64,000 nt of DNA from Chryseobacterium lactis. GTDB taxonomy: Bacteria > Bacteroidota > Bacteroidia > Flavobacteriales > Weeksellaceae. The stretch lies in assembly GCF_003815875.1 (NCBI RefSeq), contig NZ_CP033924.1, positions 4,650,001 through 4,714,000 on the forward strand, read 5' to 3'. The translations under genes were made by a program, and so were the position numbers. The notes under the pieces were generated by a model. It did no database searches and was not told the origin of the DNA. It saw only the letters and a list, made by a program, of their open reading frames with translations. Positions 1 through 64,000 of this stretch are shown in pieces. Each line of letters opens with the position of its first letter. The stretch's first letter is position 1.

Positions 1-150
1 AATTTTCAGCATATAGGTATGAATATCGCATTTCATCCCTTCAAAAAAGTGAGAATGGGAATCGAAACCAGCTACGGAAGAAAACAAAATTTTGAAAACA
101 AACAGGCTTCTGCGTGGAGAATTCAGTGTTCTACTTCGGTAAGTTTTTAA
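1..150 (+). CDS. C-terminal end of an outer-membrane beta-barrel protein (DcaP-like porin), partial
   Basis: The frame is open from base 1 to a TAA at 148-150 and gives 49 residues. They alternate polar and hydrophobic residues as in a beta strand hairpin and end in Ser-Phe, the terminal aromatic that the BAM machinery recognises in outer-membrane barrels. The stretch GIETSYGRKQNF followed by a WRIQ segment resembles the last two strands of DcaP-type trimeric porins. The start lies outside the window. The barrel call is fairly firm; the DcaP assignment is inference from memory of the family. Confidence 0.5.
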   Translation, partial: NFQHIGMNIAFHPFKKVRMGIETSYGRKQNFENKQASAWRIQCSTSVSF

Positions 151-244
151 CCTAATTAAGAGGCATAAACAGGGAGAAAAACTGCTATTCATCAGGTAGT
201 AAGAATTTTATGAAATTTTATTAATTATATTTATTCTAAATTAA

Positions 245-252
245 TATATTTG
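245..252 (+). promoter_or_regulatory. -7 element TATATTTG
   Basis: Perfect match to the Bacteroidota -7 consensus TAnnTTTG, only four bases before the ATG at 257. No clear -33 TTG at the usual distance. A transcript from here would have almost no leader. Confidence 0.45.
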
Positions 253-256
253 CAGC

Positions 257-409
257 ATGAATATGATTGTCCCATTTAAAGTTGCGCCTTTGGCACCTGT
301 ATACTCATTCAGCAATGAAGAAATGTTTTGCGAAAAGAAATCTTGCTGCAAAAAATTCAAGAAAGGGAAAAGGTGTAAAAAATGTCCGGGAAGAAAGAAA
401 ATGGCTTAG
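257..409 (+). CDS. 50-residue Cys/Lys-rich small protein
   Basis: A short ORF, below usual length cut-offs, running from ATG 257 to TAG 407-409. The first 20 residues are mildly hydrophobic (MNMIVPFKVAPLAP). The second half holds five cysteines (at 25, 30, 31, 40 and 43) among many lysines and arginines, including KKCPGRKK near the end. The pattern suggests a metal- or nucleic-acid-binding microprotein, but I recognise no family. A perfect -7 box lies four bases upstream, and the stop is one base from the convergent dnaJ-like gene. An in-frame ATG at 263 is an alternative start. Confidence 0.5.
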   Translation: MNMIVPFKVAPLAPVYSFSNEEMFCEKKSCCKKFKKGKRCKKCPGRKKMA

Positions 410-410
410 G

Positions 411-1058
411 CTAACTCAAAGTCTTTATTAAAAAATAAAGGGCAATTGCCAGTACTATAACTCCCCAAAACAGCATTACGATTTTGGGCTGTCCTGATCG
501 GTTTATTGATGTTCTGGGCTGTGGCTTGAATAAATCTTCCACATCGCTTTTGAATTTCTCAGCGTCATTTTCAAAAACTTCTGTAATGGTAATTCCCTGA
601 ACGACAGTTTTATGTAACAAAGAATTGGTTGCATGAAGCAAAAGCTGAAATTTCCCGTCTTTAAATTCGGTAATCTTAAATATTCTTTCGCCAAAAGGCT
701 TTTCCAGTCCGAAAGGCAATACTTTCACCACATCAGCATTGCTCGTCTGCCAGTTGATGATAATCTCCTCTCCTTTCTTCGCATGAATTTTATTCGCGGT
801 AAAAGTCTTAATTGCCGGCGGAATATTATACCTGAAACTTCTCTGATGGCTTTCCAAATTCTGATCATAAGAATGTCTTTTTGCAGGATCACTCAACATT
901 TCATAAGCCTCCTGAATCTCACGGAAACGGTCGGCAAAAAAATCATCGTTATCGTTTTTATCAGGATGGTATTTCAAAGACAGCTTCCGATAAGCTTTTT
1001 TGATGTCTTCTTCCGAAGCATTCTGCGATATACCGAGAAAATAATAGTAGTCTTTCAT
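411..1058 (-). CDS. J-domain (DnaJ-like) protein with C-terminal membrane anchor
   Basis: Residues 1-70 form a J domain (start [10 protein letters not shown], with the HPD motif in the loop), which stimulates the ATPase of an Hsp70 (DnaK) partner. It lacks the Gly/Phe and zinc-finger regions of true DnaJ. The middle is a beta-rich region of about 110 residues of unknown role, and the last 20 residues ([14 protein letters not shown]) form one transmembrane helix, so it is probably a tail-anchored co-chaperone facing the cytosol. I start at ATG 1058 because a longer TTG start at 1070 would lie inside a perfect -7 box (1068-1075). Confidence 0.75.
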
Positions 1059-1067
1059 TGAGCAATA

Positions 1068-1075
1068 CAAAAATA
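1068..1075 (-). promoter_or_regulatory. -7 element TATTTTTG of the J-domain gene
   Basis: Perfect TAnnTTTG match ten bases before ATG 1058; it excludes the upstream TTG start and implies a leader of only a few bases. Confidence 0.5.
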
Positions 1076-1150
1076 AGGATTTATTTTTCTTTTTACTTTG
1101 TATTGACTTTAAATAATGAGCAGCGATTGCTATATTGTCCTATCAGTCTT

Positions 1151-1180
1151 GTCATTGCGAACGAAGTGAAGCAATCTCAA
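1151..1180. repeat. Dispersed repeat family A (GTCATTGCGAnCGAAG...)
   Basis: Short element beginning GTCATTGCGAACGAAG and ending GCAATCTCAA. Close copies occur at 3251-3280, and a decayed inverted copy at 9362-9388. Flavobacterial genomes carry such short elements between genes. The rest of the 1071-1624 gap is also repeats and holds no gene I can support. Confidence 0.7.
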
Positions 1181-1200
1181 TTCCATAATCTGATGTAATT

Positions 1201-1277
1201 GTTGGAAAACGCTAAGACGCAACATTATTAATCAGCGTTTTGTTTTAAGTCGCAAAGATTTTATCGCTGATAAAATT
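1201..1277 (+). repeat. Dispersed ~78-bp repeat family B, copy 1
   Basis: Begins GTTGGAAAACGCTAAGACGC and ends in a small hairpin, GATTTTATC-GCT-GATAAAATT. Matching copies lie at 12020-12097 and, inverted, at 4252-4330. The middle is less conserved than the two ends. Confidence 0.7.
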
Positions 1278-1311
1278 CCGCTCTATTAATGAACATTTGT
1301 ATACCACTTCT

Positions 1312-1600
1312 ACCATTCTAAGCAAAGCGAAGAATCTAACCTTCTTATTGAAGGCATTCTCTCGCTGATTAGACAGATTGAGCAAATCAAATGATCTGTG
1401 CTATTTGTGAAATATATAAGAAAATAAATCTATAAACGAAGCAAATACTTCAACTCTGTGTCATTCCGAGCAAAGCAAGGAATCTAAACCATATGTTGAA
1501 GATATTCTGTCATTGATTAGACAGACTGAGCAGATTAAATGATATGCAATAATCTGTGTTATTTATGCAATCTTCGAAAAAACAGGAGTCGTTTCATTCC
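1312..1600. repeat. Two degenerate ~150-bp tandem units
   Basis: Unit 1 starts near 1312 and unit 2 near 1461. Each runs from a CATTCyrAGCAAAGC core through GGAATCTAA or a variant, then TTGAAG, then TGATTAGACAGA, then AATGAT. The head is the same element that heads the 170-bp tandem array at 3331-4232, in inverted orientation, so the two arrays are related. Confidence 0.6.
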
Positions 1601-1624
1601 ATATTTAATTAGTTTTTAATACAA

Positions 1625-1663
1625 AATTCCGGTTCGGGAAGCTTCGCTTCCCGAACCGGAATT
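1625..1663 (-). terminator. Perfect 18-bp hairpin after the first sigma operon
   Basis: Two 18-base arms (1625-1642 and 1646-1663) pair perfectly around a TTC loop. It lies 27 bases past the last gene of the minus-strand operon 1691-2963, with TTTTG following on that strand. Probably a terminator. Confidence 0.7.
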
Positions 1664-1690
1664 AAACAATTTCATTTAGTCTTTCTATTA

Positions 1691-1948
1691 TTATGCCTCG
1701 CAGGTATTATCTTTTCTGCAGCATTTTGATGCAAATTCTTTTTTGAATTTCCCTTTAAGCTCTTGATAATCTTCATCGTTCATTTCTCTGATCTTATCCG
1801 CCAATCCGAAAGGGGATTTTTCTTTAATTCCATATTCATCAAAAATACCTTTGATAAATCTTTTTCTTTGTGCGGCTTTTTTAGCGATTAGGGCTACACC
1901 TACAACGGCTAGTGCTCCAAGAGCTCCTTTTAATACTGAATTTTTCAT
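1691..1948 (-). CDS. Small membrane-anchored protein of an ECF sigma operon
   Basis: 85 residues. An N-terminal hydrophobic helix (GALGALAVVGVALIA, residues 9-23) is followed by a basic patch (KKAAQRKR) and a charged cytosolic tail with CC near the end. The family is not known to me; residues 45-70 look like a helical regulatory tail. It is the third gene of a minus-strand operon behind an ECF sigma factor and a two-helix membrane protein, 92 bases after the latter, which suggests a role in envelope signalling or sigma control. That role is inference from position only. Confidence 0.6.
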   Translation of the reverse strand: MKNSVLKGALGALAVVGVALIAKKAAQRKRFIKGIFDEYGIKEKSPFGLADKIREMNDEDYQELKGKFKKEFASKCCRKDNTCEA

Positions 1949-2040
1949 TTTTTCAAAATTTTAAATTTTACTACTTCCTATTTTTTATATAGACGAATGA
2001 ATTTTAATTTTACTTTACTACTTCTTTAAAAAATTTCAAA

Positions 2041-2373
2041 TTATTCGTTGTTTCTGTTGAAGAATCCGCCTGAACATCTGTTTCTCCAGACTTCCTTGAA
2101 TTTTTCTCTTTCCTCAGGTGACCAGGATTCCATTTTTTCTCTCATCTTTCTTTCCTTGAAATCTCTCATCCCTTTTCCAAAATGAAAGCCTCCGAAAAGA
2201 ATCTTACTTAAAACCAGAATTCCCATGGCCTGCCAGAACGTGATAGCCTTTACTCCTAAAATATCAGGAAGAAGACAATTCCAAAGCGACATTACAATCC
2301 AGGTAACGGCAGCTAAGATCAACGGTGGACATAACAATAAAAAAATCCAGCCTTTTTTGTGTTTATAATTCAT
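2041..2373 (-). CDS. Two-helix membrane protein, possible anti-sigma partner
   Basis: 110 residues. Hydrophobic segments at about 8-30 (WIFLLLCPPLILAAVTWIVM) and 44-62 (FWQAMGILVLSKILFGGF) predict two membrane helices. The C-terminal 45 residues are highly charged (KERKMREKMESWSPEEREK). It starts 11 bases after the ECF sigma stop, so the two are co-transcribed. In Bacteroidota such small membrane proteins downstream of ECF factors often act as anti-sigma factors or accessories. There is no zinc-binding anti-sigma motif, so the role is unproven. Confidence 0.65.
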   Translation of the reverse strand: MNYKHKKGWIFLLLCPPLILAAVTWIVMSLWNCLLPDILGVKAITFWQAMGILVLSKILFGGFHFGKGMRDFKERKMREKMESWSPEEREKFKEVWRNRCSGGFFNRNNE

Positions 2374-2384
2374 AATTTCTTTTT

Positions 2385-2963
2385 CTAACTTTTTAAATCT
2401 TCGTATAACTTTCTCAATCTGTTTCTTAAATGCTTCACAGCATAATTTTTCCTGCTGATGATGGTTTTGATGTTTTCTCCCTGTTCATTGGCAATCTCCT
2501 GGAGGGTTTTGTCGTTCAGTTCGTTTTCTACGTAGACCAGCCTTTGCTTTTCCGGAAGTTCATCAAGGGCTTCAAACAGCTTTTTCCAGATTTCATCCTG
2601 AAACATTTTTACCTCAGGGCCTGCGCTATCATCCATCAACAAGATATCTTTGATAGAAAAACTTCCGTCTTCATCTTCATAGACAAAGTCTTCAAGATTT
2701 TCTGTTTTCTTTTTACGGTAACGGTCAGTGATCTTATTTGCCGTCACCCTATACAGCCAGCCCCCTACATTCACAATCTCAGAAAGATTGGTAAGACTGC
2801 TGAACTGATACCACACCTCCTGCAGAATATCTTCCGCATCCTCAGTGTTTTTCACTTTGGGACGAATATACGACATCAGCTTCCCTCCGTAGTTGGAAAC
2901 GGTTTGTGAGATGATGCTTTCTTTCTCCTTTTGTGGCATTGTTATTTTTTCGACAACCTCCAT
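2385..2963 (-). CDS. ECF-type RNA polymerase sigma-70 factor
   Basis: 192 residues with the two-domain ECF layout: region 2 at about 25-90 (DAEDILQEVWYQF, then GWLYRVTANKITDRYRKKK, the -10 recognition part) and region 4 at about 135-185 (LQEIANEQGENIKTIISRKNY, a helix-turn-helix). An acidic linker of about 25 residues joins them. It heads the operon with the two small membrane proteins downstream. M9 (ATG at 2939) is a possible alternative start. The target genes cannot be read from the sequence. Confidence 0.85.
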   Translation of the reverse strand: MEVVEKITMPQKEKESIISQTVSNYGGKLMSYIRPKVKNTEDAEDILQEVWYQFSSLTNLSEIVNVGGWLYRVTANKITDRYRKKKTENLEDFVYEDEDGSFSIKDILLMDDSAGPEVKMFQDEIWKKLFEALDELPEKQRLVYVENELNDKTLQEIANEQGENIKTIISRKNYAVKHLRNRLRKLYEDLKS

Positions 2964-3250
2964 ATTGCTATGACGACTATCCTTTTGGTTTTACTTTAAT
3001 AAATTTAGAATATTTTTCCGAAACTTCAATTTTTCTATTATTCATCAGCTATTCAATTGCCAAAAAATATACTACATCCTCCCACATTACTCATTACTCA
3101 TTACTCATGTTTCCCAGAGCTGTTTCCTGCTATCCGCTCATACTCCTCGCGCCAGCGCGCGCTCACGCTCAAACCCATCCACCCTCCGACGCATACTACG
3201 GGGTAACCGCTGCTATCAGGGCTAGAAACGGCAATTTACCCTTTTTCACA

Positions 3251-3280
3251 GTCATTGCGAGCAAAAGCGAAGCAATCTCA
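3251..3280. repeat. Dispersed repeat family A, copy 2
   Basis: GTCATTGCGAGCAAAAGCGAAGC element, near-identical to 1151-1180. A plus-strand ORF across 2933-3292 that spans it has no protein-like composition. Confidence 0.65.
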
Positions 3281-3330
3281 GCATCAGAATGAATATCTTT
3301 AAAAACATAACCTTTTAATCAATTGTTTCA

Positions 3331-4232
3331 GTTAGAGATTCCTCGCTCCACTTCGTTCCGCTCGGAATGACAAAAGGAAGCGCACACTTTTCAATATATT
3401 TATAGAAGAATAAAACTTAGTAGCATCAATTATAATAACAGTTGATTGTAAATTGAGTATCTGCGTAATCTATGAAATCTGCGAGAAAAGAAATTATTAA
3501 AGTAGAAATTCCTCGCTCCACTTCGTTACGCTCGGAATGACAAAAGGAGGTGTATGTTTTTCACTATATCCATAGAAGAATAGACTTAGTGTCATCAATT
3601 ATAATAACAGTCGATTATAAATTGAGTATCTGCGTAATCTGTGAAATCTGCGGGAAAAGAAATTATTTAAAGTAGAGATTCCTCGCTCTACTCCGTTCCG
3701 CTCGGAATGACAAAAGGAGGTGTATGCTTTTCACTATACCTATGGAAGAGTAAAACTTAAATCATCAATTATAATAACAGTCGATTATAAATTATGGATC
3801 TGCGTAATCTGCGGGAAAAGAAATTATTAAAGTAGAGATTCCTCGCTCCAATTCGTTCCGCTCGGAATGACAAAAGGAAGCGCACACTTTTCAATATATT
3901 TATAGAAGAATAAAATTTAGTATCATCAATTATAATAACAGTTGATTATAAATTGAGTATCTGTGTAATCTGTGAAATTTGCGGGAAAAGAATTTATTTA
4001 AAGTGGAGATTCCTCGCTCTACTCCGTTCCGCTCCGAATGACAAAAGGAAGTGTATGTTTTTCACTGTATCCATAGAAGAATAAAACTTAGTATCATCAA
4101 TTATAATAATAGTCGATTATAAATTGAGTATCTGCGTAAGCTATGAGATCTGCGGGAAAAGAAAATATTAAAGTAGAGATTCCTCGCTCCACTTCGTTCC
4201 GCTCGGAATGACAGAAAGAGGTTGAGAGTTTC
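3331..4232. repeat. ~170-bp tandem repeat array, about five full units plus part
   Basis: The core CCTCGCTCnACTTCGTTCCG recurs, slightly varied, at 3341, 3511, 3681, 3841, 4012 and 4192, giving spacings of 170, 170, 160, 171 and 180. Each core is followed by CTCGGAATGACAAAAGGA, then TATAATAACAGT, and CTGCGTAATC before the next core. The units differ by scattered substitutions and small indels. No ORF repeats with the period, so this is not a coding repeat. It fills most of the 1.47-kb gene-free stretch 2964-4434. Confidence 0.85.
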
Positions 4233-4251
4233 ACCTATCTGTGGAAGAACA

Positions 4252-4330
4252 AATTTTATCGGAGATAAAATCTTGGCGCCTTAAGAACATACAGCTTGTC
4301 AATAACCTTGCGCCGTTGCGTTTTTCCAAC
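4252..4330 (-). repeat. Dispersed ~78-bp repeat family B, copy 2 (inverted)
   Basis: Reverse complement of the family: hairpin TTTTATC-GGA-GATAAAA first, ending TTTTTCCAAC. It lies directly after the tandem array. Confidence 0.7.
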
Positions 4331-4381
4331 CTCTCATTTTTATTGATATATTCGTGTCATTGTGTTTAAAATAACAAAAAA

Positions 4382-4414
4382 AGAAACGGAAGACATCTAA
4401 TGCCTCCCGCTTCT
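4382..4414 (-). terminator. Probable terminator of the S9 peptidase gene
   Basis: Arms AGAAaCGGaAG (4382-4392) and CTcCCGcTTCT (4404-4414) pair with two mismatches, followed on the minus strand by a T-rich run. Confidence 0.4.
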
Positions 4415-4434
4415 ATTATTATAAAAATTATCGG

Positions 4435-6438
4435 TTACTTATTAAAATTTTCCGCAAAGAATCCAAGCATTGCCTTATACAATTCAATTCTGTTGGGTTC
4501 TTTTCCGAATCCGTGTCCTTCATCATATTTTACCATATAAGGAACTTCAAATCCCTTGGCACGCATCGCCTTCACGATCTGATCAGACTCATTGATGTTT
4601 ACCCTTGGGTCATTGGCACCCTGTACCACAAACAATGGCTTTTTGATTTTATCAATCTGAAATACCGGTGATACTTCTTTGGCTATTTTAGCTTCTTCAG
4701 GATTATCAAGGTCATACCAGATCTGTTTTACCATTTCTTTGTAAGGTTTCCAATATTCCGGGAACGAACTGAAAAATGTAAAAATGTTGGATACTCCTAC
4801 ATAATCAACTCCACAAGCGTATAAATCCGGGGTTTTAATTAATCCCATTAATGTTGCATATCCACCATGACTACCCCCATAGATAGCTACTTTATCTTTG
4901 TCAATCCATCCCTGGCTGATGGCATATTTTACTCCGTCTTCTACATCATCCATTGCTTTTCTTCCGATTTGCTTATATCCGGATTTCTGGAATTCTTTTC
5001 CATAGCCACCCGAAATTCTGAAATTCACCTGAAGAGTAGCATAGCCTCTGCTTGCAAACAATTGTGTTTCGGGATTGAAACCCCAATGATCTCTGATTCC
5101 TTGTGGTCCACCGTGAGGATTTACAATTAATGGTACTTTTTTACCCTCCAAAGCGGCTTTAGGTAAAGTAATATATCCACGGATGGTCAATCCGTCTCTG
5201 CTTTTAAACTCAATGGGTCTCATCTCTGCCATATCACTTTCTTTAAGTTGTGGCATCAGATTGTACAGCAGTTTCAGCTCCTTTGTTTTGGTATCGTATT
5301 CGTAATATGTTCCATATAATTTATCACTGGCAACAACAACCAAAAGTTTATCATTATTGTCATCGGAAGAAACGATGCCAAATTCCTGATCTTTAAACTG
5401 AGATTTTAATTTGTTATCAATTTCCTTGTAAAATTTACTTACCGGAACCGTTTCTCCTTTTGTACCTTCATAACTGATGTAATCAAGTTCATAATTCCTG
5501 TTTTTACCGGCAACACTTATAGAGCTTACATCATATACCGGGTTGGAATAAACTTCTTTAATGACCGCATTTTTCTTCAGATCATATAAAACAATTCTGG
5601 TTTTGTCGCTATCCAAATCGGTGATAACATACGCTTCATCCTTGTTTTTAGAATTGTCATTGAATCTGATAATACCAAAAGTATTCGACCAATCTGTCGA
5701 TTGAATAAGATTAAATTTACCCGTTTGCAGGTCTTTATAATATGTTTTGTTGGTCAATCCGTTTTCCAGAATAGTATACCCTCTCAGGTTTCCGTCTTTA
5801 TCAAAGATATAATTGTCAATTGGGCTATTGACATCTTTATTCTCATACAGTTGCGTCGTCTCACCGGTTACAAAATTGATTTTATACGGCTCAAAGATCT
5901 GCTTATTGTTTTTGTTCATTGTTACGACAACAAAATCAGTATCTTTTATAGGTATGATGGCTCCCAGAGTAATTCCGTCAAACGGCGTCAGATCCTTAAG
6001 GTTATTTCCGTCAACATCAGCAGCATAAAGATGAATGTTTTCATTCCCTCCTTTGTCCTGGGTATAGAATAAACGATTTTTGTTCAACCATCCATAACTT
6101 TTGATCAGATCATCCTTTTCAACAATGGCTTTCGTTATCTTTCCGGTACTAAGCTCTTTAACGTAGACATGATTTTTACTGTCCTTATCTTTTTCTTTAT
6201 AGGAAAGGTATTTACCATCAGGAGATATTTTAAATGCTGAAGCTTTTGGTCTGGCAAAATAATCTTCAACTTTATATTTGAAATTTCCTTTGTCGTAAGA
6301 AACCAGTTTCTCAAGACTGGCTTTGGAAGAAGGTAAGGTAGGGTCTCCAGGCAGTTTAGCTGTAGAATTTTGTGCGTTAATCATAATCGAAGAAAGTACG
6401 ATATAAGCCGTACCGAAAATTTTGGAATTAAGATTCAT
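4435..6438 (-). CDS. Secreted S9 family (prolyl oligopeptidase-type) peptidase
   Basis: 667 residues. An N-terminal signal peptide (MNLNSKIFGTAYIVLSSIMINAQ) directs it to the periplasm. Residues about 45-400 carry the repeated WD-like strands of the S9 beta-propeller (SPDGKYLSYKEKD). The C-terminal alpha/beta-hydrolase domain holds the catalytic triad: Ser523 in GGSHGG, Asp610 in GANDPRV and His642 in DEGHGF. The family cleaves short peptides, often after proline or acylated residues; the exact specificity is not visible. It stands alone, with a repeat zone downstream and 171 bases upstream to the next gene. Confidence 0.9.
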   Translation of the reverse strand: MNLNSKIFGTAYIVLSSIMINAQNSTAKLPGDPTLPSSKASLEKLVSYDKGNFKYKVEDYFARPKASAFKISPDGKYLSYKEKDKDSKNHVYVKELSTGKITKAIVEKDDLIKSYGWLNKNRLFYTQDKGGNENIHLYAADVDGNNLKDLTPFDGITLGAIIPIKDTDFVVVTMNKNNKQIFEPYKINFVTGETTQLYENKDVNSPIDNYIFDKDGNLRGYTILENGLTNKTYYKDLQTGKFNLIQSTDWSNTFGIIRFNDNSKNKDEAYVITDLDSDKTRIVLYDLKKNAVIKEVYSNPVYDVSSISVAGKNRNYELDYISYEGTKGETVPVSKFYKEIDNKLKSQFKDQEFGIVSSDDNNDKLLVVVASDKLYGTYYEYDTKTKELKLLYNLMPQLKESDMAEMRPIEFKSRDGLTIRGYITLPKAALEGKKVPLIVNPHGGPQGIRDHWGFNPETQLFASRGYATLQVNFRISGGYGKEFQKSGYKQIGRKAMDDVEDGVKYAISQGWIDKDKVAIYGGSHGGYATLMGLIKTPDLYACGVDYVGVSNIFTFFSSFPEYWKPYKEMVKQIWYDLDNPEEAKIAKEVSPVFQIDKIKKPLFVVQGANDPRVNINESDQIVKAMRAKGFEVPYMVKYDEGHGFGKEPNRIELYKAMLGFFAENFNK

Positions 6439-6609
6439 AACTTATGTTTTAGGGTTAAAACTAGTCAGTATTTAAACTTTTACATTCATAAAAGAATAAG
6501 CACCTCTTATACAATAAGACAGCTAAAACCTTAAAATGTTACATTATTTTTTATTTTTATTTCGAAAAAGTATGAATTTTTTTAAATAAACAAGTCTATA
6601 AGCAGTACT

Positions 6610-7068
6610 TTAATGTAAATAGATTCCGAAGTACCAGGTCCACGCTATTAGAATAATTTGCATGGGAATTCTTTGAACATACAGATATCTCATTCCGGGG
6701 CCGGTATGATCAGCCTTGAAGATATTAATATTTTTCCTGGAAGAATTGATGTTGGCTATAAATACCAACAGGTAAAAAATAATAAGTAAGATGGCCGTCA
6801 TTTCCCTGATAGAAGGGATCATCAAGCCTATTCCTGCAGCAATTTCCAAAACTCCGGTAGCATAAACCCAGAACATTTTACCCGGCATAAAATCAGGAAT
6901 CATCATAGCCATTCCTTTCTGGAATTTAAAATGTGAAAAACCGGTGAATATAATAAAAACAGCCATTCCCAGATTTCCTGAAAATAAAAAATCCGGCTTT
7001 CCGTGAAACACTGTTGTTCCCAGCAAAGCCAGAATAAATGTACCAAATAGGACTACTAATAATTTCAT
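6610..7068 (-). CDS. DoxX-like four-helix membrane protein
   Basis: 152 residues with four hydrophobic stretches (about 3-18, 30-47, 64-82 and 88-105, plus a weaker one near 133-150). The layout, including GFSHFKFQKGM and VLEIAAGIGLMIP, fits the DoxX/DoxD-like superfamily, small inner-membrane proteins linked to redox or thiol stress. It is the last of a same-strand run of small SRPBCC genes, 44 bases after the preceding stop. The precise function is unknown. Confidence 0.65.
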   Translation of the reverse strand: MKLLVVLFGTFILALLGTTVFHGKPDFLFSGNLGMAVFIIFTGFSHFKFQKGMAMMIPDFMPGKMFWVYATGVLEIAAGIGLMIPSIREMTAILLIIFYLLVFIANINSSRKNINIFKADHTGPGMRYLYVQRIPMQIILIAWTWYFGIYLH

Positions 7069-7112
7069 ATTTTTTCCTTAAAGATATTCCACTTGAGATG
7101 AGTGCCGGCTTA

Positions 7113-7571
7113 TCAGACTGCGCCAAAGCTCACTCCTTCCGCCAGGCTTTTAACGACCATTAATCCTTTTGTAAAGCCTGTATCCATATGATCCTGCCAT
7201 TCTTTTTCAACCTGAACTTCAGTATGGAGTTTGGTTTTTCCGCCAAAATCAATTAAAAAATACTTTTCAAAAGAACCATTCCACTCCATAACTTCTTTGC
7301 TTTGAGTGTCCTCATTTCCGTCTTTATCTACCATTCCCAGATGTTTAAAAACAATCTGGTTAGGTTCATCGAGGCTATCAATTGTTGAAACCATTCCTTC
7401 TCCTTTGGCATTCAGAAAATAAGTTTTCCCGCCAACTTTCCAGTCAGATTTCATGATTGATCCCGTACCAAAATACTGGGTCCATTTACTATACGTTTCA
7501 GGATTCCACAATATGTCCCAGACTTTCTGCATGGGAGCATCGATTACTGTTTCATACGATAGGGTTTCCAT
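7113..7571 (-). CDS. SRPBCC (AHSA1-like) domain protein
   Basis: 152 residues filling one START/Bet v1-type fold. It opens with the characteristic ETVIDAPMQKVWDIL strand and helix, where W and the following NPETYSKWT shape the ligand cavity, and ends with a long C-terminal helix (KGLMVVKSLAEGVSF). Family members bind hydrophobic ligands or act in stress responses; the ligand is unknown. It is paralogous to the next gene upstream (7622-8050) and 50 bases from it, so they are probably co-transcribed. Confidence 0.8.
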   Translation of the reverse strand: METLSYETVIDAPMQKVWDILWNPETYSKWTQYFGTGSIMKSDWKVGGKTYFLNAKGEGMVSTIDSLDEPNQIVFKHLGMVDKDGNEDTQSKEVMEWNGSFEKYFLIDFGGKTKLHTEVQVEKEWQDHMDTGFTKGLMVVKSLAEGVSFGAV

Positions 7572-7621
7572 ATTTTTTATTTTTGTGATTAATTGGTATT
7601 TTGTGTATTTTTTGTTCGGTT

Positions 7622-8050
7622 TTAAAGCTGATTTTCTGAAAGATGCTTGACAATAAGTAATGCTTTAGGAAACTTTTCTTCAAAGAAATCTTTAAATTCC
7701 GCCGGAGTCTGAATTTTTGTTTTCAACAGCGTACCTTCATCATTTTCCTCAAGAAAATAAGATTCTGTGGCATCTCCCCAATCTTTAGCAACTTCAATAC
7801 CTTCATAAATTTCTCCGAGATGCAGAAATTTTATTTCCTCATTGGGAATCACTTTTTCAACCCTGCTGTACATTCCATTATGCTTAGGATCCAAAAACTT
7901 AATGATATTATTCTCTTCTAATGTTCCTTCATAAAAAGAACCTTCCATAAAAGCTGTTGTCCATTGTTTATAAGTGATCTCTCCCCAAAGAACGCTCCAT
8001 ACTTTTTCCGGTTCTGCATTGATTTCAATTTCGTATGACAAATATTCCAT
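7622..8050 (-). CDS. SRPBCC (AHSA1-like) domain protein
   Basis: 142 residues, same fold and same N-terminal signature as its neighbour (SYEIEINAEPEKVWSVLWG). The C-terminal helix is KFPKALLIVKHLSE. With 7113-7571 it forms a duplicated pair in tandem. It has no catalytic residues that I can name; a ligand-binding role is the family expectation. Upstream lies a decayed dehydrogenase remnant (8130-8272). Confidence 0.78.
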   Translation of the reverse strand: MEYLSYEIEINAEPEKVWSVLWGEITYKQWTTAFMEGSFYEGTLEENNIIKFLDPKHNGMYSRVEKVIPNEEIKFLHLGEIYEGIEVAKDWGDATESYFLEENDEGTLLKTKIQTPAEFKDFFEEKFPKALLIVKHLSENQL

Positions 8051-8129
8051 ATTATTTATTTTAGTGTGATTAACAAGATTTAAAATCTCTCAGGTGAGAT
8101 ATTGTATAATTGATTACTTATATTTTTAA

Positions 8130-8272
8130 TTACCTTCCAACGAAGTCGCCACCACTGATATGAATCACTTTTCCTTTACTATACCTGAAACTTTGGAAGC
8201 CAGAAAATATAGGATGAGACAACTTCTGAAGGTAGCCCTGTGTTTTCATAAGCAAATCCTTTCTCTACATCA
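8130..8272 (-). pseudogene. Remnant of a short-chain dehydrogenase (C-terminal end, frameshifted)
   Basis: Read on the minus strand, 8268-8176 encodes VEKGFAYENTGLPSEVVSSY and IFWL. After a frameshift the reading continues as YSKGKVIHISGGDFVGR and a stop at 8130-8132. This order (ENTGLP, then a helix, then GKVIHISGGD) is the conserved C-terminus of classical SDR enzymes just after the cofactor-binding fold. The first 200 or so residues, including the TGxxxGIG and YxxxK motifs, are absent. The remnant suggests a deletion left behind in the minus-strand cluster. Confidence 0.6.
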
Positions 8273-8297
8273 CATCAAACAATAAGCCGAAATAACT

Positions 8298-9164
8298 TTA
8301 AGAATTATAAGCGTCTTCTAAATCCTGTATAATAATTTTCTGCATCTTCATCATTGCCTGCACCACTTTATAGGCTTTTTCCTGATTCGAATCATTCATT
8401 AACTGAATCAATCTTTTGGGAACAATTTGCCAGCTTAATCCATATTTATCTTTTAACCAACCACACATGCTTTCTCTTCCTCCGTCGTTGGTGAGGGTAT
8501 TCCAATAGTGATCTGTTTGCTGCTGATCATCAGTCATTACTACCAAAGAAATACCTTCATTAAAATCAAACTGATGATCGTAGGAATTATCCATACAATA
8601 CAAGCTATAATTGTTTATGCTAAACTGAGCATGCTGTACATTTTCCGCCGGTTCCTGTGCTCCATGTCCTTCACTTCCTTCACCGTAAGTTAAAATATTC
8701 CCAATCTTTGAGTTGGGAAAAGTTCTGGTATAAAGTTCCATAGCTTCTCTGGCTTTACCATCATTTTCATGGATAAACATTAATGTAGGAACTATTTTTT
8801 GATCACCTGATTTTTCGCCCAGAAATAGCTGCCAGGAAACTCCATACTGATCTTGTACCCAACCGTATTTTTTACTCCATGAATAAGAGCCCAGTTCCAT
8901 CAAAGCCATTCCACCTTCCAACAATTGATCCCAATATTTCTGGAGTTCATCTTCTGTATCACAGATTACCATGAAAGAAATGGAAGCATTTTTCTTGAAC
9001 TGAGCGCCACCGTTTAACAGCATTATTCTTTGCCCGAATAGGTCAATATTCATAACAACAGGGGTATCCGCAGTAATTTCACCTCCAAAAACCTTACAAT
9101 AAAATTCTGCGGATTGTTTTGCATCTCCGTCATACCAGAGACATGGGAAAATATCGTTATTCAT
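8298..9164 (-). CDS. VOC superfamily protein with two PhnB-type domains
   Basis: 288 residues made of two tandem glyoxalase-like (VOC) modules, about 1-140 and 145-275. Each starts with a short strand and a CKVFGGEIT or TRTFPNSKIG helix and ends with a DxxGVSWQ / DKYGLSWQIVP strand, as in the PhnB (3-demethylubiquinone methyltransferase-like) branch. The fold binds a metal at paired edge strands, but the substrate is unknown. It lies upstream of the dehydrogenase remnant in the same-strand cluster. Confidence 0.8.
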   Translation of the reverse strand: MNNDIFPCLWYDGDAKQSAEFYCKVFGGEITADTPVVMNIDLFGQRIMLLNGGAQFKKNASISFMVICDTEDELQKYWDQLLEGGMALMELGSYSWSKKYGWVQDQYGVSWQLFLGEKSGDQKIVPTLMFIHENDGKAREAMELYTRTFPNSKIGNILTYGEGSEGHGAQEPAENVQHAQFSINNYSLYCMDNSYDHQFDFNEGISLVVMTDDQQQTDHYWNTLTNDGGRESMCGWLKDKYGLSWQIVPKRLIQLMNDSNQEKAYKVVQAMMKMQKIIIQDLEDAYNS

Positions 9165-9361
9165 AACTTTAAGTTTTAATTTGATTTAATGATTTTTTGA
9201 TGTTGATTTTTATGGACTGGATTTTCACATTGTGCTTCGATTCATTCTTAGCGACAAGTATTTTTACTGCGTTGATTCTTTTCAGCCATAATTTCTACTG
9301 AAATTACGTCGATTGTTAAAAAACATATCCCAAAAGAAATCTCATGCCTTCGCCCATAAAT

Positions 9362-9388
9362 TGATTACCTCGCTTTATTTGCAATGAC
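9362..9388. repeat. Decayed family A repeat, inverted
   Basis: TGATTACCTCGCTTTATTTG then CAATGAC is the reverse complement of a GTCATTGC...GAGGTAATCA element. Only this and AT-rich spacer are seen in 9165-9411. Confidence 0.4.
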
Positions 9389-9411
9389 ACGTACAATTTC
9401 CCTTTTTTTAT

Positions 9412-9651
9412 TTATGCTTCTTTAAAAAATACCTGATTCTCTTTCATATGATTCTTCAGTTTCACCATCGTATTTTTCCCAAAACCATGCAACTGCATAA
9501 TTTCTTTTTCAGAATAATCCGACAGCTTTTCCAAAGAATCTATTTTTTCTTTTCCCAGAGATTTCCTTGCCGGTATGGCAATTATATCCTGAAGAAATTC
9601 ATCTTTAGAATCATAATTAAGCGCATAAATGGAGTTTAAACTCTTTGACAT
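9412..9651 (-). CDS. Small helix-hairpin-helix protein, alpha-CTD-like
   Basis: 79 residues from ATG 9651 (a longer start at 9669 adds six). The segment IDSLEKLSDYSEKEIMQLHG, then FGKNTMVKLKNHM, matches the helix-hairpin-helix of the RNA polymerase alpha-subunit C-terminal domain, which binds DNA without sequence preference or contacts activators. No polymerase N-terminal domain is present, so it is a stand-alone module. It follows the SRPBCC gene 9687-10100 by 35 bases and is probably co-transcribed. Confidence 0.65.
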   Translation of the reverse strand: MSKSLNSIYALNYDSKDEFLQDIIAIPARKSLGKEKIDSLEKLSDYSEKEIMQLHGFGKNTMVKLKNHMKENQVFFKEA

Positions 9652-9686
9652 GATAATCAGATTAATCATGGCTGCAAAAAATGTTT

Positions 9687-10100
9687 TTAGTGGTTCTCAA
9701 CGTATTTGTGAAAATTATTGAGAATGGCATACCACCCTTCTCGCTGCATCTCCACAGAATTTTGTTTTTCGGGATCAAAAATTTCAATAACTTTCGTTGT
9801 ATTCTCGTCGATTTTTTCGAAAATCACTTCCACTTTTCTTCCGTCTGCAATATGATATTTTATTTTTTCCTGAGGAATAATTTCGTCGTACGTTCCTTCA
9901 AAATCAAATCCGAAGCTTTTATCTTTTGCTTCCATTCTGTTTTTGAATTTCCCGCCTACCCGAAGGTCATTTTCAGAACTAGGGCACTGCCAGCTTTCAT
10001 GGGCAAAATTCCATTTCATAATATGTTTAGGCTCGTTAAAGTAATTCCAAACCTTTTCTGCCGGTGCTAAAATTGTAATGTCGATTGTAATTGGATCCAT
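9687..10100 (-). CDS. SRPBCC (AHSA1-like) domain protein
   Basis: 137 residues from ATG 10100 (MDPITIDITILAP); the longer frame to 10148 adds a hydrophobic stretch with no family match. Features: APAEKVWNYFNEPKHIMKWN at the N-terminus, a conserved FKNRMEAKD strand, and a final helix ending EGWYAILNNFHKYVE. This is the common small AHSA1-type protein of Bacteroidota, with unknown ligand. It lies 75 bases after the VOC gene 10176-10607. Confidence 0.82.
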   Translation of the reverse strand: MDPITIDITILAPAEKVWNYFNEPKHIMKWNFAHESWQCPSSENDLRVGGKFKNRMEAKDKSFGFDFEGTYDEIIPQEKIKYHIADGRKVEVIFEKIDENTTKVIEIFDPEKQNSVEMQREGWYAILNNFHKYVENH

Positions 10101-10175
10101 AGTTCTTTTTTTGTGATTGAATAAAAGAGCTACCCACAAAATGGGCACTCTTTTTTATAACGGTTAAATATAAGA

Positions 10176-10607
10176 TTATTTTGTGTATTCGTCATTATAA
10201 TTCACCATCCAATGAACGCCGTACTTATCCTGGAAGCTTCCGAAATAATCGCCCCAAAACTGGTCTTCAAGCGGCATTTCTACATTTCCTCCATCTGAAA
10301 GTCCTTTGAAAAGTCTTTCTGCCTCGTCTCTTGAATCAGGGAAAATAGATACATAATTGTTATTTCCCACGGTCAGAGTTTGTCCAAATCCCGGAACGAT
10401 ATCTGACGCCATCAGAAGATCTCCTCCGATTGGTAGTGCAATATGCATGACTCTGTTTTTTTCTTCTTCTGAAAGATTTTCTGTACCCGGAGCATTTCCC
10501 ATTTTATGAATTTCGCCCACAAATTCTCCCCCGAATACGGTCTTGTAAAAATTGAATGCTTCTTCAGCTGTTCCATCGAAATTTAAGTACGGATTTAATT
10601 TAGCCAT
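10176..10607 (-). CDS. VOC family protein (PhnB-like)
   Basis: 143 residues, a single PhnB-type VOC domain. It begins AKLNPYLNFDGTAEEAFNFY, carries the GGDLLMASD strand, and ends DKYGVHWMVNYNDEY. Family members are dimeric, with active sites formed between domains; some are glyoxalases or antibiotic-binding proteins, but the function here is not assignable. It sits between an alpha/beta hydrolase and an SRPBCC gene, all on the minus strand. Confidence 0.82.
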   Translation of the reverse strand: MAKLNPYLNFDGTAEEAFNFYKTVFGGEFVGEIHKMGNAPGTENLSEEEKNRVMHIALPIGGDLLMASDIVPGFGQTLTVGNNNYVSIFPDSRDEAERLFKGLSDGGNVEMPLEDQFWGDYFGSFQDKYGVHWMVNYNDEYTK

Positions 10608-10681
10608 GATTTTTAATTTTAAAATGTTATTATTTTTATTGATTCACAAATAGTTTCAATGTTTAAACGACTATTTGTCTT

Positions 10682-11461
10682 TTAATTTTTATGTAAAAAT
10701 TTTTCTACTTCCTGAGTGGTAAAATCAATTTTATTTTTATCGACAAACCCCTCGAAATCTGCCATCATATACGCTCCGTGAACGCCAGGAAGAATCATAA
10801 GCTGAGAGCCTTCCACCAAACGCCACATGGCAACTGTATGTTCAGGTTTCATAACGTCCTTATCTCCACTGATAAATAATGTGGGACATTGTATTGAAGT
10901 TAAAACCTTATCATCCCAGTCTTCAAAAGTCTGCATTCTCTTGCTGTCTTTATCAAAAAGGTTCTCCAGTTTCGAAAAATCCGGATTGAGATTTAAAAAA
11001 TTTATTTTCAGCGGTTCAGGCATAGAATCTAACCTCGCTTCCTGCATCGATTCAAAGAAACCATCCATCATTCCGTTTTTTTTATAAAATGCTGAAGCCA
11101 CTACCAGATTTTCTACTACTTCGGGATAACGATACGCTATCTGCATTACGGTGTTCCCTCCATTACTGAATCCCCAGAACGAAGCGTAGTCAATATTCAG
11201 TTCAGCCAAAAGAGCTACTACATCATGAGCATCCTGTTCAAAAGTTTCAGGGATGTCACGATGTTCGCTTCTTCCATGATTTTGCAGGTCTACTCCAATA
11301 AGCTGAAATTGATGCTGCAACCTTTCAATAACTTCTTTGAAATCGAATAAAATAGAAGAACCTCCACCGTGAATTAATACCAGTGGTTTTCCGGAACCAT
11401 AGATTTCATAATACATCTCGATTCCGTTCACATGTTTATAGCCTTTTTCAACCGGATTCAT
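10682..11461 (-). CDS. Alpha/beta hydrolase
   Basis: 259 residues with the full hydrolase core: oxyanion segment HGGG at 31-34, nucleophile Ser99 in GFSNGG, an acid near Asp200/Asp202 (SGDKDV), and His228 in GVHGAY. No signal peptide, so cytosolic. The substrate is unknown. It starts three bases after the stop of a DinB-like gene (11465-11989), so the two are surely translated from one message. Confidence 0.85.
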   Translation of the reverse strand: MNPVEKGYKHVNGIEMYYEIYGSGKPLVLIHGGGSSILFDFKEVIERLQHQFQLIGVDLQNHGRSEHRDIPETFEQDAHDVVALLAELNIDYASFWGFSNGGNTVMQIAYRYPEVVENLVVASAFYKKNGMMDGFFESMQEARLDSMPEPLKINFLNLNPDFSKLENLFDKDSKRMQTFEDWDDKVLTSIQCPTLFISGDKDVMKPEHTVAMWRLVEGSQLMILPGVHGAYMMADFEGFVDKNKIDFTTQEVEKFLHKN

Positions 11462-11464
11462 CGA

Positions 11465-11989
11465 TTAATATTTAATGTTTTCATCCATATCATACTTCAT
11501 TCCCGGATAGCCTAAAATCTTACGCATCAAACCTATCTGTCCGCAGAGATAATCTTCCCGTCCGATGCACATTCCCGTGAAATTAAGTTTGGTTTCTTTA
11601 ACAAAAGGAACGTTCATTCCTATTTCAAATATCTCATCCAACTCTTCATCTGAAGCTTCCAGAAGTTTCTGATAGATCTTTGGTGAAATTTCATGGAAAT
11701 TTTTTTTCAGTTCCGCTATACCCGGATATTTAAAACTTTCATCTAATGCTTTTCCCTGAAAAAACAGATCATTATAAGGATCCTGTTCCTGCAGCCCAAG
11801 TACCCAGGCCAGGCCGTAGCGCATGTTGATAAAGTTCCCGGCCATCCAGACGATATGATTGGTTTTATTTTCAATTCTTTTCACTGTGTCTTCTTCCGAA
11901 ATGCCGTCCAAAACGTTTATAAAGCTTTGGGTATGCATTCTGTAAGCGGGAATAATGACTTCTAATTTTTTTGATTTTGGTGTGTCCAT
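11465..11989 (-). CDS. DinB-like four-helix protein
   Basis: 174 residues, nearly all helical. The segment NHIVWMAGNFINMRYGLAWVLG gives one conserved helix with the first metal-ligand-type His, and GREDYLCGQIGLMRKILG resembles the third DinB helix, but the usual HxxxH there is replaced by YLCGQ. DinB/YfiT-type proteins bind a metal with three histidines and include thiol-dependent transferases; this copy may have lost part of the site. It is directly upstream of the hydrolase (three-base gap). Confidence 0.6.
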   Translation of the reverse strand: MDTPKSKKLEVIIPAYRMHTQSFINVLDGISEEDTVKRIENKTNHIVWMAGNFINMRYGLAWVLGLQEQDPYNDLFFQGKALDESFKYPGIAELKKNFHEISPKIYQKLLEASDEELDEIFEIGMNVPFVKETKLNFTGMCIGREDYLCGQIGLMRKILGYPGMKYDMDENIKY

Positions 11990-12019
11990 TTTTTATTTTT
12001 TTATGGATTGGTTTGTAGT

Positions 12020-12097
12020 GTTGGAAAAGCGCTAAGGCGCAAGAGAATTGACAAACTGTATGTTGCAGGACGCGAAGATTTTATCTTCGATAAAATT
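12020..12097 (+). repeat. Dispersed ~78-bp repeat family B, copy 3
   Basis: Begins GTTGGAAAAGCGCTAAGGCG and ends GATTTTATC-TTC-GATAAAATT. Its middle (GACAAACTGTATGTT) also matches the inverted copy at 4252-4330. It fills most of the gap between the two DinB-like genes. Confidence 0.75.
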
Positions 12098-12183
12098 GAA
12101 TACTGCATATTTCATGTACTTTAGATAAAAAAGATATTGTAAAACCTTTGCATCTCTAAGTTTTCAACTCTTCATCACGCAGA

Positions 12184-12645
12184 TTACTTTATAACTCCCG
12201 GTTTTCCTAAAATTCTGCGAAGATATCCCAGTTGTCCGCTATGGTAGATTTCATGCAGGCAGAGTATAGAAATATCGTTGATGCTTTCAGGTTTGAAATA
12301 ATCAATATTATTCAGTTTTGCTTCCAGTTTATCCTGAGATTGATTGAAATAGGTTTTTAATTCTTCAAAGTTTATCAATTCATCTTTGTGTTCCAATGCA
12401 ATTTCACCCCGGTTGTAAAAGGAAAATTCCCCCATGTCCCAAACAGATTCTTCACCCAGAATGTTCAGGAAAGCATTTCTGATATAAATTAAATGTCCAA
12501 AGATCCAATTCATACAATTGGCTTCACCATTGGGGAAAATCATTGATTCTTCATGGGTGATTCCTTCTATATTTAAAGAGATGACTTTACCGTTACTGAA
12601 TACCTGAATTTTGGCAAATTCTATTGTTTCTGATTTTGTTTCCAT
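12184..12645 (-). CDS. DinB family protein
   Basis: 153 residues. Helix 2 carries NWIFGHLIYIRNAFLNILG and helix 4 carries the signature HEIYHSGQLGYLRRILG, with the HxxxH metal-ligand pair intact plus a His in helix 2. This is the standard DinB/DUF664 four-helix bundle, members of which are metal-dependent transferases or stress-induced proteins. It lies 12 bases after the VOC gene 12658-13068 and is probably the last gene of that operon. Confidence 0.78.
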   Translation of the reverse strand: METKSETIEFAKIQVFSNGKVISLNIEGITHEESMIFPNGEANCMNWIFGHLIYIRNAFLNILGEESVWDMGEFSFYNRGEIALEHKDELINFEELKTYFNQSQDKLEAKLNNIDYFKPESINDISILCLHEIYHSGQLGYLRRILGKPGVIK

Positions 12646-12657
12646 GTGATGAGTTAT

Positions 12658-13068
12658 TTATTCTGATGGCAGTTGAGAAAGATCTCCATACATTATTTCC
12701 CACTGATGTCCGTCGATATCTGCAAAAGCACTTTGATACATCCATCCCTGATCGTTTGGTTCACTGTATTTTGATCCTCCGTTTTCGATGGCCGTTTTTA
12801 CCATTCGATCTACTTCATCACGGCTGCTAACCCCTATAGCAAGAAGAACCTGGGTAGTATCACCTTTAGCAAAAGGTCTGTTGGTAAAAGTCTGGAAAAA
12901 TTCTTCTTTCAAAAACATGGTGTAGATATGATCTTCTTCCATGATTACACATATTGCTTTATCATTTGAGAATTGTTCATTGATAGAGAAGCCGAGCTTC
13001 GTCCAGAATGATCTGGTCTTTTGTACGTCCTTTACAGGTAAATTGACGTAAATCTGGTTAATTTTCAT
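12658..13068 (-). CDS. VOC family protein, paralogue of 13184-13594
   Basis: 136 residues, one VOC domain: MKINQIYVNLPVKDVQKTRS at the start, GFSINEQFS, TTQVLLAIG, and DIDGHQWEIMYGD at the end. The next gene upstream is the same length and similar along its entire length, including identical NQIYVNLPVKDVQKT. The 5' non-coding regions are also duplicated (13069-13150 against 13595-13675), so gene and promoter were copied together. Substrate unknown. A palindrome 60 nt upstream suggests Crp/Fnr-type control. Confidence 0.82.
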   Translation of the reverse strand: MKINQIYVNLPVKDVQKTRSFWTKLGFSINEQFSNDKAICVIMEEDHIYTMFLKEEFFQTFTNRPFAKGDTTQVLLAIGVSSRDEVDRMVKTAIENGGSKYSEPNDQGWMYQSAFADIDGHQWEIMYGDLSQLPSE

Positions 13069-13097
13069 TTTGTAATTTTTGGTGTTAAACTGTTACT

Positions 13098-13105
13098 CAA
13101 AATTA
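13098..13105 (-). promoter_or_regulatory. -7 element TAATTTTG of the first VOC gene
   Basis: Perfect TAnnTTTG match; same position relative to ATG 13068 and the upstream palindrome as in the paralogue. Confidence 0.55.
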
Positions 13106-13126
13106 CCAGTAACAGAGGAAATTTCA

Positions 13127-13142
13127 CTTGTCATACGGCAAG
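13127..13142. promoter_or_regulatory. Imperfect palindrome, candidate Crp/Fnr operator
   Basis: CTTGTC-ATAC-GGCAAG, one mismatch from perfect symmetry. The core starts exactly 60 nt upstream of ATG 13068 and 23 nt upstream of the -7 box end, identical to the site at 13653. Confidence 0.5.
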
Positions 13143-13183
13143 ATTTAATTTTCTCCGGATGGCAAATGATGAAGATTTAAGAT

Positions 13184-13594
13184 TTATTGTGCCGGCATTT
13201 GAGAAGGATCGGCAAACGTTATATTCCAGCCATGCCCGTTGATATCCCAGAAAGAGTTTTGATACATCCATCCGTAATCTTCAGGCTCTTCATGTTGTGA
13301 CGCACCATTTTGCAAGGCAGTATTTACTACATGATCAACTTCTTCGCGGCTGTTCAGGCCAATAGCAACAAGAACCTGAGTCGTATTAGCCGGAGCAACA
13401 GGCCTGTCGATAAAAGTCCTGAAATATTCTTCTACAAGAAACATGACATAGATACTGTCTTCTTTCATCACAACGCATGCTGCTTTGTCATCTGAAAATT
13501 GTTCATTGATGGAAAACCCTAGCTTAGTCCAGAATTCTTTTGTTTTCTGCACATCTTTTACGGGAAGGTTTACATAGATTTGATTGGCTTTCAT
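13184..13594 (-). CDS. VOC family protein, paralogue of 12658-13068
   Basis: 136 residues from ATG 13594. The frame is open further upstream to 13696, but that would run through the palindrome and the regulator stop, and the paralogue starts at the same point. It keeps the same motifs (GFSINEQFSDD, TTQVLVAIG, DINGHGWNITFAD). It lies 76 bases after the Crp/Fnr-like gene 13671-14261 and has its own -7 box, so it is probably the first target of that regulator. Confidence 0.82.
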   Translation of the reverse strand: MKANQIYVNLPVKDVQKTKEFWTKLGFSINEQFSDDKAACVVMKEDSIYVMFLVEEYFRTFIDRPVAPANTTQVLVAIGLNSREEVDHVVNTALQNGASQHEEPEDYGWMYQNSFWDINGHGWNITFADPSQMPAQ

Positions 13595-13623
13595 TTTGTA
13601 ATTTTTAGTGTTAAACTTTAAAC

Positions 13624-13631
13624 CAAAATTA
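13624..13631 (-). promoter_or_regulatory. -7 element TAATTTTG of the second VOC gene
   Basis: Perfect TAnnTTTG match, 30 nt from ATG 13594. No -33 TTG; the palindrome at 13653 occupies that region, as expected for an activator-dependent promoter. Confidence 0.6.
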
Positions 13632-13652
13632 CCAAGGTTGAATGAAAGTCTA

Positions 13653-13668
13653 CTTGCCATAAGGCAAG
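13653..13668. promoter_or_regulatory. Perfect palindrome, candidate Crp/Fnr operator
   Basis: CTTGCC-ATAA-GGCAAG. The core has the 5-N4-5 form of Fnr-family sites (TTGAT-N4-ATCAA). It lies two bases beyond the regulator stop codon and is centred about 42 nt upstream of the start point implied by the -7 box, a class II activator position. Confidence 0.6.
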
Positions 13669-13670
13669 AT

Positions 13671-14261
13671 TTAATTTTTCTTGGGATGAGACACAATTTC
13701 CTTACGGATGCGGCTTAGAGATGTATCTGTAACACCCAGATAGGAAGCGATCTGCTTCAAAGGGGCAAATTGTACAACTTTGGATTTTTGTTCCAGCAGA
13801 TTGAGGTATCTTCTTGTCGCGGAAAGGGTAAACATCTCCACAGATCTTTGTTTATAATCGAAAAGCTCTTTAGACATCCATGATCTTCCCCATTCTCTAA
13901 GGTTGGGGATTTTATGAAATAATTCCTGGAATGTATCATAATCAAGTTTCCAGCATTCACAATCTGTAATACAAACGATGTTTTCCTGAGACGGTATTCT
14001 TTGAAACATGGAAAGAACTTCGATGATTACTTCATTTTCTACAAAAAAGTGAGTGGTTACTTCGTTTCCGTTAAAATCATTGACAAAAGAACGGGCAAGG
14101 CCACTATCTAAAATATAGTATTCATTGGCTGTTTTGCCTTCTTCCAGGATAAAATCTCCTTTCTGAAATGATGTTTTCTCATGAGCCTGAAATATTTCGT
14201 CAAGTTCTTCTTGAAGAAAAAACGGAAAATCGTAGCATATTTCCAGGGATTTATTAGTCAT
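13671..14261 (-). CDS. Crp/Fnr-like transcriptional regulator
   Basis: 196 residues. Residues about 15-125 form a cyclic-nucleotide-binding-type beta roll (KGDFILEEGKTANEYYILDSG) but without the Arg/Ser phosphate cassette of true Crp, so the effector is unknown. After the long helix, the C-terminal winged helix has recognition helix TDTSLSRIRKEI. There are no clustered cysteines for an Fe-S centre. It lies directly upstream of the VOC pair and next to a palindrome; it is probably their local activator. Confidence 0.85.
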   Translation of the reverse strand: MTNKSLEICYDFPFFLQEELDEIFQAHEKTSFQKGDFILEEGKTANEYYILDSGLARSFVNDFNGNEVTTHFFVENEVIIEVLSMFQRIPSQENIVCITDCECWKLDYDTFQELFHKIPNLREWGRSWMSKELFDYKQRSVEMFTLSATRRYLNLLEQKSKVVQFAPLKQIASYLGVTDTSLSRIRKEIVSHPKKN

Positions 14262-14481
14262 CAGGTCAATTTTTTTAAGATTTTAAAAATAGAATTTTTA
14301 ATTGAATTATGAATAAAAAATATTAAACAAATCATCAATTAACCTTAAAAAAACGCACACATCTTACTGAAATCAAACTATTCAGTGAATAATATTAATT
14401 TAAACACCAAAAAAAATATTAATCGTAAAGCATTTATTATTACAATCCGAAAATATAGTTGTAGTGTTACTCTTACCAGCT

Positions 14482-15684
14482 TTAAAACAATGATAACTGA
14501 ATCGGCTTTGGTTTCTGAGCATCCCCGAAAACCGCTTTACCTCCAAACTGCCACGAGTTTTGCCTTTCTTCTTCAATCACTTCCTGAATATCAAAATCAG
14601 GGGTAAAATCTTTTTCTGCGGTGGTTATAATTTGGTGAAGTTTATTCAAAGATTTCAGTTTGTCAGAATTTCCAAGTTTTGATTTTTCTATTCCTTTTCT
14701 CAGGATATCAATGCTTTCGTCATACGTTTTTGTAGGCACCGGAAAAGGATGACCGTCTTTACCTCCGTGAGCAAAAGAAAATCTTGCAGGATCTTTAAAT
14801 CTTGATGGCGCTCCGTGAATAACCTCACTAACTAAAGCTAAAGACTGCATTGTTCTCGGCCCAACACCTTCCAGCATCAGCAAATCTTCAAAATTTTGAG
14901 GCTGCTGCTCCCGGGTGATGTATAAAAGAGCACCCAGACGTTTCAAATCTACATCAGAAGTGCGTACATCATGATGTGCAGGAAGAATCAATCTTGAAAA
15001 ATCACTCATTACGTTAACGGAATCGGTATGAGAAATATCTAAAATCCCTTTACGGTTTTCTGAAGCTTCTGAAGCGGTAAGATTTAGAATTTCTCCTCTT
15101 GAAATCCCATTGATTCCGGTATGAGGTTCTTCGATAAACGATTTTATATTTTCAGAATGCCAGTGGTAACGCCTTGCTGTTCCATCAGATTCGTGCATTC
15201 CCTGCTGAATGACGCTCCAGTTTCCGTTATCTGATAATACGAAATTATGCAGATACAATTGATATCCGTCCTGAATAGCAGTATTATCCACTTTGGCAGA
15301 TAGTTTACTGGCTCTCACCAGTTCTGTTCCGTTCAGGCCTGTTTTATCTGCAATCCGGATTAATTCTGAAGGTGTTTCTCTTGAAAATTTCCCTTTCCCT
15401 CCACAAATATAGATTCCCAGAGATTGTGAATTGGGATTGATGGAACGTTTCAAAGCGCCCATAACGGAAGTGGTAATCCCAGACGAATGCCAGTCCATTC
15501 CCATAACGGCTCCAAAACTCTGGAACCAGAAAGGATCTGCCAGGCGGCGAAGAACTTCGTCTTTACCATAATCCATCAGAATCACTTCGATAATGGAAAG
15601 TCCAAGTACAGACATGCGCTCATACAGCCAAGGTGGTACCTTGCCATAGTGAAGTGGTAAATCTGCTGTTCCTGAACGTTTCAT
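14482..15684 (-). CDS. DUF763 protein with helix-hairpin-helix and C-terminal clamp-binding motif
   Basis: 400 residues from ATG 15684; the frame is open to 15702, but that would start on a TTG inside a perfect -7 box. The N-terminal half has the DUF763 signature (KRSGTADLPLHYGKVPPWL, DPFWFQSFGAVMGMDWHSSG). Residues about 275-300 (DLLMLEGVGPRTMQSLALVS) form a helix-hairpin-helix DNA-binding motif. The last five residues are QLSLF, the eubacterial beta-clamp-binding pentapeptide (QL[SD]LF). The enzyme activity is not established; DNA processing or repair is inference. It stands alone between AT-rich gaps, with nothing visible in 14262-14481. Confidence 0.8.
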   Translation of the reverse strand: MKRSGTADLPLHYGKVPPWLYERMSVLGLSIIEVILMDYGKDEVLRRLADPFWFQSFGAVMGMDWHSSGITTSVMGALKRSINPNSQSLGIYICGGKGKFSRETPSELIRIADKTGLNGTELVRASKLSAKVDNTAIQDGYQLYLHNFVLSDNGNWSVIQQGMHESDGTARRYHWHSENIKSFIEEPHTGINGISRGEILNLTASEASENRKGILDISHTDSVNVMSDFSRLILPAHHDVRTSDVDLKRLGALLYITREQQPQNFEDLLMLEGVGPRTMQSLALVSEVIHGAPSRFKDPARFSFAHGGKDGHPFPVPTKTYDESIDILRKGIEKSKLGNSDKLKSLNKLHQIITTAEKDFTPDFDIQEVIEEERQNSWQFGGKAVFGDAQKPKPIQLSLF

Positions 15685-15699
15685 TTCTGATGTAAAAAG

Positions 15700-15707
15700 C
15701 AAAGTTA
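15700..15707 (-). promoter_or_regulatory. -7 element TAACTTTG of the DUF763 gene
   Basis: Perfect TAnnTTTG match 16 nt upstream of ATG 15684; it decides the start codon and implies a leader of about 10 nt. Confidence 0.55.
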
Positions 15708-15825
15708 GTTTTAAAATTTTAAAGCATTAATGATTTGAATCAATTTTAAATTATCCTGAAAAATCAGTAAATAACTATTTTTTTTCGATTTTTGTATGCT
15801 AAAACAGTAACCAGTTTTTAAATAC

Positions 15826-16377
15826 ATGAAAAATATAATTTCTATTATCCTCCTTTCTTTCTGTCTTTTTTCCTGTAATTCATTGGATAAAGATGAGTAT
15901 GAAATACTGAACTTAACAATCAACAGATGTGTTTTTGTACAAACAGATATTGAAGAATTATCAAAAATTGCAGATGAACAAAAGATAAGTCTTGATGACG
16001 CTCTCAAATTTTCAGATGCAAAGAACAAAGATCGTCAGTATACGTACACTATATCAGACACCTTATACTCTCCAGACTTGCCTACAGATATCAGAGAGTC
16101 GCTACGCCGCTATGATATTTTTGATGAAGGCAAAAACAGATCAAATCAATCTGTTCTCATAGATTTTAATAAAATCAAACCTATTAAAGCAAAAAAAAGA
16201 ATAAACTCTCCTGTAAAAGACAGCAATTATCTTGGAAATTTTAAGTTTCACAGGGTTCTTTTTGACAGAAGTGGAAATAGGGCTTATATTCAGGTAGAAT
16301 CTCCCAAAAACTATCTATTCAATACGTTTGGGTTAATGTTGGAAAAAAAGAACGGAGAATGGAAGTTCAAAAATTAA
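15826..16377 (+). CDS. Hypothetical lipoprotein
   Basis: 183 residues. The signal peptide MKNIISIILLSFCLFSC ends in a lipobox with Cys17, so the mature protein is lipid-anchored. After it come a helical, acidic region (DIEELSKIADEQKISLDDAL) and a basic central stretch (KIKPIKAKKRI). The C-terminus ends in beta strands (FKFHRVLFDRSGNRAYIQVE, then EKKNGEWKFKN) like small Bacteroidota lipoproteins of unknown function. It is the only plus-strand gene in this part, flanked by convergent minus-strand genes. Confidence 0.65.
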   Translation: MKNIISIILLSFCLFSCNSLDKDEYEILNLTINRCVFVQTDIEELSKIADEQKISLDDALKFSDAKNKDRQYTYTISDTLYSPDLPTDIRESLRRYDIFDEGKNRSNQSVLIDFNKIKPIKAKKRINSPVKDSNYLGNFKFHRVLFDRSGNRAYIQVESPKNYLFNTFGLMLEKKNGEWKFKN

Positions 16378-16391
16378 TTTCTACCGGTACC

Positions 16392-16796
16392 TTATTCGTC
16401 AGAGTGAAGTTTTAACGCACCATGTTTCTGCGCATCAAATTTTTCATTGAAAATAATTTTATTTCCAAACGGATCATTCACCGTGAAAGATATCGCATCA
16501 TAAAAGGCTTTTTCCAGGCCGGGGCGGTTGTATTTGTAGTTTTTATCAATAAGTTCCTTATGATACTCTGCAATTCCTTCTCCCCAGATAAAAACACTGC
16601 TTCCGGGGCTTGCATCTCCATGATGTTCACTCAGATGAAGAACAATATTATCCTTTTTCACTTCCATGTAAACAGGTGTATTTTCATCAAAATGATGCTC
16701 CCAGGCAATTTCAAAGCCTAGCCAATCGATGTAAAACTCTATCGTTTTTTGATAATCAAAAATCCGAAGAACGGGGATAACTTGTTCTGCTTTCAT
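16392..16796 (-). CDS. VOC family protein (glyoxalase/bleomycin-resistance type)
   Basis: 134 residues, one VOC domain: EQVIPVLRIFDYQKTIEFYI, then DWLGFEIAWEHHFDE, VLHLSEHHGDASPG, and DPFGNKIIFNEKF at the end. The His/Glu pattern (HLSEHHGD) fits the bleomycin-resistance-like branch, whose members bind drugs or unknown metabolites. It follows the VOC gene 16811-17158 by 14 bases, so the two are an operon. Confidence 0.8.
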   Translation of the reverse strand: MKAEQVIPVLRIFDYQKTIEFYIDWLGFEIAWEHHFDENTPVYMEVKKDNIVLHLSEHHGDASPGSSVFIWGEGIAEYHKELIDKNYKYNRPGLEKAFYDAISFTVNDPFGNKIIFNEKFDAQKHGALKLHSDE

Positions 16797-16810
16797 ATCA
16801 GAAAATGGTT

Positions 16811-17158
16811 TTATTGGTGAGAAAGAATATTAATAAGTTTTCCAAAAGGATCCTGAACAAAGAATCTGCGAACACCCCAGTCTTCATCAGTAATTTCATA
16901 GATTATTTTAAACCCGGCTTCTTTCATTTTATGGTATATTTCATCCACGGCATCAACCTCAATGGAGAGATCCGGGACTTCGGTGTCGTTTCCACCCTGC
17001 TCAGCAAAGCTGATCTGAACTTTAGCTTCTTCATCACTTCCAAGAGTTTTAATCCAGCCATGATCCATTAATAGGTCAAGTCCTAAAATCTCCTGATAAA
17101 AACGATCGGCTTTAAAAAGGTCATTTGTTTTTATATTAACTATGATTCTTTTTACCAT
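16811..17158 (-). CDS. VOC family protein
   Basis: 115 residues with a minimal VOC domain: VKRIIVNIKTNDLFKADRFY at the N-terminus, LSIEVDAVDEIYHKMKEAG in the middle, FFVQDPFGKLINILSH at the end. No catalytic assignment is possible. First gene of a two-gene VOC operon; a hairpin terminator of the hydrolase gene lies between it and 17248. Confidence 0.75.
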   Translation of the reverse strand: MVKRIIVNIKTNDLFKADRFYQEILGLDLLMDHGWIKTLGSDEEAKVQISFAEQGGNDTEVPDLSIEVDAVDEIYHKMKEAGFKIIYEITDEDWGVRRFFVQDPFGKLINILSHQ

Positions 17159-17179
17159 TTTAAATTATATTTTAAAAAT

Positions 17180-17222
17180 AAAAAAAGCCCTGTGAAATTA
17201 CATAAATTTTCACAAGGCCTGA
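17180..17222 (-). terminator. Hairpin terminator after the alpha/beta hydrolase
   Basis: AGCCCTGTGAAA pairs imperfectly with TTTCACAAGGCCT around a short AT loop, followed on the minus strand by a T run. Confidence 0.55.
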
Positions 17223-17247
17223 TCAGTTTTTCTTATTATTTATAATG

Positions 17248-17937
17248 CTAAAGTGAAGCTGCCGCTTCCAAAATCAGCTCTGTAACTTCTTTCGGATGTG
17301 AGGCTAATGAAGCGTGTCCTGCATCCAGAGTAATTATTTTCTTCGGCTGAAGTCGCTCTGCCATTTCTTTTTCTGTTTCTGCCGGAATCATGTGGTCATT
17401 CGATGAAATCTGATACCAACTTGGCTTTGTTTTCCATGCCGGCTCGCCAGCTTCATCTCCAAAGCACTGACCATGAATCGGTTTTTGCGACAGAGCCATT
17501 ACTAAGGCTTTTTCATCATCCAGATCCTGGCAAAAAGCAGATTGAAATTCGTCGTATTTAATCCAAAGGAAACCTTTGCTATCCGGATAGATACTGGCTC
17601 CTCCGGGAGACTCTCTTCTTCCTAAAAGCGCCCCCAAACTGTCCCCGGCATCAGGAGCAAAAGCAGCAATATAAATGAGTCCTGCTACTTTATCATGATT
17701 TCCTGCACCCGAGATTACAGCACCTCCGTAAGAATGCCCAACCAAAAGAACTTTTCCATCCTGAGCATCGATGAGATCTTTTGTTTTATTAATATCATCC
17801 TGTAATGAAGTCAAAGGATTTTGAACGCTTCTTACTTTATATCCCGCTTTTACAAGAGAAGGAATAACATATTGCCAGTGCGAGCCATCGCCCCATGCTC
17901 CGTGTACCAAAATAATGGTCAGATCTTTTTGTTCCAT
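17248..17937 (-). CDS. Alpha/beta hydrolase
   Basis: 229 residues with nucleophile Ser69 in GHSYGG and an oxyanion-type HGAWGDGSHW at 12-21. An acid is likely in SSNDHMIPA and the final His in LDAGHASLASHP. It resembles the small esterase-like hydrolases common in soil bacteria; substrate unknown. It starts 69 bases after the Crp/Fnr-like gene 18007-18579 on the same strand, and a palindrome with a near-consensus -7 box sits between them at the same spacing as for the VOC pair. Confidence 0.82.
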   Translation of the reverse strand: MEQKDLTIILVHGAWGDGSHWQYVIPSLVKAGYKVRSVQNPLTSLQDDINKTKDLIDAQDGKVLLVGHSYGGAVISGAGNHDKVAGLIYIAAFAPDAGDSLGALLGRRESPGGASIYPDSKGFLWIKYDEFQSAFCQDLDDEKALVMALSQKPIHGQCFGDEAGEPAWKTKPSWYQISSNDHMIPAETEKEMAERLQPKKIITLDAGHASLASHPKEVTELILEAAASL

Positions 17938-17966
17938 AATAATTAAGTATTAGAATTTGATGATCA

Positions 17967-17974
17967 TAAAGCTA
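17967..17974 (-). promoter_or_regulatory. Near-consensus -7 element TAGCTTTA
   Basis: Seven of eight (final G replaced by A). It lies 30 nt from ATG 17937, exactly where the consensus -7 lies in the VOC promoters. Confidence 0.45.
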
Positions 17975-17996
17975 CAATTAGTAAGACGGACGGACG

Positions 17997-18010
17997 TTAA
18001 CTTAAGTTAA
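17997..18010. promoter_or_regulatory. Perfect palindrome, candidate operator of the second Crp/Fnr-like protein
   Basis: TTAAC-TTAA-GTTAA, 14 bases, 5-N4-5. It starts exactly 60 nt upstream of ATG 17937 and overlaps the regulator stop codon. Same geometry as 13653, different half-site. Confidence 0.5.
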
Positions 18011-18579
18011 TTAATAATGCGGCCTCGTATTCTGCTCAGCGATTGTTCCGTCACGCCAAGATAGCTTGCAATATGTTTCTGAGCTATTTTCTGAAAAAGT
18101 AAGGGTTCTTTTTTTAAAAGATTCAGGTATCTGTTTTCGGGAGAAAAACACAAGAGATCGTCGATTCTTTTCTTTGCATCCAGATAGATTTTCTCACTCA
18201 TCATCCTACCAAATTTTTGCCAGTAGGCTTCTTTTTTATATAAAGCCTGAAGATGGTCTTTACTCAACAATAAAATCTCGCAGTTTTCAAGAGCCTGGAT
18301 GTTCATATTGGATACGGTATCACAAAGTATACTTTCATAATCGGTAAAAAATTCATTTTCAAAGTAAAATCCGAAGTTAATTTCACGACCCTGATCATTG
18401 ATATAGAAACATCGGATGGTTCCTTTTTTAATAAATCCAAGATACTTGCACTTTTCGCCCTGTTTTATAAAAAAATCAGATTTCAGCAGTTCAGTATCTT
18501 TAAGTAAAGCGTAGAATTCATCAAAATGTTCCGGATCAACCTGAAATAGTTCTCCGTACTTTTTGTAGTTATCTGACAT
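18007..18579 (-). CDS. Crp/Fnr-like transcriptional regulator
   Basis: 190 residues. The N-terminal beta roll (about 25-120, KQGEKCKYLGFIKKGTIRCF) is followed by a dimer helix and a winged helix with TEQSLSRIRGRI at the C-terminus. As in the other two copies, the nucleotide-phosphate cassette is not conserved, so the effector is unknown. It precedes the alpha/beta hydrolase 17248-17937 and a palindrome; probably its local regulator. Confidence 0.83.
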   Translation of the reverse strand: MSDNYKKYGELFQVDPEHFDEFYALLKDTELLKSDFFIKQGEKCKYLGFIKKGTIRCFYINDQGREINFGFYFENEFFTDYESILCDTVSNMNIQALENCEILLLSKDHLQALYKKEAYWQKFGRMMSEKIYLDAKKRIDDLLCFSPENRYLNLLKKEPLLFQKIAQKHIASYLGVTEQSLSRIRGRIIN

Positions 18580-18607
18580 AATTTTTTATTTGTGTTCCAT
18601 AAAAATA

Positions 18608-18647
18608 AAAAAAGCCTTGCAAAAATTTACTTTTACAAGGCTTTTTT
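18608..18647 (-). terminator. Hairpin terminator of tpx
   Basis: AAAAAAGCCTTG (18608-18619) pairs perfectly with CAAGGCTTTTTT (18636-18647); the T run gives a strong rho-independent terminator on the minus strand. Confidence 0.8.
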
Positions 18648-18664
18648 ACAAAAATTATTTTTTT

Positions 18665-19168
18665 CTATTTATTCAGAGCGGCAAGTGCTGCATCATAATT
18701 AGGTTCGTCAGCAATTTCTGAAACCTGCTCGGTATAAACTACCTGATTGTTTTCATCTGTAACAATTACCGCACGGCTTAGTAATCCTTTCAATGGAGAA
18801 TCAGTAATCGTTACTTCATAATCATCACCGAAACTGCTTCTGAAGTCTGATAACGTTTCTACATTGTTCAATCCTTCTGCAGCACAGAATCTACCCAATG
18901 CAAACGGAAGATCTTTTGAAACGTTAATTACTACCGCATTGTCCAATTTTGAAGCTTCCTCATTGAATTTTCTGCTTGAAGCTGCACAAGTTGGTGTATC
19001 AATACTTGGAAAGATATTGAATACTTTTTTCTTTCCTTCAAAGTTTTCAAGAGTTTTTACATTTAAACCGGAATCTACCAAAGCAAAATCTTTAATTGTG
19101 CTTCCTACTGATGGTAATGCTCCTATAGTGTGTACTTCGTTTCCTTTTAAAGTGATTGTCGTTGACAT
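18665..19168 (-). CDS. tpx: Thiol peroxidase (atypical 2-Cys peroxiredoxin)
   Basis: 167 residues, full Tpx length. Peroxidatic Cys61 sits in PSIDTPTC and resolving Cys95 in ALGRFCAAEG, 34 residues apart as in E. coli Tpx. It reduces hydroperoxides using thioredoxin and acts in the cytosol, having no signal peptide. A perfect -7 box lies at 19192-19199. A second, exported Tpx is encoded at 39300-39875. Confidence 0.95.
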   Translation of the reverse strand: MSTTITLKGNEVHTIGALPSVGSTIKDFALVDSGLNVKTLENFEGKKKVFNIFPSIDTPTCAASSRKFNEEASKLDNAVVINVSKDLPFALGRFCAAEGLNNVETLSDFRSSFGDDYEVTITDSPLKGLLSRAVIVTDENNQVVYTEQVSEIADEPNYDAALAALNK

Positions 19169-19191
19169 AATGTTATTTTTTATAAGTTTTT

Positions 19192-19199
19192 CAAATTTA
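19192..19199 (-). promoter_or_regulatory. -7 element TAAATTTG of tpx
   Basis: Perfect TAnnTTTG match 24 nt upstream of ATG 19168. Confidence 0.55.
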
Positions 19200-19331
19200 C
19201 TTAAAATGCAAAGTTTTTCCGCTTAAATAAAGGTTAAATAATTCTTAAAGTAAAAAAAACATGCTTTTGTCTGATAATCAGTTTTTCAAAAGATTTTTTT
19301 TCTATATTCGCTGTCCTAAAAATTAATATCC

Positions 19332-19784
19332 ATGCGACAAAAAATGAGTCTTCTCTTGTTCGCGGTGCCTGTTTTTGGTTTTGCCCAATCTGTGATTGGA
19401 AATATCAATTCCGGAGCAGTTTCTGCAGACAACCTCAGCCATTCGGTGGGAGAAATCTATGTTATTCCAGATCAGCCGGACCAGGCTAATTCAGGCACAA
19501 TGGGAATGCTTTACCAAACCGGTTTACAGGTTCTGGGCGTTTCTGAAATAGAAAAAGAACAGGTTAAAATTTATCCCAACCCAACCACCGACTACATTTA
19601 TATCACTCTGAATTCAAGATCAAAAATTGAGGAAGCAGAGGTTTATGATCTCTCGGGGAAATTGGTATTACAAGCCAAATTAGAATCAGGGAAGCTTGAT
19701 CTGAGACATCTTTTACAGGGAATCTATGTAATCTCCTTCAAAAATTCTGATATCAAACCTGTTAAAATCATTAAAAAACCTTAA
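19332..19784 (+). CDS. Secreted protein with T9SS type A sorting domain
   Basis: 150 residues. A signal peptide (MSLLLFAVPVFGFAQ, using Met5 as core) is followed by about 55 residues (SVIGNINSGAVSADNLSHSV) that look like the small N-terminal part of Bacteroidota surface proteins. Residues 78-150 form the type A C-terminal sorting domain (VKIYPNPTTDYIYI, EVYDLSGKLVLQ, GIYVISF), which sends proteins through the type IX secretion system. The cargo is tiny. It precedes the next gene by 13 bases. Confidence 0.8.
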   Translation: MRQKMSLLLFAVPVFGFAQSVIGNINSGAVSADNLSHSVGEIYVIPDQPDQANSGTMGMLYQTGLQVLGVSEIEKEQVKIYPNPTTDYIYITLNSRSKIEEAEVYDLSGKLVLQAKLESGKLDLRHLLQGIYVISFKNSDIKPVKIIKKP

Positions 19785-19797
19785 AAACTATTTATAC

Positions 19798-20910
19798 ATG
19801 AAAAAACTTTACACTACTATAGGATTATTTGTTGCCGCTTTGCTCAGCGCACAGGTTCCACAAGCTTTTACTTATCAGACTATTGCGTTTAATGCTGCCG
19901 GAGCTCCTGTTTCGAATGGAAATGTATCTTTAAAAATCAGCATTCTGGAAAACACTGCAACAGGAACTGTTTTGTACACAGAAACTCATAATAAAACGAC
20001 CAATTCGAAAGGTCTGGTGAACCTTAATATCGGACAGGGAACACCTTCAACAGGAAATTTCGGAGCTATTAACTGGGGAGCCAACACAAAATTTGTGAAA
20101 ATTGAATTAGATCCTCAGGGCGGTTCCAATTATACGAATGTAGGCGTCAATCAGCTGATGAGTGTCCCTTATGCTCAGGTGGCAAAAACAGTAGTAACAG
20201 GTGCCGGACAGGGAATTACCCTTGTTTCACCCAACGGAACCAACTATACGTTAACCGTTGATAATTCAGGGAGCCTGAATTTGCCGGTAACGTCTGGTTC
20301 TAATGCTGCATTTCCTGCAGATTTATATATGTATGGTTCCTATAACAGCTTCAATGCAACTTCTGCCGAATTACTAAGAAATGCCAATGGTAATAATAAA
20401 ATCGGCTATAAGTATTTACCTGCCAATACCCAGATAAAGTTTATAGCGGCACCGGCAGCATCTGCACAGACCTATGGAGCTAACAGCTATGGAAGTTTAG
20501 CCGTTAACGGGACCAGTTTCAATGCTACTTCTAATGGATTTTACAAAATTGCTTTGACAAATTACGGTTCTTCCGTAGGTGTTGTACTAACCAACACTGT
20601 TCCGGTAATTAATGCGGATAGTTATAATTCTGCGGTAACAATTTCTTCCGTATCTTATAATCAATCAACTCAGAAATTTTCAGCCACCATAAGCGGAGCA
20701 TCTTCATCCAATTTTACAGGATTTAAAATCAATATTTCATCTACTTCAGGATATGGTGAAACTTTTGGCGATAATCTCAATGACGGAAGCCTGGATATTG
20801 ACGGAGCATCAATCATCATTCCCAATTTAACATCTGCCCCTAAAAACTTTAAAGTTGAATTTGACATGAGCTTTAACGGGAATGGAACCTATACTATTAC
20901 CCAAATATAA
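19798..20910 (+). CDS. Secreted protein with Bacteroidota N-terminal module and SusE/F-like repeats
   Basis: 370 residues with a signal peptide ending ALLSAQ. Residues about 20-135 (VPQAFTYQTIAFNAAGAPV, then TNSKGLVNLNIGQGT and LMSVPYAQVAK) are the N-terminal beta domain often seen on Bacteroidota surface proteins with varied C-termini. Residues about 165-260 (FPADLYMYGSYNSFN, INFKYLPANTQIKF-like) resemble the starch-binding SusE/SusF fold, and the last 100 are Ser/Thr-rich beta strands. No sorting domain is present. Probably co-transcribed with 19332-19784. Confidence 0.65.
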   Translation: MKKLYTTIGLFVAALLSAQVPQAFTYQTIAFNAAGAPVSNGNVSLKISILENTATGTVLYTETHNKTTNSKGLVNLNIGQGTPSTGNFGAINWGANTKFVKIELDPQGGSNYTNVGVNQLMSVPYAQVAKTVVTGAGQGITLVSPNGTNYTLTVDNSGSLNLPVTSGSNAAFPADLYMYGSYNSFNATSAELLRNANGNNKIGYKYLPANTQIKFIAAPAASAQTYGANSYGSLAVNGTSFNATSNGFYKIALTNYGSSVGVVLTNTVPVINADSYNSAVTISSVSYNQSTQKFSATISGASSSNFTGFKINISSTSGYGETFGDNLNDGSLDIDGASIIIPNLTSAPKNFKVEFDMSFNGNGTYTITQI

Positions 20911-20914
20911 ATTT

Positions 20915-20939
20915 AAAGAGGCAGCAGCCTCTTTTTTTA
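20915..20939 (+). terminator. Hairpin terminator of the secreted-protein operon
   Basis: AAAGAGGC-AGCA-GCCTCTTT (20915-20934) plus a T run, five bases after the stop codon at 20908-20910. Confidence 0.85.
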
Positions 20940-20965
20940 TGGAAATATCTCAAATAAAACAATGA

Positions 20966-23236
<2,271 letters not shown>

Positions 23237-23257
23237 GTTCCGGTTTTGAAATACTAC

Positions 23258-23287
23258 AAAAAGCTCCTTTTTAAGGGGCTTTTTTGT
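23258..23287 (+). terminator. Terminator of icd
   Basis: AAAAGCTCC pairs with GGGGCTTTT (one G-T pair) around a TTTTTAA loop, followed by T run. Confidence 0.8.
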
Positions 23288-23302
23288 TTGGTAGAAATCT
23301 TT

Positions 23303-23358
23303 AACCACCCTGTCAAAAATTCTTTGAATTTTTGACACCCCTCCAAAGGAGGGGAATT
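23303..23358 (+). repeat. Two-hairpin repeat family C, solo copy 1
   Basis: AACCACCCTGTC, then a perfect 11-bp stem (GTCAAAAATTC-TTT-GAATTTTTGAC), then ACCCCTCC-AAA-GGAGGGG-AATT. Same architecture as the pair flanking the DUF559 gene at 45135-45678. It lies directly after the icd terminator. Confidence 0.8.
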
Positions 23359-23426
23359 GAGCACTTCCTTTACATAATAACGGCAACATTTTCCTTTTTA
23401 TCCTGAATTTTCAGCGGATAAAATTC

Positions 23427-23498
23427 CTGATTTACCCTACGATTTGTCCGGTTTACCTTTTTTTACATTTCATCCGACTTCGATACGATCTACTTTTG
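23427..23498 (+). promoter_or_regulatory. Candidate LytTR-regulated promoter of the haem-protein operon
   Basis: Direct repeats CTGATTTACC (23427-23436) and CCGGTTTACC (23448-23457) are exactly 21 bp apart, two helical turns. The second is preceded by TTTGTCC. The -7 box TACTTTTG at 23491-23498, within ATCTACTTTTGA, is 43 bp past the second repeat start. Same layout as 26983-27054; no -33 TTG is visible. Confidence 0.6.
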
Positions 23499-23522
23499 AG
23501 CCAGAAAAAAACAATACTCATT

Positions 23523-24506
23523 ATGGATACTGTAAAGAAAAAAAGAAGCCTCATCGCCATAGCTTTTCTGGCAATTTTGGGAATCTTCGGAGGACTACAG
23601 CTTTTTAACCCGCCTTTAGAAGGAAAACGTGTTACCGGAAAAATAGAAGCTCCGAGGGAAGTCATTTCTATTCTGGAAAACTCATGTTTTAATTGCCATT
23701 CCAATCAGCAGAATTTAAGTTGGTATGATCAGATTGCTCCTATTTCCTGGGCTGTGAACAAAGATGTAAAAAGAGCAAGAGAAGTTCTCAATTTTTCGGA
23801 ATGGGAAAAGCTTTCACCGGCCGAACATCAGGGGAAAATGTATGCTATTCTGAATATGATGCAAAGTGGAAAAATGCCACTTCATGAATACACTATTCTG
23901 CATCCGTCTGCTAAAATAACAGCTAAAGATGTGGCAGCTATAAAAAAGTATACGCTATCGTTGGCAAGTGCTCCACAATCAGCAAAACCTAAAAATCCAA
24001 TTGCTGAAGCTATTGCAACGTTACCTGCAGTCTCACATTCAAAATTCCCTGTTTCTCCTAATGGTGTAAAATACACAGATGATTTTAAAAACTGGAAAGT
24101 CATCAGTATGAGTACGCTTTTCGATCATTCAATCAGGGTTATATATGGAAATGATATTGCAGTAAAGGCTGTTGAAGCAGAAAATTTTCATCCATGGCCG
24201 GATGGCAGTATCGTGGTAAAATCGGTGTGGAAGCAACAGGAATTTCCTGACGGGGAAATAAGGCCTGGAGCCTTTGTGAATGCCCAGTTTATGGTAAAAG
24301 ATTCAAAAAAATATACTGATACTGAAGGTTGGGGATTTGCCAAGTTTTCAGGAAATGATCTCCATCCGACCGGAAAATCCGCGTCATTCGCTAAAGAATC
24401 ATGTATTGCCTGCCACAGACAATTAGCAGAAAAAACAGGATATCTGTTTGATGTTCCCATGAAAGTAAATACCCAAAGATTAATTCAAAACCTTCAGAAA
24501 AAATGA
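23523..24506 (+). CDS. Haem-binding domain plus cytochrome P460-like domain protein
   Basis: 327 residues from ATG 23523; the longer start at 23496 would be a TTG inside the -7 box. One N-terminal membrane helix (about 8-27) anchors the rest in the periplasm. The first module has CFNCHS at 55-60 (CxxCH haem c site, Cys55/Cys58/His59), as in the Bacteroidota haem-binding domain family. The second has CIACHR with Cys294/Cys297/His298, as in cytochrome P460-type proteins. So it should bind two c-type haems. It overlaps the next gene by four bases. Confidence 0.8.
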   Translation: MDTVKKKRSLIAIAFLAILGIFGGLQLFNPPLEGKRVTGKIEAPREVISILENSCFNCHSNQQNLSWYDQIAPISWAVNKDVKRAREVLNFSEWEKLSPAEHQGKMYAILNMMQSGKMPLHEYTILHPSAKITAKDVAAIKKYTLSLASAPQSAKPKNPIAEAIATLPAVSHSKFPVSPNGVKYTDDFKNWKVISMSTLFDHSIRVIYGNDIAVKAVEAENFHPWPDGSIVVKSVWKQQEFPDGEIRPGAFVNAQFMVKDSKKYTDTEGWGFAKFSGNDLHPTGKSASFAKESCIACHRQLAEKTGYLFDVPMKVNTQRLIQNLQKK

Positions 24507-24946
24507 AAAATACCATATTGATCCTGCTTGCAGGTTTTATCTCGCTGGTATCCTGCACCAAAGAAAATAGTAATGACAATAGACTCATGAGAGTTGTATT
24601 TGATCCCGGAAACCTAAAATTCATTTCTACTTCCCTGAATCCGAAGAAAGAAACGATGAGCGCTTTATATGGAAATGAACAAGCATTGAAATCTCTATCA
24701 AAGGAAGCTGTTCAACCTGAAGTCGGGGCAGTTATGAAGCTGGTAACCTGGCGTTATCATGACAACCCTCAATATATTGGAGGGACAATTACCGGAGAGC
24801 TTTTACGTGTGGAAACCATTCAGGTTGATGGCAATGGAAATATTTCTTATGATGCTAAAGATAATCAGGATAAAAACCATCAGCAATACAAAAAAGAAGA
24901 ACGCGTTCAGTATTTTATGAGCTACCGTCCTGTCAACAGGCCATAG
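24503..24946 (+). CDS. Small lipoprotein of the haem-protein operon
   Basis: 147 residues. The signal peptide MKNTILILLAGFISLVSC has a lipobox with Cys18, so it is lipid-anchored in the envelope. The mature part contains WRYHDNPQYIGGTITGELLR and a polar, lysine-rich C-terminus, with no family match for me. It overlaps the previous stop by an ATGA junction, so translation is coupled; a partner role for the haem protein is inferred from that. Confidence 0.65.
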   Translation: MKNTILILLAGFISLVSCTKENSNDNRLMRVVFDPGNLKFISTSLNPKKETMSALYGNEQALKSLSKEAVQPEVGAVMKLVTWRYHDNPQYIGGTITGELLRVETIQVDGNGNISYDAKDNQDKNHQQYKKEERVQYFMSYRPVNRP

Positions 24947-24948
24947 CC

Positions 24949-24972
24949 AAAGGGAACCGAAAGGTTCCTTTT
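24949..24972 (+). terminator. Terminator of the haem-protein operon
   Basis: AAAGGGAACC-GAAA-GGTTCCTTTT, starting two bases after the TAG stop at 24944-24946. Confidence 0.75.
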
Positions 24973-25120
24973 CCGGGATAGATGATTAGTTTAAATGATC
25001 AATCTCTTTTAGAGTCAGAAACTGATTAACACAACAATTAATTATTTTCTATTTATCATAATATATTCTTCATTATTTCAATAAAAACATTAATTTAACT
25101 TCTTCAAATCTATAGTTTTG

Positions 25121-26137
25121 ATGCAACAGCAAAAAATAAAAATTTCGCAGGCTGTCATTTGGGTAAGTTCTATTTTCCTTGGGATTTTATCTTCAGTACC
25201 TCAACTTGCCTCCCACGAATTCAACTGGAAAGAAGCTATTGTAAATTCTGTATTAACAGCAGCGTTTTCCGTGATCATGTGGTATATCAATATTTATATG
25301 TTGAATAAAACAGCAGGGAAGCGTAATCAGCATATTTCTTATTCAAAACTACTGATCATCCTTGCTTTTGGGATGGTAATCATGTTTGGACTGGCATGGA
25401 TTCAACAATTAATTCTATCACATATCAACTTTGGTCCGGTTATGCTGATGGTGGAAGTGAGAGGGATTTTGATCAATCTGGTGTGTTATATGTTTTTAAC
25501 TTTATTACAAAACAATTACACAGGCCAACAGGTACAGCTTGAACTGGAAAAAGTAAAAAGCGACAATCTCGGAGCGCAATATGAATTATTAAAACAACAA
25601 ATCAATCCTCATTTCCTGTTCAACAGCCTCAATACCTTAAAATTAATGGCGGAAACTCATGACACAGAAACGGTTGATTTCGTTGTAAAACTTTCTGATT
25701 TTTATCGGTTTACGCTTGAAAGCAGGAAATTAGATCTGATCAGTATTCAGGAAGAAATGAAGATTGTAGATTCTTATCTTTTCCTCCAAAAAGCACGTTT
25801 TGGTGACGGAATTACCTTCACAACTGAGCTTGATAAGAAAACCTACTCCACTCTTATTCCTCCTTTTACTCTTCAGCTCCTGGTTGAAAACTGTATTAAA
25901 CACAATATTGTTTCACAAAGCAAGCCCTTGCATATTAAAATATATGATGTTTCCAATACTATCATTATTGAAAATCCTATCCAACGCAAAATGGCTGTTG
26001 AAGATTCCTTAGGAGTGGGACTTGACAACATTAAAATGCGCTATAAGCATTTATTGGAACAGGATATTACTATTCACTCAGACGAAAAAATCTTTCAGAT
26101 AAAACTACCATTAATCCATGAATATCATCATTATTGA
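25121..26137 (+). CDS. LytS-type sensor histidine kinase
   Basis: 338 residues from ATG 25121. Four predicted transmembrane helices cover about 8-130, followed by a short coiled linker (QVQLELEKVKSDNLGAQYEL). The His_kinase/LytS box INPHFLFNSLN carries the phosphorylated His164. The C-terminal ATPase part (PPFTLQLLVENCIKHNIV, then GVGLDNIKMRYKHL) has N and G boxes. No extracellular sensor domain is obvious, so the signal may be membrane-related. Its end overlaps the response regulator by 20 bases. Confidence 0.88.
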   Translation: MQQQKIKISQAVIWVSSIFLGILSSVPQLASHEFNWKEAIVNSVLTAAFSVIMWYINIYMLNKTAGKRNQHISYSKLLIILAFGMVIMFGLAWIQQLILSHINFGPVMLMVEVRGILINLVCYMFLTLLQNNYTGQQVQLELEKVKSDNLGAQYELLKQQINPHFLFNSLNTLKLMAETHDTETVDFVVKLSDFYRFTLESRKLDLISIQEEMKIVDSYLFLQKARFGDGITFTTELDKKTYSTLIPPFTLQLLVENCIKHNIVSQSKPLHIKIYDVSNTIIIENPIQRKMAVEDSLGVGLDNIKMRYKHLLEQDITIHSDEKIFQIKLPLIHEYHHY

Positions 26138-26879
26138 AGACGAATTCCGAGCGGCAAAGGCTCTTCGGAATTTAATCTCAGATTTACAACCGGACTCTCA
26201 TATATTGGGAGTCTATGACAGTGTTGAAGCCAGCATCGATGCTTTATCCAAAGATATACAACCCGATCTTATTTTTATGGATATTCAACTTTCGGACGGG
26301 CTTTCTTTTGAAATTTTTAAAGCTGTAGAAATTACCTGCCCGGTGGTATTTTGTACTGCTTTTGATCAGTATATGTTGGATGCCTTTAAAAGCAAAGGAG
26401 TAGATTATGTCCTGAAACCTTTTTCCCGGGAAGATATCGCCGAAGCCTTAAAAAAAGTGAATGCACTTAAAAAATTCTTCCGGAAAAATGAACTTCCTGA
26501 CCTGGAATCTCTTTTACAAAAAATCAATCAACCTGAAGGAAAATCTAACTTTCTTGTTTTTAAAAATCAAAAGTACACCACGATTCCAACTGAAAACATT
26601 GCTTATTTCTATATTCACAATGAAATTACTCATTTAGTAACATTTGCCAAAGAACAGTTTCAGTTATCTCAACCTTTAGGGCAGGTGGCAGAACAGGTTT
26701 CGGATAAACAGTTTTTCAGAGTCAACCGACAATATCTTGTGAACTTTAAAGCCATTAAAGAAATGGAACATTATTTTCAACGCAAAATTCTTGTAAAGCT
26801 CACTATTGAAACTCCTGAGAAACTGCTTATTAATAAAGAAAAAACTCATAGCTTTTTTTCATGGTTGGAAGAGAGATAG
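26118..26879 (+). CDS. LytTR-family response regulator
   Basis: 253 residues. Receiver domain 1-120 with phospho-acceptor Asp55 in IFMDIQLSDG and the switch lysine in YVLKPFSRED. A LytTR DNA-binding domain at about 145-250 (FLVFKNQKYTTIPTENIAYF, then FFRVNRQYLVNFKAI). LytTR domains bind pairs of short direct repeats spaced by two helical turns. Translationally coupled to the kinase. Two such repeat pairs occur in the window, at the promoters of the two flanking operons. Confidence 0.92.
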   Translation: MNIIIIEDEFRAAKALRNLISDLQPDSHILGVYDSVEASIDALSKDIQPDLIFMDIQLSDGLSFEIFKAVEITCPVVFCTAFDQYMLDAFKSKGVDYVLKPFSREDIAEALKKVNALKKFFRKNELPDLESLLQKINQPEGKSNFLVFKNQKYTTIPTENIAYFYIHNEITHLVTFAKEQFQLSQPLGQVAEQVSDKQFFRVNRQYLVNFKAIKEMEHYFQRKILVKLTIETPEKLLINKEKTHSFFSWLEER

Positions 26880-26884
26880 CAGTA

Positions 26885-26945
26885 ATGATGATTGATGATT
26901 GATGATTGATGATTGATGATTGATGATTGATGATTGATGATTGAT
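26885..26945. repeat. Heptamer microsatellite (TGATTGA)n
   Basis: About eight and a half tandem copies of a 7-bp unit between the LytTR gene and the LytTR-type promoter. Unit length 7 does not fit a coding repeat; slippage here could move the spacing of upstream transcription signals. Confidence 0.85.
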
Positions 26946-26982
26946 CAACTTTCAACTTAACATTCTTACGGCTTATATTTTC

Positions 26983-27054
26983 AGGGTTGAACCTTTCATT
27001 TGTCCAGTTGAACCCTTTTTCTATTCTTTTGAGTGTGCAGAGTATCTACTTTTG
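26983..27054 (+). promoter_or_regulatory. Candidate LytTR-regulated promoter of the DUF1223 operon
   Basis: Direct repeats AGGGTTGAAC (26983-26992) and CCAGTTGAAC (27004-27013), 21 bp apart. The second is preceded by TTTGTCC. The -7 box TACTTTTG is at 27047-27054 in the same ATCTACTTTTGA context, 43 bp past the second repeat start. Matches 23427-23498 in every spacing. Confidence 0.62.
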
Positions 27055-27070
27055 AATCAAATTAAAAGAT

Positions 27071-27850
27071 ATGATACTAAAAAATTTAATCACTGTTGGC
27101 ACTTTCACTACCCTAATGTTTGCGGCTTCTGCATTTATTCAAAAAGAAGATAAGCAACAAAAAGCACAACATCATCCGGTTTCTGAAAACAATGGTTTTG
27201 CCGTATTGGAGCTTTTTACTTCTGAAGGCTGCTCCAGCTGTCCGCCCGCAGATGATCTGATGGGAAAAATTGAAAAAGAGTACCAGAATGAACCGGTTTA
27301 CATCCTCTCCTATCATGTTGATTACTGGAATCGACTTGGATGGAAAGACAGATTCAGCACTGCTGAAAATTCGCAGCGACAACAACAGTACAGCCGTACA
27401 TTAGGTTCACAGGTTTATACCCCACAATTGATTGTCAATGGAAAAACAGAATTTGTAGGTTCTGACAGCAACGCCATCACAACAACGATTGACAAAGAAC
27501 TGTTGCATTCAAAAAATACGAAAATAGATCTGAACGCAAAAGCTTTTCAAAATCAGGCTACCGTGCAATATTCCACAATTTCCACAGATGCAAAAAATGT
27601 ACTCCTTGTCAATCTCGTTGAAAAACAATCTTCTACCCAAGTAGGCAAGGGCGAAAATGAAGGTCGACATTTGCAACACTGGCAAATTGTTCATCAACAG
27701 AAGTCTATTTCATTATATAAACAGCATGAAGGGGTTACCACCTTTACACTTCCGGATGGTTTTTCACCTTCTCAGTGGGAAATCGTTGCCTTCATTCAAA
27801 ATCCGAAAACCGGACAAATTTTCGGGTCTGCAAAAACTGCATTCAACTAA
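27071..27850 (+). CDS. DUF1223 thioredoxin-fold protein, secreted
   Basis: 259 residues. An N-terminal signal or anchor segment (about 5-22) is followed by the DUF1223 signature ELFTSEGCSSCPPADD with Cys54 and Cys57 as a thioredoxin-type CxxC, then YHVDYWNRLGWKDRFS and VYTPQLIVNGKTEFVGS. The fold suggests thiol redox activity in the periplasm; substrates are unknown. First gene of an operon with the DoxX-like gene 32 bases on; its promoter carries the LytTR-type repeats. Confidence 0.85.
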   Translation: MILKNLITVGTFTTLMFAASAFIQKEDKQQKAQHHPVSENNGFAVLELFTSEGCSSCPPADDLMGKIEKEYQNEPVYILSYHVDYWNRLGWKDRFSTAENSQRQQQYSRTLGSQVYTPQLIVNGKTEFVGSDSNAITTTIDKELLHSKNTKIDLNAKAFQNQATVQYSTISTDAKNVLLVNLVEKQSSTQVGKGENEGRHLQHWQIVHQQKSISLYKQHEGVTTFTLPDGFSPSQWEIVAFIQNPKTGQIFGSAKTAFN

Positions 27851-27882
27851 TTTTTTTAATTCAAAACTTAAATACTACAACA

Positions 27883-28266
27883 ATGAAAACAAAAACAACA
27901 AAAATCCTCTATTGGTCAGGCGTAATTTTTATGTCACTATGGTTTGGAGCTAGTGGCTTCTTTGAACTTACAAAAAATCCGGTGGTATGGGATATTACTC
28001 AACAACTAGGTTATCCTCCTCATTTTATTTACATTCTGGGCGTCTTTAAAATAGCAGGTATTCTGGTCCTGCTTCTCCCTAACAGATTATTAAGATTGAA
28101 AGAATGGGTATTTGCCGGAATGTTTTTTGACATCATTTTCGCCTTCTTTTCAAAAATTTCAGTTCTTGGTCTTGCGGCTACAATTGATGCTGTTATTGCA
28201 TTTTCCGTTCTTTTGCTGACGTATGTACTGTTTAGAAAATTGTATAGCCACGAATTGATTTTTTGA
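27883..28266 (+). CDS. DoxX-like small membrane protein
   Basis: 127 residues from ATG 27883 (the frame is open further up, but that overlaps the DUF1223 gene). Four membrane helices: about 10-25, 45-65, 70-88 and 95-115. Segments GASGFFELTKNPVVW and GVFKIAGILVLLLPNRL match the DoxX-like/DUF6463-type group. Likely partner of the DUF1223 protein in envelope redox; that is inference. Confidence 0.75.
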   Translation: MKTKTTKILYWSGVIFMSLWFGASGFFELTKNPVVWDITQQLGYPPHFIYILGVFKIAGILVLLLPNRLLRLKEWVFAGMFFDIIFAFFSKISVLGLAATIDAVIAFSVLLLTYVLFRKLYSHELIF

Positions 28267-28340
28267 GAAATTATGCTTGTCAAAGTTAAAACCTTGACAA
28301 GGATAATATTAAAGCAAGTGGAATTATTGTTTATAAGAAA

Positions 28341-28358
28341 AGCGGACTTTAGTCCGCT
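28341..28358. terminator. Bidirectional hairpin between convergent genes
   Basis: AGCGGACT-TT-AGTCCGCT, perfect, between the DoxX-like gene (+) and the MBL gene (-). AT-rich on both sides. Confidence 0.75.
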
Positions 28359-28403
28359 CTTATTGATATTTCAGATACTTATCTGTTCTTTAATTATTAC
28401 AAT

Positions 28404-29396
28404 TTAATTCATAAAAGCTTCCGGAATCCATTCAAATGCGGGAGTTTTTTTCTTAGTAAATCCTAATCCCGGCCATGGAAGGTGAGAGGCAAATGCTCTG
28501 GTTTTCGTATCGGCTAACTGCTGAAGAAGCTTTTTCCTTGAAGCGGTAGCAATATCAAGGTCTGTATCACCGGAAAAACCCCAGTCAGGGTGCGGAAAAA
28601 GAATGACATCAGAATGAATCAAATCGCAGATATACATTAATTTTTCATTCCCGGAAGTGATGGTAGTTACGGTTAAACCCGGAGTATGTCCAGGAGCCAG
28701 CTGAAAATTAAAATAATCATACAACGTTGTATTCATATCATAGAATTTCATTTTAGGCTGAATGGCTTTCAATATATTCTGAAGTGCCGGAATAATCTGA
28801 TTAAGCATTTCCGGTTTTGCTTTTAAGCCACTATTGCTAAAATCTTTCAGTGTCGCCTTCATCCAGAAATCATATTCTATTTTTGAAATGAAAATGTTTG
28901 CATTAGGAAACACAAGATTATTCTGCTTATCCACAATTCCACCGATGTGATCGGGATGGGCGTGAGAAATAAAGACGTCCGTGATATCTTTTGTCGAAAA
29001 CCCAGCTTTTTGAAGGCTTTTTAACAAAAATCCCGTTCTTTCGTCTGCAAAAATTCCCATTCCGACATCGAATAAAATCAGCTTATTTTTGGTTTTCACC
29101 AAAAGGATATTCACTGCCATGTCGATATAATCATCAGGTCGGAAGTTATCTTTAAGAATCTCCTTCATTTGCGAGACATTTCCTCTTGGAGAAAATGAAT
29201 CAAGACCGGTTTCATGGATATATCCGTCTGTAAGGATAAATAATTCCAATTCGCCCAATTTAATTTTTTTAAAACCTGATAAATCATCTTCCGTTTTTTC
29301 CGGAATTATTTTCGTTTCTGCCCATACATTGGAAAACGGAACCAGGCTTAATGTTCCTGCTAATAATCCGTTTTTTAATAGTTCTCTTCTGTTCAT
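28404..29396 (-). CDS. Exported MBL-fold metallohydrolase
   Basis: 330 residues. The N-terminus MNRRELLKNGLLAG has a twin-arginine-like motif followed by a hydrophobic stretch and a WAE cleavage region, so it is probably exported folded by Tat. The metallo-beta-lactamase fold shows HAHPDHIGG (His145, His147, Asp149, His150), a later GHTPG and CDLIHSD for the second metal. The family includes lactonases and many unassigned hydrolases. It stands downstream of the aldo-keto reductase but 100 bases away. Confidence 0.85.
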   Translation of the reverse strand: MNRRELLKNGLLAGTLSLVPFSNVWAETKIIPEKTEDDLSGFKKIKLGELELFILTDGYIHETGLDSFSPRGNVSQMKEILKDNFRPDDYIDMAVNILLVKTKNKLILFDVGMGIFADERTGFLLKSLQKAGFSTKDITDVFISHAHPDHIGGIVDKQNNLVFPNANIFISKIEYDFWMKATLKDFSNSGLKAKPEMLNQIIPALQNILKAIQPKMKFYDMNTTLYDYFNFQLAPGHTPGLTVTTITSGNEKLMYICDLIHSDVILFPHPDWGFSGDTDLDIATASRKKLLQQLADTKTRAFASHLPWPGLGFTKKKTPAFEWIPEAFMN

Positions 29397-29496
29397 ATTT
29401 TAGTTTGTGATGTTATCGTTTGGTCAAGTTTTAAAAGTTCAGTTTATAAGAAACTGAGCATCCTTTTATTCAGGAGCTCAGTTCTTTGTATCCATT

Positions 29497-30498
29497 TTAA
29501 TTGTTTACTAATTTCATTGAACCCTCATTGTATCTTTCTCCTACATTAGGGTATTTCTTAAGAATTGAATCAATAGTATCCAAATCCGATTGAGAAAGGT
29601 CAATATTGACAGCTGCAATATTCTCTTCCAGGTACTTGATTCGTTTGGTTCCCGGAATTGGAATCACATCATCACCTTGATTCAGCACCCAGGCAAGAGC
29701 CAGCTGGGTTCCTTTCACTCCTTTAGAAGCTGCAAACTCATTAATTTCTTTGGCTAATTTTGTATTATTATCCAGATACTCCTGCTGATAGCGCGGAAGA
29801 GATTTTCTGAAATCATCATCACCCAAATTCTGTACTTCCGTAATGTTCGCAAAAAGGCCTCTTGCCAATGGAGAATAAGGAACTAATGAAATTCCAAGTT
29901 CTCTGATGGTTGGTAAAATTTCTTTTTCAATATCTTTAGTAAGGATTGAATATTCTGATTGTAAAGCTGAAATCGGATGAATTTTATTTGCTCTTCTGAT
30001 GGATTCTGCTGAAGCCTCAGACAGACCGATATATTTTACTTTTCCTGCTTTTACCAGTTCAGCCATCGCTCCTACTGTTTCTTCAACCGGTATATTCGGG
30101 TCTACTCTATGGGCATAATACAAGTCAATGGTATCTATCTTCAATCGTTGAAGACTCTGATCTACGGCTTGTTTTATCCATTCCGGCGAACCGTCAAAAT
30201 AAGTTCCGGGCGCGCCACTGTGACTGGCTTTGCCATTTTCAAATCTGAAACCGAATTTTGTAGCAATAAATATTTTATCTCTGTTTGGAACCAAAACTTT
30301 AGAGATCAGTTTTTCATTCTCTCCATTGGCATACATATCGGCTGTATCCCAGAAGTTAACACCTAAATCTAATGCTTTGTGTAAAGTATTGATACTTTCC
30401 TGTTCGTCTGCAGGGCCATAAGCAAAGCTCATTCCCATACATCCTAAACCGATAGCAGATAACTGCTCACCAGTATTTCCTAATTTTTTAAATTTCAT
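29497..30498 (-). CDS. Aldo/keto reductase
   Basis: 333 residues from ATG 30498; the longer start would be TTG inside the -7 box at 30526-30533. A full (beta/alpha)8 AKR: LGNTGEQLSAIGLGCMGMSF, catalytic DTADMYANGENE (Asp/Tyr), IATKFGF (Lys), YYAHRVDPNIPVE (His), and a C-terminal GTKRIKYLEENIAA for NADPH. The family reduces aldehydes and ketones in the cytosol; it is close to YhdN/quinone-type reductases. The AraC regulator 30586-31491 just upstream on the same strand is a likely controller. Confidence 0.9.
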   Translation of the reverse strand: MKFKKLGNTGEQLSAIGLGCMGMSFAYGPADEQESINTLHKALDLGVNFWDTADMYANGENEKLISKVLVPNRDKIFIATKFGFRFENGKASHSGAPGTYFDGSPEWIKQAVDQSLQRLKIDTIDLYYAHRVDPNIPVEETVGAMAELVKAGKVKYIGLSEASAESIRRANKIHPISALQSEYSILTKDIEKEILPTIRELGISLVPYSPLARGLFANITEVQNLGDDDFRKSLPRYQQEYLDNNTKLAKEINEFAASKGVKGTQLALAWVLNQGDDVIPIPGTKRIKYLEENIAAVNIDLSQSDLDTIDSILKKYPNVGERYNEGSMKLVNN

Positions 30499-30525
30499 GA
30501 TGGTTGTTGATTTTAATTTATAGGA

Positions 30526-30533
30526 CAAAATTA
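30526..30533 (-). promoter_or_regulatory. -7 element TAATTTTG of the aldo/keto reductase gene
   Basis: Perfect TAnnTTTG match 28 nt upstream of ATG 30498; it rules out the earlier TTG. Confidence 0.55.
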
Positions 30534-30585
30534 TAACATCAAAGACTCGCCAACGATATAGAATTCAAACTAAGAATTATAAAAT

Positions 30586-31491
30586 TCAAACAGGGTTCGT
30601 TCGCAGAGTATTGGGAGCGATTCCGGTTTGTTTTTTAAAATAGTTGGTAAAATAAGCCGGTTCTTCAAATCCCAGTCCATAGGCGATTTCTGCAATATTC
30701 CAATCCGTATGTTTCAGTAAGGCACCGGCTTCCTGAATAATTCTGGCGGTAATCTGCTGACTCGTGGTCTTCCCGGTAATTTCTTTCACCGAACGGTTTA
30801 AAGAGTTGACATGAATGGAAAGGTTCCTGGCATAATCATTCGGAGTCTTTAGTTTCAGAAAAGCTTCAGGGCTGTCTATAGGAAATTGTCTTTCCAGCAG
30901 CTCCATAAACAGAGAGGCAACTCTTTGGGAAGCATTCTGATAAGGTTCAAAACTTTCCGCCGGATGCATTTTGATGGTTTCATGAATCATCAAATAGAGG
31001 TATGCTCTGAGCATATCATATTTATGAACGTAATCCGACTCAATCTCCAGCATCATTTTGTTGTAAATATCAGCAAGTATTCGTTGTTGCTCTTCCTCTA
31101 CAAAGAAAACCGGAGTTCCTCCAATCTTAAAAAGCGGAGAATCCTGAAGGTTTCCCAAACGGCTTCCATTCTGTAAAAACTGTTCTGTAAAAAGGCAGAA
31201 CCAACCTTTCTGATCATCATCTTCCGCCTCCCACGAATAAGGAATAATCGGATTCGAAAACAACAATGCAGGGCGATCCACATAAATCCACTTATCAGCG
31301 TAGTGAAGCTTTCCTTTTCCTATGATAAGTGAAATTTTATAATAATCTCTCCTGCTGTAAGGAGTCAGTGGCGAGCAATATTCACGTGAAAACACGTTGA
31401 AATGTCCCATCTTACCCGGATCAAGGCATGGTGGCCCAAGACTGGATCCGTTACGATCGTAAAAACTTTGTAATGATTGATTGGATTCCAT
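30586..31491 (-). CDS. AraC-family transcriptional regulator
   Basis: 301 residues. An N-terminal cupin-like sensing part (about 30-110, including LLFSNPIIPYSWE) is followed by a helical linker and a C-terminal double helix-turn-helix (about 195-300) with WNIAEIAYGLGFEEPAYFTN and FKKQTGIAPNTLR. It is the common AraC type that precedes an aldo-keto reductase or oxidoreductase; the inducer is unknown. 87 bases separate it from the reductase, with a separate promoter there. Confidence 0.9.
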   Translation of the reverse strand: MESNQSLQSFYDRNGSSLGPPCLDPGKMGHFNVFSREYCSPLTPYSRRDYYKISLIIGKGKLHYADKWIYVDRPALLFSNPIIPYSWEAEDDDQKGWFCLFTEQFLQNGSRLGNLQDSPLFKIGGTPVFFVEEEQQRILADIYNKMMLEIESDYVHKYDMLRAYLYLMIHETIKMHPAESFEPYQNASQRVASLFMELLERQFPIDSPEAFLKLKTPNDYARNLSIHVNSLNRSVKEITGKTTSQQITARIIQEAGALLKHTDWNIAEIAYGLGFEEPAYFTNYFKKQTGIAPNTLRTNPV

Positions 31492-31620
31492 CTATCAAAG
31501 TTATAAAATTCAAACAAATTAATTTATAAAAATTGTTTTTAATTAAAGTAACAAAAGAATTAAAAAGCTCGGGACCTGGAAAGAAGCCCGTCCTCATTAA
31601 TAAGATGCTTAGCAAAAAAA

Positions 31621-31664
<44 letters not shown>

Positions 31665-31734
31665 TATTATAACAAAAATTACCGGCAAAAACTGCCAGCC
31701 ACTTAAAAATTGAGTATATATAGTTGATAATGGT

Positions 31735-32193
31735 CTAATCCCAATCACCGTCGTGCCCATGACCACGGTGTTTATTTTGTTTTTTATAATATTTTTCCTG
31801 GTTTTTATAATACTTATCCTGTTGCTTACGGTATTTCTTGTAATCGTTTTTGCTTACGTTATAAACGATAACAGGATTTTGTCCTCTGTAATATCTTTTT
31901 TTGAATTGTGCATATTTTTCTCTTCCGAGAATTCTTTCCAACTCTGAGTATCGATCGTTTCTCCATCTTCCAGGCTCTACGACGTATACTTTGTTCCAGG
32001 TATTATAATCACGATATCTGCTGTTTAAGTTATTAATTTGATTAGCTTGTGTTGTAGAAAGCAGTAAATCTGCGACTACACTCTGCCAGTTAATATCTGT
32101 AATACTTCTTTGATAATCATTATAATAATTTGATTGAGCGTAACTCATACTGAATGTGCCAATCAAAAATGCGGTTAATAATAACTTTTTCAT
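31735..32193 (-). CDS. Secreted basic hypothetical protein with Tyr/Lys-rich tail
   Basis: 152 residues with a clear signal peptide (MKKLLLTAFLIGTFSMSYAQ). The centre (ITDINWQSVVADLLLSTTQA, then SELERILGREKYAQFKKRYY) looks like a compact helical domain found in Flavobacteriia. The C-terminal 45 residues repeat a Lys-Lys-Tyr-Tyr theme (KKYRKQQDKYYKNQEKYY) and end in HGHDGDWD. Periplasmic or surface; the function is unknown. In the 374 bases upstream (32194-32567) I see no gene. Confidence 0.7.
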   Translation of the reverse strand: MKKLLLTAFLIGTFSMSYAQSNYYNDYQRSITDINWQSVVADLLLSTTQANQINNLNSRYRDYNTWNKVYVVEPGRWRNDRYSELERILGREKYAQFKKRYYRGQNPVIVYNVSKNDYKKYRKQQDKYYKNQEKYYKKQNKHRGHGHDGDWD

Positions 32194-32567
32194 TTCACTC
32201 CACTTTTAAAAATTAAACACCATCAAATGGACAATTAGAGTGCCAATAATGAATCGTATTTCCCAATGTTTGTTAAATAAAACCTTAAATCATTGATTAT
32301 CTTTTAAATATTTTCTCTATTTAACTGAAATAAAGAAATATTAATTAAGCTAAAAATTATTATCAATGGACGATCTGATGCATTAAACACTTTTTAATCT
32401 TAAATAGAATCCGGAGAGTAAGAACATGAGCTATCTTCAAATTATAAATTTCGTTAAGATTCCTGAAAAGTATTATTTCATATTATTTAAATTCGTAATT
32501 TTAAAGGAGAGAATCTTATCTATAAGAGATTCTTAGTGAATTTTCAATCAACCAAATCTCAATAATT

Positions 32568-32855
32568 ATGGAAAATATAAAATTTGAAGTCTCTCCATAT
32601 CAGGATGAATTGCAGTTACTTATTGACGGGCAAAAGGCAGGATATATGTCCATAAAGGTTGACGGAAGACTGCTGATCGTGTATTACACCAAACTTGAAG
32701 AAGAACTTGAAGGTAAAGGCTATGCGAAGTTATTACTGGATGAGCTGGTACGCTATGCAGAAGAAAAAGATTTGCTTGTAGATCCGGAATGTGATTTTGT
32801 ACGACAACAATTTGAAAATCATCCAAGACGGTATAAAGACATCTGGCATGCCTGA
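32568..32855 (+). CDS. Small GNAT-type N-acetyltransferase
   Basis: 95 residues, the short acetyltransferase family (YjdJ/GNAT-CG type). Motif A-like EELEGKGYAKLLLDELVRYA contains the acetyl-CoA-binding G-x-G-x-A turn, and a final CDFVRQQFENHPRRYKDIW matches the family ending. It should transfer acetyl groups to small amines or proteins; the target is unknown. The 5' leader (about 65 nt from TAATTTTA at 32496) contains a short hairpin near 32513-32534. Convergent with the next gene. Confidence 0.85.
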   Translation: MENIKFEVSPYQDELQLLIDGQKAGYMSIKVDGRLLIVYYTKLEEELEGKGYAKLLLDELVRYAEEKDLLVDPECDFVRQQFENHPRRYKDIWHA

Positions 32856-33953
32856 TCAGTCTTCCCACCATACTTTAAACTGCTGATCCGAAAGATTTAG
32901 GTCAACGACCTCTCCAATCATTGGAGTAAGGATATGAAGCCCTTTTTCTTTTCCAAAGCTTGTAACCTTTTGTAAGGGCTCATTCCAGGGATGAAGTGCC
33001 AATGCAAATTTTGAGGAATGAACCGGAATAATTGTTTTGGCATTGAGGTCTATACTTGCCTGAATCACATCTTCCGGCAGTGTATGGATATACCTCCAGG
33101 CTTCTCCGTATTGCCCGTTCTCAAGAATAGCGTAATCAAAAGGACCATATTGATCCCCAATCATTTTAAAATGTGAATCATAACCACTGTCTCCGCCTAA
33201 AAATATTTTCCGGGTAGGTGTTTCCAGAACGTAAGATGTCCAGAGCGTATCATTTTGCCTGGTTCTTCTTCCTGAAAAATGTCTCGCCGGGGTAAACGTG
33301 ATTTTCAGCTGGTTCTTCAATTCAACTTTTGTACCCCATTCTTCTTCGATAAGCTGCTCTTCGGTGTATCCCCATCTTTCCAAATGGGCTCCTACTCCCA
33401 GCGGCACAATAGCGGCTCCTGTACGATCTTTAATTGACTTCACGGTCGGATAATCAAGATGATCAAAATGATCATGGGTGATTACCAGATAATCCAGTTC
33501 AGGAATATCTTCAGGCTTAAAAATATCTGAGCCTTCGAATGCTTTATTAAAAAATTTAAAAGGAGAACCATAAGAACTCAATACCGGATCGATCAGAAAT
33601 GAGACCCCATCAGTTTGCAAGTAATAGGATGAATGCCCCAGCCAGATAAATACTTCCAGATTTTTATCTATCTTTTTCAAATCGGTATGGATTGACGGAA
33701 TAGCCTTCAATGGTTTGAGCAGCGGATCTTTTTTACCTAAAAAGAAATCATAGGTCACTTTTGACATTTTGTAGCCTTCTGCAAGAGACGGTGTATGACT
33801 GATATTTTGAAACTTTTTGTTTCTATACAATTTAGACTGTCTGATACGTGCCAACCTCTTTCCCTTCGGTACTCCACCAAACACTTTCATATTGATGACG
33901 ATAAAAAATGTAATTGCTAATACGACTACCGATGTAATAATCCAATAAATCAT
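32856..33953 (-). CDS. MBL-fold hydrolase, NAPE-PLD/UlaG-like, membrane-anchored
   Basis: 365 residues from ATG 33953; the frame is open to 33974, but the -7 box at 33972-33979 puts earlier ATGs at or before the start of transcription. One N-terminal membrane helix is followed by IRQSKLYRNKKFQN, IPSIHTDLKK and the metal motif THDHFDHLDY. Then GDSGYDSHF and PVHSSKFALALHPW. This arrangement is close to N-acyl-phosphatidylethanolamine phospholipase D and the RomA type. The substrate is probably lipid-like, by family. Confidence 0.82.
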   Translation of the reverse strand: MIYWIITSVVVLAITFFIVINMKVFGGVPKGKRLARIRQSKLYRNKKFQNISHTPSLAEGYKMSKVTYDFFLGKKDPLLKPLKAIPSIHTDLKKIDKNLEVFIWLGHSSYYLQTDGVSFLIDPVLSSYGSPFKFFNKAFEGSDIFKPEDIPELDYLVITHDHFDHLDYPTVKSIKDRTGAAIVPLGVGAHLERWGYTEEQLIEEEWGTKVELKNQLKITFTPARHFSGRRTRQNDTLWTSYVLETPTRKIFLGGDSGYDSHFKMIGDQYGPFDYAILENGQYGEAWRYIHTLPEDVIQASIDLNAKTIIPVHSSKFALALHPWNEPLQKVTSFGKEKGLHILTPMIGEVVDLNLSDQQFKVWWED

Positions 33954-33971
33954 TTGTAATAAAATAAACAT

Positions 33972-33979
33972 CAAATGTA
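33972..33979 (-). promoter_or_regulatory. -7 element TACATTTG of the NAPE-PLD-like gene
   Basis: Perfect TAnnTTTG match. The TTG at 33972-33974 is inside it and ATG 33971 is too close, favouring ATG 33953. Confidence 0.5.
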
Positions 33980-34130
33980 TTGACTTTTGCTTTTAAATGA
34001 AAATAAGAAGTATTAGCCTGCATTTTTTTAACTAAATTTACCATGTTTTTCGGAAAATTTATCATTCATTTGGGTGATGATTAACTTTAAACTTTTTATT
34101 TTAGCAGCTTAAAAAAACTACAAAAGTACA

Positions 34131-35669
34131 TTGAAAAATTATTCGGCAATATTTCTTCTAGCTATGCTTTCGTCATGTGCATCGATCAGAAAACATAACG
34201 AACAGCGGGCTTCATGTATTCCACCGGAGCAACTTAAAGAGGATATAGATTATGCCTATTTGAAATTACAGCAAATGCACCCTCAGCTGTATTGGTATAT
34301 TCCCAAGCAGGAATTGGACCATAAGTTCGACAGCCTTAAACAGACGATCAACGAACCTCTTACTCCCCTACAGTTTTATTTCAAGCTGCAACCCGTGATT
34401 GCCGGCATCCGTGAAGGACATCTTTCATTGCGGATTCCCCGTAAGAAATTCACCAAAAAGGAAATTAAAAAATTAGAGCATAAAACCGGGCTATTCAGTC
34501 GTTTTGAATATTATATTAATGATGATCATCTGTATATTATTCAAAACAGGGATTCTATTGAAAATATTCAGCCGGGAACAGAGATTCTGTCGATCAACCA
34601 TATTCCGGCCGCAGAATATATCCAAAAATACAGACGACTGATCAGTAGTGATGGATATAATACCACCTTTCAATCTTATTTTTTAAAGGATCTGTTTTTT
34701 AACTTTTATACGGCTGAACATGGACTTTCCGACAGAGCAACGATCGAAACCCTGTATAAAGATGAAAAGAAAACCATTACTCTTAGAAGAGAGCTAAAAT
34801 CTGATACAGATCTTGAAAAGGATAAGGAGATGAAAAAAAGAACTCCTGAAAAGAAGATGAATGATTATGTGGCTGCCAGTAATTCTTATAACCGAAGTTT
34901 CAAATTTCTGGATAAAGACAGTACCATCGCTTATATAAAGGTAAAAAGTTTTTCAAGAGAATATTCGGATGAGTTTTATAAAAAAACATTTTTAAAGATT
35001 AAAAATGCGAAATCTCCATACCTTATTATTGATGTCCGCAACAACTACGGAGGTTCTTTATATGAGATTAATAACCTGTATTCCTATCTGGCCAGTGAGC
35101 CTTTCACTTTAATAAAGCCCTCTCAGGTTACTTCCAGGGATATTCCGTTAAGAACAAATTATTTCAGAAAAAGCACTCCTTTGGAATATGCTTTTAAAAG
35201 CATTGCGTATCCGAGCTATTTCTTTGCCCAGGCCTTCAGTACATACAAGAAAGACGGAAAGGTCTTTTATAAAATGAAGGCAGATAAGCCTACAAAGCCT
35301 AATAAAGAGGCATTCCGTGGAAAAGTTTTTGTTTTGATCAACGGCGGAAGTTTTTCAGCTTCTTCTATTATTACCGCAAAGCTTAAAAATGATAAAAGAG
35401 CAATCCTCGTCGGAGAAGAAACGGGTGGCGCCAACGACGGAACCGTGGCTGGCTTTTATTCTTATCAAAAGCTTCCCAATTCTGAAATAAAATTTCCTAT
35501 CGGACTGCTTCTTGTACAGCCCAATATCAATTTTTCAGATTCCAAGAAAGGAGTCGTTCCTGATGTGATTATCAATGAAAGCATGCAGGATATTATTGAT
35601 AAAAAAGATCCGCAGCTGGAATGGATCAAAAGCGAAATTGCTGTAGAAAAAGAAAATAAAGATTTGTAA
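34131..35669 (+). CDS. S41-family peptidase lipoprotein
   Basis: 512 residues from TTG 34131, the only start that keeps the signal peptide and lipobox (MKNYSAIFLLAMLSSC). Middle: HLYIIQNRDSIENIQPGTEI resembles a PDZ-like region. The S41 core (about 260-490) has FSREYSDEFYKKTFLKIKNA, LIIDVRNNYGGSL, VLINGGSFSASS with the likely nucleophile, and GEETGGANDGT. Carboxyl-terminal-processing proteases of this class degrade envelope proteins. It stands alone, with a strong hairpin after it. Confidence 0.85.
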   Translation: MKNYSAIFLLAMLSSCASIRKHNEQRASCIPPEQLKEDIDYAYLKLQQMHPQLYWYIPKQELDHKFDSLKQTINEPLTPLQFYFKLQPVIAGIREGHLSLRIPRKKFTKKEIKKLEHKTGLFSRFEYYINDDHLYIIQNRDSIENIQPGTEILSINHIPAAEYIQKYRRLISSDGYNTTFQSYFLKDLFFNFYTAEHGLSDRATIETLYKDEKKTITLRRELKSDTDLEKDKEMKKRTPEKKMNDYVAASNSYNRSFKFLDKDSTIAYIKVKSFSREYSDEFYKKTFLKIKNAKSPYLIIDVRNNYGGSLYEINNLYSYLASEPFTLIKPSQVTSRDIPLRTNYFRKSTPLEYAFKSIAYPSYFFAQAFSTYKKDGKVFYKMKADKPTKPNKEAFRGKVFVLINGGSFSASSIITAKLKNDKRAILVGEETGGANDGTVAGFYSYQKLPNSEIKFPIGLLLVQPNINFSDSKKGVVPDVIINESMQDIIDKKDPQLEWIKSEIAVEKENKDL

Positions 35670-35676
35670 TATAAGG

Positions 35677-35705
35677 GTTTCGGCGGGCTTTCAGCCCGCC
35701 GAAAC
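35677..35705 (+). terminator. Perfect 13-bp GC-rich hairpin after the S41 gene
   Basis: GTTTCGGCGGGCT-TTC-AGCCCGCCGAAAC. Same TTC-loop design as the hairpin at 1625-1663. No long T run follows. The rest of the gap to 36011 is AT-rich with nothing recognised. Confidence 0.65.
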
Positions 35706-36011
35706 TATTTCACATCCACTGAATTATTCCTACGATTTATAAAAATAAAAAACCCGACAGAAAATACTGCCAGGCCTCTCATTGTGTTTTTTTTTAAAGT
35801 TATTCAAGCATTACCTTCTCTGGATAATGTTTGAGATGAAATAATTTTTATATGCATTTATTTTAATCGCCAATTAAGGCAGATATACTTACATATTTTC
35901 ACAGTTAGTAGAAAAAAAGTAAAAATGTTACACTTATTAACAAAAAAAATGACAGAAACTTTTCTGTCATAACGATTATTTTTTGAAGCCACATGCTTTT
36001 TATCAAATAAG

Positions 36012-36827
36012 CTAATTTAATCTGTTTAAAGCCTGTTGTAAAGTAATAATATTGATAAAACCTAGCTTTGCACCAATGATAATAATGATCAGCAAAACCA
36101 ATGTCAGAAATAAAATAACGAAGATATACACTGATATAAACCATATAACCGTATTCAAGATATTTCCTTTGATTCCCAGTTTATTGACGAAGAACTTCTG
36201 AGAGCGTTCAAACCATGTTTTTCTCTTTTGGGGTTTGGGTTTTACGTCAATTCCATTCAGCTCATCTACTAATAGAACAATATCATCGATATATTTTCCA
36301 TACATAAAATAGATCCAGTATTTGATAATAAAACAAACCAGCAATAAGGTAATCAAAAGGCTTACGCCGAAAATGGACAGGTTATACTCCATATCAAAAT
36401 GAAAATTGATACTGATAAGGCATAGCAGGAAAGCAAGAGGAATATAGGATATATAATACGAAATGTAAATCTCTTTTGATATTAAAAGCTGAGTTTTAAG
36501 ATTAGACAGATCATAATTGGTATTAATACTATTCCTTTGAAGCAGCCGATATAATTTCAGGAAGCGGGAATAAAAATAGACAATAAAAGCCAATGTCAGA
36601 ATGGTGACAAATATGGCTATTGTTTTAATATTAGAGTCTTTGGATGCAAACGGAAAGCTGGTTAGAAGTAATGGTAATGTAATCACCATCAGCCAGAATT
36701 CTGTTTTCATATTCACTTTCAGCATCTGTAGCGGAGAGTGTATTTCACTTTGTTTTTCTAAAGAAATTTCCGGAGGGTTCTGGCCTGTATCTTTATTCCA
36801 AAGTTCTTTAAAATTGTCTAGTTCCAT
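36012..36827 (-). CDS. Four-helix membrane protein of the second ECF sigma operon
   Basis: 271 residues from ATG 36827 (a GTG at 36830 precedes it). About 35 polar N-terminal residues (MELDNFKELWNKDTGQNPPE) are followed by two pairs of hydrophobic helices (about 42-85 and 125-165) and two more near 215-265. The polar N-terminus with LWN resembles Bacteroidota anti-sigma membrane proteins that hold an ECF factor. It starts 11 bases after the sigma stop, so it is almost certainly co-transcribed. Role inferred. Confidence 0.7.
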   Translation of the reverse strand: MELDNFKELWNKDTGQNPPEISLEKQSEIHSPLQMLKVNMKTEFWLMVITLPLLLTSFPFASKDSNIKTIAIFVTILTLAFIVYFYSRFLKLYRLLQRNSINTNYDLSNLKTQLLISKEIYISYYISYIPLAFLLCLISINFHFDMEYNLSIFGVSLLITLLLVCFIIKYWIYFMYGKYIDDIVLLVDELNGIDVKPKPQKRKTWFERSQKFFVNKLGIKGNILNTVIWFISVYIFVILFLTLVLLIIIIIGAKLGFINIITLQQALNRLN

Positions 36828-36838
36828 CACGAATGTTT

Positions 36839-37348
36839 TTAAATTGAATCTGTTTTTTGTTTTTCAATGATCTCTTTCAGCCTATCTTTTGCTCTTTTCA
36901 ATTTTACTCTGGCATTAACTTCAGTGATTCCCAGCTGGTGGGCAATTTCTTTCCCCGGGAAATCTTCGAGAAAGAAAAATATCAACGCTTTGTCAATGGG
37001 GCTCAATTGGTGGATGGCTTCATACATGAGCTTCATATTCTTATCATCAGTATCATTGTAAGACTCTTGCGGGGAACTCAATCCGTCAATACTCTGATTC
37101 TGTATAAAACTACGTTTTTTTTCACTTCGGAGAAAAACAATTGCAGTGTTTAACGCAGTTCTGTATAACCATGTTGAGAAATCACTTCTCTTTTGGAAAC
37201 CACCATATGATTTCCAGGCCTGGTAAATAATCTCCTGATAGAGATCATTTTGATCGTCTTTGTTATCCATATACATTTTAGAGATCTTGAAAATAACACC
37301 TTTATGTTTCTCAATTTTCTCCAAAAATTCTTTTTCCAGTGAAGACAT
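36839..37348 (-). CDS. ECF-type RNA polymerase sigma factor
   Basis: 169 residues from ATG 37348. Region 2: DLYQEIIYQAWKSYGGFQKR, SDFSTWLYRTALNTAIVFLR. Region 4: IAHQLGITEVNARVKLKRAK. A near-consensus -7 box TAGGTTTA lies at 37361-37368, so a GTG start at 37360 is unlikely. It is the first gene of a two-gene operon with the membrane protein 36012-36827. Confidence 0.88.
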   Translation of the reverse strand: MSSLEKEFLEKIEKHKGVIFKISKMYMDNKDDQNDLYQEIIYQAWKSYGGFQKRSDFSTWLYRTALNTAIVFLRSEKKRSFIQNQSIDGLSSPQESYNDTDDKNMKLMYEAIHQLSPIDKALIFFFLEDFPGKEIAHQLGITEVNARVKLKRAKDRLKEIIEKQKTDSI

Positions 37349-37504
37349 GATTTTATACACTAAACCTAAGTGGCAATTTCACAAAAAACGCCACGATATA
37401 ACACAAAAAACTAAAATTCCAGGCATTAAGTTAAAAAATCCTTAAAAAACAAATGCGTTTATTAAGGATTTTTATTTTATGTTAAATACAGTTTGAGATT
37501 TAGA

Positions 37505-39133
37505 CTAGAAAATATAGTCGGTACTTAGAAAATTGGAGTCATGTTCTCTGACGATGGTATTCAATAATTTTGTATTGGAATCTGTTAGTTTTGCAGCAAC
37601 CAGGGATCTTATTGAGAATGAACGCAGGGCATCAAAAACAGAAAGTGTACCTTCAGCACTATCTTTTCTTCCGGTAAACGGAAAAACATCCGGGCCACGC
37701 TGAGCCTGACAATTGATATTCACACGACTTACCAGATTCACAAACGGATCGATCAGTTGTGCTACTTCTTTCGGATCTTCGCTAAAGATGCTGACCTGCA
37801 TCCCATGGGAAGCATTAACCTGATATTCAATCGGCTCTTCAATATCGTCAAACGGAACTACGGGAATCACAGGTCCAAACTGTTCTTCATGATACAATTT
37901 CATATCACTGTTTACGGGATACACCACTGCAGGAAAAACAAAAGATTCTTCCGTATACCCTCCGCCTTTATTTAAAACTGCAGCTCCTTTCATCACGGCA
38001 TCATCAATACATTCTTTTAAATAAGGAGGTTTATTCACTTCCGGAAGCGGAGTAACCTTAACATCTTTTTCCCATGGTAGTCCTGGTTTTAAAGCAGAAA
38101 CAGCTTCACTCAATTTAGTGGTAAATGCTGCTGCAACTTCTTTTTGAACAAATATCAGCTTTAATGCAGTACAACGCTGTCCGTTAAAAGAAAGAGCTCC
38201 CAGGATACATTCGCTCACTGCGACATCCAGATTGGCATTTTTAGTAACAATAGCTGCATTTTTAGCATCAAGACTTAAAATAGCCCTTAAACGGTTCACT
38301 TTAGGATGCAGCTTTTTCAATCCGTTGGCTACTTTACTGGAGCCGATAAAAGCCAGCACATTCACTTTTCCGCTTTCCATAATCGGAGTAATGATTTCTG
38401 ACCCTTTTCCATATAAAGTATTGACAGTTCCTTTCGGGAAGGCTTCTTTGAAAGCATTTAATAAAGGATAATGTGCCAGCACCCCATGTTTTGGTAGTTT
38501 AAACAAAATGGTATTTCCCATGATTAACGCAGGAATCAGTGTTGTAAAAATTTCATTCAAAGGATAATTGAATGGTCCCATGCTCAAAACCACTCCCAGC
38601 GGAGCTCTTCTGATCTGGGCGATGGTTCCTTCTGCCTCCTGAAACCGGGAAGATTCCCTGTCAAGATCCTTCAAAGCATCAATAGTTTGATTGATATAAT
38701 CTACCGTGCGGTCAAATTCTTTCGTAGAATCGGCCAGTGTCTTTCCTATTTCCCACATCAGAAGCTTAATAACAAGATCTCTTTGCTGGATCATCAGATA
38801 CACGAATTTCTGCATGCATTTAATTCTTCCTTCTACAGACATGGTAGGCCATTCACCAAGGCCATTGTCATAAGCTTTTACACAAGCTTCCAGAACTTCC
38901 ATTGCTTCTTCCGGCCCGATATTCGGGATACTTCCCAGAAGTTTTCTTTCCAATCCGTTTTCAGTGGGAATACAAACCGGAGAATAGATATTTTGGGTTT
39001 CCCCGTGCCATTCTACCAGTTCGCCATTGAGAAGATAGACTTTCTGGTGAATTTCAGGAACTTTATATTCTTCGGGAATGTCATTTTCACTTTTAAAAAT
39101 ATCGTGAATTGAAAAGCTGTTTGCTGAACTCAT
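37505..39133 (-). CDS. gapN: NADP-dependent glyceraldehyde-3-phosphate dehydrogenase (ALDH superfamily)
   Basis: 542 residues, GapN-type aldehyde dehydrogenase: oxidises glyceraldehyde 3-phosphate to 3-phosphoglycerate with NADP and without phosphorylation. The catalytic cysteine is Cys321 in FNGQRC. NADP-binding FKLPKHGVLAHYPLL and FIGSSKVANGL are present. The family general base, 34 residues before the cysteine, falls at Ser287 in LSLDAKN; the closest acid is Asp289. Own gene, no operon partner seen. Confidence 0.85.
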   Translation of the reverse strand: MSSANSFSIHDIFKSENDIPEEYKVPEIHQKVYLLNGELVEWHGETQNIYSPVCIPTENGLERKLLGSIPNIGPEEAMEVLEACVKAYDNGLGEWPTMSVEGRIKCMQKFVYLMIQQRDLVIKLLMWEIGKTLADSTKEFDRTVDYINQTIDALKDLDRESSRFQEAEGTIAQIRRAPLGVVLSMGPFNYPLNEIFTTLIPALIMGNTILFKLPKHGVLAHYPLLNAFKEAFPKGTVNTLYGKGSEIITPIMESGKVNVLAFIGSSKVANGLKKLHPKVNRLRAILSLDAKNAAIVTKNANLDVAVSECILGALSFNGQRCTALKLIFVQKEVAAAFTTKLSEAVSALKPGLPWEKDVKVTPLPEVNKPPYLKECIDDAVMKGAAVLNKGGGYTEESFVFPAVVYPVNSDMKLYHEEQFGPVIPVVPFDDIEEPIEYQVNASHGMQVSIFSEDPKEVAQLIDPFVNLVSRVNINCQAQRGPDVFPFTGRKDSAEGTLSVFDALRSFSIRSLVAAKLTDSNTKLLNTIVREHDSNFLSTDYIF

Positions 39134-39299
39134 ATTTATATCTTTTAATAATTTGAATACGTTTTGAAGAATAAAGTTAGACGTAAAAATTGATTTTAAG
39201 AATAGTGATTCAATAGATTTGCTCTATTTACAAGCTATTTGAATGAAATTTAATCCAGGTAACTGAAAAAATGAATAATTTTGTTAAAAATAAATTTCA

Positions 39300-39875
39300 A
39301 TGTTTTCAAAAATAATACTCAGTACACTTCTCTTTCTGTCAGTTTCCGGTTTTGCTCAAAGTACTAAAGCAACCCCGAACACTGTTTTGATGAAAGGGCA
39401 ACCTGTACGTACTTATTCTAAATTGCCGGCACTTAATAAACCCGCTCCCAAATTTGTACTTACCGATGTTAATATGAATGATCAGAGTCTTGAATCCTAC
39501 AAAGGAAGATATGTGATCCTGAATATCTTTCCGAGCGTAGATACAGGCGTTTGTTCAGCATCTGTACACCATTTCAACGAAGATGCGGCCAATCTTCCTA
39601 ACACGGTGGTTCTTTGTATTTCTAAAGATCTGCCTTTTGCTCAAAAAAGATTTTGTGGCGCTGAAGGTATAGAGAATGTGGTGATGCTTTCAGATTTCCG
39701 TTCTGATTTCGGATGGAATTATGGAGTGGAAATGATTGATTCTCCTATGAAAGGACTTCTCAGCAGAGCTGTTGTCGTGATTGATCCTTCAGGAAATATT
39801 ATCTACGAAGAGCAGGTACCTGATATTTCGCAGGAGCCGAATTATGAAGCGGCGATTAAAGTTGTACGTCATTAA
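39300..39875 (+). CDS. Exported thiol peroxidase paralogue
   Basis: 191 residues with a signal peptide (MFSKIILSTLLFLSVSGFAQ) and a Tpx domain from about 30. Peroxidatic Cys85 in PSVDTGVC and resolving Cys119 in FCGAEGIEN are 34 apart, as in the cytosolic Tpx at 18665-19168. It keeps DLPFAQKRF and MKGLLSRAVVVID and adds a third cysteine (106). Periplasmic peroxide removal is inferred; which reductant serves it is not visible. Confidence 0.85.
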   Translation: MFSKIILSTLLFLSVSGFAQSTKATPNTVLMKGQPVRTYSKLPALNKPAPKFVLTDVNMNDQSLESYKGRYVILNIFPSVDTGVCSASVHHFNEDAANLPNTVVLCISKDLPFAQKRFCGAEGIENVVMLSDFRSDFGWNYGVEMIDSPMKGLLSRAVVVIDPSGNIIYEEQVPDISQEPNYEAAIKVVRH

Positions 39876-39899
39876 GAAAACTCTTTTTTACATAAGAAA

Positions 39900-39933
39900 A
39901 ACCTCTGATAGTCATTATTATCAGAGGTTTTTT
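39900..39933 (+). terminator. Terminator of the exported Tpx gene
   Basis: AACCTCTGATA (39900-39910) pairs perfectly with TATCAGAGGTT (39919-39929), then a T run. Confidence 0.85.
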
Positions 39934-40011
39934 ATTTTATTTGCATCATGACGGAAAACAAATCGGTGAAATTCAAGATATGCTTGAAAATCCGGTTTTA
40001 TTTGAAAAACT

Positions 40012-40788
40012 TTATTCAGAAGCATTTGGAATATGAAAATACCGCGGATCCGGATATTGAAATTCAAAATTCAAATCTGAAATTAATCTGGCAGGCGAAA
40101 TGGTTCTGCCTTCCGCAGTACGATCCCCGGAATAAGGGAGGTCTTTCTGGGCATTGATTACTTCTTCTTTATTAGGATGAACGGGAGCCACCACATTATA
40201 AACTTTGGATTGAGATTGATTATCCAACATTTTTTCAACCACTGAGCAAATATCAGCATAATGAATATGATTAACCAGCATATCCAAATTTGAAATATTA
40301 TAATTCTTTAAAAGCCGCTGATCTCCCATTAATCCAGCCAATCTTAGAATATTGACCTGAGGGAATTTATTTTTTATAACACTTTCACTTGGAACATCAT
40401 CTGCAGATTTGTTGTCTTCAGTAAATTCTTTTTCGTCATTCGGATACACCCCGGTTGAACTCATCAAATAAACCTGACCTTTATAGTCTCCAAGAAAGGT
40501 CAGCAAATTGTGAGCTTTTTCATATAAAGGAATTTCGGTTCCTCTTACCCCTGAAAACGGAACTGTAATAATCACTGCATCTAGTTGTGGTGCGATTTCC
40601 CATTTCGACAAGGTTCCAGTGATATCATGGTCCGGAAAATCAACTTGTGTAACCTGATAACCTTTGTCGGATAAATCTTTTATTTTAGACTCTGTAGTAG
40701 TAGTTGCAAAAATTTCATAACGACCGGATAATCTCTCTGCAATATGACCACCCAACCAGCCACATCCTATTATTCCAATTTTTTTCAT
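40012..40788 (-). CDS. NAD(P)-binding epimerase-like protein
   Basis: 258 residues. An N-terminal Rossmann fold begins KIGIIGCGWLGGHIAERL and continues TTTTESKIKDLS. The middle contains SSTGVYP, the extended-SDR STG...Y pattern, and HIHYADICSVVEKML is typical of the C-terminal substrate region. Similar to YeeZ-type NAD-epimerase-like proteins. The catalytic Lys is not clear, so it may be a non-enzymatic relative. Function unknown. Confidence 0.72.
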   Translation of the reverse strand: MKKIGIIGCGWLGGHIAERLSGRYEIFATTTTESKIKDLSDKGYQVTQVDFPDHDITGTLSKWEIAPQLDAVIITVPFSGVRGTEIPLYEKAHNLLTFLGDYKGQVYLMSSTGVYPNDEKEFTEDNKSADDVPSESVIKNKFPQVNILRLAGLMGDQRLLKNYNISNLDMLVNHIHYADICSVVEKMLDNQSQSKVYNVVAPVHPNKEEVINAQKDLPYSGDRTAEGRTISPARLISDLNFEFQYPDPRYFHIPNASE

Positions 40789-40850
40789 TCTTAAAGGTAT
40801 AAAACTTATCTCAAAATACCAATGATAAGCTGCTATATAGATTCAATATA

Positions 40851-41417
40851 CTACTTTTTACTTTCAATAATAATGATTCCATTTTCCCCCAGCTTTCCAT
40901 AAAGTTTTACCGCCCCTTCACCTGAAAGAACTTTAATACTCCTTACTTTATCACCATCTATTTTTTTCATCTTTTCTTCAGAAATCCTCTTCCCATCAAG
41001 CAATATCACCGGTTGGGTAGATTCTATATCTTCTTTAGTAGGCATTCCCAGCCACATCGTTTTATGTAAGGTTTTATTGATGACCTCAACGCCATCTATC
41101 CCTTTCTTAAAGTCCATTTTTTTGACCTCTTCTCCTTTTAATTCCTGTCCGCTAACTGTTGTTAAGGCACCACCTGCAGCCAATAATCCCAAAGCGATTT
41201 TACCGGTTAACGAGAAATTTAGATTTCTTCCCAACTGATCATTTCTGAATCTCCCGCAAATATTTTCAGCCTGGCCAAGGCTATTGACTAATTCTTCATC
41301 TGAGAAATTGGTAAAATCATAAATCGTTTTAGAACAAACCGCACAAAATTTTCCTTGTTCATCAATCGTCATGTTTCCCCAGTTTTCATGGCAGGGCTTA
41401 GGTATGGTAATTTTCAT
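40851..41417 (-). CDS. Cys-motif protein with TonB plug-like C-terminus
   Basis: 188 residues. The first 55 residues are Cys-rich (KPCHENWGNM, KFCAVCSKTIYDF, then NICGRFRNDQLGR), a pattern seen at the start of many Flavobacteriia proteins of unknown role, with no signal peptide before it. A hydrophobic stretch at about 70-90 (KIALGLLAAGGALTTV) could be a membrane helix. The last 55 residues (ILLDGKRISEEKM, IKVLSGEGAVKLYG, GENGIIIIESKK) look like the plug/carboxypeptidase-regulatory strand set of TonB-dependent proteins. An odd combination. Confidence 0.65.
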   Translation of the reverse strand: MKITIPKPCHENWGNMTIDEQGKFCAVCSKTIYDFTNFSDEELVNSLGQAENICGRFRNDQLGRNLNFSLTGKIALGLLAAGGALTTVSGQELKGEEVKKMDFKKGIDGVEVINKTLHKTMWLGMPTKEDIESTQPVILLDGKRISEEKMKKIDGDKVRSIKVLSGEGAVKLYGKLGENGIIIIESKK

Positions 41418-41504
41418 AGAATGTCTTTTTTATATAAAGATGCAGAAATAATAAAAATGGTTGGAAAAAATCACTAAAAATATTAAGCAGATTTTTATTC
41501 AACC

Positions 41505-42260
41505 CTAAATCAACATCTCTCCATCCCTCAAAACAACAAACTCCTGCCCCACTTCCTCCGAAGTTTCCTTCAACTCATTATCATCAAATACCTGGGGAAT
41601 ATAGAACTTCTCATGCACAAACAAATCATAATGGATGGGAACCAATTTTTTAGCGTGTAGTAAATGCGCTGCTGCAAACGCTTCTTTCAGATTAAGGGAA
41701 GCGGGAACGGGACTGTATTCCAGGCCGATGATTTCAAAGTTTACCACAACTCCGTTTACCGGTAAAAACGCGTAATCAATATGTTCATTTTCTTTTCCAA
41801 GTTTCCAGAACTGATTGTGCCAGATGGTATCACCGCCATGAAAAATTTTGGTCGTTTGATCGTAAACAATCCAGGAAGATTGTATTTCACCGACTCCATC
41901 CATCGCAAATACCGGCTTAAAGGTGATATCGTGTTCAGTGAATGTTTCATTCAAATCCAAAACAATCATTTCAACTCCTTCTATATACTTTTTTACAAAC
42001 GGCTCCAATCCTGAATAAACGATCACTTTGCCGTCCTTTTTTAAGCATTTTTTGATCACACTTTTGTCAAAATGGTCTAAATGTAGATGGGTAAACAAGA
42101 TGTAATCCGCCTGTATATCATCAGAAAACTCGATCAACTGATCTACAGCATCTCCTAGTACAGGTTTATAATAAGAGAAATCTTCTACAGCATCTATCAG
42201 GACTGTTTTATTGTTGGAAACGAGCTTTATTCCTGCCCAGTTTAACTTTTGTATTTCCAT
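41505..42260 (-). CDS. MBL-fold (UlaG-like) hydrolase
   Basis: 251 residues from ATG 42260; a GTG at 42275 precedes it. Metal-binding FTHLHLDHFD, later HGGDTIWHN and PVNGVVVNFEI, then AKKLVPIHYDLF. Cytosolic. The UlaG/YycJ-like branch covers lactonases and lipid-processing enzymes; the substrate is unknown. It follows the third Crp/Fnr-like gene on the same strand by about 136 bases. The 14-base palindrome seen for the other two regulators is not clear here. Confidence 0.78.
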   Translation of the reverse strand: MEIQKLNWAGIKLVSNNKTVLIDAVEDFSYYKPVLGDAVDQLIEFSDDIQADYILFTHLHLDHFDKSVIKKCLKKDGKVIVYSGLEPFVKKYIEGVEMIVLDLNETFTEHDITFKPVFAMDGVGEIQSSWIVYDQTTKIFHGGDTIWHNQFWKLGKENEHIDYAFLPVNGVVVNFEIIGLEYSPVPASLNLKEAFAAAHLLHAKKLVPIHYDLFVHEKFYIPQVFDDNELKETSEEVGQEFVVLRDGEMLI

Positions 42261-42396
42261 AAGTTCTTTTTTCACAAAGGAAAAGACTTACGGAAGGCCA
42301 GTCAATAAACAAAAGTTAATTAATTTAATGATTGGAAGATGGAAATCAGAACCTGGGAGTTAATCAGTAGCTTTTCTCTTCCAGCTTCACACTATT

Positions 42397-42939
42397 TCAA
42401 GAAATTCTCTTTCTGATCCTGCTTAAGGAAATAGGGGTAATTCCAATGTAAGAAGCAAGATATTTGAGTGGAATATTCTGAATATAATGGGGTTTGCTTT
42501 TCAACAAGTATTCATAAAGATCCTGGGGTGTATTTTTAAGCAAAAGCATTTCGCGTTTCATAGCAGCATTGAGTTTTCTGCTTAAATAATAATTTTGAAC
42601 GAAACGACATTCCGGATTAACCGCGAACATTTCTTTGACTTCATCCAGCGTAATTTCCCACGCCAGACCTTTATTTAACGATTCATACACAACTTCAGAC
42701 TCTCTTTCCTCAACAGTAAAAATATCTCCCGGAAAATAAAACTCCGCAGATATTTCAGTGTCAATATCTGAAGTTGTAGTGATATAATATTTACGGACAA
42801 GCCCATCTTCAACGAGATAGGCTTTATTGTCCGAAAATATATTCTTTTTTTGAAATTTAACTTCGACAAATTTTTCCCATACCGGATCATTATCCTCAAC
42901 ATTAAGGTGTGAAAACAGCTGTTTATTAATATTTGCCAA
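42397..42939 (-). CDS. Crp/Fnr-like transcriptional regulator, third copy
   Basis: 180 residues, the same family as the two copies at 13671 and 18007. The beta-roll sensing domain shows DNKAYLVEDGLVRKYYITT, the C-terminal winged helix has IPLKYLASYIGITPISLSRI. It lies 13 bases after the stop of hutU, on the same strand, so it may be read with it, although its role in histidine catabolism is only a guess. Confidence 0.83.
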   Translation of the reverse strand: MANINKQLFSHLNVEDNDPVWEKFVEVKFQKKNIFSDNKAYLVEDGLVRKYYITTTSDIDTEISAEFYFPGDIFTVEERESEVVYESLNKGLAWEITLDEVKEMFAVNPECRFVQNYYLSRKLNAAMKREMLLLKNTPQDLYEYLLKSKPHYIQNIPLKYLASYIGITPISLSRIRKRIS

Positions 42940-42952
42940 CTATATATCTTAT

Positions 42953-44938
42953 TTAAAGTAAGTTTTCATCTACAAGATTAGGAAGTGTTACTTTCAATTT
43001 CGGTTCAGCTTCCATCGCTCTTTTGATTGCGAAAATAGCGCCTTCGTTTCTTGCCCAGCTTCTTCTTGAAATTCCGTTGTTCACATCCCAGAAAAGCATA
43101 GATTTTAATCTTCTGTCTGCATCTTCACTTCCATCAAGCAGCATTCCGAAACCTCCGTTAATTACTTCTCCCCAGCCTACACCGCCTCCATTGTGAATAG
43201 AAACCCATGTAGCTCCACGGAAACTGTCACCAATGACGTTATGAATCGCCATATCTGCTGTAAACCTGGAACCGTCATAAATATTAGAAGTTTCTCTGTA
43301 CGGCGAATCTGTTCCCGATACATCGTGATGGTCTCTACCCAGCACTACAGGACCGATTTCGCCATTTTTAATCGCATTATTGAATGCTTCTGCAATTTTC
43401 ATTCTTCCTTCGGCATCTGCATATAAAATTCTGGCCTGCGAACCGACTACCAGTTTATTTTCCTGAGCTCCTTTGATCCATTGGATGTTATCTTTCATCT
43501 GCTGCTGGATTTCTTCCGGAGAATTTTTAATCATTTCTTCTAATACAGCACAAGCAATATGGTCCGTTTTCTGCAGATCATCAGGGTTTCCACTGGCACA
43601 CACCCAACGGAAAGGTCCGAAACCATAATCAAAACACATCGGTCCCATAATATCCTGAACATAACTAGGATATTTGAACTCTCTGCCCAACGTCGGATTA
43701 TCTGCCATTACATCGGCTCCAGCTCTGGAGGCTTCCAGCAAGAAAGCATTTCCGTAATCAAAGAAGTATGTTCCTTTCTGTGTATGTTTATTAATAGCTG
43801 CAGCGTGTCTTTTTAACGTTTCCTGAACTTTTTCTTTGAATAATTCCGGATCTTCAGCCATCATTTTATTAGATTCCTCGAAACTCTGTCCTACAGGATA
43901 ATATCCCCCTGCCCATGGATTATGAAGTGATGTTTGATCCGAACCTATATCAATTCTTAAATTTTCCTGATCAAATTTTTCCCAAACTTCAACAATATTT
44001 CCAAGATAAGCCAGTGAAACGGTTTCCTTATTTTCCTGTGCTTCTCTTACCCTTTTTACCAATTCATCAAGATTTTCATGAATTTCATTCACCCATTTCT
44101 GATCGTGACGGATTTTTGTAATCTTTGGATTGACTTCCGCACATACGGTAACACAACCTGCAATATTTCCAGCTTTCGGCTGAGCTCCACTCATTCCTCC
44201 TAATCCGGAAGTGATGAAAAGCCCGCCTTTTGGCTCTTTTTTAATTTTTCTAAAAGCATTCAGTACCGTAATTGTTGTTCCATGTACAATCCCTTGCGGT
44301 CCTATATACATATAGCTTCCCGCGGTCATCTGACCATACTGAGTTACTCCTAATGCATTGAATTTTTCCCAATCATCCGGTTTTGAATAATTCGGAATCA
44401 TCATTCCATTCGTTACCACTACTCTTGGTGCATCTTTATGAGAAGGAAATAATCCCATCGGATGTCCTGAATACATCACCAACGTTTGTTCATCCGTCAT
44501 TTCCGACAGATATTTCATCGTCAGCAGGTACTGCGCCCAATTGGAAAAAACAGCTCCGTTTCCTCCATAAGTAATCAGCTCATGAGGATGCTGCGCTACA
44601 GCGTAATCCAAATTATTCTGAATCATCAGCATAATAGCTTTTGCCTGCTCAGATTTCCCCGGATAATCACTGATTGATCTTGCCTTCATCTCGTAATCCG
44701 GACGAAAACGATACATATAAATTCTTCCGTACTCTTCCAGTTCCTTCCTGAATTCAGGAATCAGTTCTGCATGAAACTGAGGATCAAAATAACGCAACGC
44801 ATTCTTTAATGCCAGTTTTTTCTCTTCCTCTCCTAAAATTTCTTTACGTTTCGGAGCATGGTTGATATTGGTTTCGTATGGTTTTTGCTGTGGCAGCTGA
44901 TTAGGAATTCCCTGTTGAATTTGTTCTTGAAATGTCAT
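42953..44938 (-). CDS. hutU: Urocanate hydratase
   Basis: 661 residues from ATG 44938 (a longer frame begins at 44968 but adds no family sequence). It converts urocanate to imidazolonepropionate in histidine degradation, using tightly bound NAD. Motifs: MVMYSGHPMG-like LVMYSGHPMGLFPS, GLGGMSGAQPKAGNIAG, and GPFRWVCASG, the region of the active-site Cys. No hutH, hutI or hutG is in the window. Next gene on the strand is a Crp/Fnr-like regulator 13 bases on. Confidence 0.95.
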   Translation of the reverse strand: MTFQEQIQQGIPNQLPQQKPYETNINHAPKRKEILGEEEKKLALKNALRYFDPQFHAELIPEFRKELEEYGRIYMYRFRPDYEMKARSISDYPGKSEQAKAIMLMIQNNLDYAVAQHPHELITYGGNGAVFSNWAQYLLTMKYLSEMTDEQTLVMYSGHPMGLFPSHKDAPRVVVTNGMMIPNYSKPDDWEKFNALGVTQYGQMTAGSYMYIGPQGIVHGTTITVLNAFRKIKKEPKGGLFITSGLGGMSGAQPKAGNIAGCVTVCAEVNPKITKIRHDQKWVNEIHENLDELVKRVREAQENKETVSLAYLGNIVEVWEKFDQENLRIDIGSDQTSLHNPWAGGYYPVGQSFEESNKMMAEDPELFKEKVQETLKRHAAAINKHTQKGTYFFDYGNAFLLEASRAGADVMADNPTLGREFKYPSYVQDIMGPMCFDYGFGPFRWVCASGNPDDLQKTDHIACAVLEEMIKNSPEEIQQQMKDNIQWIKGAQENKLVVGSQARILYADAEGRMKIAEAFNNAIKNGEIGPVVLGRDHHDVSGTDSPYRETSNIYDGSRFTADMAIHNVIGDSFRGATWVSIHNGGGVGWGEVINGGFGMLLDGSEDADRRLKSMLFWDVNNGISRRSWARNEGAIFAIKRAMEAEPKLKVTLPNLVDENLL

Positions 44939-45134
44939 ATTGCTATTTAAAGTTCTATGTTTAAACAATTTTTTAAGTTTTAAAGATATTCAAATTATAA
45001 AATATAGGCAAGTAAAGGCGAAAAGGATAAAAGAACAATATGGCAATGTATTTACCCGAAATGTGATTTGATACGCACCGTTATATCATTCATTATTTTG
45101 TTTTATTTTAAATACTACATTTGAACATACCCAC

Positions 45135-45194
45135 AATTCCCCTCCCTTGGAGGGGTGGATTCCAAAGTTCAACTTTGGAAGACGGGGTGGTTTA
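45135..45194 (-). repeat. Two-hairpin repeat family C, left copy flanking the DUF559 gene
   Basis: On the plus strand: AATTCCCCTCC-CTT-GGAGGGG, TGGA, then the stem TTCCAAAGTT-CA-AACTTTGGAA, then GACGGGGTGGTTTAA. It is the inverted partner of 45618-45678 and ends eight bases before the ATG of the gene. Confidence 0.85.
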
Positions 45195-45201
45195 AACACA
45201 T

Positions 45202-45642
45202 ATGATAATGAAAGAAATACTAACTTACATCAATGAAGTACCCATTGGAAGGGACTTCGTTCAAAATCCACCCTACAATCCCCTCCTAAAAATATTTTTA
45301 AAGGAAAAGCGTAAAGCCAAAATTTTGGGTGAAGTTATTTTCTGGAAAAAAGTTAGGGCTAAAAGCTTTTATGCTATTGATTTTGACAGACAAAGAATAA
45401 TCGGGAATTATATCGTTGATTTTTATGTAAAAACACTGGGACTTGTTATTGAAATTGACGGAGCAAGCCATGATGAAAACCAAATTTCTGATGGAGCAAG
45501 ACAAGAATATCTTGAATCTTTAGGGCTATTGGTTTTTAGAATAAATGATTTTGATGTAAGAAATAATCTGGATTTAGTAATGAAAGAATTGGAAGAATTT
45601 ATTATTGTTCATTATGGAACCACCCCGTCTTCAAAAATTTAA
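45202..45642 (+). CDS. DUF559 endonuclease-fold protein boxed in inverted repeats
   Basis: 146 residues from ATG 45202 (ATG 45208 is also possible). DUF559 is a Vsr/PD-(D/E)XK-like nuclease fold. The start PPYNPLLKIFLKEKRK is usual for the family, as are FDRQRIIGNYIVDFYV and the acidic LVIEIDGASHDE, giving candidate catalytic residues Asp73, Glu84, Asp86 and His90 with a downstream Arg100. No partner methylase or restriction gene is nearby. The last codons (TTPSSKI and stop) lie inside the right repeat, and the left repeat ends eight bases before the start, so gene and repeats form one compact unit. Confidence 0.8.
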   Translation: MIMKEILTYINEVPIGRDFVQNPPYNPLLKIFLKEKRKAKILGEVIFWKKVRAKSFYAIDFDRQRIIGNYIVDFYVKTLGLVIEIDGASHDENQISDGARQEYLESLGLLVFRINDFDVRNNLDLVMKELEEFIIVHYGTTPSSKI

Positions 45643-45678
45643 TAATTTTTGAATCCACCCCTCCAGAGGAGGGGAATT
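45618..45678 (+). repeat. Two-hairpin repeat family C, right copy flanking the DUF559 gene
   Basis: GAACCACCCCGTC, then the stem TTCAAAAATT-TAAT-AATTTTTGAA, then TCCACCCCTCC-AGA-GGAGGGGAATT. The first 25 bases are coding for the end of the DUF559 protein, including its TAA at 45640-45642. Inverted with respect to 45135-45194; stem sequences differ but stay paired. Confidence 0.85.
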
Positions 45679-45713
45679 TCTTCGTACGGAATAGGGTTAT
45701 CATTTCTAAAGTA

Positions 45714-45740
45714 AAACCTCACTGAAATTCAGTGAGGTTT
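45714..45740. terminator. Bidirectional hairpin between the DUF559 unit and 45759
   Basis: AAACCTCACTGAA-A-TTCAGTGAGGTTT, perfect arms of 13 bases with T/A-rich ends; serves the minus-strand acidic protein gene and possibly plus-strand read-through. Confidence 0.7.
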
Positions 45741-45758
45741 ATTTTATATCTATAACTT

Positions 45759-46052
45759 TTAAGTTAAAACATCATCGTTTTCCTCTTCATGGTCATCATC
45801 ATTATCACTTAAGCTCCAGTAATTGTTTTCTTCGTCTTCGGATCCTATTTCTTCCATATCATCATCATCTTCAGCTCCGGGAATATCCAGTCCTTTATCT
45901 ATTTTATCCTCATCCGGATCTTCATTTAAAATAGGGTTGCCATCTCCATCGAGCGGAATATGTTTCTCTTTTTTAAATATATCTTCATTTGGATTATAAT
46001 CCATTTGCTCCAATTTTCTGTTTTGCTCATTAATATTATTTTCCGGTGCCAT
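45759..46052 (-). CDS. Very acidic hypothetical protein
   Basis: 97 residues dominated by Asp, Glu and Asn, with runs such as AEDDDDMEEIGSEDEENN. No signal peptide or helix-forming core is visible, so it is likely intrinsically disordered and cytosolic. Acidic small proteins of this sort occur in Chryseobacterium; the function is unknown. 57 bases after the D-2-hydroxyacid dehydrogenase stop on the same strand. Confidence 0.65.
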   Translation of the reverse strand: MAPENNINEQNRKLEQMDYNPNEDIFKKEKHIPLDGDGNPILNEDPDEDKIDKGLDIPGAEDDDDMEEIGSEDEENNYWSLSDNDDDHEEENDDVLT

Positions 46053-46109
46053 GATATGTAGATTTTGGGTTGATATATTAAGAACAAAAATAATTCCAAC
46101 TTATTATAA

Positions 46110-47087
46110 TTAGTGAGAATAAACCTCGGGATTGGCACAATGCCGCATTTTTTTACCTCTTGAAAAAGCGATAATATTCTCTGCAGCCAGTCTGGACATT
46201 CCGTTTCTGGCTTCTATGGTCGCAGAACCGATATGTGGCAATACACACACATTAGACAGCTTCAAAATAGGATGATCGGGCGACATCGGTTCAGGATTCG
46301 TTACATCAAGGCCTGCTCCCCAGATTGTCTCTTCAACCAATGCTGTATACAAATCTTTTTCATCCTGAAAACCACCTCTTGCGGTATTAATAAAAATAGC
46401 GTTTGTTTTCATTTTCTCAAAAACAGAACGGTTAAAAAGATTTTTATGCTCGGCCGTAAAATTGGCATGAACACTCAATACATCCGAATTCGCTACCAGC
46501 TCCTCAAAAGAAACATAGGTTGCCCCCAGCTCCCTTTCAGCCTCTTCATTGTGGTGACGGTTGTGATAGATAATATTCATATCGAAAGCATTTCCGGACT
46601 TTTTTGCCATTTCAAAACCTATTCTTCCCAACCCGAAAATTCCTAAGGTTTTTCCATATAACTCCTGACCCAAAGCATGTAAAGGATCAAATTTATCCCA
46701 ATTCCCATCTTTTACTTTCTGAAAATTATAGCTCGCCCTTCTTGCCACAGCCTGCATTAATAAAAATGCAACATCTGAAGTTGCCCTGCTTAATACATCA
46801 GGCGTATTACCGACCGGAATATGTCTTTGAGTTGCCTCTCTAATATCAACATGATCAAACCCTACGGAGTACAGCGCAATAGCTTTAATATTGGGGCAGG
46901 CCTCAAAAAATTTTTTGTCATATTTAAAATCATTGCCTATACTTAAAATAGCATCGGCTTTCTTACAATAGCCGAGCCACTCTTCATGAGACATGTTTTC
47001 TTTTTCCGGAGATATTATTTCCAATCCTGCTTCTGTCAGCATAGTAATGCCTGTTTCAGGAATCCTTTTATTGATAAAGACTTTCAT
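46110..47087 (-). CDS. D-2-hydroxyacid dehydrogenase (glyoxylate/hydroxypyruvate reductase type)
   Basis: 325 residues. NAD-binding motif GLGRIGFEMAKKSG, conserved ASDVAFLLMQAVARR-like ATSDVAFLLMQ, the Arg in NTARGGFQD, the Glu in NPEPMSPDHP and the His in LPHIGSAT form the usual active site of this family. Likely reduces glyoxylate or hydroxypyruvate, or oxidises D-glycerate; I cannot fix the direction. Not next to a pathway partner. Confidence 0.88.
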   Translation of the reverse strand: MKVFINKRIPETGITMLTEAGLEIISPEKENMSHEEWLGYCKKADAILSIGNDFKYDKKFFEACPNIKAIALYSVGFDHVDIREATQRHIPVGNTPDVLSRATSDVAFLLMQAVARRASYNFQKVKDGNWDKFDPLHALGQELYGKTLGIFGLGRIGFEMAKKSGNAFDMNIIYHNRHHNEEAERELGATYVSFEELVANSDVLSVHANFTAEHKNLFNRSVFEKMKTNAIFINTARGGFQDEKDLYTALVEETIWGAGLDVTNPEPMSPDHPILKLSNVCVLPHIGSATIEARNGMSRLAAENIIAFSRGKKMRHCANPEVYSH

Positions 47088-47115
47088 TGTTGTTTATGAA
47101 TCAGTTTAAATAAAA

Positions 47116-47140
47116 AACCTCACTTGCAAAAAGTAAGGTT
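47116..47140 (-). terminator. Terminator of the small stress-type protein gene
   Basis: AACCTCACTT-GCAAA-AAGTAAGGTT with one mismatch, then AT-rich. Confidence 0.6.
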
Positions 47141-47160
47141 ATGAACTTTAATATTAAAAA

Positions 47161-47424
47161 TTATTTCTTTTCATCGGAATGGTGCTTATTTTTCTCCCAT
47201 GCTTCTGAAGCCATTTCCTGGATTTCATCCCAAACATCTTTCGCAGATTTTTGTGTCTGTGTCATAAACCCTTGTTTGGTAGCTTCCTGATTGTTGCTTT
47301 TCATATCATTAATGTAATCCTTAACCTGCTGAGAATAGCTTTCAACACTATATCCCGGGTTATTATGCAGATTTTTCTGAATATTACTAAAGTCATGAGA
47401 AGACTTGAATCTATTCGTGTCCAT
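47161..47424 (-). CDS. Small hydrophilic hypothetical protein
   Basis: 87 residues, polar and helical (VESYSQQVKDYINDMKSNNQ, then DVWDEIQEMASEAWEKNKHH). No membrane segment or cysteine. The composition is like small stress-induced cytosolic proteins of Flavobacteriia, but no family is recognised. It has its own terminator. Confidence 0.6.
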   Translation of the reverse strand: MDTNRFKSSHDFSNIQKNLHNNPGYSVESYSQQVKDYINDMKSNNQEATKQGFMTQTQKSAKDVWDEIQEMASEAWEKNKHHSDEKK

Positions 47425-47614
47425 AATAATAAAATTTTAAGTGGTTTGGACTTAAATAAGTCCAATTTTCATTCCGAACCTTATTTAAAATTGATTAAAA
47501 AAAGTCAAAAAAATATTAAAATCAACAAATCATAGAAGGCAGGTCATTTTGTTTTTCAGACATATCAGTCCATTTAAAAACATTAAAATGATCATGAATA
47601 GAGGACAAATGATA

Positions 47615-48268
47615 TTATTGGTTGGTACTTCCCAGCATCGGAACAAACTTATAGGCTCCAAATTCTTCTTTTTCAAATTCTGTAGGACCTACTTTTGTAA
47701 AACGGAATAAAACCTGCTCATCCGTAGGACCTAACGGGATTACCATAATACCTCCTACATTCAGCTGTTTCAATAATTCTGTTGGCAAAACCGAAGCTCC
47801 GCAGGTCACGATAATTTTATCAAAAGGAGCAAAAGTGGGAAGCCCGGCAAATCCATCACCAAAACTCTGAAACTTTGGAAATAAATGCAGCTCTCTTAAT
47901 TTCTTTTTGGAAAAATCAAACAAATCTTTCTGCCTTTCTACCGTGTATACATTGGCTTTCATCGCCATCAAAACCGCGGTCTGGTATCCACATCCGGTGC
48001 CGATTTCGAGTACTTTTTCTCCGGCTTTTACCTGCAATAATTCCGACTGTTCCGCGACCGTAGAAGGATGAGAAATAGTTTGATGTGCCAGAATCGGGAA
48101 AGCCCGGTCTTCGTAGGCAAAATCTTCAAAAATACTTTCGATAAAAAGATGTCTCGGAACTTCACTCATTGCCCGAAGTACATTTTCATCCGAAATTCCA
48201 ATTCTTTGTCGAAGATATTCAACTAAATTTTTTCTTTTTCCTTTATGTACAAACGAATCACGCATCAT
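47615..48268 (-). CDS. pcm: Protein-L-isoaspartate O-methyltransferase
   Basis: 217 residues. SAM-binding motif I is EKVLEIGTGCGYQTAVL, motif post-I YTVERQKDL and FDKIIVTCGAS follow, and the N-terminus has the family segment RHLFIESIFEDFAYEDRAFP. It methylates isoaspartyl residues in damaged proteins so they can revert to aspartate. Either of two adjacent ATGs (48268 or 48265) can start it. Upstream lies the fibronectin-type remnant. Confidence 0.92.
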   Translation of the reverse strand: MMRDSFVHKGKRKNLVEYLRQRIGISDENVLRAMSEVPRHLFIESIFEDFAYEDRAFPILAHQTISHPSTVAEQSELLQVKAGEKVLEIGTGCGYQTAVLMAMKANVYTVERQKDLFDFSKKKLRELHLFPKFQSFGDGFAGLPTFAPFDKIIVTCGASVLPTELLKQLNVGGIMVIPLGPTDEQVLFRFTKVGPTEFEKEEFGAYKFVPMLGSTNQ

Positions 48269-48379
48269 TATTTAGATAATAGTTATTAGGGTTACCGCTA
48301 TAAGTTTTTACAAAAGTAACGAAACAAACTGTATTGATCAACCTAAAGCGTATTCCTTTTCTTCCTTCATTTTTATTTC

Positions 48380-48556
48380 TTAATTCCATTTTATCACTAA
48401 AGGTCCATAGAAATCGCTAAAGGAATTATCAGCGCATCTTTTTCTGACAAAAAAGTTATAGGTTGTCATTTTACTTAATCCGGCATAAATATAACCCGGG
48501 GCAATTAAATCTCCATTTAATGGTGGTGCAGAACTCGTCGTCAAAAGTGAAAAGTC
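48380..48556 (-). pseudogene. C-terminal remnant of a fibronectin type III-like domain
   Basis: Between pcm and the Gfo/Idh gene, the minus strand has an open stretch ending at a TAA (48380-48382) that reads PPLNGDLIAPGYIYAGLSKM, TTYNFFVRKRCADNSFSDFY and GPLVIKWN. The pattern GLS-x-x-TTY-x-F-VR-x-x-C followed by S-x-F-x-GP is the last strands of fibronectin III domains in Bacteroidota surface proteins. No start or N-terminal part is left, and the frame runs on upstream without meaning into 48609. Probably a gene remnant. Confidence 0.5.
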
Positions 48557-48582
48557 ATGTATTTTTATAAATGTACATTCAC

Positions 48583-48590
48583 TATATTTA
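48583..48590 (+). promoter_or_regulatory. Near-consensus -7 element TATATTTA of the Gfo/Idh gene
   Basis: Seven of eight match 18 nt upstream of ATG 48609. Confidence 0.4.
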
Positions 48591-48608
48591 CAAAAATTTA
48601 ATACAGCT

Positions 48609-49571
48609 ATGTTAAAAGCAGGTTTGGTAGGTGCCGGACACTTGGGGAAAATACATTTAAAACTTCTTAATCAATCAGATAGATATGAGTTCGTAGGTTT
48701 CCACGATAAAGATGTTGAAAACGGAAAGAAATTAGAAGCCGAATTCGGATATAAATACTTTGAAAATTTTGACGAATTGCTAAATGAGATTGACATGCTT
48801 GACATCGTCACTCCAACACTTTATCATTATGATTATGCGTTGAAGGCCATTGAAAAAGGGCTTCATTTTTTCATTGAAAAACCGGTTACCCAAACTCTTG
48901 AGCAGGCAGAAGAAATTTTACGTTTGTGCCAGGAAAATAATATCAAGGCACAGGTAGGACATGTTGAGCGATATAACCCCGCTTTTATTGCGACCAAAGA
49001 ATACATCAACAATCCTATGTTCATAGAAATCCACAGACTAGCCGAGTTTAACCCACGCGGTACTGATGTTTCTGTGGTATTGGATCTGATGATTCATGAT
49101 TTGGATATCTTATTAAGTATGGCCAAATCTAAAGTTAAAAATATCCATGCAAGCGGTGTATGTGTCGTAAGTAAAACACCTGATATTGCCAACGCAAGGA
49201 TAGAATTTGAAAACGGATGCGTAGCCAACCTTACCACTTCCAGAATTTCCATGAAAGCGATGAGAAAAAGCAGGTTCTTCCAGAAAGACGCCTATATCTC
49301 AGTTGACTTCCTTGAGAAAAAAGCAGAGGTTATCAGAATGAAAGATGCTCCTGAAAACCCTACTCCATTCGATATGATCATTGAAAATGCTGATGGAGAG
49401 AAAAACCAGATTCTCTTTGAATACCCGGATATCCAACCGAATAATGCGATCCTTGATGAATTAAACTCTTTTGCAGATGCCATCACAGGAGATAAAAATG
49501 TAGAGGTTTCTCTTGAAGACGGAACTGAAGCGTTGAAAATAGCTTTAAAGATTATGAAGCTGATCAGCTAA
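48609..49571 (+). CDS. Gfo/Idh/MocA family oxidoreductase
   Basis: 320 residues. N-terminal Rossmann fold GLVGAGHLGKIHLKLL for NAD(P), the EKPVTQTLEQAE motif with the family catalytic Lys, and the C-terminal beta-sheet domain with DLMIHDLDILLSM. These enzymes oxidise or reduce sugars, inositols or biliverdin-like compounds. The substrate is unknown. A terminator follows at 49613. Confidence 0.85.
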   Translation: MLKAGLVGAGHLGKIHLKLLNQSDRYEFVGFHDKDVENGKKLEAEFGYKYFENFDELLNEIDMLDIVTPTLYHYDYALKAIEKGLHFFIEKPVTQTLEQAEEILRLCQENNIKAQVGHVERYNPAFIATKEYINNPMFIEIHRLAEFNPRGTDVSVVLDLMIHDLDILLSMAKSKVKNIHASGVCVVSKTPDIANARIEFENGCVANLTTSRISMKAMRKSRFFQKDAYISVDFLEKKAEVIRMKDAPENPTPFDMIIENADGEKNQILFEYPDIQPNNAILDELNSFADAITGDKNVEVSLEDGTEALKIALKIMKLIS

Positions 49572-49612
49572 AAATAAAAACAAGCTGTTTTCTTGAGCAG
49601 CAATCATTACAG

Positions 49613-49653
49613 TGCTATCTTATAATCAAAAGAAAAATGATTATGAGATAGCA
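49613..49653 (+). terminator. Long hairpin terminator after the Gfo/Idh gene
   Basis: TGCTATCTTATAATCA (49613-49628) pairs with TGATTATGAGATAGCA (49638-49653), one G-T pair, followed by TTTTTT. In the remaining gap to 49899 an open stretch without a start (49739-49858, ending VHTQWIPGKISSLN then HYDVAVHYD) may be another remnant. Confidence 0.8.
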
Positions 49654-49899
49654 TTTTTTATTAAACCTTCTTGCTAAACAGTAAGTAACTATTGATTTAA
49701 TAAGAGAAAATCTTTTTTAAAACAAAAAAAGCAATATATTTGAGAAACAATTCAATAAACGATTGAGAGATTTTGTTGTACATACCCAATGGATTCCTGG
49801 TAAAATAAGTAGTCTGAATGTAGATTCTCACTATGATGTGGCCGTCCATTATGATTAAATTCTAACTATTACTTCTTATTATTTAAAATTAAAACCACT

Positions 49900-51630
49900 A
49901 TGAAAAGAGTCATTCTATTATCCGCTTTATTATTGTCCCAATTTGGGACGTCACAGTTATTAAAAACTTCGGGACAAAAAATAATTAATGATAAGGGTGA
50001 AAATATCCAATTGAGAGGTTTAGGATTGGGTGGATGGATGCTTCAGGAAGGCTATATGCTAAAAACGGCAGATTTTGCAGGCCCACAATATAAAATTAAG
50101 GAAAAGATCGCTGAACTGATAGGTGAAGACGGAATGAATAATTTCTACAAAGCCTATCTGAAAAACGGAATTACAAAACAGGATATTGATTTTTTAGCAA
50201 AAGCAGGATTCAACTCTATCAGGCTTCCTATGCACTACAACCTGTATACGCTCTCTATAGAAAAAGAGCCTGTAAAGGGTAACGATACGTGGTTGAATGA
50301 AGGTTTTAAAATGACCGATGATTTACTTCAATGGTGTAAAGACAACAAAATTTATCTGATCCTTGATCTTCATGCTGCTCCCGGCGGCCAGGGAAATGAT
50401 GCCAATATCTCCGATAATGACAAATCCAAACCTTCACTTTGGGAAAGCCAAGAAAATCAAAGAAAAACTGTTGCTCTTTGGAAGAAACTTGCAGAACGGT
50501 ATAAAAATGAACCATGGATCGGCGGATATGATATTATCAATGAGCCTAATATTAATTTCACCGGAAAGAACCCCAACGGTACAGACGAAACGTCGAATGC
50601 TCCTCTTTGGAAATTACAAAAGGATATCACTGACGCTATTCGGGAAGTTGATCAGAAGCATATTATTTTCATTGAAGGAAACGGCTGGGGCAATAACTAC
50701 AACGGCCTGATATCGATCTGGGACAAAAATATGGCATTCAGCTTTCATAAATACTGGAATTACAATGACGATAAAACGATACAGTTTGCCTTGGATCTAA
50801 GGGAAAAACACAATATGCCGATCTGGCTTGGGGAAACGGGAGAAAATTCCAATGTGTGGTTTACAGAGCTCATTCAACTGCTAGATAAGCATAATATCGG
50901 ATATGCTTTCTGGCCTATGAAAAAGATCGATAATATTGCAGGAATTACCAATGTGAAAACGACTCCTGAGTATGAAAAGCTACTGGAATACTGGACAAAA
51001 GGAGGTGAAAAGCCATCTAAAGAGTATGCTTCAAAAGCGTTGATGAAAATTGCCGACAACTATAAATTCAGCAATACGGAGGTTAAAAATGATGTGATTG
51101 ATGCAATGTTCAGACAGGTTACGGACGCTTCTACCCTGCCATTCAAAAACCATCAGATTCCGGGCAGAATATTTGCGTCAGAATATGATCTTGGAAGGAT
51201 AGGTGCCGCTTATCAGGATAAAGATTTTATTAACCTTTGGGTGAGTGATCCTGCTAAAAGATCGGAATGGAATTCCGGGCAGCAGATGAGAAATGACGGC
51301 GTAGATATTTATAAGTGTCATGATAAAATAACCAATCAATATTACGTCGGCAAAACTGAGACTGGTGAGTGGCTTCAATATACATTTACCACTAAAGCAG
51401 GCAAAAATTACAGTTTTGACATCAGATATTCTGCGCAGAAAGATTCAAAAATAAGAATTGAAACTGCTGCAGGAAAGTCTCTGGCATCTGTATCGTTAAG
51501 TGCTACCGGAGGAGATGAAAACTGGAAAACGATCTCCGTGAAAGATGTACCTCTTCAAAAAGGAGAAAACAAAATCAGAATTATTTTTGAAAATGACGGA
51601 CTAAACCTGAATTATTTTGAAGTGAAATAA
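49900..51630 (+). CDS. GH5-type endoglucanase with C-terminal carbohydrate-binding module
   Basis: 576 residues with a signal peptide (MKRVILLSALLLSQFGTSQ). The catalytic (beta/alpha)8 domain (about 20-365) has RGLGLGGWMLQEGYML, acid/base Glu215 in DIINEPN and nucleophile Glu312 in WLGETGENS, as in cellulases and related glycosidases of family 5. Residues about 410-576 are a CBM6-like beta sandwich (ATEYDLGRIGAAYQD-like SEYDLGRIGAAYQD, then ETGEWLQYTF and NKIRIIFEN). Secreted, acting on a beta-glucan. No sorting domain. Confidence 0.85.
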   Translation: MKRVILLSALLLSQFGTSQLLKTSGQKIINDKGENIQLRGLGLGGWMLQEGYMLKTADFAGPQYKIKEKIAELIGEDGMNNFYKAYLKNGITKQDIDFLAKAGFNSIRLPMHYNLYTLSIEKEPVKGNDTWLNEGFKMTDDLLQWCKDNKIYLILDLHAAPGGQGNDANISDNDKSKPSLWESQENQRKTVALWKKLAERYKNEPWIGGYDIINEPNINFTGKNPNGTDETSNAPLWKLQKDITDAIREVDQKHIIFIEGNGWGNNYNGLISIWDKNMAFSFHKYWNYNDDKTIQFALDLREKHNMPIWLGETGENSNVWFTELIQLLDKHNIGYAFWPMKKIDNIAGITNVKTTPEYEKLLEYWTKGGEKPSKEYASKALMKIADNYKFSNTEVKNDVIDAMFRQVTDASTLPFKNHQIPGRIFASEYDLGRIGAAYQDKDFINLWVSDPAKRSEWNSGQQMRNDGVDIYKCHDKITNQYYVGKTETGEWLQYTFTTKAGKNYSFDIRYSAQKDSKIRIETAAGKSLASVSLSATGGDENWKTISVKDVPLQKGENKIRIIFENDGLNLNYFEVK

Positions 51631-51650
51631 CAATAAATATCTTAAATTGC

Positions 51651-51680
51651 AAATCCCTTTTAGAAGCCTAAAAGGGATTT
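51651..51680 (+). terminator. Terminator between the GH5 gene and the beta-lactamase
   Basis: AAATCCCTTTTA-GAAGCC-TAAAAGGGATTT, then TCTTTT; 18 nt before the ATG at 51698, so the beta-lactamase is probably either terminated read-through or attenuated. Confidence 0.75.
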
Positions 51681-51697
51681 CTTTTAACTCTATTACT

Positions 51698-52576
51698 ATG
51701 AAAAAAATAACATTTTTACTTCTTTTGGTTTCAGCATTTGCTTCGGCTCAGAAATCAACACTGGATCAAAAAATCAATTCAATAATCAAGGATAAAAAAG
51801 CTACCGTGGGCGTATCTGTTCTTGGTTTTGAAAATAATTTCAAATACAGCAAAAACGGAGACAAAAAGCTTCCTTTACTAAGTGTCTTTAAGTTCCACCT
51901 GGCCAGTACCGTTTTGGATATGGTGGATAAAGGCAAGTTTTCAGCAGATCAGAAATTTTTAATGAAAAAAACGGATTTACTTGAAGATACATGGTCGCCG
52001 CTGCGCGAAAAATATCCTGATGGAAATATTGAACTTTCTTTAGAAGAAATTCTCACCTACACAGTTGCTCAAAGTGACAATAATACCTGTGATTTTCTTT
52101 TACGACTTATAGGAGGTCCACAAACCGTCCAGAATTTCATGAATTCTAAAGGAGTAAAAAACCTTCAGATCAAATACAATGAAGATGATATGCATAGAGA
52201 CTGGAAGAATCAATATGGCAATTCCGGCACAACCAATTCTTCAGTTGAGCTCTTAAAAAAATTCTATGACGGAAAGCTGATTTCTAAAAAATCTACCGAT
52301 CTCTTGATGCAGATTATGATTGGTACAACAACAGGAACCAATAAAATTGTTGAGCAACTACCCAAAGGCACCCCGGTTGCCCACAAAACAGGCTCTTCAG
52401 GAAAGCCAGATGGCGTTCTTACTGTAGCAGAAAACGACATGGGAATTATTACGCTTCCGAACGGAAAACATTATGCAATTGCTGTATTTGTAAACAATTC
52501 TACAGAAACAGAAAAAGTGAATACGAGAATGGTTTCCGATATTTCCAAGATCGTTTGGGATAATTTTAATAAGTAA
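51698..52576 (+). CDS. Class A beta-lactamase (subclass A2-like)
   Basis: 292 residues from ATG 51698, with a signal peptide (MKKITFLLLLVSAFASAQ). Active-site motifs are SVFK with Ser62 and Lys65, SDN at 126-128, and HKTGSS with Lys230-Thr231-Gly232. The omega-loop region reads KYNEDDMHRDW, which fits the A2 group of Bacteroidota enzymes (CGA, CIA, CME, PER, VEB types) rather than TEM or KPC. It hydrolyses penicillins and probably some cephalosporins; the spectrum cannot be read here. Chromosomal and flanked by host genes; no mobile element. Confidence 0.9.
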   Translation: MKKITFLLLLVSAFASAQKSTLDQKINSIIKDKKATVGVSVLGFENNFKYSKNGDKKLPLLSVFKFHLASTVLDMVDKGKFSADQKFLMKKTDLLEDTWSPLREKYPDGNIELSLEEILTYTVAQSDNNTCDFLLRLIGGPQTVQNFMNSKGVKNLQIKYNEDDMHRDWKNQYGNSGTTNSSVELLKKFYDGKLISKKSTDLLMQIMIGTTTGTNKIVEQLPKGTPVAHKTGSSGKPDGVLTVAENDMGIITLPNGKHYAIAVFVNNSTETEKVNTRMVSDISKIVWDNFNK

Positions 52577-52629
52577 AATATTAAGCTTAATTTTAGCGCT
52601 GAGAATTGAGTACATACTCAATCAAATTC

Positions 52630-53046
52630 ATGAACATGAAAAAAGTAGTATTAGTAACGGCTTTATTGTCTTTCGCATTCTTTTATTCACAGAAGAATCA
52701 AAATTATTTGCAAATCACCTACGGAAGTGTTTGCTGCGGGCCGCCTTCTGAAAAACCTGTCATCGGCTATCTGAAAGAGTTTAAAAAGAAAAACCATATC
52801 AAAAGTCTGGAAATATTAATCCAAAGAGGATTAGGCAGAGAAGGTGAATACAACCTCTACGTAGGTACCGATTTTCTCACCAAAAATCAAAAAAGCAGGC
52901 TCGTGAGAGGTCTTATGGCAGCAGTTTCTAATCAGAACAACGACAAACCACAAAGCAGCAAAGGAAATGTTTTCTTTGATTCTACGAGTGTTGTCTCTCA
53001 ATCTGATCTTACAAATGCTAAGAATTTAACTATCTATAAAAAATAA
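52630..53046 (+). CDS. Secreted small hypothetical protein
   Basis: 138 residues from ATG 52630 (ATG 52636 is an alternative). Signal peptide MKKVVLVTALLSFAFFYSQ, then ITYGSVCCGPPSEKP with a double cysteine and YLKEFKKKNHIKSLEILIQR. The short core LGREGEYNLYVGTDFLTKNQ recalls small Flavobacteriia proteins of unknown function. 7 bases before the 3-hydroxyacyl-CoA dehydrogenase start, so possibly co-transcribed with it. Confidence 0.65.
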   Translation: MNMKKVVLVTALLSFAFFYSQKNQNYLQITYGSVCCGPPSEKPVIGYLKEFKKKNHIKSLEILIQRGLGREGEYNLYVGTDFLTKNQKSRLVRGLMAAVSNQNNDKPQSSKGNVFFDSTSVVSQSDLTNAKNLTIYKK

Positions 53047-53053
53047 AGGAAAA

Positions 53054-53953
53054 ATGATTAAAAACATTGTAGTTATTGGGGCTGGAACCATGGGTAATGG
53101 TATTGCACATACTTTCGCACAAAGCGGATTTAAAGTAAATCTTGTGGATGTATCACAGGAAGCTTTAGATAAGGGTTTGAAAACTATTACCACCAATCTT
53201 GACAGAATAATTGCAAAGGGAAACCTTACAGAAGAGCAAAAAGCTGAAACTTTAGGAAATATTACTACTTTCACAGCATTGAATGACGCTGTAGGAACGG
53301 CAGATCTTATTGTAGAAGCTGCTACTGAAAATATGGACCTGAAGTTAAAAATCTTCGGTCAAATGGATCAATTGGCTCCGGCAGGTTGCATCCTGGCTAC
53401 CAATACGTCTTCGATCTCGATTACTAAAATTGCTGCAGCAACTAAAAGAGCAGATAAAGTAATCGGAATGCACTTTATGAACCCTGTGCCTATCATGAAG
53501 CTGGTAGAAATCATCAAAGGATATTCTACTTCTAAAGAGACATTTGATGCCATCTACGAAATGAGTAAAACGCTAGGAAAAGTTCCTGTAGAAGTGAACG
53601 ATTATCCAGGTTTTGTAGCGAACAGAATTTTAATGCCGATGATCAACGAATCTATTGAAACGCTCTACAATGGTGTGGCGGGTGTAGAGGAAATTGATAC
53701 GGTAATGAAATTAGGAATGGCTCATCCGATGGGACCACTTCAGTTGGCCGACTTTATCGGACTTGATGTATGTCTTGCTATTCTGAATGTGATGTATGAC
53801 GGTTTCAAAAATCCAAAATACGCTCCGAACCCATTGCTTGTAAACATGGTTATGGCAGGAAAACTGGGTGTAAAATCAGGAGAAGGGTTTTACGATTATT
53901 CTGAAAGCAAAAAAGCTGAAAAAGTTTCAAAAATGTTTTTGAAGTCATCTTAA
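53054..53953 (+). CDS. hbd: 3-hydroxybutyryl-CoA dehydrogenase
   Basis: 299 residues. Rossmann N-terminus VVIGAGTMGNGIAHTFAQSG binds NAD(P); HFMNPVPIMKLVEIIKG holds the catalytic His. The C-terminal helical part has VNDYPGFVANRILMPMINE and GMAHPMGPLQLADFIGLD. Oxidises 3-hydroxyacyl-CoA in fatty-acid or butanoate metabolism. No other beta-oxidation gene is next to it. Confidence 0.9.
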   Translation: MIKNIVVIGAGTMGNGIAHTFAQSGFKVNLVDVSQEALDKGLKTITTNLDRIIAKGNLTEEQKAETLGNITTFTALNDAVGTADLIVEAATENMDLKLKIFGQMDQLAPAGCILATNTSSISITKIAAATKRADKVIGMHFMNPVPIMKLVEIIKGYSTSKETFDAIYEMSKTLGKVPVEVNDYPGFVANRILMPMINESIETLYNGVAGVEEIDTVMKLGMAHPMGPLQLADFIGLDVCLAILNVMYDGFKNPKYAPNPLLVNMVMAGKLGVKSGEGFYDYSESKKAEKVSKMFLKSS

Positions 53954-53968
53954 GTCAATAATTTTATT

Positions 53969-53976
53969 TATCTTTG
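53969..53976 (+). promoter_or_regulatory. -7 element TATCTTTG
   Basis: Perfect match 23 nt upstream of ATG 53999, so the small acidic gene has its own promoter just past the dehydrogenase stop. Confidence 0.55.
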
Positions 53977-53998
53977 AGCAAGTTAAAACATTAAAAAA

Positions 53999-54238
53999 AT
54001 GAAATTACCAAAGTTTTTATTAGCAGATAATTCGGAATTTCCAGAAGATTTATTCGTAGTTCACACAGAATATCCAAGATTTATCTTAAACGTTGAGGAA
54101 GAAGAAGTTGAGTGGTTAGATGATCTTGAGGGTGACGATGAAGAAACGATGGCAGACGAGGCTACGAAAGTGGTAGAAGCAGCATTCAAATGGTGCGACG
54201 AGGAGCTGGCTAAATATGACGAAGAAGAGGAAGATTAA
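53999..54238 (+). CDS. Acidic conserved small protein
   Basis: 79 residues, starting MKLPKFLLADNSEFPEDLFV and then strongly acidic (NVEEEEVEWLDDLEGDDEE). It has one cysteine and no membrane helix. This type is widespread and conserved in Bacteroidota, but I know no assigned function. Own promoter; bidirectional terminator after it. Confidence 0.7.
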   Translation: MKLPKFLLADNSEFPEDLFVVHTEYPRFILNVEEEEVEWLDDLEGDDEETMADEATKVVEAAFKWCDEELAKYDEEEED

Positions 54239-54268
54239 TCAATCAATCAACAACACTCTAAAACATAA

Positions 54269-54294
54269 AAAAGGAACTCAATTGAGTTCCTTTT
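54269..54294. terminator. Bidirectional terminator between convergent genes
   Basis: AAAAGGAACTCAA pairs perfectly with TTGAGTTCCTTTT across 26 bases, between 54238 (+) and 54298 (-). Confidence 0.85.
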
Positions 54295-54297
54295 GTT

Positions 54298-54708
54298 TTA
54301 TTCTGCCTTATTGAATTTCAATAATAAAAGATTGTCTTTGTACAATTCTAAAGTATTTCCGGAAATCACATACTTATTGGCTTTCCCCATCATATCCATA
54401 AAGTTCTGCTCTACCCCGATGTTATTACACATCATTTTGGTAGATCCCATCTGACCTGCAGAGAAATCTCCTGTAGACGGATCTATTTTAGCGGTTCCGA
54501 AGTAGTTATTACAACCTGCATTACCTGTGATCTTTTCTCCTTCAATATTCAATGTCGGAATTTTTCCTTTTACATTGTCAGCCAACGTCCACTTTGTATT
54601 GACAAGCGCCGGTTGAGCTTTTCCTACTTTAGACGCAGATGGACTAGTCATTGATCCGCAAGATGCTAAAACCGCTGCCGCACATATACTTAAAAAAAGA
54701 TTTTTCAT
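54298..54708 (-). CDS. META (HslJ-like) domain lipoprotein
   Basis: 136 residues from ATG 54708 (the longer start at 54768 lies upstream of a perfect -7 box, TAAATTTG at 54730-54737). Signal and lipobox: MKNLFLSICAAAVLASC. META domain: LVNTKWTLADNVKG, then GCNNYFGTAKIDPSTG and STKMMCNNIGVEQNFMDMM, ending NTLELYKDNLLLLKF. META domain proteins such as HslJ relate to envelope or heat stress; the function is not fixed. Confidence 0.85.
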   Translation of the reverse strand: MKNLFLSICAAAVLASCGSMTSPSASKVGKAQPALVNTKWTLADNVKGKIPTLNIEGEKITGNAGCNNYFGTAKIDPSTGDFSAGQMGSTKMMCNNIGVEQNFMDMMGKANKYVISGNTLELYKDNLLLLKFNKAE

Positions 54709-54866
54709 TTTTTTCTTTTTGAATTCATCCAAATTTACGGAAATAATATTATTTAAACGGGTTGTCATGAATTTTATTATTCTTTAACACTCTATAGTTT
54801 GAATATTTTCCACTCCAATTTTAAGCACTAATGACACTAATGCTTTTCACAAATAAACACAAAAGT

Positions 54867-54915
54867 GTTGGGAAAATGCTGGTCGCAAAGAAGGTCATAA
54901 ATCTTAAGACAAAAT
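54867..54915 (+). repeat. Decayed family B repeat
   Basis: GTTGGGAAAATGCTGGTCGC then AAAG matches only the first part of family B; the hairpin end is not recognisable. A decayed GTCATTTCGTAGGAATCCAA element follows at 54964. Nothing else is visible in 54769-55120. Confidence 0.4.
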
Positions 54916-55071
54916 CAGAGTTATCCGATTGAATGAAATAATAAATGATACAGACAAACATTGTCATTTCGTAGGAATCCAAACCCTTACCAGACCTTCA
55001 TTACCATTACTAAATAGCTCGTAAAGCTCACTCCCTAAGATTGATCCGTATAAATATTTATAAACAAAAAA

Positions 55072-55096
55072 AAACGGACTTTAAAAAAGCCCGTTT
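55072..55096 (-). terminator. Terminator of pheT
   Basis: AAACGGACTTT pairs with AAAGCCCGTTT around AAA (one mismatch), with T run on the minus strand. Confidence 0.75.
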
Positions 55097-55120
55097 CAAT
55101 ATATCTGTCATCTTATATCA

Positions 55121-57523
55121 TTAAGATCTTAATTCTGCATTGAATTCTTTCTGGAAAGATTTAATCAAAGAATCCATTACTTCTGTGATTTCCTTTTCTT
55201 CAAGGGTTTTCTCTTCGTTTAATAATTCAAAGCTCATAGCGTATGACTTCTTACCTTCAGGAAGGTTTTTGCCCTCATATACATCAAACAGGTTAATACT
55301 TTTGATGAATGGAGACTTGTTCTTTTTTGCAATCTGATATAAATCTTCGTAGTTTACATTCTTATCAATCAATAATGCAAGGTCTCTCCTGATTTTATTG
55401 AACTTCGGAATGTCTTTAAACTTCAATTCATTCTTAGCACGTAATTCCTGTGCAAATTCCAGCTCAATTTCAGCATAGAAGCAATCCTGATCAATATCAA
55501 AGTCTTTTAATAATGCAGGAGCCACTTTTCCGATTCTTACCAACGCTTTTCCATCAGCTTCATATACCAAAGCATCGGAGAATCTTTCGTCAGATAAAGC
55601 AACCTCTTTATAATTGATAGCCAGTCTTTCCAATAAAACTTTTACATAAGCTTTAAGGTTATAAAAACTTACAGCAGATTTTGGCTGCAACCAGTTTTCA
55701 GCAACATCTCTCCCGGAAATAAGAATGGCTAATTGCTTTCTTTCTTCATATTTATCTCTCTTGTGATAAATTTTTCCGAATTCGAAGAACTTAATATCCT
55801 GATTCTTTCTGTTGATATTATAAACTGTATTCTGAAGAAGCCCTTCCAATAAAGACTTTCTCATGAATGCAAGGTCATTACTTAACGGATTCAATAATTT
55901 TACAGCATCTGTTTCATCTTTTACAGAAGTCAATGAGTTGTTCATTACTTCGTTGAATCCAAGACTTTGTAAATTTCTCGCCCATGTATTTTCCAGCTCA
56001 TCCTGATCGTTTGCACTCAGTTTTACAGGAGTAAACGAAATCTTTTGTGGAGCATCTATTTTGTTGTATCCGTAGATTCTAAGAATCTCTTCAATAACGT
56101 CGATTTCTCTTGTTACATCTGCTCTGTAAGCAGGTACAGAGATTTCAAAACCATTAGGAATTTCATTTAAAACCTGAATTTCCAAAGCTTTTAATATTTC
56201 TTTTACTTTTTCTCTGTGAATTTTTGTTCCTAAAATCTGTTCTATTTTAGAAAATCTCAGGATCACATAGTTATCTTCAATTTTCTTAGGATATTCTTCC
56301 AACAACTCTCCTACCAGCTTTCCTTCAGTGATTTCCTGAATCAGTTTAATAGCATGAGTAATGGCTGTTCTTGTAAGATTAGGATCTACACCTCTTTCAA
56401 ATCTGAAAGAAGCATCTGTATTTAAGCCGTGTGCTTTAGCACCTTTTCTTACTGCAATCGGATTGAAATAAGCGCTTTCCAGGAATACTGTTTTTGTTGT
56501 TTCAGATACCCCTGAATTTTGTCCACCAAAAACTCCTGCAATACACATCGGGTTATCTTTTCCATCTTTGATCATGATTTCTGAACCGTTCAATGTTCTT
56601 TCTACTCCGTCCAAAGTTGTGAATTTTGTTCCCGCTTTTACAACGCCAACTTTCACCTTTTTGTCTGCAATTTTATCTGCATCAAATGCGTGAAGAGGCT
56701 GTCCGTACCCGTGAAGAATATAGTTGGTAATATCTACAACATTATTGATAGGGCTTAGTCCGATTGCTTTCAAACGGTCTTTCAACCAGGATGGAGATTC
56801 TGCAACTTTTACCCCTTCAATTACCGCTCCGATATATCTTGGACAAAGCTCTGCATCTTCAATTTCAAGTTTGAAATCATGTGAACCTTCACTATTTAAA
56901 GCTTCGGATGCTACTTTATTAAACTGAGATTTCAACTGGTTGGTAGAAAGGTAAGCATGAAGATCTCTTGCAACCCCATAATGAGACATAGCGTCTGTTC
57001 TGTTTGGCGTTAAACCAATTTCAAAAACCTCATCATTTGTTAATTCAAAATAATCGGCAAAGTTTTTTCCTACTTCATATTTCGTTTCATCCAGCACCAT
57101 GATTCCACCGTGATCTTCGCTAAGGCCCAGCTCATCTTCTGCACAGATCATTCCCTGAGAAACCTCGCTTCTGATCTTTGCTTCTTTAATTTCAAAAAAG
57201 CCTCCGGTTTTATCATAGATTTTAGTTCCGACAACTGCTACAGGCACTGTTTGTCCTGCTTCCACATTAGGAGCTCCGCAGACGATATTCAACACTTTTC
57301 CGTTTCCTACATCTACAGTGGTCTTCTTCAGTTTATCGGCATTCGGATGTTTCTCACAGGTTAATACTTTACCTACAACTATTCCTTCCAGACTACCTTT
57401 TACACTTTCAAATTTATCTATCCCTTCAACTTCAAGACCTATATCTGTAAGAAACTCACCGATTCTTTCAGTTTTCAATTCCGTTTTTACAAAGTCCTTC
57501 AGCCAGTTGTTTGATATTTTCAT
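55121..57523 (-). CDS. pheT: Phenylalanine-tRNA ligase, beta subunit
   Basis: 800 residues, the full beta-subunit. N-terminal tRNA-binding domain at about 40-150 (VGKVLTCEKHPNADKLKKTT). B3/B4 editing region and B5 domain (NYVILRFSKIEQILGTKI-type, then RIYGYNKIDAP). A ferredoxin-fold anticodon-binding domain at the end (FPKFNKIRRDLALLIDKNV-like KFNKIRRDLALLI). It attaches phenylalanine to tRNA-Phe with the alpha subunit (pheS), which is not in this window. The gene stands alone on its strand. Confidence 0.97.
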   Translation of the reverse strand: MKISNNWLKDFVKTELKTERIGEFLTDIGLEVEGIDKFESVKGSLEGIVVGKVLTCEKHPNADKLKKTTVDVGNGKVLNIVCGAPNVEAGQTVPVAVVGTKIYDKTGGFFEIKEAKIRSEVSQGMICAEDELGLSEDHGGIMVLDETKYEVGKNFADYFELTNDEVFEIGLTPNRTDAMSHYGVARDLHAYLSTNQLKSQFNKVASEALNSEGSHDFKLEIEDAELCPRYIGAVIEGVKVAESPSWLKDRLKAIGLSPINNVVDITNYILHGYGQPLHAFDADKIADKKVKVGVVKAGTKFTTLDGVERTLNGSEIMIKDGKDNPMCIAGVFGGQNSGVSETTKTVFLESAYFNPIAVRKGAKAHGLNTDASFRFERGVDPNLTRTAITHAIKLIQEITEGKLVGELLEEYPKKIEDNYVILRFSKIEQILGTKIHREKVKEILKALEIQVLNEIPNGFEISVPAYRADVTREIDVIEEILRIYGYNKIDAPQKISFTPVKLSANDQDELENTWARNLQSLGFNEVMNNSLTSVKDETDAVKLLNPLSNDLAFMRKSLLEGLLQNTVYNINRKNQDIKFFEFGKIYHKRDKYEERKQLAILISGRDVAENWLQPKSAVSFYNLKAYVKVLLERLAINYKEVALSDERFSDALVYEADGKALVRIGKVAPALLKDFDIDQDCFYAEIELEFAQELRAKNELKFKDIPKFNKIRRDLALLIDKNVNYEDLYQIAKKNKSPFIKSINLFDVYEGKNLPEGKKSYAMSFELLNEEKTLEEKEITEVMDSLIKSFQKEFNAELRS

Positions 57524-57783
57524 CCGATAATTTTATTTTTTCTAAAGCCAGAGGTCACCTTCACGGTTTCATCTGATATATTTTCAAAAATTTATTTGAA
57601 TTTTGCACGATTATAGTCGTACAGTTTTAAGCGTACAAATGTCGGGTTTTTTTGAGAAATACAGAAATTTACAGGCAACTTTAAGATAATAAATTTTCGT
57701 TAATTATAGTTTCACAAATCATCAGATGAGAATGTTGTTCTCTTGTATTTTAGCAAAAAAAGTACAAGATTAAAGAGAATAAA

Positions 57784-58398
57784 TTACTGTAATGGTTTAA
57801 CGACCTTTTTGAGGCTATCTGAAAACAGCAGAAGCCCTCCAGCCATCATGATGATATCTTTCAATACCAGACGCCCTGCTCCCGACAGATAAGGAAATCC
57901 GTATTGAGGGGTCGGATAATCACCACCCAGATTGGGCACATATACTTCCGGCGTAGTGACCAGGAATGATAAGGTTACGAATGACATTAAAAACGTCAAA
58001 GCGCCACCAATAGCTCCCAATTTAGGAAACCAGATGCCCAAAACCACCAAGATACCAATCACAAGAATCATTGTCCCCAAGCCATATGAAAACAAATAGG
58101 TACCGTTTTCTTTATGCCAATTGATGTTTTTCTGTACTACTTTTCCTTCCGGATTTTTATATAAATTATATTCTGCAACCAGTTTTTGATCTTCGTTAAA
58201 AACCTTATTCTCTGCATTTTTATAAAAAAAGCTCATGAACGGACTATTGGCTACAAAAGGAACAATTCCCTCGGCTTCATATTGAAATGCTTTAAGCCCG
58301 CCAATCCAGGCCATGACTACGAATATTGAGATTCTAAGGAAATTAAGGAAATAGGTGTCCCATTTTAATAAACTGTTGTACAATTTAGTGTTTTGCAT
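57784..58398 (-). CDS. DUF417 (RclC/YkgB-like) membrane protein
   Basis: 204 residues with four to five membrane helices. The family signature FVVMAWIGGLKAFQYEAEGI and VPFVANSPFMSFFY is present near the N-terminus. The E. coli relative RclC belongs to a reactive-chlorine-response operon with an AraC-type regulator, and here too an AraC gene sits 63 bases upstream on the same strand. This copy carries a longer loop (about 65-95, QKLVAEYNLYKNPEGKVVQK) than I expect for the family. Role in oxidant defence is inferred. Confidence 0.78.
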   Translation of the reverse strand: MQNTKLYNSLLKWDTYFLNFLRISIFVVMAWIGGLKAFQYEAEGIVPFVANSPFMSFFYKNAENKVFNEDQKLVAEYNLYKNPEGKVVQKNINWHKENGTYLFSYGLGTMILVIGILVVLGIWFPKLGAIGGALTFLMSFVTLSFLVTTPEVYVPNLGGDYPTPQYGFPYLSGAGRLVLKDIIMMAGGLLLFSDSLKKVVKPLQ

Positions 58399-58461
58399 AT
58401 GATTAACTTTTTTACAAAGGTATTCACATGCTCAGCGCATAACCATAGATATTTAAGGACA

Positions 58462-59292
58462 TTACATGGACATTTTCGCCACCACTGAAATCCCCACTTT
58501 TTCTCTATAATTTTTTGGAGAACATCCGACTGACTTCTTAAAATACCGGCTAAAGTAGAATTCATCAGTAAATCCCAATTCTGAAGCAATTTCTTTTACC
58601 GAACGATAGGTTAAGTGCAGCAATTTTTTAGATTCCAGGATAATTCTTTCATTGATCAACTGAGTAGGTGTTTTGGCAAATTCCTTTTTAACTGCCTTGC
58701 TTAAAGTATTGTTGGTGATATTTAGTTTATCACTATAAAATGAAAGCTCTTTTTCATTTCTGAAATGAGCTTCCAACAATTTCTGAAATTCAACCGCGTT
58801 TTTATTCGGTAGTTTTTCATTGGAAACAGAACTGCTGCTCAAACCACTTTTCTGTTTACTGCAAATCGCAAGAATCAGTTGGATATAGGTCTTGATGATC
58901 GATTCGGAAAACTGGTGCTTTTCAGATTCTTCTTTTTTGATATAACTAAAAAGTTCTAAAATATATACATAGTTCTCTCTAGTAAGCTCAATTCCAGGAT
59001 TTAAATAAATATTATTGAAAAGAAGTCCGTTGCAGGCTACTTCCTCTTTATGGTATTCAATACAGTAATAGTCTCCATGAAAAAGAAGCACGGAAACCTC
59101 CTCATCAGATTTTGAAGACAGTTTCAGTTTTTGATAGGGCGATAAAAATAAGATTGTATAGCCTTCGTAAGAATAATTGATATCATCCACAGAAAATACA
59201 CCGGAACCTTTCCATACCACAATGCTGTAATTTTCAGTAGTAAGCTCTGAAGGAAAATCTGAGATGTGACAGGATTGTATTTTTACTTCCAT
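58462..59292 (-). CDS. AraC-family transcriptional regulator
   Basis: 276 residues from ATG 59292 (the longer frame to 59355 adds a hydrophobic lead with no match). The N-terminal sensing half has VVWKGSGVFSVDDINYSYEG and four cysteines (including one at 8 and two near 85 and 92). The C-terminal double HTH is YRSVKEIASELGFTDEFYFS and FKKSVGCSPKNYREK. Co-oriented and upstream of the DUF417 gene, a pair that recalls rclR-rclC. Confidence 0.85.
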   Translation of the reverse strand: MEVKIQSCHISDFPSELTTENYSIVVWKGSGVFSVDDINYSYEGYTILFLSPYQKLKLSSKSDEEVSVLLFHGDYYCIEYHKEEVACNGLLFNNIYLNPGIELTRENYVYILELFSYIKKEESEKHQFSESIIKTYIQLILAICSKQKSGLSSSSVSNEKLPNKNAVEFQKLLEAHFRNEKELSFYSDKLNITNNTLSKAVKKEFAKTPTQLINERIILESKKLLHLTYRSVKEIASELGFTDEFYFSRYFKKSVGCSPKNYREKVGISVVAKMSM

Positions 59293-59465
59293 AATCAGGT
59301 GAAGAATCAGTACAAAAATCGGAAAAATATATTTTCTTAAACACAAACAGCACAACTATTTTCACGAATAACACTATTTAATATTTAGTCCAATCTATAA
59401 GTAGTTGTGATATTTGTGCAATTCATTAGTGTAATTTGTGTTTAATCTTGTTCTGACGCTATTTG

Positions 59466-59592
59466 AACCATTAAGTCTTTTTAAGTGATTAAGAAAAATT
59501 AAGAGATAGCTGAAGCTATTTTTCAGATGTTTCCTTTATTCACCTTTGATGTAGCTTAATTTTTCTTACTATTTTGACTTTTCTTAATGGTT
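59466..59592. repeat. Imperfect inverted repeat of dispersed type
   Basis: Left arm starts AACCATTAAG and ends TAAGAAAAATTAAG (59466-59503); the right arm is the reverse complement of the same two blocks (59555-59592). The 14 bases between the blocks differ. A related piece with GAACCCTTAAGA and CATCTTTGATGA lies near 63427-63478. Nothing else is seen in 59356-59608. Confidence 0.6.
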
Positions 59593-59608
59593 TTAATTAA
59601 AAAAACAA

Positions 59609-59632
59609 AAGCCGGAAAATTAATTCCAGCTT
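59609..59632 (-). terminator. Terminator of dnaN
   Basis: AAGCCGGAA pairs with TTCCAGCTT (one mismatch), AT loop, then A/T-rich. Confidence 0.6.
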
Positions 59633-59656
59633 CTATTTTGTATTGAATTCTTAATC

Positions 59657-60787
59657 TTACAATCCGATTACCGGCATTGATAACATTAAGATGTTTTCGT
59701 TTTCTTCAAGACCATCAAGAGGCTCAATGATCCCCGGTCTGTTAGGTTGAGACATTTTCATTGTGATATCATCGGACCCTAAAATCGTTAACATCTCTGT
59801 TAAAAATTTTGAGCTGAATCCAATATTGATATCTTCTCCGTTGTAGTCACAAGGAATCTGCATATCTGCTTTGTTTGCGTATTCAGTATCTTCTGCATGA
59901 AGGTGAAGAATATTTCCTGAAAGCTTAAATCTTACCTGGTTGGTAGATTTATTAGACATGATCGAAGCTCTTTTGATTGCTCCCAACAAAAGGTTTCTGT
60001 TGATCGTCAATACATTTGGATTTTCCTTTGGAATTACCGCTGTATAGTTCGGGTATTTTCCGTCAATCAGTCTACAGATCCAGATATGTTTATCAAAAGT
60101 AAACTTAGCCATATTCTCATTGAAGTCGATTCTCACTTCTTCATTGGAACTTGCCAGGATATTTTTGAAAATGTTCAAAGGTTTTTTAGGCATGATGAAT
60201 TCCATAGGTTCGGCATTCATCAGGTCTGCTCTTTTATACACTACCAATCTGTGAGAATCTGTAGAAACGAAATTGGTTTCATTTTCTCCAAACTGGAACA
60301 GAACGCCTGTCATTACAGGGCGAAGAGAGTCGTTACTTGTAGCAAAAAGGGTATTGGTAAGCGCTTCAGACAATACTCCAGCCGGCATGATTACGCTTTG
60401 TGAGGCGTCAAATTCAGGCAATTCAGGATAGTCATCAGCATTATCTAATGCTACTGCGAAATTGTCTTTTTCATCTAAAATCTCAAGCTGACTTCCCGTT
60501 CCTTCTGCATTGTCCTTTACAACAAATGTAAGAGGTTGTTCGCCATATGTCTTGATAAAATCCTGAAAAATTTTAGCAGGAACAGCAAATTTACCTGAGT
60601 CATCAGACTTCACCTCCAAAGAAGTTACAAGAGTCGTCTCGCCGTCAGATGCTGTAATGGTAACATTATTTCCGTCTAGTTCAAAAAGATAGTTTTCTAA
60701 AATCGGTCTCGATTGAGAGCTTGATATTACGCCACTTACAGTTTGCAAAGCCTTCTGCAGTTCACCACTTGAAATAATAAATTTCAT
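59657..60787 (-). CDS. dnaN: DNA polymerase III beta subunit (sliding clamp)
   Basis: 376 residues, three repeats of the clamp fold. Starts MKFIISSGELQKALQTVSGV; the middle has NTLFATSNDSLRPVMTGVLF; the end has LMLSMPVIGL, the hydrophobic pocket that receives the QL[SD]LF motif of client proteins. It encircles DNA and holds polymerase and repair enzymes. No dnaA or recF is adjacent. A client candidate, the DUF763 protein, is encoded at 14482-15684. Confidence 0.97.
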   Translation of the reverse strand: MKFIISSGELQKALQTVSGVISSSQSRPILENYLFELDGNNVTITASDGETTLVTSLEVKSDDSGKFAVPAKIFQDFIKTYGEQPLTFVVKDNAEGTGSQLEILDEKDNFAVALDNADDYPELPEFDASQSVIMPAGVLSEALTNTLFATSNDSLRPVMTGVLFQFGENETNFVSTDSHRLVVYKRADLMNAEPMEFIMPKKPLNIFKNILASSNEEVRIDFNENMAKFTFDKHIWICRLIDGKYPNYTAVIPKENPNVLTINRNLLLGAIKRASIMSNKSTNQVRFKLSGNILHLHAEDTEYANKADMQIPCDYNGEDINIGFSSKFLTEMLTILGSDDITMKMSQPNRPGIIEPLDGLEENENILMLSMPVIGL

Positions 60788-60871
60788 AGATTTAAAAATA
60801 AGTTTCTACAAATATAATAAATAGATATAACAAAGAAAAAAATAATCTTGAGGAGTTTTTAACAAACATCA

Positions 60872-61483
60872 TTAATCTGTTTTGAGACTTGATATTATGT
60901 TCATGTTTCGATAGTCATTTATTCTGACATCAAAAATATCGGCTGTATAGTAATTTGCCGTTACTTTTTTGTTCAATAAAGAGCTATATTCCTTCGGTAA
61001 ATCCAGGTTGGATTCTATGCCGGTTACCCAATTTAATTTTTTCAAATTTTTATTTTCGTCCATCAGATAGAATACCACAAAATTTTCTTTTTCAATTTTT
61101 GTAATGGTTCCTTTGAGGACAAAATCTTTCTGCTCCTTCGATGGTGACTCACCATTTTTTATAAAATCTGAAAAGGTATCTGAACATTCTGTCATCATCA
61201 TCAATGACAGATTTTGAAAAAACCGATCTGCCTCCGGACTTTCATCCGCTCCTAAACTTGTTGTGTCAATATTGTAATCCCGTTTCAATTCTTTGGTGTA
61301 GGGCATTGCAGATTTTATGACGCAAAGACCAAATTGGGTGTTTACCTCTTTAGGACTGAGATTTTTATTTTTCATTTCTGCAGTACACTCGCATGAAGCT
61401 TTCGCTATTTTCTGTTTATAATCCTGCGAAAAGGCTGAAAACGAAAGAAAAATAAGCAGTAATAATGATAGTTTTCTTTTCAT
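60872..61483 (-). CDS. Secreted Cys-containing hypothetical protein
   Basis: 203 residues from ATG 61483. Signal peptide MKRKLSLLLLIFLSFSAFSQ. Then KASCECTAEMKNKN with CxC, C in FGLCVIKS and in MTECSDTF, and a C-terminal beta part (KGTITKIEKENFVVFYLMDE, LLNKKVTANYYTADIFDVRI). Periplasmic; the N-terminal part looks like small Flavobacteriia secreted proteins. No family assigned. Confidence 0.6.
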   Translation of the reverse strand: MKRKLSLLLLIFLSFSAFSQDYKQKIAKASCECTAEMKNKNLSPKEVNTQFGLCVIKSAMPYTKELKRDYNIDTTSLGADESPEADRFFQNLSLMMMTECSDTFSDFIKNGESPSKEQKDFVLKGTITKIEKENFVVFYLMDENKNLKKLNWVTGIESNLDLPKEYSSLLNKKVTANYYTADIFDVRINDYRNMNIISSLKTD

Positions 61484-61539
61484 AGTTAATATTGTATTCC
61501 AAATATAGGAGATAGCCACTGACAATCAAAAACAAAAAC

Positions 61540-61547
61540 TATCTTTG
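61540..61547 (+). promoter_or_regulatory. -7 element TATCTTTG of dgkA
   Basis: Perfect match 17 nt upstream of ATG 61564. Confidence 0.55.
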
Positions 61548-61563
61548 TTAAAAATAAAAAATC

Positions 61564-61917
61564 ATGCACAAACCTCCTATCCATAAAAGTTTTCTGAATG
61601 CTTTCCGGGGAGTTTTTGTGATGATCAAAACAGAAAGAAATTTTCAGATTGAGCTTCTGGCTTTTCTTGTCAATGTAATTCTGATTTTTTATTTAAAACT
61701 TTCTTCCGTTGATGCGGCTCTTATTCTTTTCGTTTCATTTGCTGTGTTAAGTGCTGAAATTTTCAACACAGCGATTGAAAAGATATGTGATATTATCCAA
61801 CCGGATTTTGATAAAAGAATCGGCTTCATTAAGGATATTGCTGCCGGAGCGGTTGTACTAATGGCAATTGCCTCGGTTATTGTCGGAATTCTTGTGTATT
61901 GGAAGTATATTTTTTAA
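61564..61917 (+). CDS. dgkA: Diacylglycerol kinase (or undecaprenol kinase)
   Basis: 117 residues, the DgkA size, with three membrane helices. N-terminal amphipathic start HKSFLNAFRGVFVMIKTERN, then RNFQIELLAFLVNVILIFYL and LSAEIFNTAIEKICDIIQP, the conserved core with the Glu that binds Mg-ATP. Some Bacteroidota members phosphorylate undecaprenol instead. Its stop TAA is the first three bases of the repeat copy at 61915. Confidence 0.88.
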   Translation: MHKPPIHKSFLNAFRGVFVMIKTERNFQIELLAFLVNVILIFYLKLSSVDAALILFVSFAVLSAEIFNTAIEKICDIIQPDFDKRIGFIKDIAAGAVVLMAIASVIVGILVYWKYIF

Positions 61918-61964
61918 CCACCCCGTCAAATATGAGATTTGACACCCCTCCGGAGGAGGGGAAT
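61915..61964 (+). repeat. Two-hairpin repeat family C, solo copy 2
   Basis: TAACCACCCCGTC, the stem GTCAAAT-ATGAG-ATTTGAC, then ACCCCTCC-GGA-GGAGGGGAAT. The TAA is the stop codon of dgkA. Shares both outer blocks with 23303 and the DUF559 flanks; only the stem sequence differs. Confidence 0.8.
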
Positions 61965-62012
61965 ATTACGTCTTCAATTCAAAGCTTGTGAGAGTACAAT
62001 ATTGTTTTTGTG

Positions 62013-62471
62013 TTATTGTACGGCAATCAAAATATCTACTTCTGCATCTTGTGGATTTTGTGCCTTTTCTCCATATACTTCAAAATCTGCAGTAAATATT
62101 CTCCCCATATCGGCTTGCCATATTTTCAGCCATTCATTAATTACCAACCCTTCTGCCAGGTTTCCTTTTGCGGTGAGCTTTACATAATTTCCTCCATCAA
62201 AAGACTTTCCTATCATTCCTTCAGGAATATTTTCAAGACTATTTACCTTACATCCTAACAGTGTGGTATAAGGCTTTGTGTGATCCTTTTCATACTCTGT
62301 ATAAATGGAATAAACGGTATTGTCAATTTTATGTGGGATATTCTCCAGCACATTTTCTTTCATGAATTTCTCCCATAGTCCCGGAATATCCTTTGCGGCC
62401 TGTTCATTCTCATTGGTGGTTCTTACTGCAATTCCTATTACCTTAAACGGTTCTACTTTGACATTGTTCAT
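62013..62471 (-). CDS. GyrI-like effector-binding protein
   Basis: 152 residues. GyrI-like (AraC effector-binding) fold: VEPFKVIGIAVRTTNENEQA at the start, LWEKFMKENVLENIP, YSIYTEYEKDHTKPYTTLLG, and a C-terminal EWLKIWQADMG, FEVYGEKAQNPQDAEVDILI. Stand-alone proteins of this fold bind small drugs or lipids and can inhibit gyrase; the ligand here is unknown. Confidence 0.8.
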   Translation of the reverse strand: MNNVKVEPFKVIGIAVRTTNENEQAAKDIPGLWEKFMKENVLENIPHKIDNTVYSIYTEYEKDHTKPYTTLLGCKVNSLENIPEGMIGKSFDGGNYVKLTAKGNLAEGLVINEWLKIWQADMGRIFTADFEVYGEKAQNPQDAEVDILIAVQ

Positions 62472-62659
62472 TTCTTTATTTTTTGTTCCACGCCAAAGAT
62501 AGAGGGAAGTTGTGACAACTGTTTGTCAGGAGAGATTGTTAAGGTGAATGATAAATGATAATTGATAATTGACGATTGATAGATTATTTTATGTTTTGGC
62601 TAAAGCCTTTTTCAATTGAGGTTGATATTAAGAAGATGAAGCACAATATGCATAAAGCT

Positions 62660-63289
62660 TTATAAATATTTTTCAATGATTGGGATTGCGATTTCGGCCA
62701 TCATTCCATAGCCTTTTTCATTCGGGTGAACGCCGTCCGCAGAAAGTAAAAACTCTTTATCTTTCAGAAATGCTGTGTGGAAATCAATATATACCAGAGC
62801 GTATTCTGCTGCCAGATCTTTGAGAATCTTATTATAAACAACAACTTCTTCATTGGTTCTTAATTTTCCTGATCCCACCACTACTCCATCTATTTTTTGA
62901 GAAACAGGAAGAATACTTACCAGATAAATATCATTGGAAAACGGCTTTACCTGCTGAATTGCAGCTTTTATATTATTTTTAAAAGTTTCAGGATTTACGA
63001 TATGAGCACCGTCTTTTATGGCAAGATCATTAGCTCCGTAGCCCAAAAAAACTAAATTCCCGTCCTGAGAATTTCTTGCACTGAGATCATGAGGCAGTCG
63101 CTTCAACAATCCTTCGGTACTTTCTCCTCCAATTCCTAAATTGAAAAGGATTAATTCATCCCCATTTCCTTCATGAAACTTTTGGAGTGCATATCTTTTC
63201 AGAATATCAACCCAACCTCCAAAAACGCCATCATATTCTCCATACGTTATACTGTCCCCAAAGAACAGTCCATACACTATTTTCTTCAT
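62660..63289 (-). CDS. SGNH/GDSL hydrolase (esterase-like)
   Basis: 209 residues. Block I FFGDSITYGEYD with the nucleophile Ser, block III GYGANDLA with Asn, and block V DGVHPNEKGY with Asp and His. No signal peptide, so a cytosolic esterase or acyl hydrolase. The short loop VVGSGKLRTNEEVV is unremarkable. In the 352 bases upstream only the repeat piece near 63427-63478 stands out. Confidence 0.9.
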   Translation of the reverse strand: MKKIVYGLFFGDSITYGEYDGVFGGWVDILKRYALQKFHEGNGDELILFNLGIGGESTEGLLKRLPHDLSARNSQDGNLVFLGYGANDLAIKDGAHIVNPETFKNNIKAAIQQVKPFSNDIYLVSILPVSQKIDGVVVGSGKLRTNEEVVVYNKILKDLAAEYALVYIDFHTAFLKDKEFLLSADGVHPNEKGYGMMAEIAIPIIEKYL

Positions 63290-63641
63290 TCAATTAATTC
63301 TTTTGTTTTTTTGATCTTAACTCTTCATAATCCAGAGATTAAAATATTTTTCAAAGTAAAATAAAATCTACCGAATCCAGCTAATCTGCGAAAGATTTTT
63401 TACCATAGAATTGTGTTGAAAGAATTTTGAACCCTTAAGAGTTTTTAAGCAATGAGTTAAATATTCATCTTTGATGAACCCTAATGGTTTAAATTCTGTT
63501 TATTTTTTACGCAAAGGATTTATTATCATTCCGTAGATTTCAGGAAGCAAAGGTGCAATCAACAAGTTGATTAGATAAAGCAGGCTGTAGAGTATTGAAA
63601 ATAGTGAATTATTACTGTTCGAAATTTTCACTCATTACTCA

Positions 63642-64000
63642 TCAATCCAACGTCAAAATAATATTCTTGTGTGATTCGATAATTTCTATCAGAATATCAA
63701 ACAATGTTTGTCCTTTCCCTTCGTTCAAATCATTCAGTTTTTGCTGAATCAGCTCTATGTTAAAAGGTTTCCCCTGTTTGATTTTATTTTCATAAAATTC
63801 CTGAGTTACCTTTAAACCGAGATCTTCTCTTGATTTTTCTGATTCTTTCCAAAGAATTTCAATTTCTTCATGATTTTCAAAAACTCCGAAACCTCCGTAC
63901 AAGATATCATCAAAGCCATCCAGCGTTCCCACTTTCCAGTCTGTATCTTTCATCAGAATTTCAGAAGCTTCTTCATAGAAACCTTCTAAAGATGAAAAAT
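63642..64000 (-). CDS. Barstar-like (RNase inhibitor-type) protein, N-terminus outside window
   Basis: The frame is open to the last base; the internal ATG at 63953 is not needed because the codons before it encode SSLEGFYEEASEILMKDTDW, protein-like and continuous. Conserved core: GTLDGFDDILYGGFG, then EIEILWKESEKSREDLG and GKGQTLFDILIEIIESHKNI. The pattern W-x-x-G-x-LDGFxDxL recalls barstar-type inhibitors. No partner RNase gene is visible in the window. The family call is from memory and tentative. Confidence 0.5.
   Translation of the reverse strand, partial: FSSLEGFYEEASEILMKDTDWKVGTLDGFDDILYGGFGVFENHEEIEILWKESEKSREDLGLKVTQEFYENKIKQGKPFNIELIQQKLNDLNEGKGQTLFDILIEIIESHKNIILTLD

Follow-up and report, generated by a model that had tools for sequence, protein, structure and literature searches.

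The unit described here, from the genome of Chryseobacterium lactis, is an element of about 0.54 kb in which a single DUF559 gene stands between two inverted two-hairpin ends. Comparison with related loci supports that the gene and its repeats form one unit. We consider it rather probable that this unit is a compact mobile element with hairpin ends, driven by its own nuclease and accompanied by gene-less derivatives resembling REP sequences. Positions refer to the window, i.e. the whole stretch of 64,000 nucleotides that was analysed.

Structure of the unit

The architecture proposed by an earlier sequence-only reading of this DNA was confirmed by direct inspection (Table 1): the gene begins 8 bases past the left repeat, with its ATG at 45202, and it ends within the right repeat, where the stop codon (45640-45642) falls in the inner loop. 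Both repeats have a common outer block, and their inner stems differ from each other and are paired on each side, as that reading had described. In most relatives of the gene, the start is the second ATG, at 45208. The C-terminal TTPSSKI of the protein is coded by the right repeat. It was also seen that positions 45630-45642 of this repeat supply the SSKI codons and the stop, and that a TTPSSKI C-terminus is common among the close relatives. A scan of the 64-kb window against Rfam gave nothing at gathering scores.

Table 1. Positions of the boxed nuclease unit and of the gene-less copies in the window
Feature	Positions	Strand	Description	Basis
Left end	45135..45193	-	AATT-CCCCTCC-CTT-GGAGGGG hairpin, inner stem TTCCAAAGTT/AACTTTGGAA, then GACGGGGTGGT	Direct reading, genome pattern match, same structure left of relatives
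DUF559 nuclease gene	45202..45642	+	146 aa; PF04480, E 2.6e-23	
Right end	45618..45678	+	ACCACCCCGTC, inner stem TTCAAAAATT/AATTTTTGAA, then CACCCCTCC-AGA-GGAGGGG-AATT	Direct reading, genome pattern match, same structure right of relatives
Solo copy	23303..23358	+	Right-end type, gene-less	Direct reading, genome pattern match
Solo copy	61915..61964	+	Right-end type, gene-less	Direct reading, genome pattern match

The assignment of the gene to DUF559 also held, with a PF04480 score of 82.4 bits against a curated cut-off of 20.6; the Pfam name of this family is still 'protein of unknown function'. Twelve residues were kept in 21 diverse members, namely R37, E44, W48, R63, Q64, I71, D73, F74, E84, D86, G87 and H90. 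We take E44, D73, E84, D86 and H90 to be the residues of the EDxHD motif, and a catalytic domain of this type is predicted in the protein. Profile matches were obtained with 3hrl (E 4.3e-26) and, weakly, with 3r3p, 'Mobile intron protein' (E 0.001), which is presumably the entry of I-Bth0305I. Purifying selection on the gene is strong (median dN/dS of the close genes 0.115 over 592 pairs), and a broken copy was the only copy in 11 of the 81 gene-bearing genomes.

Association of the gene with the repeats

A locus was counted as boxed when a hairpin lay at most 200 bp away with at most 3 mismatches and in the correct inverted orientation. Protein matches were found in 92 of the 148 genomes of the genus, some of which held distant DUF559 proteins or fragments only. 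The 89 close loci consisted of L033-L062 and L067-L121 (85 loci, not including every fragment) together with the named loci L063-L066. L065 comes from a Flavobacteriaceae MAG, thus the close loci are not all from the genus, and L064, a duplicate of L061, was left out to give 88 distinct loci. The close matches in G121:C53, G121:C45 (a second piece), G089 and G064 were not counted as loci. Hairpins stood on both sides of the gene in 71 of the 88 loci, on one side in 11 and on neither in 6. Among 93 control ORFs of the same stretches, none was boxed on both sides and 10 had a hairpin on one side, so the flanking of DUF559 genes beyond chance, predicted from the single unit, was borne out. For three exceptions to the box rule (L066, L074 and L087), a diverged or farther repeat is visible by eye, and L109 and L117 have no box.

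In a motif-free test, the inverted-match score of the flanks exceeded the 99% level of the null in 77 of 93 loci; the 16 loci below it comprised the 5 distant DUF559 controls without exception (L122-L126, out of the more distant matches) and 11 of the close loci. The null (n=738) included stretches with runs of N (maximum 250), therefore percentiles were used, and L054, with its short stretch, was left unscored.

Compensatory change in the stems, claimed at first from four copies, was seen again in the larger set, where pairing was kept. The 122 distinct copies gave 95 distinct inner sequences, and 67% of them reached a stem score of 6 compared with 1.6% of shuffles. In the TT..ATC class (47 sequences), standard pairs were found in 355 of 376 cells (94.4%), against 40-70% with slid partners, and 6 of the 8 pairs showed two-sided changes while none had one-sided ones, the first pair being fixed by the choice of class and the sequences being related, so that the changes are not independent events. 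The exception is the left-end class (TTCTCC...GGTCGAA), e.g. TTCTCCCTTTGGTCGAATC, in which the inner stem is not fully formed.

Hairpins in the genome and in the genus

The pattern CACCCCTCCNNNGGAGGGG with up to 2 mismatches gave 43 matches in the whole 5.6-Mb genome, which represent 25 sites; at 18 of these the pattern matches on both strands. The reversed control pattern gave 0 matches in the whole genome at the same tolerance. There are thus 25 hairpin sites against a single boxed DUF559 gene. The sole second PF04480 match of the genome (L032, G000:C1:2278795-2278920) reads Vsr-like, and no such hairpin was found beside it in the surrounding stretch. The solo copies mostly share AACCACCCCGTCAAAAATTCTTTGAATTTT(C/T)GCCACCCCTCCnnnGGAGGGGAAT, which is the right-end type, with a stem unlike either of the copies boxing the gene. 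Solo right ends measure about 56 bp, and in the gene-less left/right pairs the outer hairpins lie 115-140 bp apart.

For the two solo copies in the window, the coordinates and the paired stems of other sequence stood as first described, but the exact block did not hold for 23303-23358, which has ACCACCCTGTC with 1 mismatch to the block. At the site of the other copy (61915-61964), 13 of the 20 relatives that were compared also have the hairpin. The remaining 7 show different sequence there, and no clean empty site was found among the 20. This solo copy may be the mark of a deletion. As a separate observation, 4 of these 7 relatives (L313, L315, L316 and L317) carry at this site an insert of about 0.6 kb with an ORF that has a lipoprotein-like start.

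Across the genus, hairpins were counted per genome at up to 1 mismatch. The median was 18.5 in genomes with a full-length gene (n=70), 18 in those with broken copies only (n=11) and 4 in those with no close gene (n=67); one-sided Mann-Whitney p values for hairpin number were 4e-10 and 6e-4, in a statistic that ignores the kinship of the genomes. Genomes G102, G139, G104, G087, G101, G045, G048 and G098 were counted as full-length, their open frames having been confirmed. Hairpins were absent from 1 of the 70 genomes with a full-length gene and from 19 of the 67 without a close gene. At least 10 hairpins were present in 20 of these 67, which means that copies persist without the gene or that another mover exists. 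The EIDG..H segment is altered in L109 and L117, and the genomes that carry them (G119 and G028) have 1 and 0 hairpins, respectively.

The aceE site

Most of the close loci share one location: 70 of the 89 are next to the start of aceE or next to its neighbours, 5 stand on the 3' side of aceE and 14 are elsewhere. The gene is found there in either orientation: read along DUF559 itself, aceE is on the left in 30 cases and on the right in 39, and 1 case is cut by the contig end. The distance between DUF559 genes tracked the distance between aceE genes (Spearman 0.43 against a permutation maximum of 0.18, 65 loci). Given the clustering at one site and the purifying selection, DUF559 is probably in good part inherited vertically at the aceE site.

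The corresponding stretch upstream of aceE was inspected in all 67 genomes that lack a close gene. A single symmetric hairpin was present in 12 (with a perfect stem in 6) and a left-end/right-end pair in 5; a further 7 had an element end or some other remnant, and the other 43 showed nothing that could be recognised. The count of 12 is 14 minus G053 and G125, of which one is an element end and one is chance-like. Where a full or broken gene was located elsewhere in the genome (12 genomes), the aceE site held a symmetric hairpin in one case (G139) and a pair in another (G101). Several of the single hairpins at this site appear decayed. Judged from its sequence, a single hairpin there could be either a scar or a target. 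The idea that an active nuclease clears all symmetric palindromes lost support from G139, where a perfect symmetric hairpin at aceE coexists with a full-length gene at another locus, and from L097 and L111. In another three loci (L143, L146 and L174), short tandem repeats with AAACCTT, AAACCCT and GCCATAA units were noted in the intergenic region upstream of aceE.

Placement in host genes

In addition to intergenic locations, the unit was found in frame within genes. At L248 (G633), DUF559 and its hairpins lie in frame within pheT. A 90-residue piece of this pheT had one match in each of the 9 genomes searched (9/9), and in 7 relatives (L292-L298) pheT is uninterrupted, with a short variable linker at the place, L292 being 92% identical over the piece; the pheT of L299 is an 812-codon frame. 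At L233 (G195), DUF559 is in frame within the chorismate synthase gene aroC, where the PDB alignment breaks at residue 264 of 5z9a and restarts at 269. In L251 and L253 it lies within hsdR, shortly 5' of GGVVWHTQGSGKSL, and the right junction of L230, from a third family, is identical to that of the hsdR cases, its contig ending at the left. A further copy lies within a type ISP protein (L227). The pheT, aroC and hsdR placements lend support to insertion as their probable origin. At least 12 places with open frames of at least 400 codons were present among the phylum matches listed. Some cases are at the edges of genes, namely L274 (in frame into HemF), L279 (after HemD) and L271 (before QueG), with L275, L276, L277 and L278 resembling them; these could be neighbours that share a frame. 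Occupied and unoccupied places, which had been named as a mark of mobility, do exist, both in pheT with and without the element and at the aceE site with and without the gene.

Other clades of the phylum

The pairing of gene and hairpin is not peculiar to Chryseobacterium. Relatives were found in 55 of 395 genomes in the search of the order (E up to 1e-20) and in 160 of 395 in that of the phylum (E up to 1e-18). Of 29 loci taken from other members of the order, 23 had inverted flanks above the 99% level of the null. For the phylum, 37 loci were chosen by hand with in-frame cases deliberately included, and 18 of these exceeded the 99% level and 24 the 95% level of a null free of stretches with N runs, while 19 missed the 99% level. 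The boxing hairpin varies with the clade of the nuclease in other genera and families: it is CACCCC..CACCCCTCCnnnGGAGGGG with GC-rich inner stems in L222, L223 and L227, CACCCCTCTTTCAGAGGGG in L228, CCCCCTTTGAAGGGGG in L232 and L234, ACACCCCTAAAGTCCCCTCAAGGGGACA in L235 (whose left copy is degenerate) and L236, and CACCCCTAACCCCTCC..GGAGGGG in L233. In a search of 12 genomes, the hairpin of the L236 type was found only in its two cognate genomes, G451 and G220, and in 0 of the 10 others. G451 had 4 matches, all at the gene, and G220 had 5, with 3 at the gene (7 of 9 overall). The hairpin therefore follows the gene, yet it is hardly dispersed in these genomes. As a side observation, genomes of family f38 hold up to 7 such DUF559 genes each among the matches listed.

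Discussion

The sequence-only reading had taken the boxed gene for a small mobile or homing-type unit. The unit structure, the covariation of the stems, the occupied and unoccupied places and the match to a mobile-intron profile speak for this part of the claim; the nuclease as the mover of the solo copies is what we infer. In the mechanism that we propose, the nuclease would recognise either a palindromic end of the element or a palindromic site that is empty and cut or nick there, and during repair of the break the element, or else its ends, would be copied into the place in a homing-like manner, the binding, the cutting and the copying route all being conjectural. The hairpins would serve as ends, as REP hairpins do for RAYT transposases. 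Loss of the element could leave a single hairpin, although the direction of gain or loss is itself presumed. Each element end has AATT outside and CACCCC inside, whereas a single-hairpin place is bordered by AATT left and right; an enzyme that reads both halves could therefore tell an empty site from an occupied one. Given G139, L097 and L111, such discrimination cannot be absolute. G139 also counts against spread driven by the nuclease, as does the weak dispersal in G451 and G220, where the near confinement of the hairpin to the gene indicates that wide dispersal is not general.

The spread of the hairpins might instead depend on another enzyme. If they were REP-type sequences moved by a RAYT/Y1 (HUH) transposase encoded elsewhere, DUF559 would be carried along as a passenger between two of them. 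Four Y1_Tnp (PF01797) matches are present in the genome, a subclass of Bacteroidota TnpA-REP with atypical flanking structures has been described (PMC6006769), and a separate Y1 mover would fit the genomes that hold at least 10 hairpins and no close gene. However, the stretches around all four Y1_Tnp matches contain no hairpin at up to 4 mismatches and no ACCACCCCGTC block at up to 1 mismatch, on which ground RAYT was rejected as the mover. Nor would a passenger remain boxed at 71 of 88 loci or switch its hairpin with its own clade, and all 4 hairpins of G451 are at the DUF559 gene. We regard this explanation as unlikely.

It could also be argued that nothing moves the gene, DUF559 being a resident domesticated gene by aceE and the hairpins being terminators or regulatory structures that spread passively. 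The concentration of 70 of the 89 close copies in a single place, the low dN/dS and the tracking of aceE distance agree with such residence, but it leaves aside the 14 of 89 copies elsewhere, the 5 at the 3' side of aceE and the two orientations (30 and 39), and the insertions in pheT, aroC and hsdR and the 25 hairpin sites of the genome further oppose it, so that we hold it to be quite improbable. The fold family of DUF559 includes Vsr-type repair nucleases, and an enzyme that cuts palindromes in order to limit the repeats or to attack foreign DNA, rather than to move anything, would fit the association between DUF559 and the hairpins. Such a control or defence enzyme is very improbable in our view, since gene-bearing genomes have more hairpins, not fewer, and the position of the gene inside the repeat would be left unexplained. 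A hairpin-ended element moved by its own nuclease is therefore the reading that we prefer.

Among known systems, REP/RAYT systems and REPINs are alike in their dispersed short hairpins with a conserved foot block and inverted pairs, and in REP/RAYT the enzyme gene is likewise located between cognate hairpins, with repeat and enzyme co-varying. Cognate flanking hairpins that also occur elsewhere were found here (71/88 boxed; 25 sites), weakly in G451 and G220. However, the RAYT enzyme is a Y1 HUH transposase, whereas the present one is a DUF559 nuclease (EDxHD/PD-(D/E)XK-like, PF04480), and the whole unit also occurs in frame within genes. The DUF559 unit is thus not a RAYT system, because the enzyme differs. 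In IS200/IS605 elements, very small size and hairpins at the ends are shared features; here, DUF559 is the only gene between the ends, with no TnpA HUH transposase, and the ends are inverted repeats of each other.

The EDxHD homing genes, such as that of I-Bth0305I, have by profile a related nuclease, a preferred site and occupied and unoccupied alleles of it, the last of which were seen here in pheT and at the aceE site. They differ in that the DUF559 unit is framed by its own hairpins and gives gene-less hairpin derivatives, and no intron or intein context was noticed at the DUF559 loci in an unsystematic look. According to a review, a target of nearly 60 bp is occupied by a dimer of the EDxHD enzyme I-Bth0305I (PMC3943268), and one DUF559 gene had previously been placed in the EDxHD homing family (PMC9403480). 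In the literature searched, mainly open-access, no pairing of DUF559 with hairpin repeats was found.

If the nuclease moves the hairpins, RAYT is not the only class of enzyme that produces REP-like repeats, the CCCC-T-AGGGG hairpins by these genes across Bacteroidota are explained, and a homing-type gene is shown to persist with neither intron nor intein, placed in frame in loops of essential proteins that tolerate it. The unit is small enough for direct tests in vitro and in E. coli. A broader claim, to which we give somewhat less than an even chance, is that autonomous elements of this kind occur throughout the phylum, each made of an EDxHD-type nuclease of about 140 aa and two hairpins without transposase, integrase, intron or intein. 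They would be a source of REP-like repeats and would insert in frame into essential genes, the nuclease thereby becoming a domain within PheT or chorismate synthase. The Rickettsia palindromic elements, described (PMC10969869) as palindromic repeats lying in frame in unrelated host genes, share the in-frame placement. They differ from the DUF559 unit, which carries a nuclease gene and belongs to another phylum with another sequence, while the Rickettsia elements are enzyme-less. Translation of the repeats themselves was noted at two loci. At L230 (G238:C203), at least 3 head-to-tail copies of the left hairpin are present and give in-frame GWHRPQGDDGVVHSPPEE repeats on translation. At L272 (G784:C4, 2125-5550, minus strand), which was read in part, a 1142-codon frame consists mostly of translated hairpin repeats (NSPLLEGTQGVFSN units) around DUF559, and DUF559 was the sole Pfam match on this frame.
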